DNA of 64,000 nucleotides from Sphagnum magellanicum (taxonomy: Eukaryota > Streptophyta > Sphagnopsida > Sphagnales > Sphagnaceae): positions 22,423,666-22,487,665 of the forward strand of contig CM038919.1 in NCBI GenBank assembly GCA_021904315.1. The letters are read 5' to 3'. The number at the start of each line of letters is the position of its first letter. Position 1 is the first letter of the stretch. The position numbers were made by a program, and so were the translations under genes. The notes under the pieces were generated by a model. That model was not told the origin of the DNA. It worked only from the letters and a program-made list of their open reading frames with translations, and did no database searches. Below, piece after piece: positions 1-64,000 of this stretch.

Positions 1-1095
1 AGTCCAAAATTAAATTTTTTTTAGTTACCTACTAACATAGTGCAACCATGAAAACGTGACCACCTATATTGACCACATGCCTGCCCCTTCCCCCCCCTCT
101 CAAATTTGCATCTTGAAACATGTTCCAAAAATAACAACTAATGATTGATGCCACACACACCTAAACCCCACATTTATTATTCAAAAAATTATATTGTTCA
201 AAATTTTCCTCATGTTTGAGCCAAGTTTGTTTTTTTTTCTGAAAATAGAATATTTTTAAAAAATGAAGAATTAGAATTTGTATAAACCAAGTTTTGGGGC
301 CAATTCTAGTTCTAGCTAAAGGTTGATTCCTAGGGGTTATTGTAGTCGTAGTTTTGAAGTTGGCTTCAATTTTAGTTTTGGATTATTTTTTCCAAAATTC
401 AAAACCAAAAATTCGAGTAATTAAAAATCAACTCAAAAATTAGAACCAAAATTAAAATTGGAAAACACTAATCATTAAATATCTATATTGTCTACATACT
501 TGATTTGAAATAACATTTTTTGGGGGCTTTTCAAGGATAAAGTTGACAAACAATATTAAACATTGATGACTTTTTAAAGTCAAGTAAAACACTTGGAGGA
601 ATTTCTTACTAATGTATTTAAAGGACAACTTACTTATATGCTCACAAATGTGCTCGTAACACTAACAAGGAGCCGTTTATATTTATTATTAATATAATGT
701 GTCATTTACTCCTATCATCTCATAATCTACTCATGTTTAGGCTCATCATAATGGTTGTCCTTTGTTTTATGATGGGAAAGGCACATAGGTCAAGGATGCT
801 CCATTCACAAGATTAGGTTAATTGTCTTTTAAACAATAACATCAAAATTAAGATCTTTGTATTTTCTTTCAACTTTTTAACATTTCCAAATATTTTCATT
901 TTAATTCATTCTTTGTGCTTTTGGTCCTTTATACTTTGCAAAATTGCCACATCGTTTTTTTCTTTTTCAATTGTTAGGTTATTAATTATTTCTATGTATT
1001 TTGAGTGATGGAAAAGAATCCTAAGGTGTTATGCTAGGGTGAAATCTTCATATTTTGATATGTTCCTATGTTCCCATGGAAAGATTTTTCTTTTC
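1..1095. other. AT-rich intergenic, no gene seen
   Basis: AT-rich sequence with many short A and T runs and no reading frame of note. I see no recognisable gene, RNA or element end here. Confidence 0.6.
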
Positions 1096-1437
1096 CTATT
1101 TCAAGGTTTTCATTCCATGTAAAATTTTACAACATGTAGTACTTGTATTATAAGAATGTTCAACAAATCTTGCATCAATAATAGTTGGATCTTGAGTTTC
1201 ATAGATAGGATGTTCAACTTCATTATTAATAGGAATGACGAGATCAAGAGGAATATGAGGAGGAACACATCCATTAGGAGGCAAAGCATATTTAACCAAT
1301 GCAAGATCAACATATGCAACAACAAACTCAACATGTCCAAGTGAAATCAATGGAAGAATGACACCCATAGAAAAGAATGCGTTTGTGTCATATGTTTGGC
1401 ATAATATCAATTCTTCAATAATACAATTGTTAAACAA
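1096..1437 (-). CDS. unassigned 113-codon reading frame
   Basis: This open frame would encode 113 residues, with a Pro-rich middle (ALPPNGCVPPHIPLDLVIP) and an acidic C-terminal half. I do not recognise a family. The non-repetitive amino-acid mix looks more like a remnant of a coding sequence, possibly transposon-derived, than chance, but no start context, intron signal or neighbour supports a real gene. A chance frame in AT-rich DNA is the alternative. Confidence 0.2.
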   Translation of the reverse strand: MFNNCIIEELILCQTYDTNAFFSMGVILPLISLGHVEFVVAYVDLALVKYALPPNGCVPPHIPLDLVIPINNEVEHPIYETQDPTIIDARFVEHSYNTSTTCCKILHGMKTLK

Positions 1438-2780
1438 ATCACTATAAGAGACTTTAAGAAAACTTGTGACAAAATTGCCTTTGAAAGATGCAAATAAAAA
1501 ACATCATTATTTATTGCACACATCTACATGGTTGTAACACTTTCATGTTCATTTAACTTTAAGGCAAATCCAAATTCTCTTAAGAAGAATACTTTTGACA
1601 ACAAATGAATCAAAAGTTGCTCAAGACAAAACATGAAGTATGCAAGGTCGAATGAGTGCAATTACAAGAGAATCCATCACCAAATAATAATCTAGCTTAC
1701 AAGAAGTATGAATTAGGAAGTGCCAAGATTAGAAGCAATGGAAGTGACACAAAACAAGGACAACAAACAAAATGCACATGCACTTGGAGAAGACACTTTG
1801 AAATGATGGTGAAAATAAAAAAAGATGACTAAGACACGAAATAAGTAAGGAGGAAAAAAGGGAGGGAAAAAAAAGAAGCCATTTGCACGTACAATATGGA
1901 GGTTCACATATTTGTGGGTTGTCTTGAGGTTTAAAAACACTCTCAAATGGCCCTCCCTCAAGAGAACCCACTCATATGCGAACCTCCCCTACAACATATG
2001 ATTCTATTTTTTTTTCATATGCCAACGTACTCTTTTGTTCCCTTATAGTTTTTGTCGTTTCTATCCAAGTCCATCACTTGCTTTTCAACAATCACTTTTG
2101 AATCATTGTTCAAAATGTTAATGCAAAATCAACATTGAAATGAAATGACTATAACTTAGTATCCTTGGCCATAATTAGCTCTCCTCTCTTCATTTGAGAA
2201 GAAGCCATTGATATCTGATTTGAATACATGTGACTGAAAATATAAATTCAATTTTCCCACAGCTTCCGTTACAACTTACCCGCATGTTTGGAATGAAGGC
2301 CTCATGACAACTTGAAAAAGGCAATGGTAAAACAACAACTTGCTAGTTTTATGTGGTCATTTTTCTTTACTTGGGACATTCAGGTATTTTGGTACGTATC
2401 AAAGGTGGTATTTGTTTTTTCCTTTTGTTTGGGGGAGATTTGTGATGTAGCCAAACTGGTGATCATCCACAAGAAGATTTAGCCAAATCTGGCTATAGAC
2501 CAGATATGAGAACAGAAAATTGCATATCAGCTAAGTATTATGCATGGGTGGGTGCTGGTTCAGTGTGGGCATCAGATCTAATTCTCTTCATTCCGAGTAG
2601 TCAGGCACATGTTTTTAGATGTAGTCACAATCATGTGCATGTTGATGAGTCCCAACTGCTGGTGAAATGAATCGTCACAACTGCATTGTTTTTCCATCGG
2701 ACTTTTCAAGCATGGAGTCTTACAAGTTGCTGGTTGCTCTGTTTTTCCATATGACTTTTGAAGCATTGAATGAGTTGTTC
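1438..2780. other. intergenic, no gene seen
   Basis: No supported gene. Short frames on the minus strand near 1713-1971 and 2578-2790 are low in information and show no known motif. Confidence 0.5.
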
Positions 2781-2784
2781 TAGT

Positions 2785-3135
2785 CAACAATTTATGGAGT
2801 ACTCTACTTTACTCAAGAGATCTTTCTTTTAAGCACAATTTATGGAGGAGTACCTTGGCAACCTTGACACTAATTATATTATTTTCAAAAACTTTGGAAT
2901 TTTCAAAAAGAAATCTTTTTTTCAAAGAACAAAATGATCTGAAGGAAAAAATGAAATCTTCAAGATTTGTCAAAATGAAAATTTCAAAATTAATTAATTA
3001 TTCAACAAACATGTGTTGAAGTTGCCAAGGTACTATGGTACCACTCTTCTTTACTCAAAGAGATTGTTCTTTTGAGCACCAAAGTCCTTCTAGATAACAA
3101 TTTGTGGAGTGCAACTCGTCTCTCTACACAAGAGA
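2785..3135. repeat. imperfect repeat, about three copies
   Basis: A phrase of about 45 bases (acaatttatggagt..., then tttactcaagagat and ttcttttgagcac) recurs near 2788-2840, 3040-3080 and 3095-3135. The words ccttggcaacc and ttgccaaggta sit between copies in opposite senses. It looks like an old local duplication with no coding potential. Confidence 0.45.
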
Positions 3136-4848
3136 TCCTTCTTCCATGTACATTGAAAATAGATATTAGTGTTGTGAAGTGATTTGAATTTATAAAGAAC
3201 CATGGGTCCCAATTATTTCAAAAACCTTAAGAGAATCAACAATGAACTGGTGGTTTTAGAGCTGGGTGTTTGAATTTTTTTTTCAAAAAATTGAGACCCG
3301 TGATTATATTGCACAACTGGGTCTTTGATGATTTTGAGACCCGCGGTCATCCTATGAATCTGGGTGATAACTGCAAGGGGTCTCCTGTCTCTTCCTGTTT
3401 CTAATAATCACCAAAAACTGGTAGGTAGTCTTTTTGTTTGGACTTTGGTCCTTTCTTTTTTCTTCTCTTGTTCCTTGCTAGGTGTTTTTCCTTTATTTAT
3501 TTATTTATTTATAGATACCATGGCAAGGACTATAAGTGCAATGTGGACTTATTGTTTTCCACATAATTTCCCCCAGCTCATCAGATTGAAGGTTCCAAAG
3601 GTTTTTCTCCTTTTGTTGACCCAAAAAAAAACACACACACACACACAAAGAGGTTTCTACATATTTGCTGTCTTAAGTTTTTTCTTGAGAAGAATAATAT
3701 TCAGGAGTTCACAAGAAAATTTCTCTTTTCCTTAGAAGAAAAATAAAAATACAACCCCATAGGAAAAATTAGAGATTCATAGACATTTGTCTTAATTTTT
3801 TCTTGGAGAAGAAGAACAAACAATAGAGATTCCACACCTTAATTTGAAAGATGGGCCTTTCTCCTTTTGAATAAGGTAAGGAACAATTTTGAGGCTCTTC
3901 TTGGGTTTGAGGGCTCAGCTGAGGGTGATGGACCAAGGCTGGGTGCAAAAACCTAACGGCCTCCTCGGCCCTCAGCTGGGCCCTCAAACACAAGAGGAGC
4001 TGAAACACTCTTCCTTACCCCTCACTCAGGAGAATGCACTCATATGCCCTACAACATAAACGGACATAATGGGCTGAAGCAAAGGTGTAGCCCTGCTTAG
4101 CCCTCCTTTTCGGGAACACCCTCACCCTTGGGTGTCAAGTGTTAAGCTGTGGTTGTGCAAACAAAGTTTTTCTTGGGTCACATTCAAACTTATTTTCATT
4201 CATTTTGATTCAGTCTGCATTTGTGGATCAAAATTCACATCACCACCACCTCACACTAGTGGTTAGTGGTTTTTTTTCATGGCAACCTCAAAAAAGTAAA
4301 AATAAAAATTGAGTCACAAATTCCCTGTTTTTTGTAGAAAAAAATTGCCAACTGTTTCAGAAAAAAAAAACTATTTGGACTCCGTATTGCTGCTGCGCAC
4401 TACTAGTGACAATCATTTATTTTTTCCTTATGTTTTCATATGGTTTTCAATATTTCATCATGATTTTATGTTAATGTCAAATTTAATTTGAATTAGTCTA
4501 AATATCATGGACATGAAAAGGCACATGCTAATTTGTCTTTTCATATCAATGGTGATAAATAAGGAAAAAGAGAGGTAATTATTAAGAAAGGAATGAGGTA
4601 GTCATAAGGAAAATTAGTAGGAAAGGAGGTAGTTATTAAAAAATAAATGAGATAGTTGGTTCTGGAACTGTCTTTGGAAATGTCCAGGAATGACCATACA
4701 ATAATTTCATTTTTAAAAAATCTCTTTAGAATCGTCCAAGGAGAGTACAATTTTTGAAAAAAAAGAATCACCCATATACCAGTTCCTCGAAATTTCTTGT
4801 CACTTAAAAAAAGAATTCAGGAAAATTCCAACACATTTCAACAGAGTT
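3136..4848. other. intergenic with a short CA repeat
   Basis: No recognisable gene. A short (CA)n run lies near 3632-3648 and a TTTA run near 3492-3511. The 123-codon plus-strand frame at 3364-3735 is dominated by Phe, Leu and Ser from T-rich DNA and is not supported. Confidence 0.5.
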
Positions 4849-5205
4849 ATGGGGCAGGCTTTTGCCAGTTTGATGCAGTTAAAACAGTTTCCTACAAACT
4901 TTCCAGCAACGAACGGACCCTCAATGTTCTTGTTTGGGATGACATCAGGTGACAGGCAGGTGCTCAAGACAGCTAGGCTCAGCAGTGACGCACTTATGCA
5001 GTGTAGAATTGAGCAAGATTTTATCACGGACTGGTGGTGTCATCAGGATATCTTTTCTTTTGTTGAGAACAAGAATCCAATTCTTGGACAATATATTTTC
5101 TACTTCAAGAGTAAAAGGGGTTGTTTTCAATGTTGGCAAACTTGGCACGTTCTTTTCCTTTCAAGTGTCAAACCGGGGGCGGGGGCAGGGGCGGGGGGAG
5201 ATTGA
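4849..5205 (+). CDS. unassigned 118-codon reading frame ending in a G-rich tract
   Basis: The frame begins MGQAFASLMQLKQF and reads through less AT-rich sequence than its surroundings, ending GAGAGAGGD where it crosses the G-rich tract at 5175-5198. I cannot place it in a family. The mixed composition in residues 1-80 suggests a coding remnant. No introns or homologous neighbours are evident, so a chance frame remains possible. Confidence 0.2.
   Translation: MGQAFASLMQLKQFPTNFPATNGPSMFLFGMTSGDRQVLKTARLSSDALMQCRIEQDFITDWWCHQDIFSFVENKNPILGQYIFYFKSKRGCFQCWQTWHVLFLSSVKPGAGAGAGGD
5175..5198 (+). other. G-quadruplex motif with 1-2 base loops
   Basis: Four G runs of 5, 5, 4 and 6 bases are separated by loops of only C, CA and C. 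This meets and exceeds the usual G4 consensus (four runs of at least three G with loops of 1-7). Very short loops generally give very stable quadruplexes. It stands out in an AT-rich background. Confidence 0.8.
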
Positions 5206-5230
5206 GTTTCAGGTTCTTATGACCCAGATC

Positions 5231-8159
5231 TGACTCAACACCCTTTTGGTTAGTCATTTGTTTTTCATTATATAGAGTGTTCCGTAAAGTCAGGAAACAC
5301 AGCACCAAAATCGGGTGAGGTTTTGTAAAAACAACCAAAAAAGTACATTACCCTTGAACTGGGGGCGAAGTGGCATCATTCTTTTGTGGTAAGCTGAGTT
5401 TCATGCTGTTTTGACCCCCTCTTTCATTTTTCCTGAGTGGCTCCACTGTTGTTACATAGATTTTCACTGCTTCTACTTGTACAACTATTATAATTATCAC
5501 CAAAAAATGAGGGGAATATTTTTTGTAGTGTGCACATCCCCATTGTTGGACATTCATAGATTGAAGTATGATTTTGATACTTTTATTGCAACATGACAAT
5601 TTTGATTCAATTATTTTTTCTTTTCAAGATCCTAACAGACATATATGTTCTATGACTTTAATTCTATGGAGCACAAAGGATTAGGCACTCATCTTGATTT
5701 CTTCTCGAAGAGTTAACATGTTGTTTTATGTGACTGGCAGCTCATACTCAACAATAGAATCCTCACAAAATATTAACTCTACTACTTTAACATGGTTCAA
5801 TCTCAAAGATTGAACAGAAATTCAAGGACAGAATCAATCCAAACATCATTACTTCCCAGCATCCCTTCAATCTTAAAAACTTTCAAAGCTTCCATAAGAC
5901 AACAAGTATTCTTCTCAGAACAAAACACATTCCATACCCAGTTCAAAATCCCTAGAAACATCATGTATGAACTATCACACAACCACTCTAGAAATCCTAG
6001 ACATATTCATCCTTTCCCTTGTGTTGGTCCTTACAAAAACACATGCAACAACTCTAGACCTTTTCTTGACATTCTTAGCATAGTGAAAGTCTTTTTGTTA
6101 GGATTCTTCTCATTTAGTTCTCTTGATCAAGTTCTACTTCTATCTATTTACAACACCCTAAAATCAAAATCAAACCACACTTTTTTAGTCCTCCTTAAAA
6201 TTTTAACAACTTAGCTTTTCTTTCATCACCCCCCATAACCTCCACAAAATGATCCTCCAATCCTTCTTCAGCCTGCCTCAAATATCTTCCTCATCACTTC
6301 ATCTCCTTGCTTCTCAAAATCCCCTTTGCCAATCACATTATAGAAATTTGATCCACAAAGTTTTTAAAAAGTTCTCATTGGGCTGCTCATATTTTCTTCC
6401 ATCTTAGAAACTATCTCACTTACTTCCTTCATCATAAATTGCCAAGCCACCAAAAACACACAGAGACATAGTAAATTATTTTATTTTCTTTTCTTTTTTT
6501 AGCATCGTTAAAACATTGTGTTGCCATCAGTCTAGCCGCATTCTAAATAGCCTTCATCCAAAATAAATGACATTGTTTTTAGGTTACATAATTACCTTGA
6601 ACCTTGCACATTAAATGCTGAGTTTCAACATTTCATACCCATATTTAATCAAAGTTTCTTTACTTTGCAGACCTCACTCGAAAAAGGGATAGGGGGCGAA
6701 AAGAGGCCCAAAGACAGGGTGATTTTAATGAAAACTGTAATATCACCAGACTTCTACATTTTTAAAAAAAGGTGTTGTTCTTTTAAAAGGGATTTAAAAG
6801 GAAAAAAATGACATGGCATAGCCAAAAATCATATGTCCATGACCATTATGTAATGGAATCACTATATCTATATTAGCATCCATTAGCTTTCTTAAGACTT
6901 GGTGGTCTAGATTAAATCTAGCCTTGCACTTTTCAAGAGGTGTCTCTACCTTGGCCCTCTATGTTGTCAAAATATATTCTTTTAGGTTTAGGCACTAGTT
7001 ACTTATTGTAGACTTCAAGTTTAAGGTTAGAGTTTAATATTAGGTTGTTTTACACTTTTACCTTTAGTCAAAGGCCAATAGTTAAAAGTAAAATTTTAAA
7101 AGTTATTTATTTATCATAAGTTGTTACCAAGTTACATTACCATTGTGTACATTGTACATATTACATAGACTTTGGAGATTCTCCATTATCTTAAACCTTG
7201 ATTCTTACAAGCTCTTATTTTTCCCATGTTCAAAACTTCAAGCTTCAAAGCAGTCTTGTGGAATTTTCATGGCCTTTTGAACAATGAACTTCAATTTCCA
7301 AATTTGAACAAGAGGTTCAAGAATCAAACATCAATCAACATTCAAAATGGAGGTTCAACATCTTTGTTGAATATTCATGAAACAAATGGTTGTTACAAAT
7401 TTCTATTGTGTATCAATGAGCTTGCAACTTGCAAGTTCCAATGGTCATTGTTCAATGCTCATTATTGTCAAGAGTTTTAAAAGATCAGAGTCATGGATGT
7501 TGTCCAACAAGTGACAACACACCAAGTCCCCAGTTGTGAGTCTATAACTTGCATTAAGCAAGGTAAGTTCACATAGACCTTGAACCTTTTAAAGTTTTGT
7601 TGCTTATAAGCAACAAGTTGCAAGATATAGCTTTTGAGGTTTGTTCATTATTAAATTGGGTCAAGTTTGTTGTTAGGAATCAAGAATTGAGATTATGTGC
7701 ATTTTGTTTTGGTTGTTTTGGGGTGTCCTAGTGTTGTGATTTATTTGCATCAAAAGTTGCATCATTCAACTTTTCATGCTTCTTTGATTTCTAGGGTGTG
7801 GGGGTTTTGCTAGGTGTGAAAGTTTTTTTGGGTTTTGCTAGGTGCACATTATGGGCATAGGCCTTAGGGCATTTCATCAATGCATTCACAAAAGTCCAAG
7901 CCTCAAGGGTGCTTCCAAGTTTCAAATCTTGATTTCATTGTGTTTGTTGTTAATGGCACTATTGAAGTTGCCATCAAACTTTAAAGTTAATTTTTTTCCT
8001 CCATTCATGATACCAACATCAATGAGGAAATTTCTATTAATGCAACCTTGGTGGCATCTTCTAGTTGTTCTCCTCCCCATTTGCTTGAATTTATTACACT
8101 TGAAGTTCCAATTGGCTTGTCATATGATTTGACACAAGAATTTACACCCAAAAAATTAC
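5231..8159. other. intergenic; unassigned frames only
   Basis: A 140-codon plus-strand frame at 5792-6214 (start MVQSQRLNRNSRTE) and an 84-codon frame at 7226-7480 lie here. Neither shows a domain I recognise. The stretch 5780-6300 is C-rich on the plus strand, unlike its flanks, and may be an old insertion. A lone CACTACAAAAAA word reads on the minus strand ending near 5530. Confidence 0.4.
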
Positions 8160-10360
8160 AAAACAATTATGATGTATGTGAAAATGGCAAACACTTAAGT
8201 GGCTAAGTTTGTTTGGGCAAATTCAAAAATTGTTGATGGAATGCTTGTATGTGTTAATCAAATGCATTTTTTATTCCACCATTATAGGCATTTGTTTTTA
8301 AGTTAAATAATTTGGAAAAGCATATGGGGAAGTGCTAACTAAAGCACAACATGGCTAGCAAAGGCTTGAAGAATAACCAAATTTACTACAAGACAAACAA
8401 TAAGCATTGTCGCAACCTTGCCTTAATCAATGTTTGATGCCCTAAATTTGTTTTGTAACAAATCGGTGATGTTGAACTTGGGGAAAATTGGCTTAAAGTT
8501 GTGAAAATTTTGACCTTTTTCATATTTTGCAAATGGTTGACTCATATTGGAGTGTGAATTTTTGAGGCCCTTCTTTCATTTTTTGAAGGTGAAAACCATG
8601 CACAAAAAACATGGGGTTGATGTATTTAAGTGGGTGATGGTGAACATACTTAGTTGTAAGTTTTGAAAGTATTAAAAATAGTTTTGATGGGAGCTCAATT
8701 CTTTTTAATTACATGTGATGAAATTGCTTCTATTGATGAGCAATAGTAGATGTGTATACATGTTTATGTGGTGGACAATTGGATGCAAATTTTGTTATCG
8801 TTGCCCATGACTCAAGTTGTGGGTGGGTTTAGTGTTAACAAGTTGATGAAATGCATTATGGACTTTCTATTGAATGAAGGTGGTATGGGTGAAAATGAAA
8901 ATGGAACAAAGCTTGTTGCTTTTGGTGCCAATGGTGTAAGTCTACTCCATGGCAATTAAATGATGTCATGGCCAAGATTTGTGAGTCTTGGGCTCCTTTT
9001 TACTCAAGTGTGCATTGTGTTTTTCATCAAATTAATCTTGTTGTGCAAATCTTATTTGTTTTTTCTTTTAGTGCATTGAGCGGAACCCTAAGCGACATTT
9101 GGAATTAGTTAATGTCATGGAAACTAAAAGTTTTAAGCTATTGAAAAATGTCAAGATTAGTTGGATTTCCATGTTTTGCTTTGCAAAAAGGGTGATGGCA
9201 AAGTACATGCTTGTTTTGATAAAAATGGGCCTAGACATGGCCACAAAATTTCAAGTTGTAACCCGACTTTGAGTTCTTGGTTGATTTGGATGTTCTACTA
9301 TCCATGTTTTATTCCATTGATTTTTGGAAGAATTACATGCCTTGATCAAGTATTTTCGAAGTAATGAAATATTTGTTAATCATAGTTGTATGCACTTTTT
9401 TTCAATCTTGCCACAAAACTTCAAATGGACACATTCAAATACTACAATTCTTTTTTGGATTGTACTTAAGAATCCATGACCTTACAATGGCAATAAATGC
9501 TAGAATCATCCTTGGAGCATCTTATTCTTAATTTGAATGTTACTCACATTTTCTATTGGTGTAATAACAAAGTAACAAGGGAAGAAAATTGTCAAAGGGA
9601 GGTTAAAGACCACTATGCAAATGGTGTAGAAACAACCATTTCAAGTTATTTTTTCAAAAAAAATTCTCTCATTTGCTTTTTTTGGGTCTATGGTTGTATG
9701 ATTTTTTTTCATCTTTGTAATTTTGCACATTATAGGTTGCAACTTGCACCTACAACTTGTTGTTCATGTATGTGGCATGGATTGAATGTTGTAGGAATTG
9801 TTGTATTACTAGACATTAGGTTTTCGTTTCATAATATTTTTGATGCATTTGGCATCATTTACCCACAATATTGGCTTTAGGAAGAAGCTAAGGTATCTTT
9901 TCCAAAACACCTTGAAATTTTGAAGCAATATTATTTAGGTTTCCATATGGAACTTGTAAAGGAACTAAATGGTTTGCAACTTTCAATCTTTAAAATCCTT
10001 TTTAGAACAACCTTTGATAAAGTGATAATGAAGAGTCAATCCAAGACTACCTTGAAACTTCCCCTTGAATTAAACCCCTTCACTTGGCTATGACATACCA
10101 TTTCAAGTTCTAGAGTGTTGTGTCACAACCTACTTCAATATCTCAAACTTGATGAAAGAAACAATGTCCTTGTTTTGGGTAATGTGGAGTATGAACATTG
10201 TTTTCCAAGCTTGAAATTCTTGAAATATAGCCTTTGTAATAGGCTAAGTTTATATTGTTTCCCCATGGTTGTGAAGATGTATTGATAATAGTTCTTCACA
10301 CTAGGCATATTCACAATCGGTGCCCTTTTTGGACATATGACTCAAGGACTTTGTTTTTGT
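8160..10360 (+). mobile_element. decayed hAT-like DNA transposon (transposase relic)
   Basis: Short peptides in shifting plus-strand frames line up in order with a plant hAT-like transposase family. They are: a BED-like N-terminal part (VAKFVWANSKIVDG, about 8200); the catalytic-core region around SCDE-type and VVDNW words (8700-8800); KLVAFGANGVSLL (8910-8950); SWAPFYSSVHCVFHQINL (8988-9045); NPKRHLELV and METKSFKLLKNVK (9080-9155); ALIKYFRSNEIFV (9335-9380); IIYPQYWL (9855-9880); and a C-terminal dimerisation-like part containing VLVLGNVEYEHCFPSLKFL (10165-10230). Many stops and frame changes interrupt it, so it cannot make a transposase. No terminal inverted repeats or target duplication were found. 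Family assignment is by remembered motif similarity. Confidence 0.65.
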
Positions 10361-11449
10361 TATCTTCCAAATATAAAATCTAAATGAAATAAATTTAAGT
10401 GAGAGATACTGGATAATTCAAATTTTGATAATTTTCATGATGGTGGTGATTTTTCACATGTGCATGTAATTATGCATAAATATTTTGATAAAAAACTAGA
10501 ATTGCAAAAAAATGAGTACATAAGCTTTTATATACAACTTAACATGCTTTCTTGCATGAAAATTTCTACATTTTGTTGACACTTTGGGTCACAAATTCTA
10601 AATGTAGTGAATCCAAAAAATCAACCAATGGGAAAAAAAGGAATCAATTTTCTTATTGCCCTTTCAGAATGAATTTTGTAGCTTTCAAAAAATTTATATT
10701 ATATATTATTTAATCAAATGCATTATATGAACATTGCTAAACATAGATGTACACAATATTTATCCATGGAAGAAAATTAAAATCAATTGCATTGTTTAAT
10801 ACATTCCTTTTGATTCCTTTAAGATGAAAATTATAGTTAAGACAAGGACTCAACTTATTTAAAAAGATTCAAAAGGACATCCATATTATATCCAATTTAT
10901 TATTAGATTTTTTTTATAGATTACCATGACATAATTTTAATTATAGTCGTATACCAATTTACTATAATCATGAAATAGTAAATGTAATAAAATTCCAAAA
11001 TAGTCCTTTGCAATCCTTTTTTTGTTGGACCATCATTTTAGGTACTTTGATTGTGAATATGCCCCACTAGGTTAGTTCTTTTACAAAGCTATTTAAACTT
11101 TCGTTCCTTGATTCTTTAAATTTCTATGATGTTAAATTTGTTCTCTGATTCTCTTGGAAATTTAATCCTTTAAGATTTGGTCGTCATGTTGACCAACTCC
11201 TTGGACCATTGCCATATGTATTATGAATGATGATCATGGCATTAGGATTCAAATTTGTGTTTTAGGGCCCATTGTTAAATCATGATTAATTTGATAATCA
11301 ACATGCATGGTGTCAAGTAAAGCTTTGATGAACTGTTAAGTCAAGTGCAAAGTTTTATCTGCGGTGCAAGTGGAGCTTGGCAATGGCAAGTAGTAATGGC
11401 AAAAATACAAGCTTCCAAGTTTGAAATGAAAATTGAAACATAGTGTTGT
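10361..11449. other. AT-rich intergenic, no gene seen
   Basis: AT-rich spacer between two transposon relics. I see no motif, repeat end or coding frame that I can support. Confidence 0.55.
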
Positions 11450-13330
11450 GATAGCACTAATCCTATGCCGATTTATCCTAAGGTTTTGGCTTTGGACCCT
11501 ATGGAACTTTCCATTTGGGTTTTTTTAACCTTGTTTGTATGTGCATCCTTTGGCTTTGAACTAGGAGGTGTAGTTATTCTTTCGGCTTCCCTTAGATTGT
11601 TTGCCCCGTGACTTATCCAACATGGTCACTTGGCATCTAATCATATTATTCCCGCAATGGTATTTTCTCTTTTTCCCTTGTGGTGGTGCAACTAATCATA
11701 AGGATATTTAAATGCATAGGTATGATGATTTTTAGCAAGTGATTGAGATGAGATTTAAATGAAACATGTTTTTTGGGCACAAATTTCTTTCCAATTCAAG
11801 CCCCCTTGGTTAAGACCTCATCTTTAGATGCCTTTCAAGTTTTAGTCCTGCCTTTGCCGTGTCGACTTGAATGGAGTCAATTTTGTTGTTTTTTGGACAA
11901 TATCAAGGTTTTGGGCATCCCATTTAGATCTTCTTTTATTTTTTCCTTTTTGCATGACACTTTAAATGAGGATATTCCATATAGAACGCTTCTAAAGAAG
12001 GATGCCCAAGTAATAAATATGGGATTTTTCTTTTGGTGTTTTGCCTATAAAGCTTTCAATCTATTCCATCCCGCCCCCCACCCCCCTTCCCTTTTATGAT
12101 CTTTTCAACATTAATTCACCTCTTTCAACTTAACCTTCATGCATGTTTTTGGGAGACTCCTAAACCCAAATTCTTTGGATTGCCATAGGCCTATTTGGTG
12201 CATGGACAAGCTTTTCTCCCCATTTTTCATGGGAGGATTAATTTCATTTCAATAAAGTTCAATGCATCGATGACCTATTTGAAGAGTTGGGCGCTATTTG
12301 CACCTATCATTGTTCTTAGATTCCTATTGGAACAACACCCTCTTTATTAAAAGCTATAAGCATTAAGTGTTGGTAATCTTGCTTTGATCCTCTTTTAGGC
12401 CTTTTCAAGGTTGGCATGGAATATCTTTCCCCTAGATGTGGTGGATTGTGTTCCCCCTTTTGTGCCATTTGTAAGAAAGGGAGTAAATTGATTTTATGAA
12501 AACATTTTAAATAGATTGCAAGATCATTTTTTAGTATCATCTCTAACATGTCTTTTGATTTGCATTGCACATGTTTGAAATTTTACATGGGTTTAGGGGT
12601 ATAAATGCATGGGATTTTGTTTACCCAGTCATTCCATCTTTTACTTGGCTTTAAATGTTTTTTTCTTTGCATTGTGCACCAAGTTGGGCCTCCCCCATCT
12701 TTTAGCTATAGGGTTGATTCATTGCATTTGTGGCCAACCTCTAGATTTAATATTGGGGGACCCATCTTTTTCATTGTTCCCATGGTGGGGAAGACATTAC
12801 ATTCCATGATGTTATTCAACTTTCGTTTTCATCACAAATGATGTGGGGTTTTATGTTTCATGTGAGCAAATTCATGTCCTTCTATCACCCTCCTTTCAAC
12901 CTATTCGACAATGGGTTGACATTGTGTGATCAAATAATGACATCCACATTTTGATCGATGTTGTCATTGTTGATCCTACCCAAGTAGAATGGGTTTTATG
13001 TGTTGTTTCATCTGGTGGGGTGATTAAAAAAATGATAACTCAAATAAAAAGGACATTATTGTGGTCAACATTCAATGGATGTGTTTTTTTCTTGCTATAA
13101 AGGTTTGTGGTTGTTTGCACCAATAAGTGGACAATTTTTTTCATCAATGTGCTAATTAGCAAAAGGTACTAGTGACCTTCCTTTGGTTGTATTGTGTGTT
13201 TTATATAAGTAAAGGGTGTCAATAGCTTTGTAAAAAGCTTAGGCCGCCTCTATTTTAAGACGTGTCATTGTCGCAAGTGAGGGTGTTTCTAGGCTTACTA
13301 GTTGTTAAGTTTCTCGTCCCTTTCTTTTTT
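11450..13330 (+). mobile_element. decayed reverse-transcriptase element with Cys-knuckle and nuclease-like tail
   Basis: The left part (about 11770-12060) reads like the C-terminal side of a reverse transcriptase, with the word VLGIPF followed by a Phe/Leu-rich thumb-like region. A conserved later patch lies near 12150-12310. Further on are a cysteine-knuckle word, CICGQPLD (about 12720-12745), and the word VDIV (about 12925), which precede a patch resembling a restriction-like endonuclease core (VDVVIVDPT, about 12957-12985). It ends with the word CGCLHQ (about 13090-13125). The order RT, knuckle, nuclease-like tail suggests a retroelement, most likely non-LTR, but I cannot exclude another order. 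It is an old fossil, broken many times, and no ends were found. Confidence 0.5.
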
Positions 13331-13900
13331 TAATATGCTACTTGTGATTGGTGGGGGCTTTTGAAACATGATTTGTTCTTATGCCTTATGATGATCCACT
13401 TTGGATTTTGTATTTTTGGACTTGGGTCCCCTCTTTGTTCCTTTTTATTCCCCTTTTGCTGGGTGTTTTGTTTGATGGAGTCAAACAAGATTTCATCAAC
13501 TAGTCTTTTGCTAGGATCAAAACAATACCAAAACTTTGAAAATAAGCCTTTAAAAGCAACGTTTAGGCTTATGCAATAAGCATGTTAAGTTTTGTTTTAA
13601 AGTAAGGAAGTAGGCTGAACTTTATGGGTAAGTGATCATTTTTAATGTGCTATGAAGATGCATGCCTTCCCAGTCTTCACTTTCAACTTGTTGCAACCCT
13701 CCATACCTGGCTAGCCTATAAAATTTTCAACCTTGTGAGGTGTCAGCATGCATGCGGCTGTTTTTGAACTGGGCCCCAGGTACTTGAATTTGTAAAAAAA
13801 AATGTCATCAAAAATCAAATTTGCACGTGTGTAAGAGTTTTGAACATGGAAGCTCAAACCCACACCTGGAAAACTTATCAAACTTTTTAAAATATCAAAA
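13331..13900. other. intergenic, no gene seen
   Basis: A 72-codon Cys/Phe/Leu-rich frame at 13361-13579 has no recognisable motif. Nothing else is supported. Confidence 0.4.
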
Positions 13901-13901
13901 C

Positions 13902-13956
13902 CAAGACCGAAGGTTCTTTGTTTATTTATTCATTTATAAGACCGAAGGTTCTTTGC
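13902..13956. repeat. 17-base direct repeat flanking a TTTA-rich spacer
   Basis: The word agaccgaaggttctttg occurs twice, separated by an 18-base TTTA-rich spacer, giving a 35-base period. Confidence 0.7.
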
Positions 13957-14035
13957 TTGTTGTTTCCAAGAGAAAAAGAAGGAAGAGCTGGACAACACTG
14001 GTGGCTGTTTCCCCTCCACACTTTGGGGTTATTTC

Positions 14036-14063
14036 TCCCTCCCTCTCTCTCTCTCTCTCTCTC
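14036..14063. repeat. CT microsatellite
   Basis: An uninterrupted run of about 11 CT units after a CCCTCC lead lies about 1.1 kb upstream of the kinase start. CT tracts are common in plant promoters and leaders, but no function is shown here. Confidence 0.8.
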
Positions 14064-14699
14064 AAGGACCCATCCATTATCTGTTGGGTCAATTTTTCCT
14101 CTTTTTGATGATCAATGAAACAAAAAGACTGTTCATGAAATTGTGCACTTTCTGCAGACTTGTACATTTGTTTTCTATTATAAATTGCTGATTCAGCGCT
14201 CTGGGCAGGACCTTTTTTCAGTTGTAAAATGCTGACTGACTTACTGACTGACTGATGACCTCCTTGTGGGACCAACCCAATTTCCCAAACACTCTTTTCA
14301 AGGGGAGATGGTGTGGCAGGAGCCTTACTTTGACTCAAACTTTGCTTGTACTGTAGCAGTGAAAACAAAAGTTTGATGCATAATCAAGCTTGATGATCAA
14401 AGGGAAGAAGAAACAAAAACAAGAGTTACCTTAAAAAATTCCACAGAAAAGCTCTCAAGAACAGATCAAAAAGCTTCTTGACTAATTATCCAAGGTTTTT
14501 GAGCTTCAATGGCAGTGCTAATCATTTCCTTGAGCTCAGGGTCAGAAGAACACTTGCAAACAACTCGAGTCGAATCACAGTTACTTCTGCTTTGAGCTTT
14601 CTTTTTTTTGCCCCCACGTTTTCTTTCTTGGGTCTCTCTCTTTCCTAACTTTCCTGCTTTCTTGATCTGCAGATTTGAGATTGGTTCAACCCTGTTGTG

Positions 14700-15180
14700 T
14701 CTCATCTTTGACTGCTGAAGATGTTGTACTAGTTGTTACTTTGGGATTAGGTTTGGAATTTTTTTCTTTTGGGGTTTTGCAGGGGAGGTTTTCAGTACTG
14801 AATATTGCTCAAACATTTTTGGTGATCTTTGAGGTGGTTCTATGATGACTACTAGAGTGGTGAGATCAGAAAGCAACAGCAGTAGCGACAGTAGTACCAG
14901 CTGCAGCAACACTAGAGTAGAAGTTTCTTTCACCAGCAGCATCAGCCGCTTCATAGAATGTTTTCAATGTTCCCAGTTTCGATTCCAAAAGCAACTGAGC
15001 TACTGGAGGGATTATGGACAAACATGCAGAGACACAACCAGTTGATCAAAGTTTGCAAGCGCATTGAAAAGCAGCAAGCTGCTGTTGTAGCTGGATTTTT
15101 GAGCTTGAGGAGGAAGAGGAGGAGGAAGAGCAGATCAGGACAGGAAGAAAATCCTAGATAGAGAGATTCCTGGTCGATCG
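14700..15180 (+). promoter_or_regulatory. probable 5' leader of the SPARK kinase, with upstream ATGs
   Basis: This less AT-rich stretch directly precedes the kinase start and includes a CAG/AGC-rich patch (about 14870-14945) and GGAGGAAGA repeats (about 15105-15130). Two upstream ATGs, at 14842 and 14958, each open a 67-codon frame ending before 15181. If the transcript begins upstream of them, they would act as uORFs and lower kinase translation. I cannot place a TATA box or start site with confidence. Confidence 0.35.
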
Positions 15181-17535
15181 ATGTTGCAGGGGAATTTTTT
15201 CCACTGGTGGTCATGGAGACTCATTCCCTTAGGAGTTTATTTTTGTAGCTGGATGTTGTTGGTGAATCTAGTAGCATGCGCAGCAGATCGATCCGGAGGA
15301 GCAGGAGCAGGAACTGCTTCGACCTCGAGGTTGCTGCAAGTAGCTCCTGCTGCTGCGTTGCAGAGAAACACAAATGTTACAGAATACTCGACGGCGTTGA
15401 CGACGTCTTTCGCAGCTATAAGTCCTTCTCCAGAAACCGGGATAATCGATGGTGGGCAGACTTGCCCTTTGAACTTCACGGCACTGGACAAGTTTCCATA
15501 CGTTGCTCAGCAGGCAGCAGATGAAGCTCTCGACAACACGACGAGATGCTTGGCGTTGCACGACGGGTTGGCAGTGGTGCTGTCCGAGTACCTGAAAAAT
15601 ACGAACTTCTTCCTGGTGCCGGCAGAGACGGCACCTGCGTGTTTGCAAGCTTATGACGCGCAGCTCGCAAAGCAAGGCTTCATGACGAGTGCCACCACCT
15701 TAAGCAGCATGTGTGGCATCTCTGCTTCGGACATAGCTCTAGGCACTGACCATTGCGAGCACATACAGACTCTCGACGATTTCAAGAGATTGATTACGAC
15801 CAACGTCTCGGCGGCAATCAATAACTCTTGTAGCGGAGTTCTCGGCTCCGGCAACTCGCGCTCCACTCTCTGCCCCGCTTGTATCTCCCAGATGCTCATG
15901 ACGTCCACGGCTCTTGGGCAGCAAGCAAATGGGAGTAATATTAGCAGTACTAGTGCCGGGTGCTACAACTATACGCTTGTCTACGTCGGAGCTTTTGTGC
16001 AGCCAGGAGGACCTCTAGATCCGACCGCAGTTGTCTGTCTCTGGAACATCCTTCCTGACCAAGTGCAAGGGATGCGAAGCTCGAAGGTAGTGCATGTGAT
16101 CATCGGAGCAACAGCTGTGGTTGTCGTGAGCATGAGTGCAGCCGTAATCCTCTTCTTGCGCTACAGACAAAGAGAGATCGCGAAGCAGATGGCGTATGTG
16201 AAGCAGACGACGCAGATGGTGGAGTGTTCTTCTGTGAGCGCCGACTTCGCTATGGTGTGGTACAGTCTAGACGAGATGAAAGCCGCCACCCACAACTTCG
16301 CGACCGATACAATCGCGGGATCAGGCGCTTTCGCTAACGTCTATCGAGGAGTGCTGGAAGACGGCACGGAAATCGCTGTCAAAAGGTTCAAGAACTGCTC
16401 ACCCAACGGCGATGCCGACTTCATACGCGAGGTCGAAGCTCTTAGCAACGCGCGACACAAGAATCTGGTCACTCTTCGCGGCTGCTGCATCGCCTCGAGC
16501 AGCAGCAGTACTGGCCAATATGTCATGGGTGTACCGGAAAACCTCCATCAACGGATCATCGTCTGCGACTTCATGCGAAACGGGAGCTTGCACGATTTTC
16601 TTTTCAGATCGCCGACAACTACTGCATCTAGTGAGCAGCTCCTAGAACAACTTTCCGCGAGCAGCAGCGATACTAAAATACTGGATTGGCCCACAAGACA
16701 AAAGATTGCAATCGACATGGCGAGAGGAATAGACTACTTGCACTACAGAGCGCAACCTCAGATCCTCCACCGCGACATCAAATCCAGCAACATCTTGTTG
16801 GACTCGGACTTCAACGCACGAGTATCGGATTTCGGACTCGCCAAGTTTACGCCCGATGGAATCACCCATTTGACCACCCGAGCTGCCGGCACCTTCGGCT
16901 ACATTGCTCCCGAATACGCACTCTACGGCCAACTCACGGAACGCAGCGATGTGTACAGCTTTGGTGTCGTCTTGCTGGAGCTTATAAGCGGCCGAAAAGC
17001 TTTGCTCGCTGGGCCGCTTGCCGCGACACCCACCGCGACACCCACCACACCCACCACGACGATGACGACCACCACGAAGCCCACGACTACGGCAACAACA
17101 ACGCAGGCGGCGGATGAGAATTCCGGCTTCACTTTGATCACAGACTGGGCGAATTCTCTTGTAAAATCAGGAAACTGGATCGAAGTTCTAGACCCGAGGA
17201 TGATGATGATGAACAAAAGCAACAACCCAAATATGTCTGATGATGAAGCTTCTTCTATAAACTATTTGGGAGATATGGAGAGGTTTGTGAACGTTGCTCT
17301 GCTGTGCGCGCATCCGCAGATTGCCTACAGGCCTACCATCACTCAAGCTCTCCGGATCCTCGAGAATGCGCAGCACGAAGTGCCTGTGTTGCCTGACAGA
17401 CCGATTCCTGTGACTCTAGAGAGAAGCAGAATCAATGACGCCGTGGGTGGATCGTCCAATCTCTTCTCCGCTTCGCAAGGGTTTCAGTCCTTTGCAACGG
17501 TCTCATCTCTAGGCAGCAGTTATTTGGCCAGATAG
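15181..17535 (+). CDS. SPARK-domain receptor-like Ser/Thr kinase (RKF3-like), intact and intronless
   Basis: The product has 784 residues. A hydrophobic N-terminus (about 12-34) is a likely signal peptide. A Cys-rich ectodomain (about 93-290; C95, C123, C154, C178, C192, C217, C231, C234, C261, C286) with several N-glycosylation sequons matches the plant SPARK domain. A transmembrane helix (about 303-326) precedes the kinase. The kinase has a glycine loop GSGAFANVY (third Gly replaced by Ala), K401, E417 in helix C, HRDIKSSN (530-537), DFG (550-552) and APEY (576-579), so it is an RD-type kinase expected to be active. Oddities are a Ser-rich insert (about 438-448), a second insert (about 477-500) and a Thr/Pro-rich insert (about 612-645) after the APE region. 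Arabidopsis RKF3, the closest type I know, is also single-exon. The likely role is ligand sensing at the plasma membrane; the ligand is unknown. No intact gene neighbours it. Confidence 0.93.
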   Translation: MLQGNFFHWWSWRLIPLGVYFCSWMLLVNLVACAADRSGGAGAGTASTSRLLQVAPAAALQRNTNVTEYSTALTTSFAAISPSPETGIIDGGQTCPLNFTALDKFPYVAQQAADEALDNTTRCLALHDGLAVVLSEYLKNTNFFLVPAETAPACLQAYDAQLAKQGFMTSATTLSSMCGISASDIALGTDHCEHIQTLDDFKRLITTNVSAAINNSCSGVLGSGNSRSTLCPACISQMLMTSTALGQQANGSNISSTSAGCYNYTLVYVGAFVQPGGPLDPTAVVCLWNILPDQVQGMRSSKVVHVIIGATAVVVVSMSAAVILFLRYRQREIAKQMAYVKQTTQMVECSSVSADFAMVWYSLDEMKAATHNFATDTIAGSGAFANVYRGVLEDGTEIAVKRFKNCSPNGDADFIREVEALSNARHKNLVTLRGCCIASSSSSTGQYVMGVPENLHQRIIVCDFMRNGSLHDFLFRSPTTTASSEQLLEQLSASSSDTKILDWPTRQKIAIDMARGIDYLHYRAQPQILHRDIKSSNILLDSDFNARVSDFGLAKFTPDGITHLTTRAAGTFGYIAPEYALYGQLTERSDVYSFGVVLLELISGRKALLAGPLAATPTATPTTPTTTMTTTTKPTTTATTTQAADENSGFTLITDWANSLVKSGNWIEVLDPRMMMMNKSNNPNMSDDEASSINYLGDMERFVNVALLCAHPQIAYRPTITQALRILENAQHEVPVLPDRPIPVTLERSRINDAVGGSSNLFSASQGFQSFATVSSLGSSYLAR

Positions 17536-17586
17536 CTTTGCTTTGCTTTGCTTGCTTGCTTGCTAGCTACTAGTGCTCATATCACA

Positions 17587-17930
17587 TGTACTCCAGCTCC
17601 TCCTCCTCCTCCTGCATACTGCATCGAAGATCTTCTTCTTCTTCTTGCATCCCGTTGCTGTGAGCTTCTTGCAAACAATGTACGAAAATTCTATGTAACT
17701 GTGCTCCAGCTCCTCCTCCTCCTCCTCCTGCATACTGCATCGAAGATCTTCTTCTTCTTCCTGCATCCGGTTGCTCTGAGCTTCTTGCAAACAATGTACG
17801 AAAATTCTATGTAACTGTGCTCCGGCTCCTCCTCCAGTATACTGCGGCGATGATCTTCTTCTTCTCCTTCCTGCATCCTGTTGCTGGGAGCTTCTTGCAA
17901 ACAATGCAAGAAAATTCTTGTAGATTGTGA
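17587..17930. repeat. 114-bp minisatellite, three copies, just 3' of the kinase
   Basis: Three head-to-tail copies begin near 17587, 17700 and 17816. Each has CTCCAGCTCCTCCTCC, then catactgcatcgaagatcttc, then GAGCTTCTTGCAAACAATG. Copies 1 and 2 are nearly identical and copy 3 is more diverged. The array starts about 50 bases after the stop codon, so it is probably in the 3' untranslated region. Confidence 0.9.
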
Positions 17931-17949
17931 AAAAATCACACAATTTTTA

Positions 17950-18255
17950 TTTTGTTTTGGGGGAAGAAGATCAGATTTCTTTTGAAAGATTTATTGGCAA
18001 ATTTCTTGGAAGGGTTTCACATTGCACTTTGGAAAGCTTTATCAGGCAATTTTTTGGGAAGAAGATTAGATTGCTTTGGGAAAGCTTTACTAGCAATTTT
18101 TTTGCAGAAGAAGATTAGATCACTTTCGAAAGCTTTATAAGCAATTTTTTTGGAAGAAGATGAGATTGCTTTTGAAACCCTTCTTAGCAAACTTTTGGGA
18201 AGAAGATCAGATCTTGCTTTGAAAGCTTTATTAGCAATTTTTTTGGTGGAAACAG
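17950..18255. repeat. degenerate ~58-bp tandem repeat, about five copies
   Basis: A unit built from ggaagaagatcagatt, gcttttgaaagctttat and agcaatttttttgg recurs about every 55-60 bases. It differs in sequence from the 114-bp array to its left. Short open frames within it are by-products of the repeat. Confidence 0.85.
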
Positions 18256-18282
18256 GGATTTGGTTACAAATTAGTGTTGTAG

Positions 18283-18562
18283 AACTACTTGAGAGATCAA
18301 GTGGAATTTGGTTTGTGATAAAATTGCACAAGATCAAGATGAATTGTGTTACAGATTAGTACAATAGAATCGCACAAGATCAAGTGGAATTTGGTTTCAG
18401 ATTAGTGTGATAAAATTGCACAAGATCAAGAGGAATTGTGTTATGGATTACTACAATAAAATTGCACAAGATCAAGTGGAACTGATTGGGTACAAATTCG
18501 TGTTCTAGAATTGCAAGAGATCCAAGTGGAATATGGTTCCAAAATTAGTGTGATAAAATTGC
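18283..18562. repeat. degenerate ~52-bp tandem repeat, about five copies
   Basis: The phrase gcacaagatcaagtggaatt, followed by a gattagtgtgataaaatt-type phrase, recurs about every 50 bases, with alternating variants suggesting a roughly 104-base higher-order unit. This is the third distinct array within 1 kb. Confidence 0.85.
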
Positions 18563-19340
18563 AGAAGATTGTGAATGTTCAAATAAGTTTATTTTTAATT
18601 TTGCATGATCACAACGTCTTGTTATTATATACATTTCCTTAATTTTTTTCTTCATTTTTTGATTATTTTCAACACTATTTACTTATTGTGTGAGGTACTT
18701 TTGAATGATTTCTCAGTGAGAGATGTATTTGAACAGTGAAAAAGCTCATACCTTAAGTACTATTGCACTGGACAATAATGAAGGATTAAAAAAGAAAAAA
18801 AAACTTCCATTGGGCACATTTCTTGTAGTCAATTTATGAAAATAAAACCTTCAAAGATGTTCATTTTGTCAAAAGATTTTTAATCAACACAAAAGTAATG
18901 ATAGGCAAATCAAAAGCATTATCATAAAGCCAGAGATTGGTGGAATGTCTAGTACATTTTACTGGAAAACTTTGTAGATGAAGTAATCCAATACAATTGA
19001 TGTCTAGGGGCAATGTTTTATTGTACTTTTTTTCTTCCCCCCTTCCCCCCAAATCCTTTAAGTGGATTAAATTTCTAACAATGAGTTTGTATATATTTGA
19101 CCATAATCAATTTTTGGACCAGGTTCCACAAGGCTTGTCATTCATATGCAGATATGTCAAAGAAGATATGAAGACATGAAGACATGTTAAATTTCATCCA
19201 CATTCGGAACATTGTATGTTGTGTAGTTGGAAAATCACCAAAAAGATTACCAATTTTGGTTGAAGGAATAAGTATGTTGAAATGGCTCTCACATTGAAAT
19301 GATTCTCATTGTGGCTTTATAGTAAATGCACCGCTAAGAA
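18563..19340. other. AT-rich spacer, no gene seen
   Basis: No supported gene. The 3' untranslated tail of the minus-strand LINE may extend into the right end of this stretch. Confidence 0.45.
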
Positions 19341-19349
19341 TCCATTGAA

Positions 19350-22300
19350 TCATGTAATGTATGAATCAATTTTACTTTTATATTGATTATGTAACTTTCT
19401 TATAATAAACACGAACACACATTATGCACATCCAATGAACATGATGCACCTCATAATTTGCATGCAACTTCAACATCCACTCCACAATTTTTATTGCAAC
19501 TTTATTGTTTACAATTTTATGTCCGTTTGGGACTAGAGAGTCCATTAGACAAAAGGTAGATCATGGAGGACAAATTGTCCTCTAGTACTGGCCACATGCC
19601 ACAAACTTGGCTAGGGCGACCGTGTTCGTAGTCTGCATGAGCTTAGCAAAAGTGCTCGTGTGGGTGAAGGGCAAGGCCGAACAAAAGTGTTCCCTAACTT
19701 TCTATGTAGTTGGACAAGCAAGGAGTAGGTGCTCTTCATCCTCTACCTTCCCCAAGTTGCAGCCTCAACAAAACCTCTCAACATATGGCATGCCCTTCCA
19801 TGCACCTAGCACTACTTCAAGCTACATGTTACCACACCAAAACCGGACCAGAGCTTTCTACAGTTGAACACAATTGATGTCACACGAGTAGTTTTCACTC
19901 TCGTATGACATACCCTTGAAGCGCAAGTATCTTGTTTGTACGTTGGTCCCAATCTCACAATTGGTAAAGAAATTTTCAATGAAAGCCAGCCACATATTAT
20001 CCTTCACCCTTTTTACACTCAACATTGTGTGGGGAAAACCTAAAGGGGGTGGGGCCCAACCTTCTGAGCTCCCATTCGTACGTTGTGCGCGTTACACCAA
20101 GGTATTTAGTTCTCTGCCCAACCTCTGACCCCTGCTAGATGAGTTGGATGTATGTGCATTGTTTAAAGAACCGTTCCCAACGATGATTGAATAATCCTTG
20201 CCTGGAGCGCACAGGTTGCTGCAAACTAAGGCGCTGTTTCCAGCGGTGGTTGAACTGGAGGCAGAAAACTTACCACCTCTTGGGGCTGATTTTGGAGTAG
20301 CCATTTTTTCACGGATTTAGCCCAACATTTCTTTCCCGCAGCAAGCATAGCGAGCTGGGCTTCCCATTCCTTTCCCAAGATGCGGTTTTTAGTGACTGTG
20401 TTCACATAGTTATAGTACAACAACGCTTGTCCCCATGCCAAATGTCCAAAGGGGAATTTGCCAAATTTTGCCAGCACAATGGACGTGCTGCTTGTTTTTC
20501 ACACCCCAAGCAAGGACTTGAGGAACCCTTCGTACATTACTTCAATAGCCTTTATTTTCTTGGAATCCACCCAAACCTCATGGGCATAGCTTGCTGTGGA
20601 ACACACCAATGTGTTGAAGAGGTCACAACGTAGCTTAACGTCCATAATACGTAGCTCCACCCATCAGTGGTTCAATGCAAATAATGAGTGCCTATTGGTA
20701 GTTGTTAGATCTTCCATTACACTATCTAGGTTCGAGGTGGTCTCGAGCAAGATCCTTAGGTATTTGAAGGTTTGCACATGTTTAATAACATCACGTTCAA
20801 ACACAAACTCCTGACATGGGTCAACAGAATTGAACACCATGACTTTTGTTTTTTTCACGTTCATTGTAAGTCCACGTTCAACACAAAACTACTAGAGTGC
20901 GTCTAATTGTTACTATAGTCCCACCTTTGATTCCAACGTCAAAATGAGGTCATTTGCAAAAAACAACAGTCATATGTGCACGTCTGCTAAGGCCGGTGCA
21001 TCGCATTTTTTACCGTCCAAGCACCCCTCTAGGGCATCCAAATATAGCCCAAATAATAGGGGGTTGAGAAGACAACCTTGCTTCACACCTTGTTGGCACC
21101 TGAAGCTGGAGGTGACACCCCCACTTGGGTGATGATGTGTATGGTATCCTTGGCATACATCATCTGTAGGCATCACACGAAGTGTCCCTCCACCCCAAGG
21201 CTAGCTAACACCTGCCACAACACTTCACACGGCATAATATCGAACACCTTTTTGAAGTCCACAAAATAGAAATAAAGTGGCTTCTTTTTTGCCTTGTTAT
21301 GTTCTATCAAAGTTCGCAATATGAAAAGTTGGTTAGCAGTGCAGTAATCTTTGCAAAACCCAGTTTGACCCTTGGCACACAACCCATGTTGTTCAGCGCA
21401 CTCGTTCAGCCTTTTGTCAAGGATCATAGCGAATAACTTTGCTAAGATAGGTCCAACCGTTATCCCCCTATAGTTGTCAAATTTGGAGGCATCACCCCCT
21501 TTAAAAAATGCGTGGACCACCCCAATGGAAAGGGTTTCTAGAAAACCTTTTGCTAGAAAGCAGTTGAACATTGTCAATAGTGGCATGTGTAGTATATCTT
21601 TCGCATCCAAAATGAACTCAGCTTTCATACCATCCAAACCGACAACCTTATTCCTTTGTAGCTTTTTCAATGCCTGAAGTAGCTCAACAAGTGTCATATA
21701 TGTGTTCAAGGTGTGGCTAGGTGGAGGTTTGGTCACCTAAGCCGAGTGATCAGTTCGTAGTCATACGGGTGGCGGAGACTGGCCAACTAGCCCGTGAAAG
21801 CCTACCAAAAGCGTAGCTGCACTGATCTTGTCCACAATGGGTGCCTTTGGCCGGTACTTTTTCTAGAATGAAAGCACATCCACCTTGGCAAGTGCACACA
21901 TATGTTGAACTCTTGTAATTTCCCAGAATTTTTTTTTAAAATAAAATTTTAAGTATACTTTCTTGATGTTTAGCGGCGTGCGAATTGGGGTTGGCTTTCA
22001 ACTAAAGCTTCAGCTCACGTTTTGTTGTACAATAGTCAACGTCAAACTAGGGTTTATGGCGGTGTTTCTTTTTACAACTTCCTCTCAAAGGCTTGCTACC
22101 AAAAGTAGATTTTACTGCAACACCCACACATTGTTATAATAAGTTAGCTAACCCGTCTACCCCTAGATGCCCAGTCGAGTCAACAACCCACAAGTTTCCA
22201 AAACTCGTTGTTAGGGCAAGCTGATACTCTTTAGCTTTCGATTTATCATATTTAAACCTAAGCAAGAATTTTTCGGTTATAACCATATGTTGTGGTTCAA

Positions 22301-24011
22301 CAAAGCTACAATTGATGTTCAACTGTAGGCACAACGGCCTATGGTCAGAGTCTCCCCCCATCGTGCAATAGTGGGTGTCATCTATTATCACCTCAAGGTG
22401 TGTAGTAACTTACTAAACTATAGGTAAACCAATAATATAATCGATAGTGTTACGGCCCCCATTTTCCAAGCAAGTGAACTCCCCTAATTCGTCACTAGGT
22501 GTCTGGCCATTGAAGATGAGCAACTTAGTGTCACAACATAAGTCCAAGAGTTCATGACCCTAACTGCCAATAATAGCGTTGCAGTTTTGTCGTTTAGCCA
22601 CAGCACTTGGTTGTTTAGTCTCAGCGAGCTCAGGCACCTGTAACAACTCACAAAGGTCACTAGTGTCAATGATATTTAGTAGCAATGCAATATGCGCATT
22701 AAAATCCCCTCCCAATAGTATTTTGCCCCCTAGAGTTTGAATTTCAATAATATCTACTGCTAGGTTTTGGAACAAGGATTCACTCTCATGTTTGGAGCCA
22801 AAAGGGGCAATGTACACCACGCAGACAAACAAGTTAAGGGCAGCACCCTTGCTGACTCCTATCCATAGATAAGAATTGTGGCTTCCTTCCTTCCACTATG
22901 ACAGGTTTGGGCTAAGGTGGTTATGAAAGTAAACAACAACCCCCCATTATGTTTTATCACGTTTGTTTTTCCCAACTACATAGTGCACGCTACCGTAAGT
23001 GAATCACACCCTTCAACATGTGGCAAATGTTGGCCTTGGAAGTGCCAAGTTTCGGTTAATAAGACGAGGTCAACACTTAGAATCAGTTCTAATATTTGCA
23101 CCCCCATGCATGTTCCATAATATTACGCATAGGTCTCTCTAATCCCCGCGCCCCTAGGAAGGTGGGCAAATCAGAACGCTGTCGACGAAGAATTCAGTTA
23201 CGCACTAAAAAACGTGCTTGCCTGCTGCCTTGGCCTCTTCGAACAATGGCCACAACTCTGACTTGCACGCCTATTGTGTGGGCGTGAAGTCCTTGTCCAA
23301 GCCTAGCTCGGTCCTTGCCAAGCCCTTGTGCCCTCATAGCGTGGCCTGACGGTTTTCACTCGTTGCAAACTTGAGTAGCACCGCGCCAAAGCACGCGCTT
23401 GCTGCTAGGGTGGAGGCTTGCGTAGTTACAGGCCGTTGCTGTGTGGCGGCAACAACCTTGGCATGCAACCTCATTTGGCCCTACAATAACTTTGTGTTAA
23501 ACCGCTACACCAATTCTTTTTCAATTTCACCCTCCTTGGCCTCAAAGCCCGTGAAGTGCAAGTTGAGTTTACGTTGTTCTTGTTTGGGTGTGTCAGCCAG
23601 GGTTTCCACAACGGCTGACCACTTGGCGCACGTTCTTGGCCATCACTGTGCTCCACTTGGGCTCCTATTAAACGTAGCCTTGGTTATGATAGTTGCAGCC
23701 ACCTCACATTCCATCAACTGGTTGACCACAAGGTTACCAACAGCCGCGAGAAATGCAATGTTTTTTATGGCCGCCTCCATTTTGGACAGTCGCGCGTCAA
23801 TAGGTGAGTTGTCGGTCTTGAGGCCCATGACTAGCCAGTGCCTGGCCAGGGCTACTTGGTAGACTGCCAAGGGTGCATTGTCTAGGATGTTGAGCCCGAC
23901 ATTGTTGTAGTGCATATTGGAAGTGTCTTTATTTAGCATGAAAATGTCCAATGCTACAGTGAAAGGACATAATAGCGGCGTGGTAGCGAATGTCATCACG
24001 GAGTTCTTCAA
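19350..24011 (-). mobile_element. LINE-type non-LTR retrotransposon, nearly full length but broken
   Basis: Read on the minus strand from 24011 down, the parts come in LINE order. An N-terminal region (23643-24011; Cys-poor, no clear motif) comes first. An APE-type endonuclease follows (about 22134-22900), with VCVVYIAPFGSK, LLGGDFNAH and GGDSDHRPL. The reverse transcriptase (about 20930-21736) has LQRNKVVGLDGMKAEF, FDNYRGITV, VDFKKVFD, QGVKQGC and a catalytic box reading FANDL instead of FADDL. A thumb/connection lies at 20092-20864 (VMVFNSVDPCQEFVFE, FKYLRILLE), and a C-terminal knuckle at about 19640-19800 (EDEEHLLLACP). Stops and frame changes separate the parts and the active-site Asp is changed, so it is dead. 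The reading blocks are still long, implying moderate age. No target duplication or clean 3' tail was found. The peptides recall LINE families I know from ferns. Confidence 0.85.
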
Positions 24012-24480
24012 ATTTTAAACCTTAAATCAATGTCTTTCAAAACACTAAAACATTGAAATTTTTAGTTTATTTTGAAAACCCTAAAATCTGCTATCATTAT
24101 AAAATTTGAAACTTTGAAGCCCTTAAGATCACATGTTGCCTGCTTATAAAACTTGAAAATCTTGAAACTTCAAATTTTTAAGACTTTAGAAATCTTCAAA
24201 AATAGTAGAATCCCTAAACCCTAAACCTTAAAGATCTTAAATTCCTTTGGGTTTTAAAGGCTTAAAATCTTCAAAGATTATTATTTTGGAAACCCTAAAA
24301 GTTTAGTACCCTAAAATTTATAACACTTAAAAATCTTCGGAACGCTACAAATACTAAAACCCTAAAAACTTGAAACCGTCAGAAGTACACAACCCTAAAA
24401 ACTTCCCCCCCAAAAAAAAAAAAAAAAAAAAACCTTCAAACGTTCAAAATCTTGAAACCCTAAAAACTTCAGATGCAAAC
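24012..24480. repeat. AT-rich tract sprinkled with CCCTAAA/telomere-like words
   Basis: The word CCCTAAA or ACCCTAAAA occurs at least eight times (for example near 24077, 24211-24230, 24290, 24310, 24357, 24391 and 24456), mixed with related cttgaaa and cttcaaa words. An A18-type run lies at about 24413-24432. It lies at the 5' side of the LINE and may be its 5' leader (TTTAGGG on that strand) or a local degenerate array. It is not a tidy telomeric array. Confidence 0.55.
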
Positions 24481-24509
24481 CTGTTGTTGAATGAGCGTTA
24501 GGGGCCACC

Positions 24510-24780
24510 AGCAATGTGGTGATGGTGGATGAAGAACGAGGAAGAAAATGTTGTTATTGCAGGTGTTGCTACTCCTCATCATGGTTATGGGCTGGTCCTA
24601 CGAGACGTCTTTCGCACACGCGACACATCGCATCTCATCATCGCTACCGAACTCAAAGAAAATCAAACTTCCTACAATGCCGCTGCTACTCAAACATCGC
24701 TCAAAGATGGTATGTTATTGAAAAACACTTTAAATCTTAGTAAAAGATACCTATTGGACCAGGCATGCTACTAGGACTTT
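24510..24780 (+). other. small GC-richer coding-like fragment, unassigned
   Basis: A short plus-strand frame starting at 24529 (MKNEEENVVIAGVATPHHGY) runs 81 codons through sequence richer in GC than its surroundings. The peptide has ordinary composition but I cannot assign it. It may be an exon remnant or part of the adjacent transposon. Confidence 0.25.
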
Positions 24781-27700
24781 TTGTAGCTTGAACCTTGTTT
24801 CTACTTTCAACAATGTTCTACTTTCAACAAGCTACTACATGTCTCAAGACATATAAGTATCTTGGGGGCAGTGTGACCCAGCACCCCACTAATGCATTAG
24901 TTGGAGAAAACTTGTCTTGGGTTTTCATTTGGATGAAACCCAACATAGCCCCCATTGGGGTTTTGGTGGGTTTTGAAGAAAAACTTAGGTTTTATTTTTT
25001 TCATGTTTTTTTCTCTCCTTTTTGTTCTTCTTGTTTTTCATCTTCCCTTTTCTTTTCTTTTTTTCCATGCAACAAGTTCTTTGAGTTACTTGTTCTTTTT
25101 TTCTATTCATTTTGTGATGGAGCCCATTGGTGTGTTTTTGGTGTTAAGGGGTGTTAGGAAGCACCATCGACCCTCTTTTGCCATCATCACCCCTTCTCCA
25201 AGTTTCAACAATCTTTTATGTAAGTCTCATTCTTAGGCATTTTTTAATATTAAAATGATCATGGAATCCTCAACTACAAATGGTGACAACAAATTTGTAA
25301 CTCATTGTCATCATCACCTTTTGTTTTTCAAAGAAGAAGGAAAAGAAGAAGAAATAAGAAGGAAAAAAACTAGAAAAGAAAGATAAAAACTTTTTTTAGT
25401 TTTTTTTTTTTTGATTTCCTTGTTGCCAAAAATTAAGTTTTTTTGGTGGTGCACGTTTGGAAAGCTAGAAGGGATTGATGAAATGAAATTAATGTTCAAG
25501 CCTAAAAATAAGCTCAAACAAGTCAAACATTTATCACAACAAAATAGTAGAGCTTCTTATAATTCTTTCCTTTAGTTTTTCAAAGAGACTTTTCAGGCTA
25601 TGGAAATGGTATGATGTTTTTTGTTGCCCATATTTTTATTAATTGAACACACTTCTTTTCACATCTTTTTATTAATCATGAAAATTTTCATAGTTGGTCT
25701 TTTTTATTTTCACACATGATATGTTCCTTTTGTATTTTGACACTTCTCGAAATGATCATATGAACTTGCGTAGGTGGTTAAGTGTAACACTTGTCTTTTC
25801 TCGCATATTTTTAAAAATTTTTAGGCCTTTTTTCAATTATGGGGTTTTCATCACTTTGGCTTGTAATGTGTTCATTTTTTTTCACTTCATTTTATTTATT
25901 TATTTATTTAATTTGCAATTTTGATAAAATGATTTTTTAGGTTAGGAAGGGAATTAAAAAGAAAATCCCATATGCAAATTATATGTGTCACGACCTTAGT
26001 TTTGGGCTCATGACCAAGGTAAATGCATGGAAATGTGTAGGCTGAGAGTGCAACCTGAGAGGCAGATTTACATTCTTAGAATGCGAGAAAGTGTGAGGGG
26101 ATGAGCTCACACACTCCCAAATGAACCCTCACTTTGGAGTTGGAGTCCCTACGGAGTTTTGAATTTTTAAAAATCAATTTCAAGGGTAAAAATTCATTGG
26201 ATTGAAAAGTTCTTTATACCATTGGAAAGTTGTTAAAATGTAGATGTTTAAAATTGGTTTTTTATGACCCATTTGAATACTTAACACACAAGTTATGGCC
26301 AAAAGAAAGGCCAAGAGTCAAAATGCCAATTTGATTTGCGATCGTTAAAAGTGAAGAATTGTTTTAATTTACTTATGTGCAAGTGACTTGTCACATTTTT
26401 GGAAAGCCCTCAATGAGGGCTACGATTTTGTATTAAACATTACTTCAATTGAAGGTCTACACAATAATTTACGGGCTTTCAAAATGTTAAAAGTCCCAAT
26501 TTTGAGAATTTCAAAACTCCCAATTAGAGAGTTTTGGGACAAAATGACATTTGGGTGCAACCTTCGTGACTAGTCACAAAAAATACTATAAATAGGAAGG
26601 TGGTCACTTCCCTTAAGTTTGGGCCATAGTGAATCTTGTGAGTTTGTGTATTCCCATGGTTTGTCCATGTAGCAAAAGTGAACCAACTATGTATTAACCA
26701 ACTTGTTATTTGGTTTGTGCAAGTCCATGTGAATAGTTGACCCACTTCTCACTTGTTCTAGTCCCCATCCCAAAACTCCAACAGGCCCCTTTTACCATTA
26801 AAGTGTTGTAATTTAAAGAACATGCCCCAACTCCTTTTTTCGTTGATTTCACCTTCATATTCACATTTGAGTCTTTCAAGGAATTTAAGTATGCGTCAAT
26901 GTTTCAATATCTTTTTGTGGAATGTGAGGTGTATGCATGTAGGTTCTTCTTCATGAAGGTGGAATGTTATTAATGTACATAAATTCAATATGGGCTTTAA
27001 AATATCCATCACATTTAACACAATGCACACATAAATGGTTGAAGAATGTAATGTCTAGTGTGATTACATTTATATAATGCAATAAAATAATTTGTATATA
27101 AGAAATATGCATGGTCATTGATTTCCATGAATCCAAAATGATTCATGGATGGTACATGCGTTCGTACCCACCTATTTATGCCCCTCTTCCTTTATTTGGT
27201 TTAGTTTTTTCAAAATGCCCATATTAGTTATGGAACTATTAAATATAATTTTTTTGCAATTATGGTTTGTTTCTAATTATAACATCACCACATATATACC
27301 CACTGACATGTGAAAAATTAACAAAGGCAAAAATAATTTATCATCAAGGGCATGGAATGGCCAATGTGGACTATAATTCTAAAAAGGGTTTTCTTTTAAT
27401 AGGGATTAGGAAATGAGTAGGATTGTATGTAGTGGACATTTTTTAACATAATTTTAAAGACTTGACAATTTCCATCCACCTATTGTGTACTAAGATTTGC
27501 ATTTGAAGACATCATTTCTTATGACATTTAGATATATGTAAAACAATTTTGATTTTTGATAAACCTTTTTGTTTTAGGCTCAAAATCATTTTTTATTATA
27601 ATTTCACATTTGCATTGTTAAAATTTAATGTTCATAAACAATACCTACATAATATTTTGTAAAATTTTCTTGATGTAGAAAAAAATTTGCATATGGGTCA

Positions 27701-28230
27701 CAAAATATTCATCAACATTTTATCAAAAAATTGTAATACCTATATATAGGTCACAAAATAAGTGTTGGTATATTGGGGTATTATTATCATCCTAAAGCCT
27801 AATTTGAAGGGACAAGAGTTTTACATTTTGGGACTATGAATTAGGTCATTTTCATTGAAATCCATGTGTAGGTATTATAAAGGATGAAACCACTACTTTA
27901 ATATAATACATGCATGTGGGTCATGAAAACAAATGTTGGTTTCGAAAACTTCAAACCTTTTTAAATATGGTGGTTTAAGGTCGATGTAGGATTACATTCT
28001 TGGATTAAGTTGTCACCCAATTACTTTTAACTAGCACCATGTGATTTTCATAGGTTTCCCATAGTCATTAAAATTGACGTGACATACCCATTTTGTGTCA
28101 CGCATCATGTCAACATCCGTTTTGACATGTTAGTTGCGTATATCAAGATTGACATCAAAAAAATTGTCCTTACATTTGAGCTACCCCCATTATATATAAC
28201 AATTGAAAATGGATCACAACAACACATTAT
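24781..28230. other. AT-rich intergenic, no gene seen
   Basis: Mostly T-rich sequence with Phe/Leu-rich spurious frames. A piece at about 25988-26785 starts TGTCACGACC and has a TATA-like word (ctataaatagg) near 26586, but lacks the other marks of an element end. Nothing else is supported. Confidence 0.45.
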
Positions 28231-28235
28231 CGATT

Positions 28236-28865
28236 TTTTGATTGGTTAAGGAAATGACTATTGTCCTTTTCAACTACAATTATAACTACTTAATCACAAA
28301 AACCACTATGTAGTTGCAAAGGCCATTAAAATGTCATGTGATGTAATGGTTTTGCAATTATAGTTAGTATGACAACTAGTGGGTTTTTTGGGATAAATAT
28401 ATTATTATTCTTGAAATTGTGATAATATGCTTTTAATAAATTAAAAATACCTTGACTTTTGGGATTAAAATAACGACTTTTAGTTTCACAACATGATGAT
28501 GTGGCATTATTGGTAATAAAATATTTGACTATTAGTCATTATGATGACTCATACACTACTTTGGATAAAATGAAACATTTATTGGTCAGTCACTATGTTA
28601 AAATTGATGTTTAATCTTTCAACGTAACTTTTTGCATCAAGATGCAAATTTAAAAACTTTACCTTCACTACAACAAATTTTGTCCTTTGAATTGGACACA
28701 AAAATGACCATTGTTTTTTTCAACTACATTTATAACTACTTAACCATAATAATCACTGAGTAATGGCAAAAGATATTAATATGTCACATGGCATCATGGT
28801 TTTGCAACTGTAATCATATGATAACTTGTTGGTTTTTTTGGTAAATTATCATATTATTTTTCAAT
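28236..28865. repeat. ~190-bp direct repeat, two diverged copies
   Basis: Two copies (about 28245-28425 and 28690-28865) share ttcaactacaattataactacttaa, a run like atgtcatgtgatgtaatgg, then gttttgcaattatag and ggtttttttgg. The second copy is preceded by CACTACAACAAATTTTG at 28666, which resembles the end of a CACTA transposon. No partner end was found. Confidence 0.6.
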
Positions 28866-29330
28866 TTTTGTTCATTAATTAATTAATTGAAAAAACCATT
28901 CACCTTTGTGACTAATAACCATTCAATCTCCCATGGTGATGACAAGGTATGTTATATGCCAATAAGATGGTGTGGTCCTATTTGTCAACATCATGATTCA
29001 TGTCATTGATTTGATGAATTAATCTCATCTATTAACTTGTTGAAAATATTGTTGTCCTTCGCAATTAATAACGATTTGGTTTTCCATGTGACATGTCATG
29101 ATGGTAACAAGGTGTCACAAATTTTCATGGCAGTCTATATTTTTTGTGACGCCATGAGTTTTTGTGTGTCATGAATTTATGGCACCAATATTTGTCATGG
29201 CATGCCATAAATTTTTATGTGTCATGAGGTTTTTGAAGTCATGAATTCATATGCATGTGTATGTTATATTAAATAATTTATTGTTAACTTATAATTATGA
29301 TTACAATATTATAATTGTTTTGAAAAAGGT
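28866..29330. other. AT-rich, TGTCATGA-word-rich stretch
   Basis: The words gtgtcatga, gtcatggca and catgaattt recur between about 29090 and 29260, suggesting a decayed short repeat. No gene is seen. Confidence 0.35.
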
Positions 29331-30250
29331 GACACATAACTCCAAGTTGATTTTTTAACTATTTAACACACTAACTTAAGTTAACATACCTATTAAAATT
29401 AACCTTTGTATGTAGGCTATTTAATAAAAACCTATTTCGTAATATATGTTACCTTATAAGTTATTTAACTATACATAAATTTTTTACTATATCAAGTATA
29501 TTTAAATATATTTATAATAGGTTACCTTACTAATAGGTTAACTTAAATAGGCTTGTGTAAGTTCCTAACTTTAGGTTTTTTGCCAAGTCAAGTTAAGTAG
29601 CTTCATTATAAAATATTTTATCAAGTTTGTAATCACTTCAAGTTTGTGTGATTAGATGCGATTATGATGTAATTAGATGTGACTAAATGTGACATAATTA
29701 CCTTAAGTTAATTTATTTTTTAGCTTAAAAGTGCTTAAATTAACCTAAGCTAGGTTAGTAAGTAATATAGGTTGACAAACTAATTCAATTAAAGTCAACC
29801 TGAAGAGGTTCAGGTTTAGGCTAAGTTGGTAGGTAATAGATAGGTTGACCTAGGTCAACTTAAGATGGCCAAGGTTAATTCAAGGCAATTTTTTTTGAGT
29901 TTTATATCTTTGTGTTGAATATAATTAGTATAAAAAAATGTGGTAGTGCAATGGATGAAAATTTGAACCCCAAAGTGAAAGTGAGGGGTTAAAGTCCTCA
30001 TTCTTACAACCTATGATACTTAGGCCACTTGGCTTAGGTTAAGTAGTTTAATTTAGGTTTCTTGGGTTAGGAGACTAATGTTTGTTTAATCTAGACCACC
30101 TAGCATAGGTAGTTAGGCTAAGTTAAGTTGATTTTTGGCTAGGCGAGCTAAGCTAGGTTATTTAACTTAACTAGGTTAGGTTAGGTTGACTTTTGACTGC
30201 ATTAACTACATGGGTTAAACTAGGTTAACTTTTGGTCATGTGTAATGATT
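29331..30250. repeat. GGTTA/TTAACC-rich degenerate block
   Basis: Words such as taggttaactta, ttaggttaagt, aggttgac and gctaggtta occur dozens of times in both senses over 0.9 kb, without a fixed period. I see no gene. The composition differs sharply from flanking AT-rich DNA. Confidence 0.6.
29938..30003 (+). repeat. possible tRNA-derived SINE head
   Basis: TAGTGCAATGG at 29944-29954 fits the RNA polymerase III box A pattern TRGYNNANNNG. GGTTAAAGTCC, about 33 bases later, is one mismatch from box B. Spacing is right for a tRNA-like promoter. No tail or target duplication was identified, so this is tentative. Confidence 0.3.
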
Positions 30251-30769
30251 CGTAATGTGTTTATAAATTTTTGACGCATGTCATCCATCCATCAAGGCAT
30301 CTTTTATAACATTTAATTGAATAAAATGATTAAGTTGAGTTGGCATACATTTTTCATGCCATACTAAGGTTAATGATGACATGGAATTTCATTATTATAA
30401 GAAAATTTAAAAGTCTTAATCATTAAAATGATTAGGCTTTGCAATTGAACGTCCCTAATGACTAAATGGGTTAATGACATGGGTTTAACAATTCAATAGT
30501 CACTAGTCACACATGTCCTTCCTAATTAGTATGTAATTGTAAAAACTAATTACAAAACCCAAAATGTGTTGTGGATTCTATCGCACAAGATTGGCAATCG
30601 AAACTTTTCAATTGCCATTCTTGTCGCCATGGTTGTCACCATGTCTGTGCATCTGTCACAACATGATGGATGCATCTAGATGTAAATGCACCCTTGTGTC
30701 ATGTCAATGTAGGGTCAACTTAAAAATTTTCAATCATTAATGTCACGGGGATCAAAAAAAATTTAATCG

Positions 30770-31960
30770 CCCCTCTATGTGGTAATCAAAATATTGGTCA
30801 TAAGAAGAAACATTAATTAAGATTAATCATACATTAACTCAAATGATTATTTACACAAATTTGAAAACAAATCATAACATTTGTTTTTAATGATGTAAGA
30901 ATACCTTTTACATTTGTTTCCTTTGTAAAAAAAAAATAATTGAATTTGGTGAAATTTTGGATTAAATAGTTGGATTAACAAATTTGGAGAAATTTTTGGG
31001 TTTAAATAATTTTCTTAACTTGGCAATTTTTGTTGGGAGAAAATTGGAAAAATACTGAAAATTCAAAGAAAAACGTAAATATCAAAAAATTTGTTAAAAA
31101 ATTTCGAATCAAAAATTATTTTTAAAACAATGTTACTTGTAATTAGTAAAAAATTAAAATCAATTATAATAATTCCAATTTTAAACACATAAGCAATTCC
31201 AAGATCAAATTTATTGAAAAACTTTAAGCTCAATCTTTGAAATCATCATAAACCTTATCCAAGGTTTTTGAAATTTTAAAATAAATATTAATGATGTAAC
31301 TAAAGGTTTTTTTGGTGGTGAATTTCCACCATTTTGCAAACATAAAAAAGGCCATCAACATCAATAAAGGATTTTTTTTAGTTTTTAAAAATATATAATT
31401 TTAATTTATAAAATTTACATTTTTAATTTATAAAATTTACATTTTTAATTTTTAAAAATGATATAATTCTACAATGGGTTCTAAAAAGTCTTGTAATCAA
31501 AATATAAAAGTTTTTAATCAATAATTTATTCATTTTCTTAAAGGTTAAAAAAAAACTTGAAATTTCATGTCATGAATAAATCTACAAATCAAATTTTAAA
31601 AAACATTCACCTAAAATATTTCTAAATTCAATGTCAATTCAAAAATGCATTCATTAAGTCTTTTATAATTTTATTTTCAATGCACAAAATATGTCCAATT
31701 TTTATGGAATTGTAAGTTTTTATTTTTTCCAATATAATCATGTAAAATTTATTTATATATTTTTGCGATGTTGTTAAAATGGTAATCATCCATTAAAAGA
31801 TTGCCACATTTGGTTATAGACAAGTTTGTGTAGTTAGAAACTTGTTTAAATCTTTAAAACTTATGGTTATTTATTATATTTTATTGAAAAAAATTGACAA
31901 TATATATTTTAAATTTGACCAAAAAATTCTTTGCAAAAAATCCATTCTTAATGTTGTTGC
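30770..31960. repeat. ~1.2-kb AT-rich repeat, left copy (uninterrupted)
   Basis: It shares an ordered set of words with the right copy: atcatacattaa, taatgatgtaagaata, tggcaatttttgttgggaga, attataataattcca, aatttccaccattttgc, ccatcaacatcaa and tacaatgggttcta. It is AT-rich and has no coding potential. It preserves the state of the repeat without the Helitrons. Confidence 0.7.
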
Positions 31961-32128
31961 CCCCTTAAATTGGCAAAAATTGATCATAAGAAAAAATAAA
32001 AATTAAATAGTCCCATTTAATTATCAAACCATATTTGTTTAGTAAAATGAATCATACACTAATACAAATAATTAATTACCTAACTTTGAAAAAAAATCAC
32101 AACACTCACATATATATATATATATATA
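31961..32128. repeat. ~1.2-kb repeat, right copy, left part
   Basis: It begins near the word ttgatcataagaaaaaat and continues atgaatcatacactaata to an AT dinucleotide run (32111-32128), where Helitron A abuts. The repeat resumes at 39252. Confidence 0.65.
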
Positions 32129-32138
32129 CTAGTGGGTA

Positions 32139-32153
32139 CCCGTCACCTTCGGG
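32139..32153 (-). other. 3' subterminal hairpin of Helitron A
   Basis: CCCG and CGGG flank a 7-base loop, about 10 bases from the CTAG end. Hairpins here are a Helitron hallmark and are thought to signal termination of rolling-circle transfer. Confidence 0.75.
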
Positions 32154-32999
32154 CATTGTGAAGTCCCCTGGTTTCTTTAAACTCAGTTCATGTTTTAGTT
32201 TTTTTAAGAAACTTTTATCTTTTTTTTTAAATGTGTTTTTTTAAATTATTATTTTGTATAATAAAAATAAAGTGTTTCTTTTTCACTTTTATATTTTTGT
32301 TTATTTGGATGCAAGTTTGAAGTTTGGAGAAAGAAGATACACCTCATTCTTTTTCAAGTAGGGTTTTTCTTCATTATTATAAGTTTTAGTTTTTTTAATT
32401 TTTTACTCTTTATTTGGTTTCTTCATTTTTGTAAATTTTTTTTCTTTTAAAATTTTTTTACTGTATTTCCCTTTCCTTGTTTCATTTGTTTCCATTCCTT
32501 TTATATAGTTTTTGCGTTTTTACTTTTTTTTTTAATGTTTGTTTATGACTTGTCTTCCAAGTATTCTCTGATAGCACTGTGGTATGTATTGTGCGTGTGT
32601 GCGTGCAAGATTGGGTGTGAATCAAAACCCATCATTCCATTTGTCAAACCCAGAAAGATGAAGCTTTTGCCACTGCTATCAAATACATGTCTAAAGAAGA
32701 AAGTTTGTACAATGTCAGGAGTTTTGCTCTACTGAATTATGAAGCTTCAGTTACCACATTCATAGATTGATGTATGTGAAAGCTTGAAGCAAAGCAATAA
32801 AAAATTGGAAAGAAAGCTGCAAGCAACATGGCTGACTGCGGTAGGTACATACTTATCTAGAAAAAATGGAACAAACTTCTCCAATGCTCTGGAGTCTGCA
32901 ACAACTTTCCTTTGTATATTGTTTTGAGATCACAGGAAGTATTCAAGTATCATCATCATCAACAGGGTGTAAGGCATCATGAGAAATTCATTGGCATCA

Positions 33000-33175
33000 G
33001 TATTCAAGTGTGAGAGAAGAGTCTCTTGTTCTTACAAAAACTTTTGGAGCAACTGCTGCATTGGGAAGATAATGCCCTTTGTGATCCATGTCTTCATTTT
33101 GGTGATGAGTGTGTTTGTACAGGTAGTAGAACAGCAATGCTCCTAAAAATGTGTCTGCAAATTCAAAGCGCTCAC
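33000..33175 (-). pseudogene. possible extra captured exon, unassigned
   Basis: On the minus strand a polypyrimidine-poor acceptor (ttgaatttgcag) is followed from about 33159 by a coding-like run, DTFLGALLFYYLYKHTHHQN, and then KGHYLPNAAVAPKVF. It is less AT-rich than flanking DNA. I do not recognise the protein; it could be a membrane-anchored segment. It is not the expected next LIG4 exon, since no KFDG motif is present. Confidence 0.3.
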
Positions 33176-33445
33176 ATAAGTTCAAAGGGGTAGACACCTG
33201 AAGCTTATGTACACAGCAGTAGCAGTAAGGACGACACCACAACTGATCTAAGATTGTTGAGAACCTCTGGATCTCGTTACTATGTTTAGAAACTAACAGG
33301 ATTGTTGCCATCACTACCAAAGTGGATAACTTGAGCAGTAATTTTGATACAGATCCAGACGCAGTTTGTTGATTGAAATGCAATTGCATCGCACATGCCT
33401 ATAGGAAGAAAGCTTGAACAGAAGGAATGCAAAATACATGCACTG

Positions 33446-33447
<2 letters not shown>

Positions 33448-33476
<29 letters not shown>
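33448..33476. repeat. CA microsatellite in Helitron A
   Basis: About 14 uninterrupted AC/CA units lie downstream, in element orientation, of the LIG4 fragment. Confidence 0.95.
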
Positions 33477-33477
<1 letters not shown>

Positions 33478-33594
33478 CTTGCACAATGCAGACACAGATG
33501 GTCATACAAATGCAAACAAAAGAAGCAAATGAGAAACCATATAAACACATATGCAATCATGGATATAAAACTCACATAGACATGCATGTGCATG

Positions 33595-33745
33595 AAGCTC
33601 CCCTATGTTACAGAAGAAGCATCAGCCTCAAGAGGCCCCCTGTGTTGCATAAGAAGCATCAGAAGAAGCCCTCATCATCATCATCATCACCATCATGAAG
33701 CTCTCTGTGTTGCAGAAGAAGCATAAGAAGAAGCCTCACTCATCA
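33595..33745. repeat. imperfect GAAGC/ATCATC-rich tandem repeat
   Basis: The phrase gaagctcccctatgttacagaagaagcatca is echoed twice more (near 33640 and 33700) with a (CAT)n run between. It lies directly 3' of captured LIG4 exon 5. Confidence 0.6.
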
Positions 33746-33773
33746 TCAGCATAAAGGTTGATGCAAAAACTAC

Positions 33774-35044
33774 CTTCTTCCAGGCTTCCTCCACATTTCC
33801 AACCCTTGCTGCCAGTTGAGGTCGGACTGCCTTTCCCACTTCTATGTCCTGCCACCATGGAGAATCCCTGTGAGCTGAGCAATAGAAACTGATAGTACTC
33901 ACTTGTGAACTCAGTACAAACATGATGCTCGGATTTTGGGTTCAGGGTCTTTACCTGTCGCTTGTACCGCTGATTGCGGTCACAAAGTTTCTCACACACC
34001 AGCTTCAAGTCACATGTTACATTGAAGAGGTCCTCTGCATCAAGGTGAAATACACTGAAGACTGTCTTCTCACTGATTCCAAGCTTCAATTCTGTAGAAT
34101 TGTTCCCAGGAATGTTAGCTATGGCTCAAACACATTTGGAAGTGCCAGTCAACATGTTTGGTTTCAACACTGAAGCAAATCAAGAACCACTGCCTAGTCA
34201 GTTGTATGAATGAGCTCCACCTTGGTGATTGCAACTAACCTTTCAAGATAATCATGATAATCCATCTCATTTCCTGCACATTCGTCCTGTTGATGAGCTC
34301 TGCCAGTACTGCAGTCTTCTCCTTACTACAGAGCAACAGAACAGGGAATAAACATGAGCGATAATTCATCAATAACTCGCCACAGTGCACAATCCTTTCT
34401 GAAAATCTGCAATTCCCACTAGCTAGGGTTTGAAAGAGCACAACCTATCCTGAGCCGCAGCCAACCGGTCGAGAAATCTGTTCATGTCCCCGATCTTGAG
34501 CCCACCGGATCCCGTCTTCTGCCTGCGGTAGAGCACCTGCATTCTCCACCCGGACAAAAAAAACCATGGATTTCAGGCTTTGCACAAATCTACTAAAAGC
34601 TTTGGTCAATGATTTGCAAAGCAAGTCCAACACTCTGGCACTGATGTGACTTAATTACAGCAGAGCAACAAACACATAACACACAATACGACAACAATAA
34701 AATCATACCTCAGCGGCAACAAAAGGGAAATTGCCCGCATTGCTACCAGCCCGCTGGCCACCTTTGCGCCAGTTCTGCAGCTTTTTAGCATCCTCCGCAT
34801 CTTTGGACAAACCTAGCGCCTCAGCCAGCAACTTAGTGAGCACGGCCTCTTTTAGTCCATAGTTGGCACGCTCCTTGTCGAGTTGAGGAAGAATCAAGCG
34901 CATGGCACCAAAGTAGTGACGTGAACTGTAGACATACTCTAGAAACGTATGCAAGTGCTTTCGCTTGATTGTGGCTTTACTACGCGCTACTGCGTCCAAC
35001 ATCCGGCACAACACCGCAAACTCCACCGTCTCGTCATCACTCAT
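33774..35044 (-). pseudogene. LIG4: captured DNA ligase IV, exons 1-5 (N-terminal DNA-binding domain only)
   Basis: Minus-strand exons are 35044-34709, 34536-34445, 34325-34240, 34091-33955 and 33848-33774 (336, 92, 86, 137 and 75 nt). All introns are GT-AG, and splicing gives 242 uninterrupted codons from ATG 35044 (MSDDETVEF). Diagnostic words, in order, are [65 protein letters not shown] and [13 protein letters not shown], which match plant LIG4, the NHEJ ligase that works with XRCC4. Capture ends at EEAWKK, just before the exon expected to carry the catalytic K-x-D-G lysine, so the product could bind DNA but not ligate. The intact frames and splice sites suggest recent capture or selection. 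Expression is unknown. It has the same orientation as the Helitron. Confidence 0.93.
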
Positions 35045-35213
35045 CTTTCTTTCCCTATACCCTTCTTGCACACAAAATCTACAAATCTTACAACAACAAA
35101 ATTCCACAAAAACTCACTTACGCTACAAAGCTTAGGACGAAAATTTCCACAATTGCTGTTGAATTACAACACATAACTCGAGGCGATCTGATCATCACAA
35201 AATCTCGCAACAA

Positions 35214-35346
35214 AATGGGCCTTCGCGTCGACGATCTTCTCAAGCAAACGCCGGTCGGCAATTTCGCCGCGGCCCACAATTCGACAGTTGAATGTTTCTC
35301 TGATAGAGAGTGGATCTCCATCAGAGAAACCATGATCAAGGGTTAA
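35214..35346 (+). other. divergent GC-richer frame, 170 bp from the LIG4 start
   Basis: A plus-strand ATG at 35214 opens MGLRVDDLLKQTPVGNFAAA and runs 44 codons in GC-rich sequence, head to head with the captured LIG4. It could be the first exon of a divergent neighbour captured together with a shared promoter, or chance. I do not recognise the peptide. Confidence 0.3.
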
Positions 35347-35795
35347 TGGAACTGGGAAGTCTTTCTGAAACTTGCATTGTCCACAGTACCAAGAAGACTG
35401 AGTAACTCACTCATGGCTTCAGGAATCACAACAAGATCTTCAGGAATGGTGACAGGATCCATTGCTGCAATGTTATTCACATCATCTAGTTGCTCAGCGT
35501 CGCTTCGGGCGTTTGGTTCATGCTCCAACAACTCCTGAGCCTCCATTTCATTCAAGAGATCATGAAATGTCGTCAACTCTTGAGCCTCCATTTCATTCAA
35601 GAGATCATGAAATGTCGTCAACTTCTGAGCCTCCATTTCATTCAAGAGATCATGAAATGTCGTCAGTGTGGAGGGGATTCCATCGAGAGGCTGCTGCTCT
35701 AGGACGAAGTTGAAATTCTCTCTTGCCTCTTCTTCTTCTTCCAAAGCCACTACGGCATCATGAGTAGGAACTTCTGCCGCCTCTGACTCTGATCG
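35343..35795 (-). pseudogene. acidic coding-like segment with a triplicated 15-residue repeat
   Basis: The minus-strand frame is open from about 35795 to the stop near 35343. It reads as an acidic, Glu-rich protein piece (LEEEEEARENF) with three copies of LTTFHDLLNEMEAQ and ends TSQFH. The repeat is 45 bases long, three copies, at about 35531-35665. It is probably captured exon sequence expanded by replication slippage. The family is unknown. Confidence 0.45.
35531..35665. repeat. 45-bp tandem repeat, three copies
   Basis: The phrase gagcctccatttcattcaag, followed by agatcatgaaatgtcgtcaa, is repeated three times with almost no divergence, which points to a young expansion. The period is a multiple of three and stays in frame on the minus strand. 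Confidence 0.95.
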
Positions 35796-35976
35796 AAGGC
35801 GTTATGACACTCAGGAAAGCAACCATGAAATCATCTTTTTCATTTGCTGACTTTGGCATTTTCTTCGAGTTTGCAGCCAGTGCAACCATCTGCAATGAGG
35901 GACATGGTTTTCAGCCAAAGGTAAGCTTCCTTGACCACTTCTCTCTAGGCGCTTCCACGTACTGCCTTAAAGTTGT

Positions 35977-36240
35977 TCATCTCTTACTTTTGAGCTCCTT
36001 TGGTGTGACGATCCCCCATAAGATGTCTCCCCTCTTCGGCAGCTTCGGACAGGTACTTTTCTTCTCTATGCCTCCATTTGGTTTGGACTGGTACTTTTCT
36101 TCTCTATGCCTCCATTTGGTTTCTGTTGTTGCTGGCCCTTCATCGCTCGTTGTTGCTGGCCCTTCATCGCTCGCTCTGCTAAATTCCTGTAGACCACACA
36201 AAAACAATTTCGCAATGCTAAAACAAACTACGCTAACAGG
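35977..36240 (-). pseudogene. unassigned captured segment with two short tandem duplications
   Basis: On the minus strand an acceptor-like tggtctacag (about 36191-36200) is followed by an open stretch with ASDEGPATT twice. A second duplication, of a 37-base unit (PNGGIEKKST-type), lies at about 36050-36125. I do not recognise the protein. Both duplications are nearly perfect and therefore young. Confidence 0.35.
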
Positions 36241-36396
36241 ATTACATGAACATGTGGATAAACTGTTGTCATCGCTATGAGTCGTCGTCTTCCTTTTGTT
36301 TCATCATCTTCTTCTTCCGGGATAAAGAACTTCCGGGACGGATGATGGGATGGATGGATGGAAAGAACGACCACCCAAGGATATTATATAAGTAGA
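36240..36396. repeat. 5' terminal homology shared by Helitrons A and B (copy in A)
   Basis: About 150 bases, including cttccgggacggatgatggg and accacccaaggatattata, match 39100-39251 closely. The two elements therefore belong to one Helitron family. Confidence 0.85.
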
Positions 36397-36490
36397 CTAG
36401 TGGGTACCCGTGACCTTCGGACATTGTGAAGTCCCCCGGTTTCTTGAGCATATCATGAAAAATGAATTTTAGGAGCCACCTTGCCAGCTG

Positions 36491-37880
36491 CTAAAAGTCA
36501 TAACGCTGAGATGCTGCTGCCTTCTGCTTGGCATTGGCTGATGCCCCTGCTACAGTTGTTTCTGCCATCTCCCCCCTATCGTCAGCGCTGATTGGCATCA
36601 GCACCTGCATTGGTCTAGCTTTCTGTGACCCGCATACGAAGAAGAGCATTTGGAGGGTCTAGTAGATTTATGATGGAGTCAAGGGCCAGAGTGTAAAAGA
36701 CTAAAATCAGTGTATGTCTACTGCATAATTTGCCATGTATGCCCAAAGGAAGAGCAAAAGAGATAATGCACTTCTCAAGTTATGACTATGATAGATTAGA
36801 TGGAGTTTCTCATTTTGCTGGATACAACTCTTACACCCATTTCTCTTGATCTGCTCTTGGTTCAAATTACTCTCCTCTTTACACTTTCTCTGAGTCTTGT
36901 CAACATCCCATGAACAACATGGATATAGTTCTAGTCAACTTTCATGCTACATATCACTTTCTTCTTTAAACCATACATGGGCGCTTGAGGGTACCACCCA
37001 GGTGTTGACATAAAAAACTTACAGAATTGAAAATACCGCTGAGATCAAGTTCACAATAGCAAACCAATTTGTTTCCAGTTAAGTGAGCCTGTAGTCATGA
37101 CATAGAATTGGTGAGGAATGATAAACACCTTAGTGACAACCAGTATTTCTAAATAGTCTCAAATCAGATTTGTTACTTGCGACTTATCTCATTTGATAGC
37201 AGATATTCAAAGACTAATGAAAGGAGGAGAAATAAAGCCAAAAAACTTACCTCATGGACAGAGACACGGACAATTCGTGGGCCATTTGCCTCGAGTACCA
37301 CTGTTCTCTCTTGCAACAGAAAGGCACAACTCTTAGGACAGTTTTGGATTGAGCAAGTCAGAGTCAAGAAACTAAGCACACAACTTACCAGATGTGAGTT
37401 AGTTATATAACTACTACTATTTGAACTTGAGAACAAAAAGATGTGAAGAGACTTACAGATTTCCATTCTGGCTTGTCTGTGCTGGAACAAAAAGTGAACA
37501 CAAAGACTTAGTTTATCAGGAAAGGACAATGGATTGTCTATGGTGTAACTTGACACCCAGTAATTAGATGCAAGAAGAGAGAGACTGAATTTCCAAATGT
37601 ATGGGTTGGACATTTCAACGGGTATTGGTGGTTCGCTTCTTCGTCAGCTTGCAAGGCGGTCACGCGATCTGACCTTGGTGCACTAGCAGAAGAAGAAGGA
37701 TGGGAGATGTTGCTGAACAACCGGTAGGAAATGCAAAAGCCACCTTCCATTGGAGATGCAAGGGTTGGAGTCCAACCCACCACCACGGCCTCCCTTCTTA
37801 GCTCCTCCACTCCTGTTTGACATGATGATCTCACCACCGCTCAGTTGTTGGGAGCTACTCGGATTAGCTCTTCGTCTCAT
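36491..37880 (-). CDS. four-exon small gene inside Helitron B, complete ATG to stop, function unknown
   Basis: Minus-strand exons are 37880-37744, 37481-37457, 37307-37251 and 36622-36491 (137, 25, 57 and 132 nt). Introns are GT-AG (for example ATCT/GTAAGT and CATGAG/GTAAGTT), and the phases join exactly to 351 nt, meaning 116 residues plus stop. The protein starts MRRRANPSSSQQLSGG, is Gly/Ser/Lys-rich and basic for about 45 residues, and has a conserved-looking core (TDKPEWKS, then RTVVLEANGPRIVRVSVHE). It ends in an Ala-rich tail (AKQKAAASQRYDF). I see no signal peptide or membrane segment and do not recognise the family. The 25-nt exon and the exon 3 acceptor (AG at 37309-37308) are the least certain. 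It is probably a host gene captured whole. Confidence 0.55.
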
Positions 37881-37987
37881 AGCACATCATCCCTACAACG
37901 GCAGCAGTAGTAGCTTTCCTCCCTCTTCGCAATGCACATAAAGAAGAAGCTCCTCCTCTGATCAAAACAATCTCTCTCTCTCTTAGA

Positions 37988-38256
37988 CCCGTAGACCCCA
38001 GTTCATCAACTTTTGCTCTTCATGATCTTCTTCTGTAGTTGCTAAGGAAGAAGAAAAAGACTTGCAGCAGTAGCAGCTTCTATGTTGTACTACTTGGAAG
38101 CTATTGTTGGTTACAACCTCGCAAATGTTGGTCCGGCTTTAAAAAACGTAAAAACACTGCTGTAACATCCCGTAGACCCCAGCTCATTAGCTTTTGCTCT
38201 TCATGATCTTCTTCTGTAGTCGCTAAGGAAGAAGAAAAAGACTTGCAGCAGCAGCA
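37988..38256. repeat. ~90-bp direct duplication in Helitron B
   Basis: Copies at about 37988-38077 and 38169-38256 share cccgtagaccccag, ttttgctcttcatgatcttc and aggaagaagaaaaagacttg with few differences. The spacer is about 90 bases. This may be a duplicated 5' untranslated segment of the captured gene just to its left. Confidence 0.85.
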
Positions 38257-38533
38257 TGATAGTTAATGATTTGATGCTAGAAACCTAGTACTTGATGATT
38301 CTCAATTCTATTGTGTTTTTTGTTATTGTTCCTTTAGTGGTGCCTGCAAAGAGTTGAGAAGATGTTGACTCCTTTGAACTTCATTTGCTCGCTCCTATTC
38401 AACACATACATCTCCTACTTCAAGTTTCTGAACCGAGTCCATTATGTAGAGCTAAGTTTGTGTGCACAACAACTGTGGGATGTGCCGCACCCTTGGTTGA
38501 ACATTTTCATCCTTGCATCTTCCATGACCACTT

Positions 38534-39028
38534 TCAACTCCTTGGTGTTTCAGCAGCTTGTTCCTGTGGAATACGGCGGACCCCCACCATGTATTTGAGA
38601 TTCTTCTTCAAGGCATGAATGCTTTGTGTCTTATGGGTAGACTCCATCATTCCCTCCAAGACAATTTTGGTCACAATAACTAGCTTCTGTCGCAGTGTAG
38701 TGCATGCAGGGCTTGCACGAACGTGATGATCATGAGATATTATGCGGCCGTCTTGCAGGTGCTTGATCATGAGATCATCATGCACCACCGCCGCGTGCTG
38801 CTGCTGTTGCTTTTCCTTCTTCTGCAACTGCTTTGCATGAAGAAGCTCAACCTGCAGGTGGCGCTTAGATTCGTGACCAAAGAAGAAGTTGGAAAAGAAG
38901 GAAGCAACGCGGTGGAAGAGTCTCTCCAAGAAGAAAATCTTCTCATTCAACCTCTCCTTGATGAAGCTTGAGGTTTGTAGTACCGTTTTCCAGCAGCTTA
39001 CATGTTCAAAACTCCAAAGATGGTGCAC
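38534..39028 (-). CDS. unassigned Gln/Lys-rich 164-codon frame in Helitron B
   Basis: This is the longest single frame in Helitron B. It begins MHHLWSFEHVSCWKTV and contains a charged segment, LLHAKQLQKKEKQQQQHAAV. It may represent captured exon sequence or chance in a less AT-rich stretch. No domain is recognised and no splice support was found. Confidence 0.3.
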   Translation of the reverse strand: MHHLWSFEHVSCWKTVLQTSSFIKERLNEKIFFLERLFHRVASFFSNFFFGHESKRHLQVELLHAKQLQKKEKQQQQHAAVVHDDLMIKHLQDGRIISHDHHVRASPACTTLRQKLVIVTKIVLEGMMESTHKTQSIHALKKNLKYMVGVRRIPQEQAAETPRS

Positions 39029-39251
39029 AACCGCTGCACCACCAGTTGTACCCGCGCGCTCGACCTCTTGATGTTCTCCTTGTGCAGCAGCAGGATTAGA
39101 ACTTGTGTGGATAAACTACTGCCGCCACCACCATGAGTCGTTGTCCTCTTCCCATTCCTCATCTTCTTCTTCCAGGATGAAGAACTTCCGGGACGGATGA
39201 TGGGACGAATGGATGGAAAGGACGACCACCCAAGGATATTATATAAGTAGA

Positions 39252-40150
39252 TATATATATATTAATGATGTAAGAATATATTTTACATTTTATTTCATTT
39301 TAAAAGTAAAAAATTTTAATTTGATGAAATTTTTTAATTAAGTAGTTGGATTCCCCCTTGCCCCCAACATATTTTTTTGGTTTTGAATTTCCTAACTTGG
39401 CAATTTTTATTGGGAGAAAAATGGAAAAAATAGTGTAAATTCAAGAAAAAATGAAAAAATAATTGTCAAAAAATTGAAATGAGAAATTAAAAAAAAGGTT
39501 ATTATTAAAGAGTAATTTTTTGAAAAATAATTATAATAATTCCAACATGAAACACATAAAAAATTCTAATATCAAATTTATTTGAATTTAAAAAGTTTTC
39601 TTTGAGATCATTATAAACATTATCCATTTTTTCAAAAAATTTAAAATAAATATTAATGATGTAATTGATTTTTTTGGTGATGAATTTCCACCATTTTGCG
39701 AACATAAGAAAGACCATCAACATCAACAAAATATTTTTATTTTTGAAAAAGTTTTATATTTAAAAAATGATATAATTTTATAATGGGTTCTAGGACTTAT
39801 AGCCAAAATATAAAAATATTTTAACAAAATTGAACCTCCATATATGACTTATAACCAAAACATGGCTAAATTTTTTTATGGATAATCTTGAAGAAAATTA
39901 CAAAATTGAAAGAATGAAAAGATTAAAAAAATCATTGATGTCATTATTATTATCACCATTTATAATTCATTCATTTAAGTTTTTCAAGAAAAATTTAAAT
40001 TCATTTCTTAATATTTAGACATAAATCTGTAACAAAATGAGCTTATAGAAATTGATAAATCATGTTTAAAATAAAAATAAGTATAAAATATTGATAATTT
40101 TTCATAATAATAATAATAATTTTAAATTTTAAAATTCAAAATTCCATTTT
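39252..40150. repeat. ~1.2-kb repeat, right copy, remainder after the Helitrons
   Basis: The repeat resumes with tatatatatattaatgatgtaagaata, matching the left copy at about 30887, and runs colinearly through aatttccaccattttgcg and ataatgggttcta before fading near 40150. The two Helitrons therefore split this copy. Confidence 0.7.
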
Positions 40151-40780
40151 TTTAACATTGATTTTTTTCATACATGAAGGAAAAAATGGGGAAAAATTGG
40201 ATTATTTTTGTGATTTTTTTGGTGTGGCATCATGAATAATCATAATAATAAACTTGTCCATGATGCCTAAAACAAACTAAAGAAAATATATACATTCAAA
40301 TTTATATAAATATATGAGAATTAAATATATTAAAAAATTATAATTTAAAAGCTTACATGTATCCTAGACTTTGCATGTATGAACATTTTGACCTAATCAC
40401 GAACCCATCCAAATATAAATGTGAAATTTCTCAATTTTTTATACATCCATTTAAAAAAATTGTGGTTAATGCAAAATGCAATTTACGAATAGTGGATTTA
40501 ACAACATTGAAAGTGAATGATTCAACTCATGTGCAAATGTTATTGGTTAAGGAAATGTGAAAAAATTCACTAACCCATTCAAGTATAAATATGAAACATT
40601 AAATTGTAATGTGTGTTTCCATATATATTAATAAGTGCAATATGTAACATTTGAATAATGATTTCAATAAGTTCAAAAATATATGAAACCTAATAAATGT
40701 ATTAAATTTTTTTATAAAAATGTTCATTCAAGTGTTTCCTATGATTTTTCAAATTTTAATTTATTCAAAAAAATCAAAGT
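40151..40780. other. AT-rich intergenic, no gene seen
   Basis: Very AT-rich sequence; a 67-codon plus-strand frame at 40357-40560 has no recognisable motif. Confidence 0.5.
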
Positions 40781-40784
40781 GTAA

Positions 40785-40905
40785 CATTCCTAGTGATATC
40801 ACCCAAGGATGGGCTTGCCCTTTTGTTTTCCTTTCAAGAAAATCAAAATATGACATTTCTAGTGATACCACCCAAGGATTGGCTTGCACTTTTGTTTTCC
40901 CTTTT
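40785..40905. repeat. ~67-bp tandem duplication
   Basis: The run acattcctagtgatatcacc..., then cccttttgttttcc, is followed by acatttctagtgataccacc..., then gcacttttgttttcc. There are two copies with about 10% divergence. Confidence 0.85.
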
Positions 40906-41412
40906 AATTTGGTCAAGCACAACAAATCTGTTTTATTTGTTTTTTTGCAAATCTATAGATGAAACTTTTTGTGATTACTCCCAATTGAATTATTGCCCCC
41001 TTTTTCTTTAATCCTTTCCCCCTACTTTTCATTAAATTTTTGTTTCAATTTTAAAATTCAATTTATTGGTATCCTTTTATTTTTCTAGCTTCAATGTAGA
41101 TCATAAGGTGGATCACATCCTTAATTAATTTTTATTTCTAATTCTCATTTTATAATCACGTCCAGCAGTGATTTTCGTAACATTTAAAATTAAAAATATA
41201 ATTTATAATTCTTTTAAGTTAATTCTTTTCCTAACCTGACCTGGTTCTTCTCCTAACCTAACTTTGTAGCTCTTACTCTTGATCAAACAAGCAGAAGAGA
41301 AGACTTCAGATTTTGAGTATGTTCCCATCTCAGTTCAAATCTCTTGTGGTTTGAAGCTCTGCTGCATTAAAATGTAACCTAAGCAACGCCGTGTAGAGAA
41401 ATTTCATGATGC

Positions 41413-42460
41413 TTGCTGCATATGCTACAATACCGAAGGACCTTCAACAATGTACGGTTACAACGAATTTCATTTGGAAGTTGGATCAAAGATCGAAAGA
41501 AAAGGAAAAAGGAGGCAACTCGCAGTCAGAATGTTGAGGTCCATGTGGCCATCGCCATTGTTGGTTTAGTTGCAGGAATTACTGTTGTCATTGCTGCCAC
41601 GGTTGCTTTAGCAACAGATGAAGCCTCAACTCCGACATCTATAGCAGTTGCTTCCACAACTGCCTTGGTAGCTGCACAATGTGTGGAAGTTGCAGAACGT
41701 ATTGGAGCTGATCGAGATCACATGCCAGCTATACAGTTAGCTCTACAGTCAATGTTCGATCAGCCAGTGATATCATGACATTAAGAGCTTTAGCTGAAAC
41801 TTGTGAGTAGATTTCTATTCACCAAAAGCCACATAAGCTATAATAGATAGCCCATAGAACTCGTTTGTTCGGTCTAGTTGCATTTTGAACAATTTCTGAA
41901 GTAATTTCCAAACATGATGTTGAGTCTAACCAGAAATCCTAGCACTTATGTTGAACAGTGAGGAACCTCTGGATTGCTTATTCTTCGAATTTGGGGTTTG
42001 CAACATTAAGGGGAGTAGCAACACTGAGAACAAGAAGAGTGAAGGAGTAGAGTGTAGCATCAATAGTTCCATCTGAGAGGGCATCCAGTTGTGATTAATG
42101 TTGCAACAGTGGATGAGGCTGCTGAGAGTGAAGCAGAGAATAGCTGCCATGAGCTTCTTGCAAGGGGTGCTGAATTCTTGAAAAGGGGCAAGAATGTTCA
42201 AGACTTTAATTGTTGATATTCATCCAGTTTTGAGTGGGCTGCAACCTGCAATTGCAAGCTTGCACATTGAGCTTTATAGCTGCACATATCCAGGATGATC
42301 ACATCAACTGAATCCTCTCATGCAGAGTCTCTGAAAGTTTTGTATTATACTATAAGCAATTTGTGCCACACCCTTGTATAAGTGCATCTTTGCTACATGT
42401 GTCAAATGGCAGGGATTTACACTGGAAGACTATATTTGTTGGCTTGGTTGGATACAGAAG
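41413..42460 (+). pseudogene. VAN3-binding/DUF828 (auxin canalization) gene fragment
   Basis: The first exon piece (about 41440-41802) encodes SWIKDRKKRKKEATR, then VEVHVAIAIVGLVAGI, then STTALVAAQCVEVAERIGAD. This is the conserved DUF828 core of VAN3-binding/FORKED-like proteins, which help ARF-GAP-dependent vesicle traffic and PIN placement in vein patterning. A one-base frame change at about 41752 shifts the reading into NVRSASDIMTLRALAET, ending at a GT donor (41803). Later pieces follow in order: ATLRGVATLRTR (about 42000-42035), CHELLARGAEFLKRGKN (about 42145-42195) and RDLHWKTIFV (about 42413-42442), the last leading into the PH-like region of the family. The frame break and missing upstream and downstream exons make it a pseudogene or captured fragment. 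Confidence 0.8.
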
Positions 42461-44149
42461 TTGGTCTAACTCTGCTTTCGTGAGTTGTACAATGTAGTAC
42501 CAAGTTCACTTTGTTATTGAATCATTGGCAGAATTTTAATGGGGATCTCACATTGTGCTTTGGACTGAGATGATCATCCTTGATTTTTGATCCATATTAT
42601 CATGCCCTTGATGTTCTCCACATGGTTTCACTCTCTTTTTCCCCATTCCTAGTTTGGTTTGTGTTTGAATTTTTCCATCCTTTAATGTTCCTCTTCTTTC
42701 TTGGTTTTTTTGGTCATCTCCTTCTATGTTATGTGTTGTTTAGCCAGCCGGCATCACAGTTGAATCTTCCTGCTACTGCTGGTCTTGTGATAGAAACTCA
42801 GTTATGTTCTTGTTGAGTTAGCTACAACATGGCTGTCCTTGTATTACTACCAATCCTGTGACAGAAAGTCAGTAAATTGGTTACTGTACTACAACATTAA
42901 CCTCAATGCACAACTGCTAGGAGCTGCTGATGTAATGAGGATGTGCTCAAAAAATGTGCAACAATCTTGGGGACTGCATCTCCACCCTTGTAAGTTGTTA
43001 GACCCTCCAATCTTGCAGTCTATGCTTGGTCAAAACATTGGTGTTGAACATGCATGACTCTGAAGCCATGTACCTGGGAAATCTTTCTGACCATCTTTCT
43101 CTTGTTGGGCAAGAGTCACTTCCTACCTTTGAAAACTTGGAAGGAGGACTTAGTGATATAGGGCTGGTGGTTATAAGTGAGGCAGTGGCAAAGACCAGTG
43201 ATGGGAATTCCAAATTGTGCTAAAATTAGACGATGACAGGGCAGCAACCAAAGAGGGGTTGTCAGAAACTGCAAACAAAAGCCAAACTGGTGTGGGCCCA
43301 AATTAGGGGAACACTTGCACCAAAATGGGGTAGAATAGCAGGTGGGTATGCCAGCTTACATGGGGAATTTAGGACATCAATGCTTGATATGCATTAAACA
43401 CCTTTCCCATGAGGTTCATATCCTTATGTGTGGTTATTCTGATTTATTAGTTGTGTGCCATCTCCTGCTTGTTTCCTGAATCTTTCCCTTCTTTTTGCAA
43501 GTCTGAAATCTGAGCACTTCTTTGTATGCAGGTAGTATAGGTAGTAAATCAGTCCACAGTGGAACAACTTCTGGAATACTTGTAGATATTTCTTTCGGAA
43601 AAGAAGGTGAAGTCTAGGAGGAAGGTCAAATCAACAAACAGCAGTAGAACATTACAAGCCACTACCTGGTCCTCAGTTCCCATGGCAAGGCTTCATGGCA
43701 TTGGACACAACTTGTCTGTTTAGTCTGTGAAGAGGAGGCTGTCAAAGCTCCTTTCTTGGGGCAAAGGGGCTGAGTGTAGACTTGGGATAAACAGCTGAAA
43801 GGCTTGTTGAACATATAAGAAGAGCTCTAGTTCAGCTCTCTGATAGAAGGGGAAGCTAGGCAAGCATGTGTTGCTATGGAATCTGATCTTAAGATTTTAG
43901 ACAGCTTTGGAAGACTGATGCTTGCCTTTACCCTATGTTGTTTTCTGGATATAAAAAGTTGGCATTGAGGATCACTTCATGAGACATGTTGAAGCTGGAC
44001 TGAAAGATTGGTTAGAACTTTGGTGTTACTGACAGATCAGCTAGACACATGAATATACACTTCATGGAGGAGGGAGGTCACTGTTAGGAGTGCAGTTGTG
44101 GAGTAGGACTCAAAGAGCTTTGGAGTCCTCTTGGATAGATGCATCAATG
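42461..44149 (+). other. less AT-rich stretch between two gene fragments, unassigned
   Basis: Composition matches the flanking gene fragments rather than the AT-rich surroundings. Plus-strand coding-like runs, such as LSLVGQESLPTFENLEGGLS (about 43104-43165), suggest further exon remnants, but I cannot name them. Confidence 0.35.
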
Positions 44150-45799
44150 TTTAAAGGATCTCCTGGAGATATGAACAGCTGTCTCTCTACACTGAGACAA
44201 AGTTCTGAGGTAAAGGTTGTTCCTAATATGTGGGTGGGGTTGCAAGCAAATGACCATGACAAAGGCCTGGCTTGGAGGCCCAATGGTGGAATTATTTGAG
44301 TCAAACACTCTATCTCCAGATTCATGCGAGATTCTTCTCCAAGGAATATGTCTTAACAGCTCAGGTTCTGTTTCTGTGCTGCTCTTTTGGTGGTATTTGT
44401 GTTGTTGACTGATGAACCTCTCAACTTACACTCCTTGTGTTTCTTGTCTTGAACTGCTCATATTGGATCAAAGCATAAAAACATTTAAGGGAATTTCCTG
44501 TTCCATAGGATTCAGGTGACTTCTAACATGTGGCGCTTGTTACAGGACTCCAAGAACATGTGCATACCAATCTTTTGGGTGGGTATGTAAAACTAGTCTG
44601 CTGAGTTTGACTTAATGCTATGATTTGTAGGAAGGAAAGGAGCTAGTGGTGAGTAGGAGCCCTACCGAGTCTACTGTTCTTGCATGGAGTCTAAAGGTAG
44701 GCAACAATGTTGTTCTTTTCCAGGGAAATGTTGGTCCAGTTTCCTGGTTGCTTTCATATATGCAATCAGGGACACATTTGTAGATACTATGATGGAATTG
44801 ATATTGAAATGCCCATTGTATTTGCTTTAGTTGAATTTCTGTGGGTGAAAAAGAGCATGTGTTTGCATGGCCCTGCAGGATGGAGTTGCTGTAGGCATCT
44901 GTTTTCCTTTTTCCTCTGACTTAAAATGACTTCCTTTTGGTTTTTTGTGGATTCAGCTTGGCATGAACTTCAAGTAGACAAAGCATGATGTGCCTGTGCT
45001 TCATTTTGAAACTTTTAACTCCACAAAGAAACATGCTAGAATGGTCGTCAAGGTTAGAATTTTCTTGAACATGTCCTTCATAAAACTGTGCTGGCATATT
45101 GTACTTGTTTTGCATCAACCCTTGAAAACGTGAGACTATTTTAGAAGTTGTGCTTTCTTGTAGCATCTTGTAAAGTTTACATACTTTTAGTTTGATTGAG
45201 CATTGGACCAACAACTGAGCTCACAACACTTCACATCAGTTTGCAGCTAAAATTGGTGAGTGTCATTTGTCCTTGATGAAATGTGGCTGAGTAAAACTAG
45301 CCTTTCAATCTTGACTTAGCATATTCTTAATTTGATATATTGGGTGTTTCTGGCTTACACACACAGACAAGTGATGGCAAGGTGCACGTGCACTGGAAGG
45401 GAGCAGCAGAGATCATTTTGGACCTGTGCTCATTATGGATGGACTCTGATTGCAATGTGCATAGATTGACCTCAGAGAAGGTGTGGTTCAATTTTTGCAT
45501 TATTTGTTGCACTTGTCAACTCTTCAAGACCTCTAAAGCTGCTGTGATATGCAAGTCTCTTCACAAGTTCTTACATTCTTGTGAAGGTGCTATTAGATTT
45601 ATCTATTGATATTTAGCTAGTTTCCTGCAGAGAGATGAGCTGAGAAAATAATCGAGGGAATGGCAGCACTTACATTGTAGTGTATAACTTTTGCTCACTG
45701 CTTGGTTGAGGAGTTAGAAGTCCCATTGGGGAAGAGGCTCAGGCCAACTGGCAGACACATGAGAATGATCTTATTCTTTTGGCCATTGCTAGTATCAAG
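44150..45799 (+). pseudogene. autoinhibited P-type Ca2+-ATPase (ACA) gene fragment, five exons visible
   Basis: Plus-strand pieces align in order with plant plasma-membrane-type ACA pumps. They are: about 44296-44385 (LSPDSCEILLQGICLNSSGS); exon 44631-44696 (SRSPTESTVLAWSLK); exon 44957-45052 (LGMNFK, then FNSTKKHARMVVK); exon 45367-45480 (GKVHVHWKGAAEIILDLCS, the nucleotide-binding KGA motif); and exon 45631-45799 (ending NDLILLAIASIK). Exon borders keep AG and GT. The third exon has an in-frame stop (codon 7) and the last has a stop and shifted frames, so it is dead. The phosphorylation DKTGT region and all membrane segments are missing or unrecognisable. ACA pumps export Ca2+ and are calmodulin-regulated. 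It has the same orientation as the DUF828 fragment. Confidence 0.85.
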
Positions 45800-46960
45800 G
45801 TACATTTCACACTGGATAAATAGACCTGCATCATAGTAAATAGGTATATTATGATTTCTGGCTCCATTCTGTGTCTATCATCTCTATTTACTCTATATTG
45901 ACATTTCATGGTTTGGTTATCCCTTCAACAATCTAACAATGGCTTTTTGTTTTTCTCTATTTGTCATTTTAGAGTTACTATGACTATTTGTGTGTGATCA
46001 GAAAACTAATCTCTAGAGAACAACTGAGCACATTGTATTGAGTATAGTATGGTGAAGTAAATTGTTGTTTGATGCATGCCAGTTTTGCCCACAATTTTAT
46101 TTGAGGATATTTGGGATTCAAAGGTCATGATGAGTCTCTGGTGTGCCTTATATGAAGGATGGAGTACGTATACTCTCATCGGATAAGGGAATGGTGTGGA
46201 ATAAAGCAGATGTTGCTTTTGTACACTAGTTGCTTGAAGCTGGTTCCATGGTTGCAAAGTCTACACTTGCTATTCTCCTCATAGGTGAAAGTTTGATTTA
46301 TCTCACAGAAAGGTGTAGTGCAAGTTCTAGCAAAGTTTTATGGTGGTTCTCCAACAAAAGCTCAAAGGCGCAACATAAAGAAACTAGTGCCTTCCCTTGA
46401 CTACCTTATACAATGCTACTGGATTGCCCTGTGCCATGTGGCAAATGCTGACAAAGGAGAATTTTTTTCTATTTTGATTGGTGGTCCAGAGGGGCATGAA
46501 GAGGAGGTTTGTCAGCTCCACAGGTCTTTGTGTTGGTTCATCTCTTTGATATGTTTAGGTGTCAAGTCAATTTGTCTCTCGTTGATGTGAGCTAAGAAAG
46601 TTGAACCAGTTGTGATGGCTATTGAGTTCAAAATCCTGAAGAATTTCCTTTTACATGTTATGTTAACCAGAAGTTGGATTAAATTTCAAACAAACAAAAC
46701 CTTATTTGGTGTGAGAGCACATTCAATGAGGAGCTTTACATCAGCAAGCTTGAGAGAGGACCACCAATGCATGAAAGTGAAAGGGAGGCATTGAGGATTG
46801 CATGTGAAATTAAAGGGTAGACAACACATAATGTTCCTAGTTGTCATATCCCTCATTTCCCCATAAAGAGAACCATTTGATGAATATGTCATTGAGCTAA
46901 TGTTTTTGCTCACTGTTGGATGCAAATGAGATAAGATCAGCCACATTCGCGTACAAAGGG
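45800..46960 (+). other. unassigned coding-like stretch 3' of the ACA fragment
   Basis: After an acceptor-like tttatctcacag (about 46298-46309), a plus-strand frame at 46318-46590 reads YGGSPTKAQRRNIKKLVPSL and continues through WIALCHVANADKGEFF. It looks like a host exon, but I do not recognise it. The less AT-rich block ends near 46960. Confidence 0.35.
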
Positions 46961-48330
46961 AATTGCTTTTGGGAGAATATTTTTAAAAATATTTTAATTT
47001 TTTTTTCAAATTTTTTTTCTTTATATTATTATGATAAAGTTTATGTAAAAGGTTACAATGTTTAACGAGTGCACTTTTGAAAGCTTTTTATTCTTTAGAT
47101 ATTTAAAAAATTAATTCACATGTTCTAGTCATATATTATGAACCTTATTATATAAAAAAATCTTATGTTGTCAACACTATATTAAATTACTGTTTCTAAA
47201 TGTGAAAAATTAAACATGTGTTACACTTGATGTGACTCATGTTAATGTGATTGCACCTTGTTATTTGTGGTTTGTCATGTGAGCTCTAGGTCACCATACC
47301 ATTGTCCAGTTAGTAGGGGTTCATCACTCATGTTTCCTTTGGTTGAAGATCCAACAGCCATTCAAGCTCTCAATTTTGACCCAAGATGTCCAAATGTTCT
47401 TGAAGATGTCTATAGGTTTGCAACTTTTCTATGTGCTAATTATTGCCTTTGCATATTGTATCATGTTTATTTGGATGTTGATATTTATTTGATGCATAAT
47501 GTTACTTGCTTTAAAATATTATGAGTTTTGTTATGTTCATGTTTGTCATTGCATGAGTGTTTGGGGGGGGGGGGGGGGTGTCACATTTCATTCCCTCAAA
47601 CTCATGTTAAACTTTACAAATCCCTTTTTTTCAATTGTGTCCATTCAATATTTAGAATTTGCATTAGAATGTTATACCAATTCAACCAAAGTAATTTTTT
47701 CATGACCTAACATTGATTATGTCATACCACCACAACATTTCATAAGGCTTGTCTAGCACATGTACAAGTGTGTCCCAGTTCCAAAGTTCGGATGTTTCAT
47801 TCATCAAGTGTCAAGATTTAAAACAATTTAGTAGGTAAGACTTATGATCCATTCCACTCAACATTGTTCTTGGTTGACTTTTAAAAGATAACCAATTTCA
47901 TTCTTTCTAGGATGGAAAGACTTTGATAATAAGAGGAATTGGAGGGAAGGACTAACTTGTTTGTTTCTTAGACAAATATTGTCCTTTTGATTTTCTTTTT
48001 AGAGAAATAAAATTAACAAGCATATGTTAATTTCCTTTCCTTTGTGCATTCTATCTTGGAGTTTTCCAAGTGCATTCTTACTTATCAAAATTTGGCAATC
48101 ATAGAGGTCGAAACTAGATGATATTAAGGAAGAAGTAAAAAATAAATAAAAAACAAGGCTTAATTTCAAGGTCATGAAGTTGGGGTAATTGACAATTATG
48201 TTGGCGTTGCTTTCATGTTGCCCCTATTGATGGGACAAATGAATTTTACTAGAGAAATTTGTTAAAAAGCAAATTGAACAAAGTTGAAAGGTTAAATGTG
48301 CACTATTTTGATGGGATTTTTTTTGTTATT
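46961..48330. other. AT-rich intergenic with short unassigned frames
   Basis: An 88-codon plus-strand frame at 47258-47524 (PLVEDPTAIQALNFDPRCPN) has a protein-like middle but no family I know. Otherwise there are no supported features apart from the G run at 47563-47578. Confidence 0.35.
47563..47578 (+). repeat. homopolymer G16
   Basis: Sixteen consecutive G bases are flanked by T. It is unstable by nature and able to form a G-quadruplex; its exact length may be a sequencing artefact. Confidence 0.8.
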
Positions 48331-48396
48331 GATTTGTGCAAGAAATTTTAGGAAGGAAGGTGTTGTCTTGTAAGTCCCTCTATAATCATGAAGCAT

Positions 48397-48430
48397 ATAA
48401 TAATAATAATAATAATTATTATTATTATTT
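48397..48430. repeat. AAT/ATT microsatellite, self-complementary
   Basis: About six AAT units are followed directly by about five ATT units, so the run can fold on itself. Confidence 0.85.
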
Positions 48431-48827
48431 TCTTCTTTTACTATTCTATGTATATTTGTATTCTAGAGTTAAATTGTATTGTTGTTCTATTTTAGAGTTA
48501 AAAGCCAACGATAATTGGTTGAGCCATGTGATCATCAACCATATTTTCATCCATCTTGAGAGTGTGCATCCTTATGCACTTGCTCCACCTTCAACAATTA
48601 AGCATGCCTTCCATTGAATGTAGTTTCAATGGCTCTTCATGTTGTTAAAATTGGTCCTTTTGTGTGTGTTTTTATAATAATATGCTTGTGTTTGTAAGAT
48701 GCAAAGCCCAAATTCTGCACAAAAAAGAACATATGCTGATGCATTTGCCTGAGGGGCACTTAATGTAAAGTTTGGGATTTATGTGCATCAAACAACCATT
48801 TTTAAGGGGGTATTAGATACATTAGAA

Positions 48828-48962
48828 GAAAAATTATCTTTTGCAACTTGTTTTATGCAACTATGCATGTTGTAGGCAACTAAAAAATGTCACATGCAAC
48901 TATTTTTTAGTTGCATTTAACATGTGTAGTTGCATAAAACAAGTTGTAAAACATAATTTTTC
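48828..48962. mobile_element. 135-bp foldback element (MITE-like)
   Basis: Two arms of about 62 bases (48828-48889 and 48899-48962) are near-perfect inverted repeats: gaaaaattatcttttgcaac..., then acttgttttatgcaacta, and its mirror. They are separated by about 9 bases. The transcript would form a long hairpin. No clear target duplication was seen, so it could be a MITE or an inverted duplication. Confidence 0.85.
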
Positions 48963-50800
48963 TATTGGTGATAATTGTCCAACCTATTTTTCATCACCTT
49001 ATTATTATCTACTTTTCTAATAAATACATATTAAAGCCACCCTATATTAATTATAATCTATTATTTCAAATTATTACATACAATATATTATAATTAAATT
49101 GATTATTTGAATAAAATGTACCCTATTTTTAACTAATTAACTTATAATTTTTACCCAACAACCAATCTATTGCACCCTGTATTTTTATTCATATATTTTT
49201 AAATTTATTTTACTAATGTCCCCCTAGGTGCGTTTGAAACATGTATTACAAGAAGAATGGGCATGCAACCTTTTATTCATGAAACCATTCGGCACATTCA
49301 ATAGTTATTTCAACTAGCACAACAACATGTTAACAATCAACTTGAAGAAGAGGTGCAAATTTAGTGCGATGAAAAGGAACACATGCACATGGAGAATGAA
49401 ATTGAAATTATTGTTGGAGATAATGTTGCAAATGACCAAATACCTATAGACGGCACCATAGATGTTACACTGATACATGTTGAAAGTGGCAATTTGTAGT
49501 TCTATGAAGAGTATTGGAGCGAAATGATAGAACTACTAAGATGAATACCATTTAAGTGATCACATACCAATTGCGCCACATACAAGATTTTATTTTTGAG
49601 AAACCTAAATTTTGTTAGTTATTGTATCTAAACATGAAAGTTAACAACTTAATTTTAACAAGTTAGCAATGAAATTTTATTTGATTGTTTGAAATCAATT
49701 ATTCGCAAGAATGAATGTTTTTTTAACATATGCAAGAATGAATGATTGTCTTCTTGCAAAAAACGATTGGAAAAGTGATGGCCAACTTCTTCCTTGGCCA
49801 TTATGCATTTTCAAAATTTTACCCTTATAAAATGAACATAAAAGAATGCATCCTTGCATCTATTAAAGTGCAAGAGGATGATGTGAAGACCATAGAGGCC
49901 TTTTGGGTGAATGCATGTTATGGTGTACACAAAAAAATCACAATTTGATAATTTTTAGTACCTATTTGAGTTTCATGCATCATGGTGAAAATTTGGAAAA
50001 TAATTATCACTAAAATTCCAAGTTTCATTGAAATTTTGTAATAGATGACGGTTTATGTCCCAATTTTACATTATGTTGTGAACTCAATGACATATATGAA
50101 TGATTTAGTAGTCCAACAAAATATTATTTTGATTTGCAAAGCCTTGTCACATTTCTACAATTCCAACAAAAGGACTAATTAAGAAGTACTACATTTAATG
50201 ATAAATTTTCCATGAAATTTTACACATACATAAAAGAAACCATAAAGAACAATTTTTCCCATCAAAGTTTTCAAGTTTTCTTAAGGTTGTGGAATTTACA
50301 TTAGATGGTTTTAAAATGTTCAATAGTACATTATGGTATGATAATGTTGATGATTATGATTTTTTTAGGTTGAAAAATGTTCTTCCATTGACAATTACTT
50401 GGGCTAAGTGTTCTTTTAATCATTTAACAAAAATAAGATGAAGTTTTGAATTTTTTTAAAATGGAAAATTGTTGTCGAATAAGGGTTTTAAGAAAATAAA
50501 TTATTGGGTTATTGGTGTACATTTACATAAATGTACAATTAACTTAATTTCATATTCATGATTCTTGTGATTTCTTTTAAGTTTTGAAGCCCACATTTGT
50601 TATATGTGATCTTTAAAATAATTCAAAGTGAATGAAATCTTACATGTTGCTACTTTTGATGTTGTATTTAATTTCAAATTTCCCTCAACTTGTGTACACT
50701 ATAGTGTGCATTCATCCTTTTTTTGAAAGTGGTACTTCATTAGTCAAGGCCTAAGGGAAAGAATACCTATAGGTTTGAATTGATTTTCCAATAGATTTTC
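48963..50800. other. AT-rich intergenic, no gene seen
   Basis: A short coding-like area near 49210-49500 (gaagaagaggtgcaaattt, then gagaatgaaattgaaatt) is too broken to name. A 68-codon frame at 49742-49948 has no recognised motif. Confidence 0.4.
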
Positions 50801-50804
50801 TTGC

Positions 50805-52165
50805 AATCAAGCTTTTATTTTCCTCCATGTGGTTTAGTTTTTAGAGAACAACAAATTGTGTTACACCTGTATTGTCTTGAGGATGTAGTTTGAAATTACA
50901 TTGTTGATGCACTCATCCTATGTATATACCTTTGTTTGAAGTAGGGAGCATCATAACTGAGTCAAATACTATTGGGCCTTGATGTAATCAATGGCATATT
51001 GCATGGTAGTTAGACATTACCATACATGTTAATGTTGAAGGTCCTTCAACAAGTGTGTGATTGCCATTAAATACTTTTAAAAGTGTTTTTCCCATTTTAG
51101 TTCTTGAAAATTAGCTTTCCTCTTCCACTTTAAACATTTGATTTTAGATGCTTTAGCTTCTAATCAATGGATTTTTTTCATAGTTGCATTGATGTCTCCT
51201 TCATTCACTCTTTTGTCATCATTTGGGGTTTGGATTTGAGGAAAATAAAGGTGTGTATAGACAAATATAGAGGTGGATTTACGGCTATGAGGAACTATAT
51301 AAATAATATTTTCAAAACAATAATTCCTTGATTTTCCTAATTACAAAGTGCAAGTCCTTGATAATCAGTTATATGTCCAACATATTGTTGTCATTCTTGT
51401 CAAAATAAAAATGCTTCACATACTTGAATTTCATGTATGCATATATTGTGATGTGGAAAAATTAAATTAGAGCTTTTACTTTCTTACATGCAATTTAATT
51501 TTTAAAGAACACAAAATTGTGTTGCACCAATATTGTTTTAGGATGTAATTTGAGAATTAAATCAATGATGCATTCAGCCTTTATCTGTATTGTTTTTTGA
51601 ACTAGGCAGTATTGTGGCTACATTTTATTCTTAAGTCTTTATGAAGTGAGTGGCATATTATGTTAGCTAGTCATTACCATAAGTCCCTACACAAGTGTGT
51701 GATTTCCATTATTATTCCAATTACTTTTGAATTTTTTTTTTTCCATTTCATTTCTTGAAGGTTGGCTTTCCTCTTCCATTTTGGACATTTGATTATATAT
51801 GCTTCAACTTTTAAGCAATGGATTTTTGTCATAGTTGCATTGATGTCTCCTTCATCCATTTTTTTGTCCTAAATATTTCTAGATTTTTGCTTGAGGTTTG
51901 GATCAATGACACACAATTCTTGATCTAAGCAATGACGGCTACACAATTCTACCTTTTATTATTACTTTTGCTTGAAGATTCTTGATTTAAAGATTTTGTT
52001 TATGATCAAGGTCTTGATGTTTTGTAAATTGTTGTATTGGTTTATTGATTAGGTTGAGAAATACAATGGTGATACATTCAACTTGCATCTTTACCTTTTT
52101 TTGAACTAGTTAGCATTGAGGTTGAATCTTACTATTATTATATTCTCATCATAGAAACTTGGTAT
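50805..52165. repeat. decayed ~640-bp tandem repeat, three copies
   Basis: Copy 1 (about 50805-51220) and copy 2 (about 51465-51868) share an ordered series: gagaacaacaaattgtgtt, gatgtagtttgaaatta, gatgcactca, caagtgtgtgattgcca, ctttcctcttccac and catagttgcattgatgtctc. A partial third copy (about 52025-52160) matches the middle part around tgaactagttagcattgagg. The copies are diverged, so the event is old. No coding potential. Confidence 0.75.
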
Positions 52166-55100
52166 GTTGGTTAAAAATTTAATTTATGACATTTAACTTA
52201 TTGTTGGGCCCTAATGTAGTCAAATCATGTCATGATTTGTTTTTATATTTTGACTAGGTTTTTGTGGACAATTGTTTTTGTGAAAGGCATGATGCCATGA
52301 TAAAATAACTCCAAAAGACCTTCTTTTCTTTGTTGGAATTCCCAAAGCCCAAACCATAAACCAGTTTGGAAGAATGCACGATATGATAGGAGTAAATTTA
52401 AGAATAAAGATAAATATAACCTTTGCACATTTATAATTTTTGTTGATTGTCAATTTTTGATGTGTTTCAATGTTATATATGTTATGCCATGAAATTTGGC
52501 CCTAATCTACCATGAAAAACTTGCACCTTTGAATCACAAAACCAATACCCATTACCAATTAGAATTTCAAATGCACCCTAAATCTTCTTGATTTGATCAT
52601 GCTCAATGATGAAATGGTTTTATTATAATTTAGAAGTTCAAAGCATTATGCTAAAGTGACAAATTTGAGCCCAACTAGGATAGATCAGGTTATCCAATTT
52701 TTCAAGTCTTGTAAGAGGCGGTATTTACATTGCATAATCAATTTGTGAATTGGTTGAAACAGGTAACATTCAATGAACGAGCCATTATTGTGTGTGGATT
52801 AGGCCATCACCTTTTGCAATATTGTGGACTACACATTTTGCAATTCAATGGATCACACACAATCTTGTACTATTGTCATAGAACATTTTTCCAAGGGGTG
52901 ATGTTGCTACTAATTTATTTGAATGATCCAAATTCCCATTTGTATAGGGATAGATGGTAGTATGTGTGTGTTGAAACCATAACATACATGAATTATCAAA
53001 TTGGGTGGGTCTTTTCAATGGGTAATGGTTGAGCAAGTATGAGTCCAACAACATTCAAGTTTCAATTGGTCTTCTTCTATCCAACGCCACCATTGAAAAT
53101 GAATGCCTTATTGTAAGATTCTAAGGTGATTTTTCTTGTCTTGGATGTTTTTGGTTTGCAAAATTATTGTTTTATTGTACTATTGCACCAAATTTCCCAT
53201 TATTTCCTGTTTTGCATTAAAGGAGGGAAAATATGGCAAATGGACATTAGCCAATAATTATTGTCATCATGATATGACTTTTTATCTCGATTTGGCAAAA
53301 TGCATGACATTTTGAAAGTTAGGTTTTTATTAAAAAATCAATTTTTTTGTTTTTTGTTGCTTACATTTTGTGACATGAGTCACAGTTGTAAAGCAAGATA
53401 GTGGAAGTCAATAGAATGCATTTTGAAATGGAAAAATATCAATTCACCATTTGGATGCCATTGTAAGTAGTTCATATTTCCATTTAAAAAATAAATCTTA
53501 TTTGGTTTTCATTGAAAATGTTGTGTTGAAAAGATACCCACTTTCAATGGCACATTTTTGCTTCTCCTTTCTTCCCTTTTCACCATTGCATGTTTGGAAT
53601 TTTCCAATAAGATCAAGTGAATATCTTATCTCTAAGACTACATTACCTTACTTTTGTGAGAAACCAAGCATGGTTAAATTGCCTAGTGCTGACATTTTGA
53701 ACTTGAAAGCAAGTTTCAATGTCAAAGTTGTTTACACATTTGCCGAATAGTCCAATGGTGTGGCATGACTCCTTTAATCGAACTAAGAAATGGGTGCAAG
53801 AGCTTCAAAGGCAAAGTATGAGTCTAGAATTGAATTTGTTTCAACAATGTTATTGGAAGAACTACATTTGCTTGGGTATTGTGAGTTGTCCAGGCCTTCA
53901 TGTCCTCAATATTGTAAGTTGTTGATGTGTAGGCAACCCAAATCTTGCGATGGCTTTTGTTGCAAATAAAACAGATTTGGATTCAAAATGAAAGATTGAG
54001 GTTAAGGTGGAACTTTTATTTTTTGGTTCCATGCTTGAATTTATAACTTGATAGGATGTTTTTAATTCACACTTTGTTCCACTTCATTTCTAATTTAAAA
54101 AAAAATTTAACTCCTTCATGGTTCCAATTTAGGGAAATTAGTAGACTATTGATTGTAGAAATGGTTTTTTTTTGCAAGAATCACTTGTTCACCACTAATG
54201 GTTAATCTATTGGTTTTGGCATATACTTGACATTCTAATTCAACATTATTTGTGTTTGCAATGCACCATCCACCACCTAGTTTTATGTGTAATTAATAAA
54301 ATATTTATACAACATTATGTTGTTTTTTACATTTCAATTAAACTAACATAGTTGGGGATTTGCTAGACTTAATTTGATGTGATGTTTATAATCATTTCAG
54401 TTTCACTAAGAAACAAAAAAATCTACTAATAATAAAAAAAACTAGATTTGCAGGAGGGAAAATCATATGCAGATGCACATGGATTGTTTTTCAAAAGTTC
54501 AAACTTAATTAAATACATGATTTTAACAAAGAATGCACAAAATGTGAATGAACTTTTCTATGAAATTAGTATGCTTCATCAATATATATATATATCAATG
54601 TCCATAATTCTTTACTATTTGCAGGAAGGTGAAGTCATTATTGAAAGAATTGTGCAATGGTTTATATTGGACCCACCATTTTAATATCACTATTGTGTGT
54701 CTAATTGATTTAAAGTAACATTGATCTGCATGTGAAGCAAGAAAAAGGTTGCTTAAATCTCAACTTGCACATCAACCTACTAGAATGGAACTTATTAAGA
54801 GATTTACAAACATTGGCCAAATTCAAAAGTTAAATTGTTGCTCATAAAAAACTTTTTAGGATTTTTCCCATGAAGTTATAGTCTCAAACAAACATCAAAA
54901 TTTTGACCAAGTCTTGATCTATTATGAGGATTTCAATGTATTCCAACCTTTTTAAATCTTTCCCTACATGTTGTGAGTTGGTGAAGTTATGGGTGCAGCC
55001 ATAATCTAACAAGCCAAAAAGGGTGTTAGATCATAAAGAAAAATAATCAAAATTGGATAAATATGTATGTTTTGCCATTTAAAGCCATGGCAATCATGGC

Positions 55101-55780
55101 AAGTTGTTGCCTTTTCATTCATATGAATGTCAAAATTCAAACCAAAAATCCATTTGATGAAATTTTAAGTTTAAGTTTTGATTTAGGACGTTTAAAAATG
55201 AACACCTATGGTATCATACATGATTCAATTTTGCAAAAGACTATCAAAAGGACTCATAATAAAAACACATTTGATGAAAAAAAGTTAAGAGGATAAAAAC
55301 CTATTAACCACATTTTAAAAATCATACCCTAAAATATGTGGAATTCTAAACCTTCAAAAATTCAAAGAACTTTCAAAAATTGATCCAAAGTTTTAGAACA
55401 TCAAAAGTCTTTTACAACATATAAATGGGGTAAAATCTACATGATACGTTAAGAAAAGTTGTGGTTTATTATATAACAAACATAAAAAATGTAAAAAATG
55501 AAAATTTCATTATGTTTTGAAGTTGTTATCGTTTTTACAAACAAAACACTAAATTTGTAAGGAATCAAAACACTTTCAAAAATGATAAACAAAAAAACAT
55601 GTCATGTATAGGGACAACTATAAGCATTTATTATAAAAAATTGCAAAAAAAATTATTCCAAAAATCATTCGTATGAAATTTTGTTTTTTGAGAAAAAGGA
55701 CTTGCAATCTTTTTTAAAAGTAATAATGTGGGCTCATTGTATTTCATTTGCACCCTTACATCATGACATGATTTTATTCT
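52166..55780. other. AT-rich intergenic, no gene seen
   Basis: A 99-codon plus-strand frame at 53451-53750 and a few shorter ones show no motif I can name. Patches such as 52730-53050 and 53750-53930 are less AT-rich and might be old transposon coding remnants. Confidence 0.4.
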
Positions 55781-55784
55781 CATT

Positions 55785-55925
55785 GATTTTGGATTTGTGA
55801 TAGTAACTCAATTTTGTACATGTTATGATTTAATATCTCCCCATTGCTTTTGGGAATTGTGACAAGAACTCAAGATTTGTACATAATGATTGAATCTTCC
55901 CCATTGCTTCTAGAAATTATGGCAA
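55785..55925. repeat. ~65-bp tandem duplication
   Basis: Two diverged copies of a run like ccccattgctt, gaattgtgacaagaactcaa, ttgtacataatgatt, with a partial third copy at the left. Confidence 0.6.
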
Positions 55926-56324
55926 GGAGCCAAATGCCCAAACTCAAAGCACTTGTGTTCTCATCATCACATGTAGTTACCATTTCATTTGACAATGAGA
56001 AGCAATGACACCTTTCCTATTACCTTCAAGCAATACATCCTTTGATTTGATTGCTCAAACCCTTTACCCCACTAGTGAATTAACATTTCTTTTGCAACTA
56101 TTGAATTTAGTGAGATTCAAAGTGCTTTTTTGGTTTAGAGGATTGAATTTGTGGGTGTGTGTACATAACAAAATCCAAGTTAGTTAAAGGCTTTGTGTGT
56201 GAATTGGCCATTAGGTGCATTCATCGTCAATTGAAGATTTTTAAATGAGGATCAATTGCATGATGACGTTTTATGAAACATCCTTGATCACAAATGTCAA
56301 ATACTTTGATGTCATGAAAAGCTG

Positions 56325-56580
56325 AAGTTGTGTTCACAACTCCTAGAATCTTTTGAAAACTTTATTTTTTCATTTTAAAAAAAATTTACAATACTAGTGC
56401 CAACAATGAGATGAATCCAAAAGCCTTAATTTTTGTAAAGATAGTATGGAGAGTTGAAGTTGAAGTTCATGATTCTTAGGATCTTTTGAAAGCTATATAA
56501 TTTCTTTTAAAAAAAAATTTAGGGCGTTAGTGCCAATAATGGGATGAACCCAAAAATAAAGATTATTGGCATAGATGGTA
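56325..56580. repeat. ~130-bp tandem duplication
   Basis: Copies at about 56335-56450 and 56465-56575 share ttctaggatcttttgaaa-type, then aaaaaaaatttac/agg, then gtgccaacaatgagatgaa words. Diverged and non-coding. Confidence 0.7.
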
Positions 56581-56789
56581 TGGCTTATTTTTCGTTTGCT
56601 TTGTTTTAATAATAATGAAAAATTTGGACCTTATGAATTGGACTTATTATTTTTGCATTACACCAAAACAATATAAATAAAACTTTGGATATACTATTGT
56701 ATTCCATTTTAATAGAATTTGTATCACATTATTTTTTAACATTGTAATTATGACATGGAAATATAAAGGACTGAAATTGTAATATAAAA

Positions 56790-57000
56790 ATATTTTAATA
56801 TGAAGAATTGAAATCACATATATCTTAAGTATCAAACATTCACATTTTTAAAATAATATGAAAAGTCGTAATTTTTTTAATTGGACAAATATCACAACAT
56901 AGTTTATAGACATTGAAATCATATATGTCTTAAACATCAAGCATTCAAATTTTAAAATTAAAGTGGAAAATTATCAAAAATCAATTTTAGCCTTTGAAAT
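56790..57000. repeat. ~110-bp tandem duplication
   Basis: The series gaaatcacatatatcttaag, then catcaaacattcacattt is echoed by gaaatcatatatgtcttaaa, then catcaagcattcaaattt. Confidence 0.7.
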
Positions 57001-57439
57001 TGCATATTTGAATACTTCAAAATTGTTGTACCATTTAAACAAACTTAAACTTTATATGATTTGTATAAATAATTATGTTTATGTTGATATAATGTTTGAT
57101 AAAAGATATCATTTTAACATTTGTTGAAATGATTATAAATAGATATTGAAATTACATTATATACCAACTCTTATTATTTTACATTATTTTAATATAATTA
57201 TTTTGTGCTGGAAGGTTTGTGATTGACAACCTTGAGGTTTTCATGTGTGGGCATAACATCATACAAAGCCATTTTAAGAATGCAATACCCACATCTTAAG
57301 GTAGACCATACAAATAAAAAATAATTTTTTTAATAATAATAATTTTTTTTTGAGTTTTAAAGCTATTTAAAATGGAAAAAATTTACGAGTGCAAGAATTA
57401 GCCTTAAAGTTTAAAACTAATTACCCCACAAAACAAATA

Positions 57440-58480
57440 CATAAACCCTAAATAGTTCTAATGGTAGTGTCACCTAAAAAGGAAGGGTCAAACAACAACA
57501 CGACCCCTCTGTCGAACCCACTCAGATAGAATGTGAATGGGTGTCTGACTATCAAACTAGCAACATGACAATGGCACAAATCTGAGTCCAAAGCTTTTGT
57601 CCTCTGGATCTACTAAACCCCAATGAGAGGCACACATCACCAGTGCAAACTCCCCTATTTCTGAACTTCCATAAATTCTCCTTTTACTCAGACAAATCAG
57701 CAAGACAGAATCTTAGAGATCAAACTCATTAGCTTGAAATTTACAGAGTTCCTCGACAGCACAAGCTTTCTTCACTCTAGAGTGCTCATCAAAAATCTAT
57801 CAACCCTACTTAGCTAAGTTATTGGTGCAGCGGAAAGTTACAACAACTCAGCCAAGTACTCAAAAACAGACATATGGATCAATATGTCTATGCATTCCTA
57901 AGCTCATCCGACATCTTCAGCTCTACCCTTCCAACTTCAACGCAAAATCTCAGAAAAATCTCATCTCTAGCACGACCTTAGCCTCCTGCTATACTCTGAT
58001 CTCCTTTCTCTGAACAATGTTCATCTAGAATCAAAAGCAATTTCTGAACTCTAACGCTCTCCTCCTCCAATCCGACCTCTCAGTTTGTCCCCTCATGCAT
58101 TCCTGAGCTCATCCGACATCTTCACCAAAATCAGCGCTTCCTTTGCTCCGTCCTTGGCTTCCTTCACAAGCCTCTGTCCTTCCTTATTTTTTCCGCCGTC
58201 ATCTCCTCAACAGCACATCAATGCGGCGCCATCCCCCTTCATCATTCGTGTCGCCTTTCTCCTACACTCCCCATCCCACACAGCCAGAGAGCAACACTTC
58301 CCATGCATCCCATGCACGATCAGTACTAACCACCTTCCAAAACGATAAAATCCGCCGCCCTCATCAATGAAGGTGACGGCTGGATCAACTCTAGAACCCT
58401 GATCAGTGAATCTGGCATTCACGCAAAATGCACAACCCTAGAATCCTTGTTCGGCCACTCCCTTTCTGGTTACAGTAGAT
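57440..58480. other. GC-richer island, unassigned
   Basis: This 1 kb stands out as C-rich on the plus strand in an AT-rich region. It contains a near-exact repeated phrase, gagctcatccgacatcttca-like, at about 57900 and 58107. Plus-strand frames at 58085-58348 and 58143-58370 and a minus-strand frame at 58207-58422 (VTFIDEGGGFYRFGRWLVL) overlap, and none is recognisable. It may be a transposon end or gene remnant. Confidence 0.4.
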
Positions 58481-58539
58481 GCCATAAACATTAATAATTA
58501 TATAAGCATATACAAATGCAAAACAAATCATTTATATAA

Positions 58540-58930
58540 TAAGTAGGTAGGTAGGCAAGTAGTGGGTGGGTAGGTAAGTAGGGGGGTTAATAAAGAAGCT
58601 TTGCCAAGAGATAAAAATTTAGTTTAGAAAGTATAGAGATTTTTGAAAGGTAGATTTTTAGCCATGATTTATAGAAGTTTTGTTGATATGTAAAGGTTTA
58701 GCTAAGTATAAAAGTTTTGCTAAAAGGTAGAGGTTTAACTAGGAAGAAACAAAGGTTTTGTTGAAAGACAATTTCAGCTAGGAAGAGATAGAAGTTTTGT
58801 TAAGAGGTAGAGGTTTAACAAGAAAAAGATATAAGGTAAGTAGGTAAGGTTGGTAGGTAGGTAGGGGGGCTGGTTGTTAGTTGGTCTGCAATGCCAAAAT
58901 GTAGGTTAGTAGGGTAGGTAGGTGGCAAGA
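58540..58930. repeat. GTAG/TAGG-rich degenerate tract
   Basis: Runs of taggtaggtaggcaagtag and related words at both ends enclose a ~50-base phrase (ggtagaggtttaactaggaa, gaagttttgttaaga) repeated about four times. It is a simple-sequence-derived array with no gene. Confidence 0.7.
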
Positions 58931-61900
58931 TAGTATGGAGGTGAAGGTTGGAAAAAAATGGCCAATCAAAAAAGGTCAAAGCTAGTAGCTATGGTACAAA
59001 GTTGGTTAAGGTAAGGTCAAGAGCTAAATGAAAAAGTGCAACCCATCCTACGGATAGAATAACCAATTGGTGCATTAGTGGATGTTATTTCGCTCTAGCC
59101 AATATCTTGTGGTTTATAACTATGAACCCTACTTTTCATGATTCATCCTCAAAACAAGCTTCAAAGTTGAAAACAATATGTTAGGTTCTAACTTCCATTA
59201 AGTAGTAATTGTAAGATCCATGAAACACACAAAAATTGAAGCTCCTATGATGAAAGCTATGAATGAAAATCAAACCATTGACAATGGCCACCAAACTAAT
59301 TAAAGAATAAGCACACATTTAAACATTTTGGAGTCTTAAAGGTTTCAAAGCAAGAACAAATGGGCTAGGACATGATTATCCTTTGTTCATTTGGACACAA
59401 CGATATTTTGTTCGAAGATGTGGCTTATGGAAAGTTGAAAGGTGATGAGTAAAAAAATACTTGCTTTTGCATGCACATGCTGCGTTGAAAGGAGCTAGTT
59501 GGTACAACCAAGGAGATTGTGACAATCCAATGTAACCACATTGAAGGAGTCCCCATATTGGCCTAACATTATAGCTTTAAACCTTAATACTAGCCCCATA
59601 CAAACATGAATTGGGCATATATGTTTGTTCATATTGGACTTGTCTATTATATAATATACATATTCATACCTTTAGGGTGAAAACACATTACGATGGCCAA
59701 AAACTACTGTCACAAATATTGTTTTTCAAAATTATGCAACTTTCAACTTACCAAACAAATATTAAAGAGGTTTTCATAAATTTTACTCAAAAAAAGGTAG
59801 TTCAATAGCCAAACAATGAAAAATTAAAAGGAAACTACATTTTATTATTAATATTAAATGATATATTTGTGACAATTTAAATGTTGTCACAATATATTGC
59901 AAAATGCAAATAGATTCTTAAATGTTAAAGTAATTGCAAAACTTGATGAAACATTTACTCATATATTGAATATAAATTGATTGTACCATTTCAATTACAA
60001 TTGAAAAGTTTGATTCATGTGATTTCACAAAAAAATCTAGATATTTTTTTCATTCAAATGAGCATAAAAGTGTTGAAATTTTTTTTTTTGTTGAAAAGTT
60101 ATTTTCATTTGAAAGATGATAAGGATTATGTTGGAGGCCTTTGTATCAAAATCCATTTTATATGTTATCAAAACACTATATGAAATCAAAGAAAAACTAC
60201 CCTCAAAATATACCAAAATATACCCAAAAAAGAGTACAATGTTTTCTTGCCTAAAATGGCCCCCTTGTAGTGTGCTTTCACTCTTTACTTCATACCTAGA
60301 CTCAACAAATGTTGGCCGATTCTTTGAATTTTTTTTCATAACCATCAATTATTGAAATTTTTCCAATAAAAAAAAGGTTAATTTGAATGGTGCAGGGGCA
60401 AAGGTGTTGGTCCCTTCCATATGGTTTTAATAATTGATGGGTAAGCATTAATGGATCACTTTGGAATTCTATTAAGCAAGTTACAGCTAACATTTGGCAA
60501 TGAAATATTCTTGTAAGGGGTTGGAGTTTAAAAAAACTTGGGTGAATGTCTTTCAAGAATTTTCATCTTCACTTACAATGGCCTTGAATTAGAAGATGAA
60601 ACATAGATGCCATTACGATTTAAATAATTTGTAGTTTCTAAAATGGAAAAAAAATTTGAACATGGTTCACATGGAACTAGAAATTTTTAATAGAAAATTA
60701 ACTCTTTGTAAAGACTTGTATGCTATAAATTTTAAGCCAATAATGATCCATTGTGGCAACTAATATGTTTTCTTAAGCATCTCAATAAACTACATGGATT
60801 CCACTTTTAATAGAATAAATTTTCTTAATATTTAATCACTCATGAAAGGAACTTATAATTTGACATGTGAAACACAGTAAGCTAAGGAATATGAATCTAA
60901 ATGAGCTCTTTTGATATAAATGTAAAACAATCCATGCACAATCTAGGGTTAGCCTTGTGAGTAGGGATGGTTGATATTTTTGTTACATATTTTTGTTGCA
61001 TAGAAAACATCTTCATATTATATTTTTTTATGAATCAATGGATTGGAAGATGGTTTATAGGTATGAAACATCAAATTGTTTTTTAGCATTTCATGAGGCT
61101 ACTTTTCTATATGTTCTTTCCATCATGAAGAGTTAAAATGTTCTTAAATGTCATATCTACAACTCATGTTTGGCACTAACAATTCCAAAGAGGGCTAGTT
61201 GAAAAAAAGAGGGAGACTAAGAATAGTTTTATCAAAATTTCAAAATATCAAATCCAAGACCATTCAAAACACTTGAATACCAATATAGCTTTAAAACTTA
61301 GAAGTGAATTTAGCACACTTATTGAGTATTGTCAAGATTTTGAAATATTCAAATTCATGTTGCCAAACTTTGTTTCTTCAAAAAATTAATTATTTTGACA
61401 AATCTTGTTGAACTTGAGTTGTAGGTATAGTATATTGAATTAATTGGCTGAATTATCAAGCTTAATGTGGCTTGAATATATTTTTCCTTGGTCTATTAAT
61501 AGCCTTCATGACCATTTTCCAAGTTGATTCCCTTTAAGGTTTCATAAATAGAATATTTTATCATCCACCCTTGAAACAAATTAATATGTTTTATATTGAC
61601 ATTTCAAATTTCAAAATGAAGTTGTCTTTAAAGCAAAAGATATTTTTCTAGCTTGGATATTTCTTTTAGTTTCCATCCATGTTTGTTTTTGCATTGGGTA
61701 GCATCATGAATATATTTGTTAAAATTTCCTTCATTTGTTTTCCATTTTCTTCATGTTGTTCAATTTTCTTAGTTCCAATCTATTTGGATTATTTTCAAAT
61801 AATCATACAAGAACTTTTTTTTTTGGGGTTATTCGTGTGATTTAAAAAAACATCAAGAAGTTTGTGAAACTTTTGTTTTTGTTTGGTTTAATCTAGGAGA

Positions 61901-64000
61901 GATTTTCCTTTTTGAGATTAACCCATAAACATTTGGATGAACCAATTTGGTTTAGCTTGACCCGAATGTGTGATGTGCCTATCAAATCCTCGCAACCATT
62001 CAACTTGGGGTTGAGCTACCACATGCACAAATCCAAATTGCCCATTTCCAATTCTTCTCTTGTGATAAGAATTTGATTTTTAGAGACATTTTTGCATGTG
62101 AAGGGCATCTTGTTGAAAAGCTCCAAGGTTGGAGTAGCTATTTGAAAAGCATAGAGAAACATTAGAAAAGTTGATCACATAAAGAAAAAAAAAATATTAA
62201 TCACGTTCCGTTGGAGATCTATTAGAATGAGTCCAAGGTCCCACAATGATAATGAAAGTAGTGCTAACTTTTGGCAAGTATCCTTAACAACATTTGAATA
62301 GATACACAATGCATCCTAATTTGTAGTGTTTGAAAAATCAATGATGATGCATGCTCCTCCTATCATCAATTTTGTCATAAACAAATTGCTTCAAATGCAC
62401 TTTGGGGACAAACATTTGGATCACTCCTTCTCTTTGCCATGTTTTTTCCTTTTAATTTTGTGATATTGAAATTTTGTCCAATTTTCCCAAAAACTTAGTG
62501 AATTTATCCAAGTTTCAAATCCACAATTTAAAAAAAAAACTTGGGTTTTGATGGTTGACAATTTTTTCCAATTTATTGTCAAGATTTTCCAAATTTTGGA
62601 ATAAAAAGAAACTCCAACTTTGCTTAATTTTCACGTTTTGAGAGTTTCACAAAAATTTCCAACTTTCTATCATATTTTTTGCAGATTTGTGTGTGTATGT
62701 GTATCACAATCTTTTTCAATTTTGTGGTTTTAAGAGTTTGAGGAATTCTCCCAATTTTCTATCAACTTTGAAAATAAAAGGTTCATCCCCATTCTTCCCC
62801 ACCTAAAATCAACAAAATAAAATAAAGTTGGTCCTCCCCCCTCTATAACACCCCTTCCCATAAAAAGGACCAAGGATAAAGAGCAACATAGGTACTAATA
62901 ATGTTTGTTTGCATTTGGGAACAAATGGAACACCTTTTGATTTCTCAAATAATCCCAAAGTATTTTCAAGGAACACATTGGATTCCTCATTCATTTAAAC
63001 TCTTTTTTGGACATTTTTTTTGCACATTACTCATATGCATGCCTTCTATCTAGAACACCAAAGTTTTATAGAATATGAAGCATGTAGTCTTGGTCTAAGT
63101 CTCCACATGCAATTTTGAAAACTATTCAAAATTAAAAACTCCAAAGTTTCAATGGTGACAATTTTAAAACTTTCATCCAAATGTAATTTTTAAAAATCCA
63201 AAAGATCCACCTTCAAGTCCACAACAACTCCACCAAGTCAAAATTTCCAAATTTCAATGATTTACATGATTTCTAGACATTTTTGTGGAAGCTAGTCCTA
63301 TTTTTGGATTGTGATAATTTTGGTCAAATGTCAATTAAGGGTTAAATTTGTTTAGTACCATATCTATACCATGGAGGACAATAAAATGATTTGTTTTATA
63401 TAGGTTTCCAAGAACTTTGACATTGTATTTCATGTATATAATGTCCATATATACTTAAGGCGTTATTACAAAATGTGGGTGCAATTCATTAGTCCTTGTT
63501 CACTAGACTAGTGAATTCATTGCTTCCCCACTAGGTCCTGTTCATTATAACCAACAAATTCACTCATAATTTAGTGAAATCACTTGATGTATAGGGACAC
63601 CTTTTGTTGTAGTGAGAAGACATATAACTCTAGTTTTTTTTTTGGAAGTAAGTTTCCTAAGGTTAAAAAATGAAAATATAAGATGTTAGTTGTAGTGTTA
63701 ACTAGAATCGAGTTTTTCGTCTAGGTAGTTGGCTCGGTGGGTTTCAATGAAAGGGAAGACCCATTACAAGGCCTTGCCTTAGGGTGTCTTCATGTTAATG
63801 AGTTTCACCTAGAACTTTAAAAAAAAAGATGTTTTAGAAGATTTTTAAGAGTCCAATTAAACTTTGGGGCATAGAATTGAAATTGTATGATAATTTTTAA
63901 TTTTTTTATTGTATAATTATAACATATAATATTGATTCAATAAGTTCCAATAAAAAATTAATGTAAATTGTGAAAAATGGAGTTCCTTTTGTGGTTGTAA
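58931..64000. other. AT-rich intergenic, no gene seen
   Basis: No supported gene to the end of the window. Frames of up to about 103 codons near 60037-60556 are unassigned. A 17-base palindrome (ttcactagactagtgaa) lies near 63499. A lone TTTTGTTGTAGTG word near 63605-63617 resembles a CACTA transposon end but has no partner. Confidence 0.45.

Follow-up and report, generated by a model that had tools for sequence, protein, structure and literature searches.

A Helitron with a truncated LIG4 copy, probably a fairly young gene capture, in Sphagnum magellanicum

Five exons of a DNA ligase 4 (LIG4) gene lie inside a Helitron in the window, by which we mean the whole stretch of 64,000 nucleotides that was analysed. 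This element, Helitron B, is very probably a non-autonomous transposon carrying a truncated LIG4 copy that was captured fairly recently and most likely has no function. We observe the exons themselves, the Helitron ends that enclose them, a sister Helitron in tandem and a paralogous site without the pair (Table 1). An earlier note on this DNA gave 33774-35044 as the extent of the feature; that range is right for the LIG4 part, but the element itself occupies 32129-36396.

Table 1. Coordinates of the LIG4 exons, the two Helitrons and the repeat copies (window positions)
Feature	Position	Strand	Basis or remark
LIG4 exon 1, with ATG, 112 codons, 336 nt	34709..35044	-	matches DNA ligase 4 (PDB search)
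LIG4 exon 2, 92 nt	34445..34536	-	AG/GT borders
LIG4 exon 3, 86 nt	34240..34325	-	AG/GT borders
LIG4 exon 4, 137 nt	33955..34091	-	AG/GT borders
LIG4 exon 5, 75 nt, then GT donor	33774..33848	-	GT donor is GTAGTT
Helitron B, 4,268 bp, holds the LIG4 piece	32129..36396	-	ends common to A; 5' TC, 3' CTAG, 3' flank T
Helitron A, 2,855 bp, head to tail upstream of B	36397..39251	-	ends common to B; CTAG/TC junction at 36397/36396
3' end of B: predicted 6-bp stem and 7-nt loop, plus three outer pairs, then CTAG	32129..32168	-	fold
Three exon-like pieces in Helitron A (37481-37457, 37309-37251, 37088-37023)	37023..37481	-	AG/GTAAGT borders, picked by eye
5' flank: dispersed repeat copy R1, interrupted by the A+B pair	39252..39831, resumes 32128-32043	-	flank alignment
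Paralogous site without the Helitron pair: repeat copy R2	30818..31073	-	homology to 5' flank runs to ~31526

Five in-phase exons of the LIG4 N terminus

Joined on the minus strand (35044-33774), the five exons give 726 nt, or 242 codons, in phase and with no stop. All four introns between them run GT...AG. The five exons, the in-phase GT-AG splicing and the 242 uninterrupted codons described in the earlier note all hold up on this strand. GC content is 0.51 in the exons versus 0.39-0.45 in the introns. Readthrough past exon 5, with the last donor unused, would add 26 codons before a stop, for a total of 268 amino acids. We also considered a processed retrocopy, which is ruled out by the retained introns.

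Searches with the translation identify the fragment consistently. In the PDB, all seven distinct sequences listed at E ≤0.001 were DNA ligase 4, with 3w1b at the top (E 1.3e-39; query residues 7-237 against chain residues 15-258). DNA_ligase_A_N was the sole Pfam family at E 0.001 (E 2.7e-37). The NCBIfam model TIGR00574, which covers the ATP-dependent DNA ligase superfamily, matched at E 4e-26 with 91.8 bits; its cut-off for whole proteins is 217.8, which a partial protein would not be expected to reach. Compared with a provisional Arabidopsis LIG4 sequence, 144 of 240 positions were identical by BLAST and 145 of 240 in a three-way alignment. A tblastn search of the window with this provisional sequence found each of the five N-terminal exons (E 1.8e-27 to 4.1e-5). 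Judged by these matches, what the five exons encode is a LIG4-type N-terminal DNA-binding domain.

The copy stops ahead of the nucleotidyltransferase, OB-fold and BRCT parts, and the catalytic KxDG lysine is absent from its 242 codons. In the provisional Arabidopsis protein, we take this lysine to lie 11 residues beyond the point matching the fragment's last residue. With its end about 11 residues short of the lysine, the fragment appears to be cut at an exon border just ahead of motif I. The earlier note was right that the lysine is missing; its statement that the lysine should follow immediately is slightly loose, since the residue would come some 11 positions further on. In the PDB search, the alignment with human LIG4 stops at chain residue 258, and the catalytic lysine of the human enzyme is K273 (PMC3664939).

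Helitron ends, sister element and insertion site

Helitrons are recognized by a 5' TC and a 3' CTRR. We found TC at 39251 and at 36396, where B begins with TCTACTTATATAATATCC, and CTAG ending at 36397 and at 32129, where B closes with ...GGGTACCCACTAG. The ends are spaced 2855 and 4268 apart, as two elements that abut would be, and the CTAG/TC join between A and B is a G/T junction. The first 18 and last 13 bases of A and B are identical; their 5' ends agree at 83% over 165 columns and their 3' ends at 94% over 49, with no other A-B match at E 0.01. Tandem copies of one Helitron are ruled out, because A and B are alike only at their ends. Only two places in the window match a 24-base segment of the 3' end at up to three mismatches, and 100 shuffles gave no such match. 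Viral and prokaryote contig collections held no exact match to a 25-base pattern of the 3' end. Weighing against the capture reading, there are only two copies of the ends to compare, no autonomous partner came to light, and the 3' end of A does not form the hairpin predicted for B. In B, the predicted stem ends 8 nt before the terminus, whereas the 3' end of A folds differently (RNA parameters, no shuffle control).

Elements A and B have 50 open frames, of which we scanned eight, seven against Pfam and one against NCBIfam; none of the eight matched a RepHel transposase. The Pfam matches in these frames were weak and all below curated cut-offs (the best, DED, had E 0.0028 and 18.3 versus 35.9 bits), and the lone NCBIfam match had E 0.15; we take them as chance. 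Helitron B is non-autonomous as far as seen.

Both elements contain further features. In B, three 45-bp direct repeats with 96% matches (35529-35665) lie in a 152-codon frame, and their period is a multiple of three. Upstream of LIG4, an inverted repeat at 35295-35329 with 10-base arms (TTTCTCTGAT...ATCAGAGAAA) may mark the junction of a capture or a former terminus. An open frame at 35215-35346 (+), beginning MGLRVDDLLKQTPVGNF on the strand opposite the LIG4 start, could be exon 1 of a divergent neighbour that was taken up along with the LIG4 upstream region; it had no Pfam match, and its best PDB match had E 0.48. In A, the last two exon-like pieces join in an open frame (RTVVLEANGPRIVRVSVHEAHLTGNKLVCYCELDLSGIFNS); the first piece does not share their phase. 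The peptide assembled from these pieces by eye, with the out-of-phase first join, found no match in Pfam or the PDB. Perhaps they represent another captured gene.

The DNA around the pair points to an insertion. An A precedes the 5' end of Helitron A and a T follows the 3' end of B, as in A/T insertion without target duplication. Over 39262-39763, the DNA 5' of A shares 75% identity with 30887-31404. When we joined the flanks (39450-39252 and 32128-32043) and compared them with 31073-30818, a single match spanned the join, which indicates that the 7,123-bp Helitron pair interrupts a dispersed repeat. At the insertion point, this alignment has gaps 23 and 4 columns long in a (TA)n run; the others, of at most 13 columns, fall in the 5' part. 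The paralogue lacks the (TA)n run, which obscures the exact join. On its own, the 3' flank scored 64 against R2, compared with a maximum of 44 among 200 two-base-block shuffles (46 in a longer comparison). The order of insertion may have been B and then A, at the canonical A^T formed by the host A and the first T of B, or A and then B at a G/T site. The ends that A and B have in common, the A and T beside them, the presence of a sister element and the uninterrupted paralogous repeat copy together bear out the earlier note's assignment of the LIG4 exons to a Helitron.

We weighed these observations against a resident LIG4 gene, disrupted or with long introns, in which the Helitron ends would be due to chance or to separate insertions. 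Five exons and a start codon do look native, and the earlier note had acknowledged that its reading would fall if this were the resident gene with its remaining exons nearby. We looked for them throughout the 64 kb. Neither the 33.8 kb downstream nor the rest of the window yielded a further catalytic exon; tblastn of the whole window with the human and provisional Arabidopsis catalytic regions gave a best E of 0.72. Matched Helitron ends also flank the LIG4 segment, and the repeat around them has a paralogue that lacks it. Because the A+B pair interrupts a repeat that has an uninterrupted paralogue within the window, we conclude that LIG4 is not resident here, and we regard the resident-gene account as extremely improbable. 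In viral and prokaryote collections, pattern searches for LIG4 relatives selected 3 and 30 stretches, none of which was confirmed by tblastn.

From the capture reading, we infer a route, a fairly young age and a lack of function. The Helitron would have copied the 5' part of LIG4 at the DNA level, introns included, beginning at or before the start codon and ending shortly after exon 5. The element would then have landed at a TA-rich spot in the dispersed repeat, beside its sister Helitron. Its reading frame would most likely have stayed intact owing to the fairly young capture and not to selection.

Elsewhere in the window, an uninterrupted 807-codon frame at 15112-17532 (+) encodes a SPARK-domain receptor-like kinase and is probably a resident gene. 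Kinases of this type are plant proteins, in keeping with a land-plant origin of the DNA. A reverse transcriptase remnant at 21176-21736 (-), matching Pfam RVT_1 at 2.7e-7, is possibly LINE-like. Rfam gave no matches in the window at gathering score, and ARAGORN gave no tRNAs.

Frame integrity and possible function

How much an intact frame says about selection depends on how readily a neutral copy would lose it. Random substitutions in the LIG4 fragment make a stop in 3.9% of cases (kappa 2). We also ran a simulation of neutral copies that included splice sites, the start codon and indels, with 2,000 runs per setting, an indel-to-substitution ratio of 0.05-0.15 and 80% of indels assumed to be disabling. 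Fully intact copies made up 26-46% at 1% divergence, 6-21% at 2%, 2-11% at 3% and 0.6-5% at 4%. The simulation implies that the intact frame means either neutral divergence below about 3-4% per site or constraint. The earlier note's choice between recent capture and constraint was a fair pair, but recent capture suffices by itself under the assumptions of the simulation, in which 26-46% of neutral copies are intact at 1% divergence and 6-21% at 2%. Against a young, neutral copy, constraint would likewise be expected to leave all 242 codons open and every internal splice site in place. Comparison with other LIG4 proteins gives no sign of extra constraint. At 102 sites where human and provisional Arabidopsis LIG4 agree, the fragment keeps 75 (27 differences); at 94 sites where human LIG4 and the fragment agree, the provisional Arabidopsis sequence keeps 75 (19 differences). 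The numbers of unique differences, 27 versus 19, do not differ significantly (chi-square 1.4).

We consider the copy most likely to be a truncated pseudogene. If transcribed, it would yield at most a DNA-binding domain of about 242-268 residues that, going by the parts it retains, would be unable to ligate or to bind XRCC4. The earlier note suggested that such a product could compete with full-length LIG4, and we consider it very unlikely that the fragment is expressed and selected as a ligation-dead DNA-binding domain competing for DNA ends or for an Artemis-like partner. The intact frame and splice sites would suit such a role, as would the solved structures of 240-243-residue LIG4 chains covering this domain (4hto, 7d9k and 7d9y). 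Vertebrate LIG4 also binds Artemis through its DNA-binding domain (PMC3664939). XRCC4, however, binds the C-terminal BRCT repeat of LIG4 and stabilizes the protein (PMC3664939). The fragment ends long before this region, and with no BRCT part there would be no link to XRCC4, which leaves competition weakly motivated. Youth can moreover account for the intactness, and the 27 versus 19 comparison, which uses the provisional Arabidopsis sequence, reveals no extra constraint. As it stands, the competition proposal is unsupported.

Small RNAs against the parent gene were the other role proposed in the earlier note. The genes captured by maize Helitrons, Pack-MULEs and Sireviruses are described as siRNA reservoirs that act on their donors (PMC13317346), which gives a precedent for small RNAs from the copy that would silence the parent LIG4 or direct its methylation. 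With blastn at E up to 1, we found no inverted or second LIG4 copy in the 64 kb, so nothing indicates that the locus forms a hairpin source by itself; the proposal is unsupported within the window, and we regard this role as unlikely. There is likewise very little chance, in our estimation, that the copy is expressed from the captured LIG4 start and that a selected DNA-binding protein or regulatory RNA made from it dampens end joining. Were that so, dampened end joining could favour the Helitron's own integration or recombination. It would be surprising if the copy acted in end joining, and nothing so far supports such a role.

Comparison with known Helitrons and with DNA ligase IV

As a truncated gene copy inside a Helitron, the element fits, by analogy, the maize pattern of gene-fragment capture. 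More than 90% of the maize helitrons identified in one study carry captured gene fragments (PMC3288121), and captured pieces are characterized as mostly 'dead remnants' that are transcribed at times (PMC4528327). Maize helA and helB resemble Helitron B in their CTAG 3' end, their internal host-gene fragments and their multi-exon pieces able to splice (PMC3288121, PMC4528327). The cargo differs, being LIG4 here, and the likeness is one of description and not of family sequence comparison.

The closest parallel to the tandem arrangement is an adjacent head-to-tail pair in maize, which likewise has a CTAG/TC join, a G/T junction and separate contents (PMC2267711). In both cases the insertion order is ambiguous, and the maize authors left it open (PMC2267711). 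The maize pair carries S-receptor kinase and aldose reductase genes (PMC2267711), whereas A and B carry sequence of no assigned gene and LIG4, respectively. On visual comparison, the 5' ends of A and B, which read TCTACT, depart from the 5' pattern of maize HelitronFinder, TC[CT][CA]TA... (PMC2267711). Being off this pattern, as far as it is shown there, A and B do not belong to that maize family. Helraiser, the reconstructed bat element, resembles A and B in its TC and CTAG ends and its AT target (PMC4778049). It also has a hairpin near its 3' end (PMC4778049), for which the predicted counterpart here is clear in B only. In contrast, Helraiser encodes RepHel (PMC4778049), and none was recognized in the 8 of 50 scanned frames of A and B.

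DNA ligase IV itself shares the N-terminal DNA-binding domain with the fragment; the nucleotidyltransferase, OB-fold and BRCT parts belong to ligase IV only. The locus could therefore be mis-called as a LIG4 gene, which annotators should bear in mind. Judged by titles, the literature we surveyed held no report of LIG4 capture by a Helitron. Helitron capture of gene fragments is a known kind of event, of which the LIG4 cargo is a new instance, and the locus offers a clean, boundary-resolved plant example with a sister element, a G/T junction and a paralogous site without the pair in the same window.
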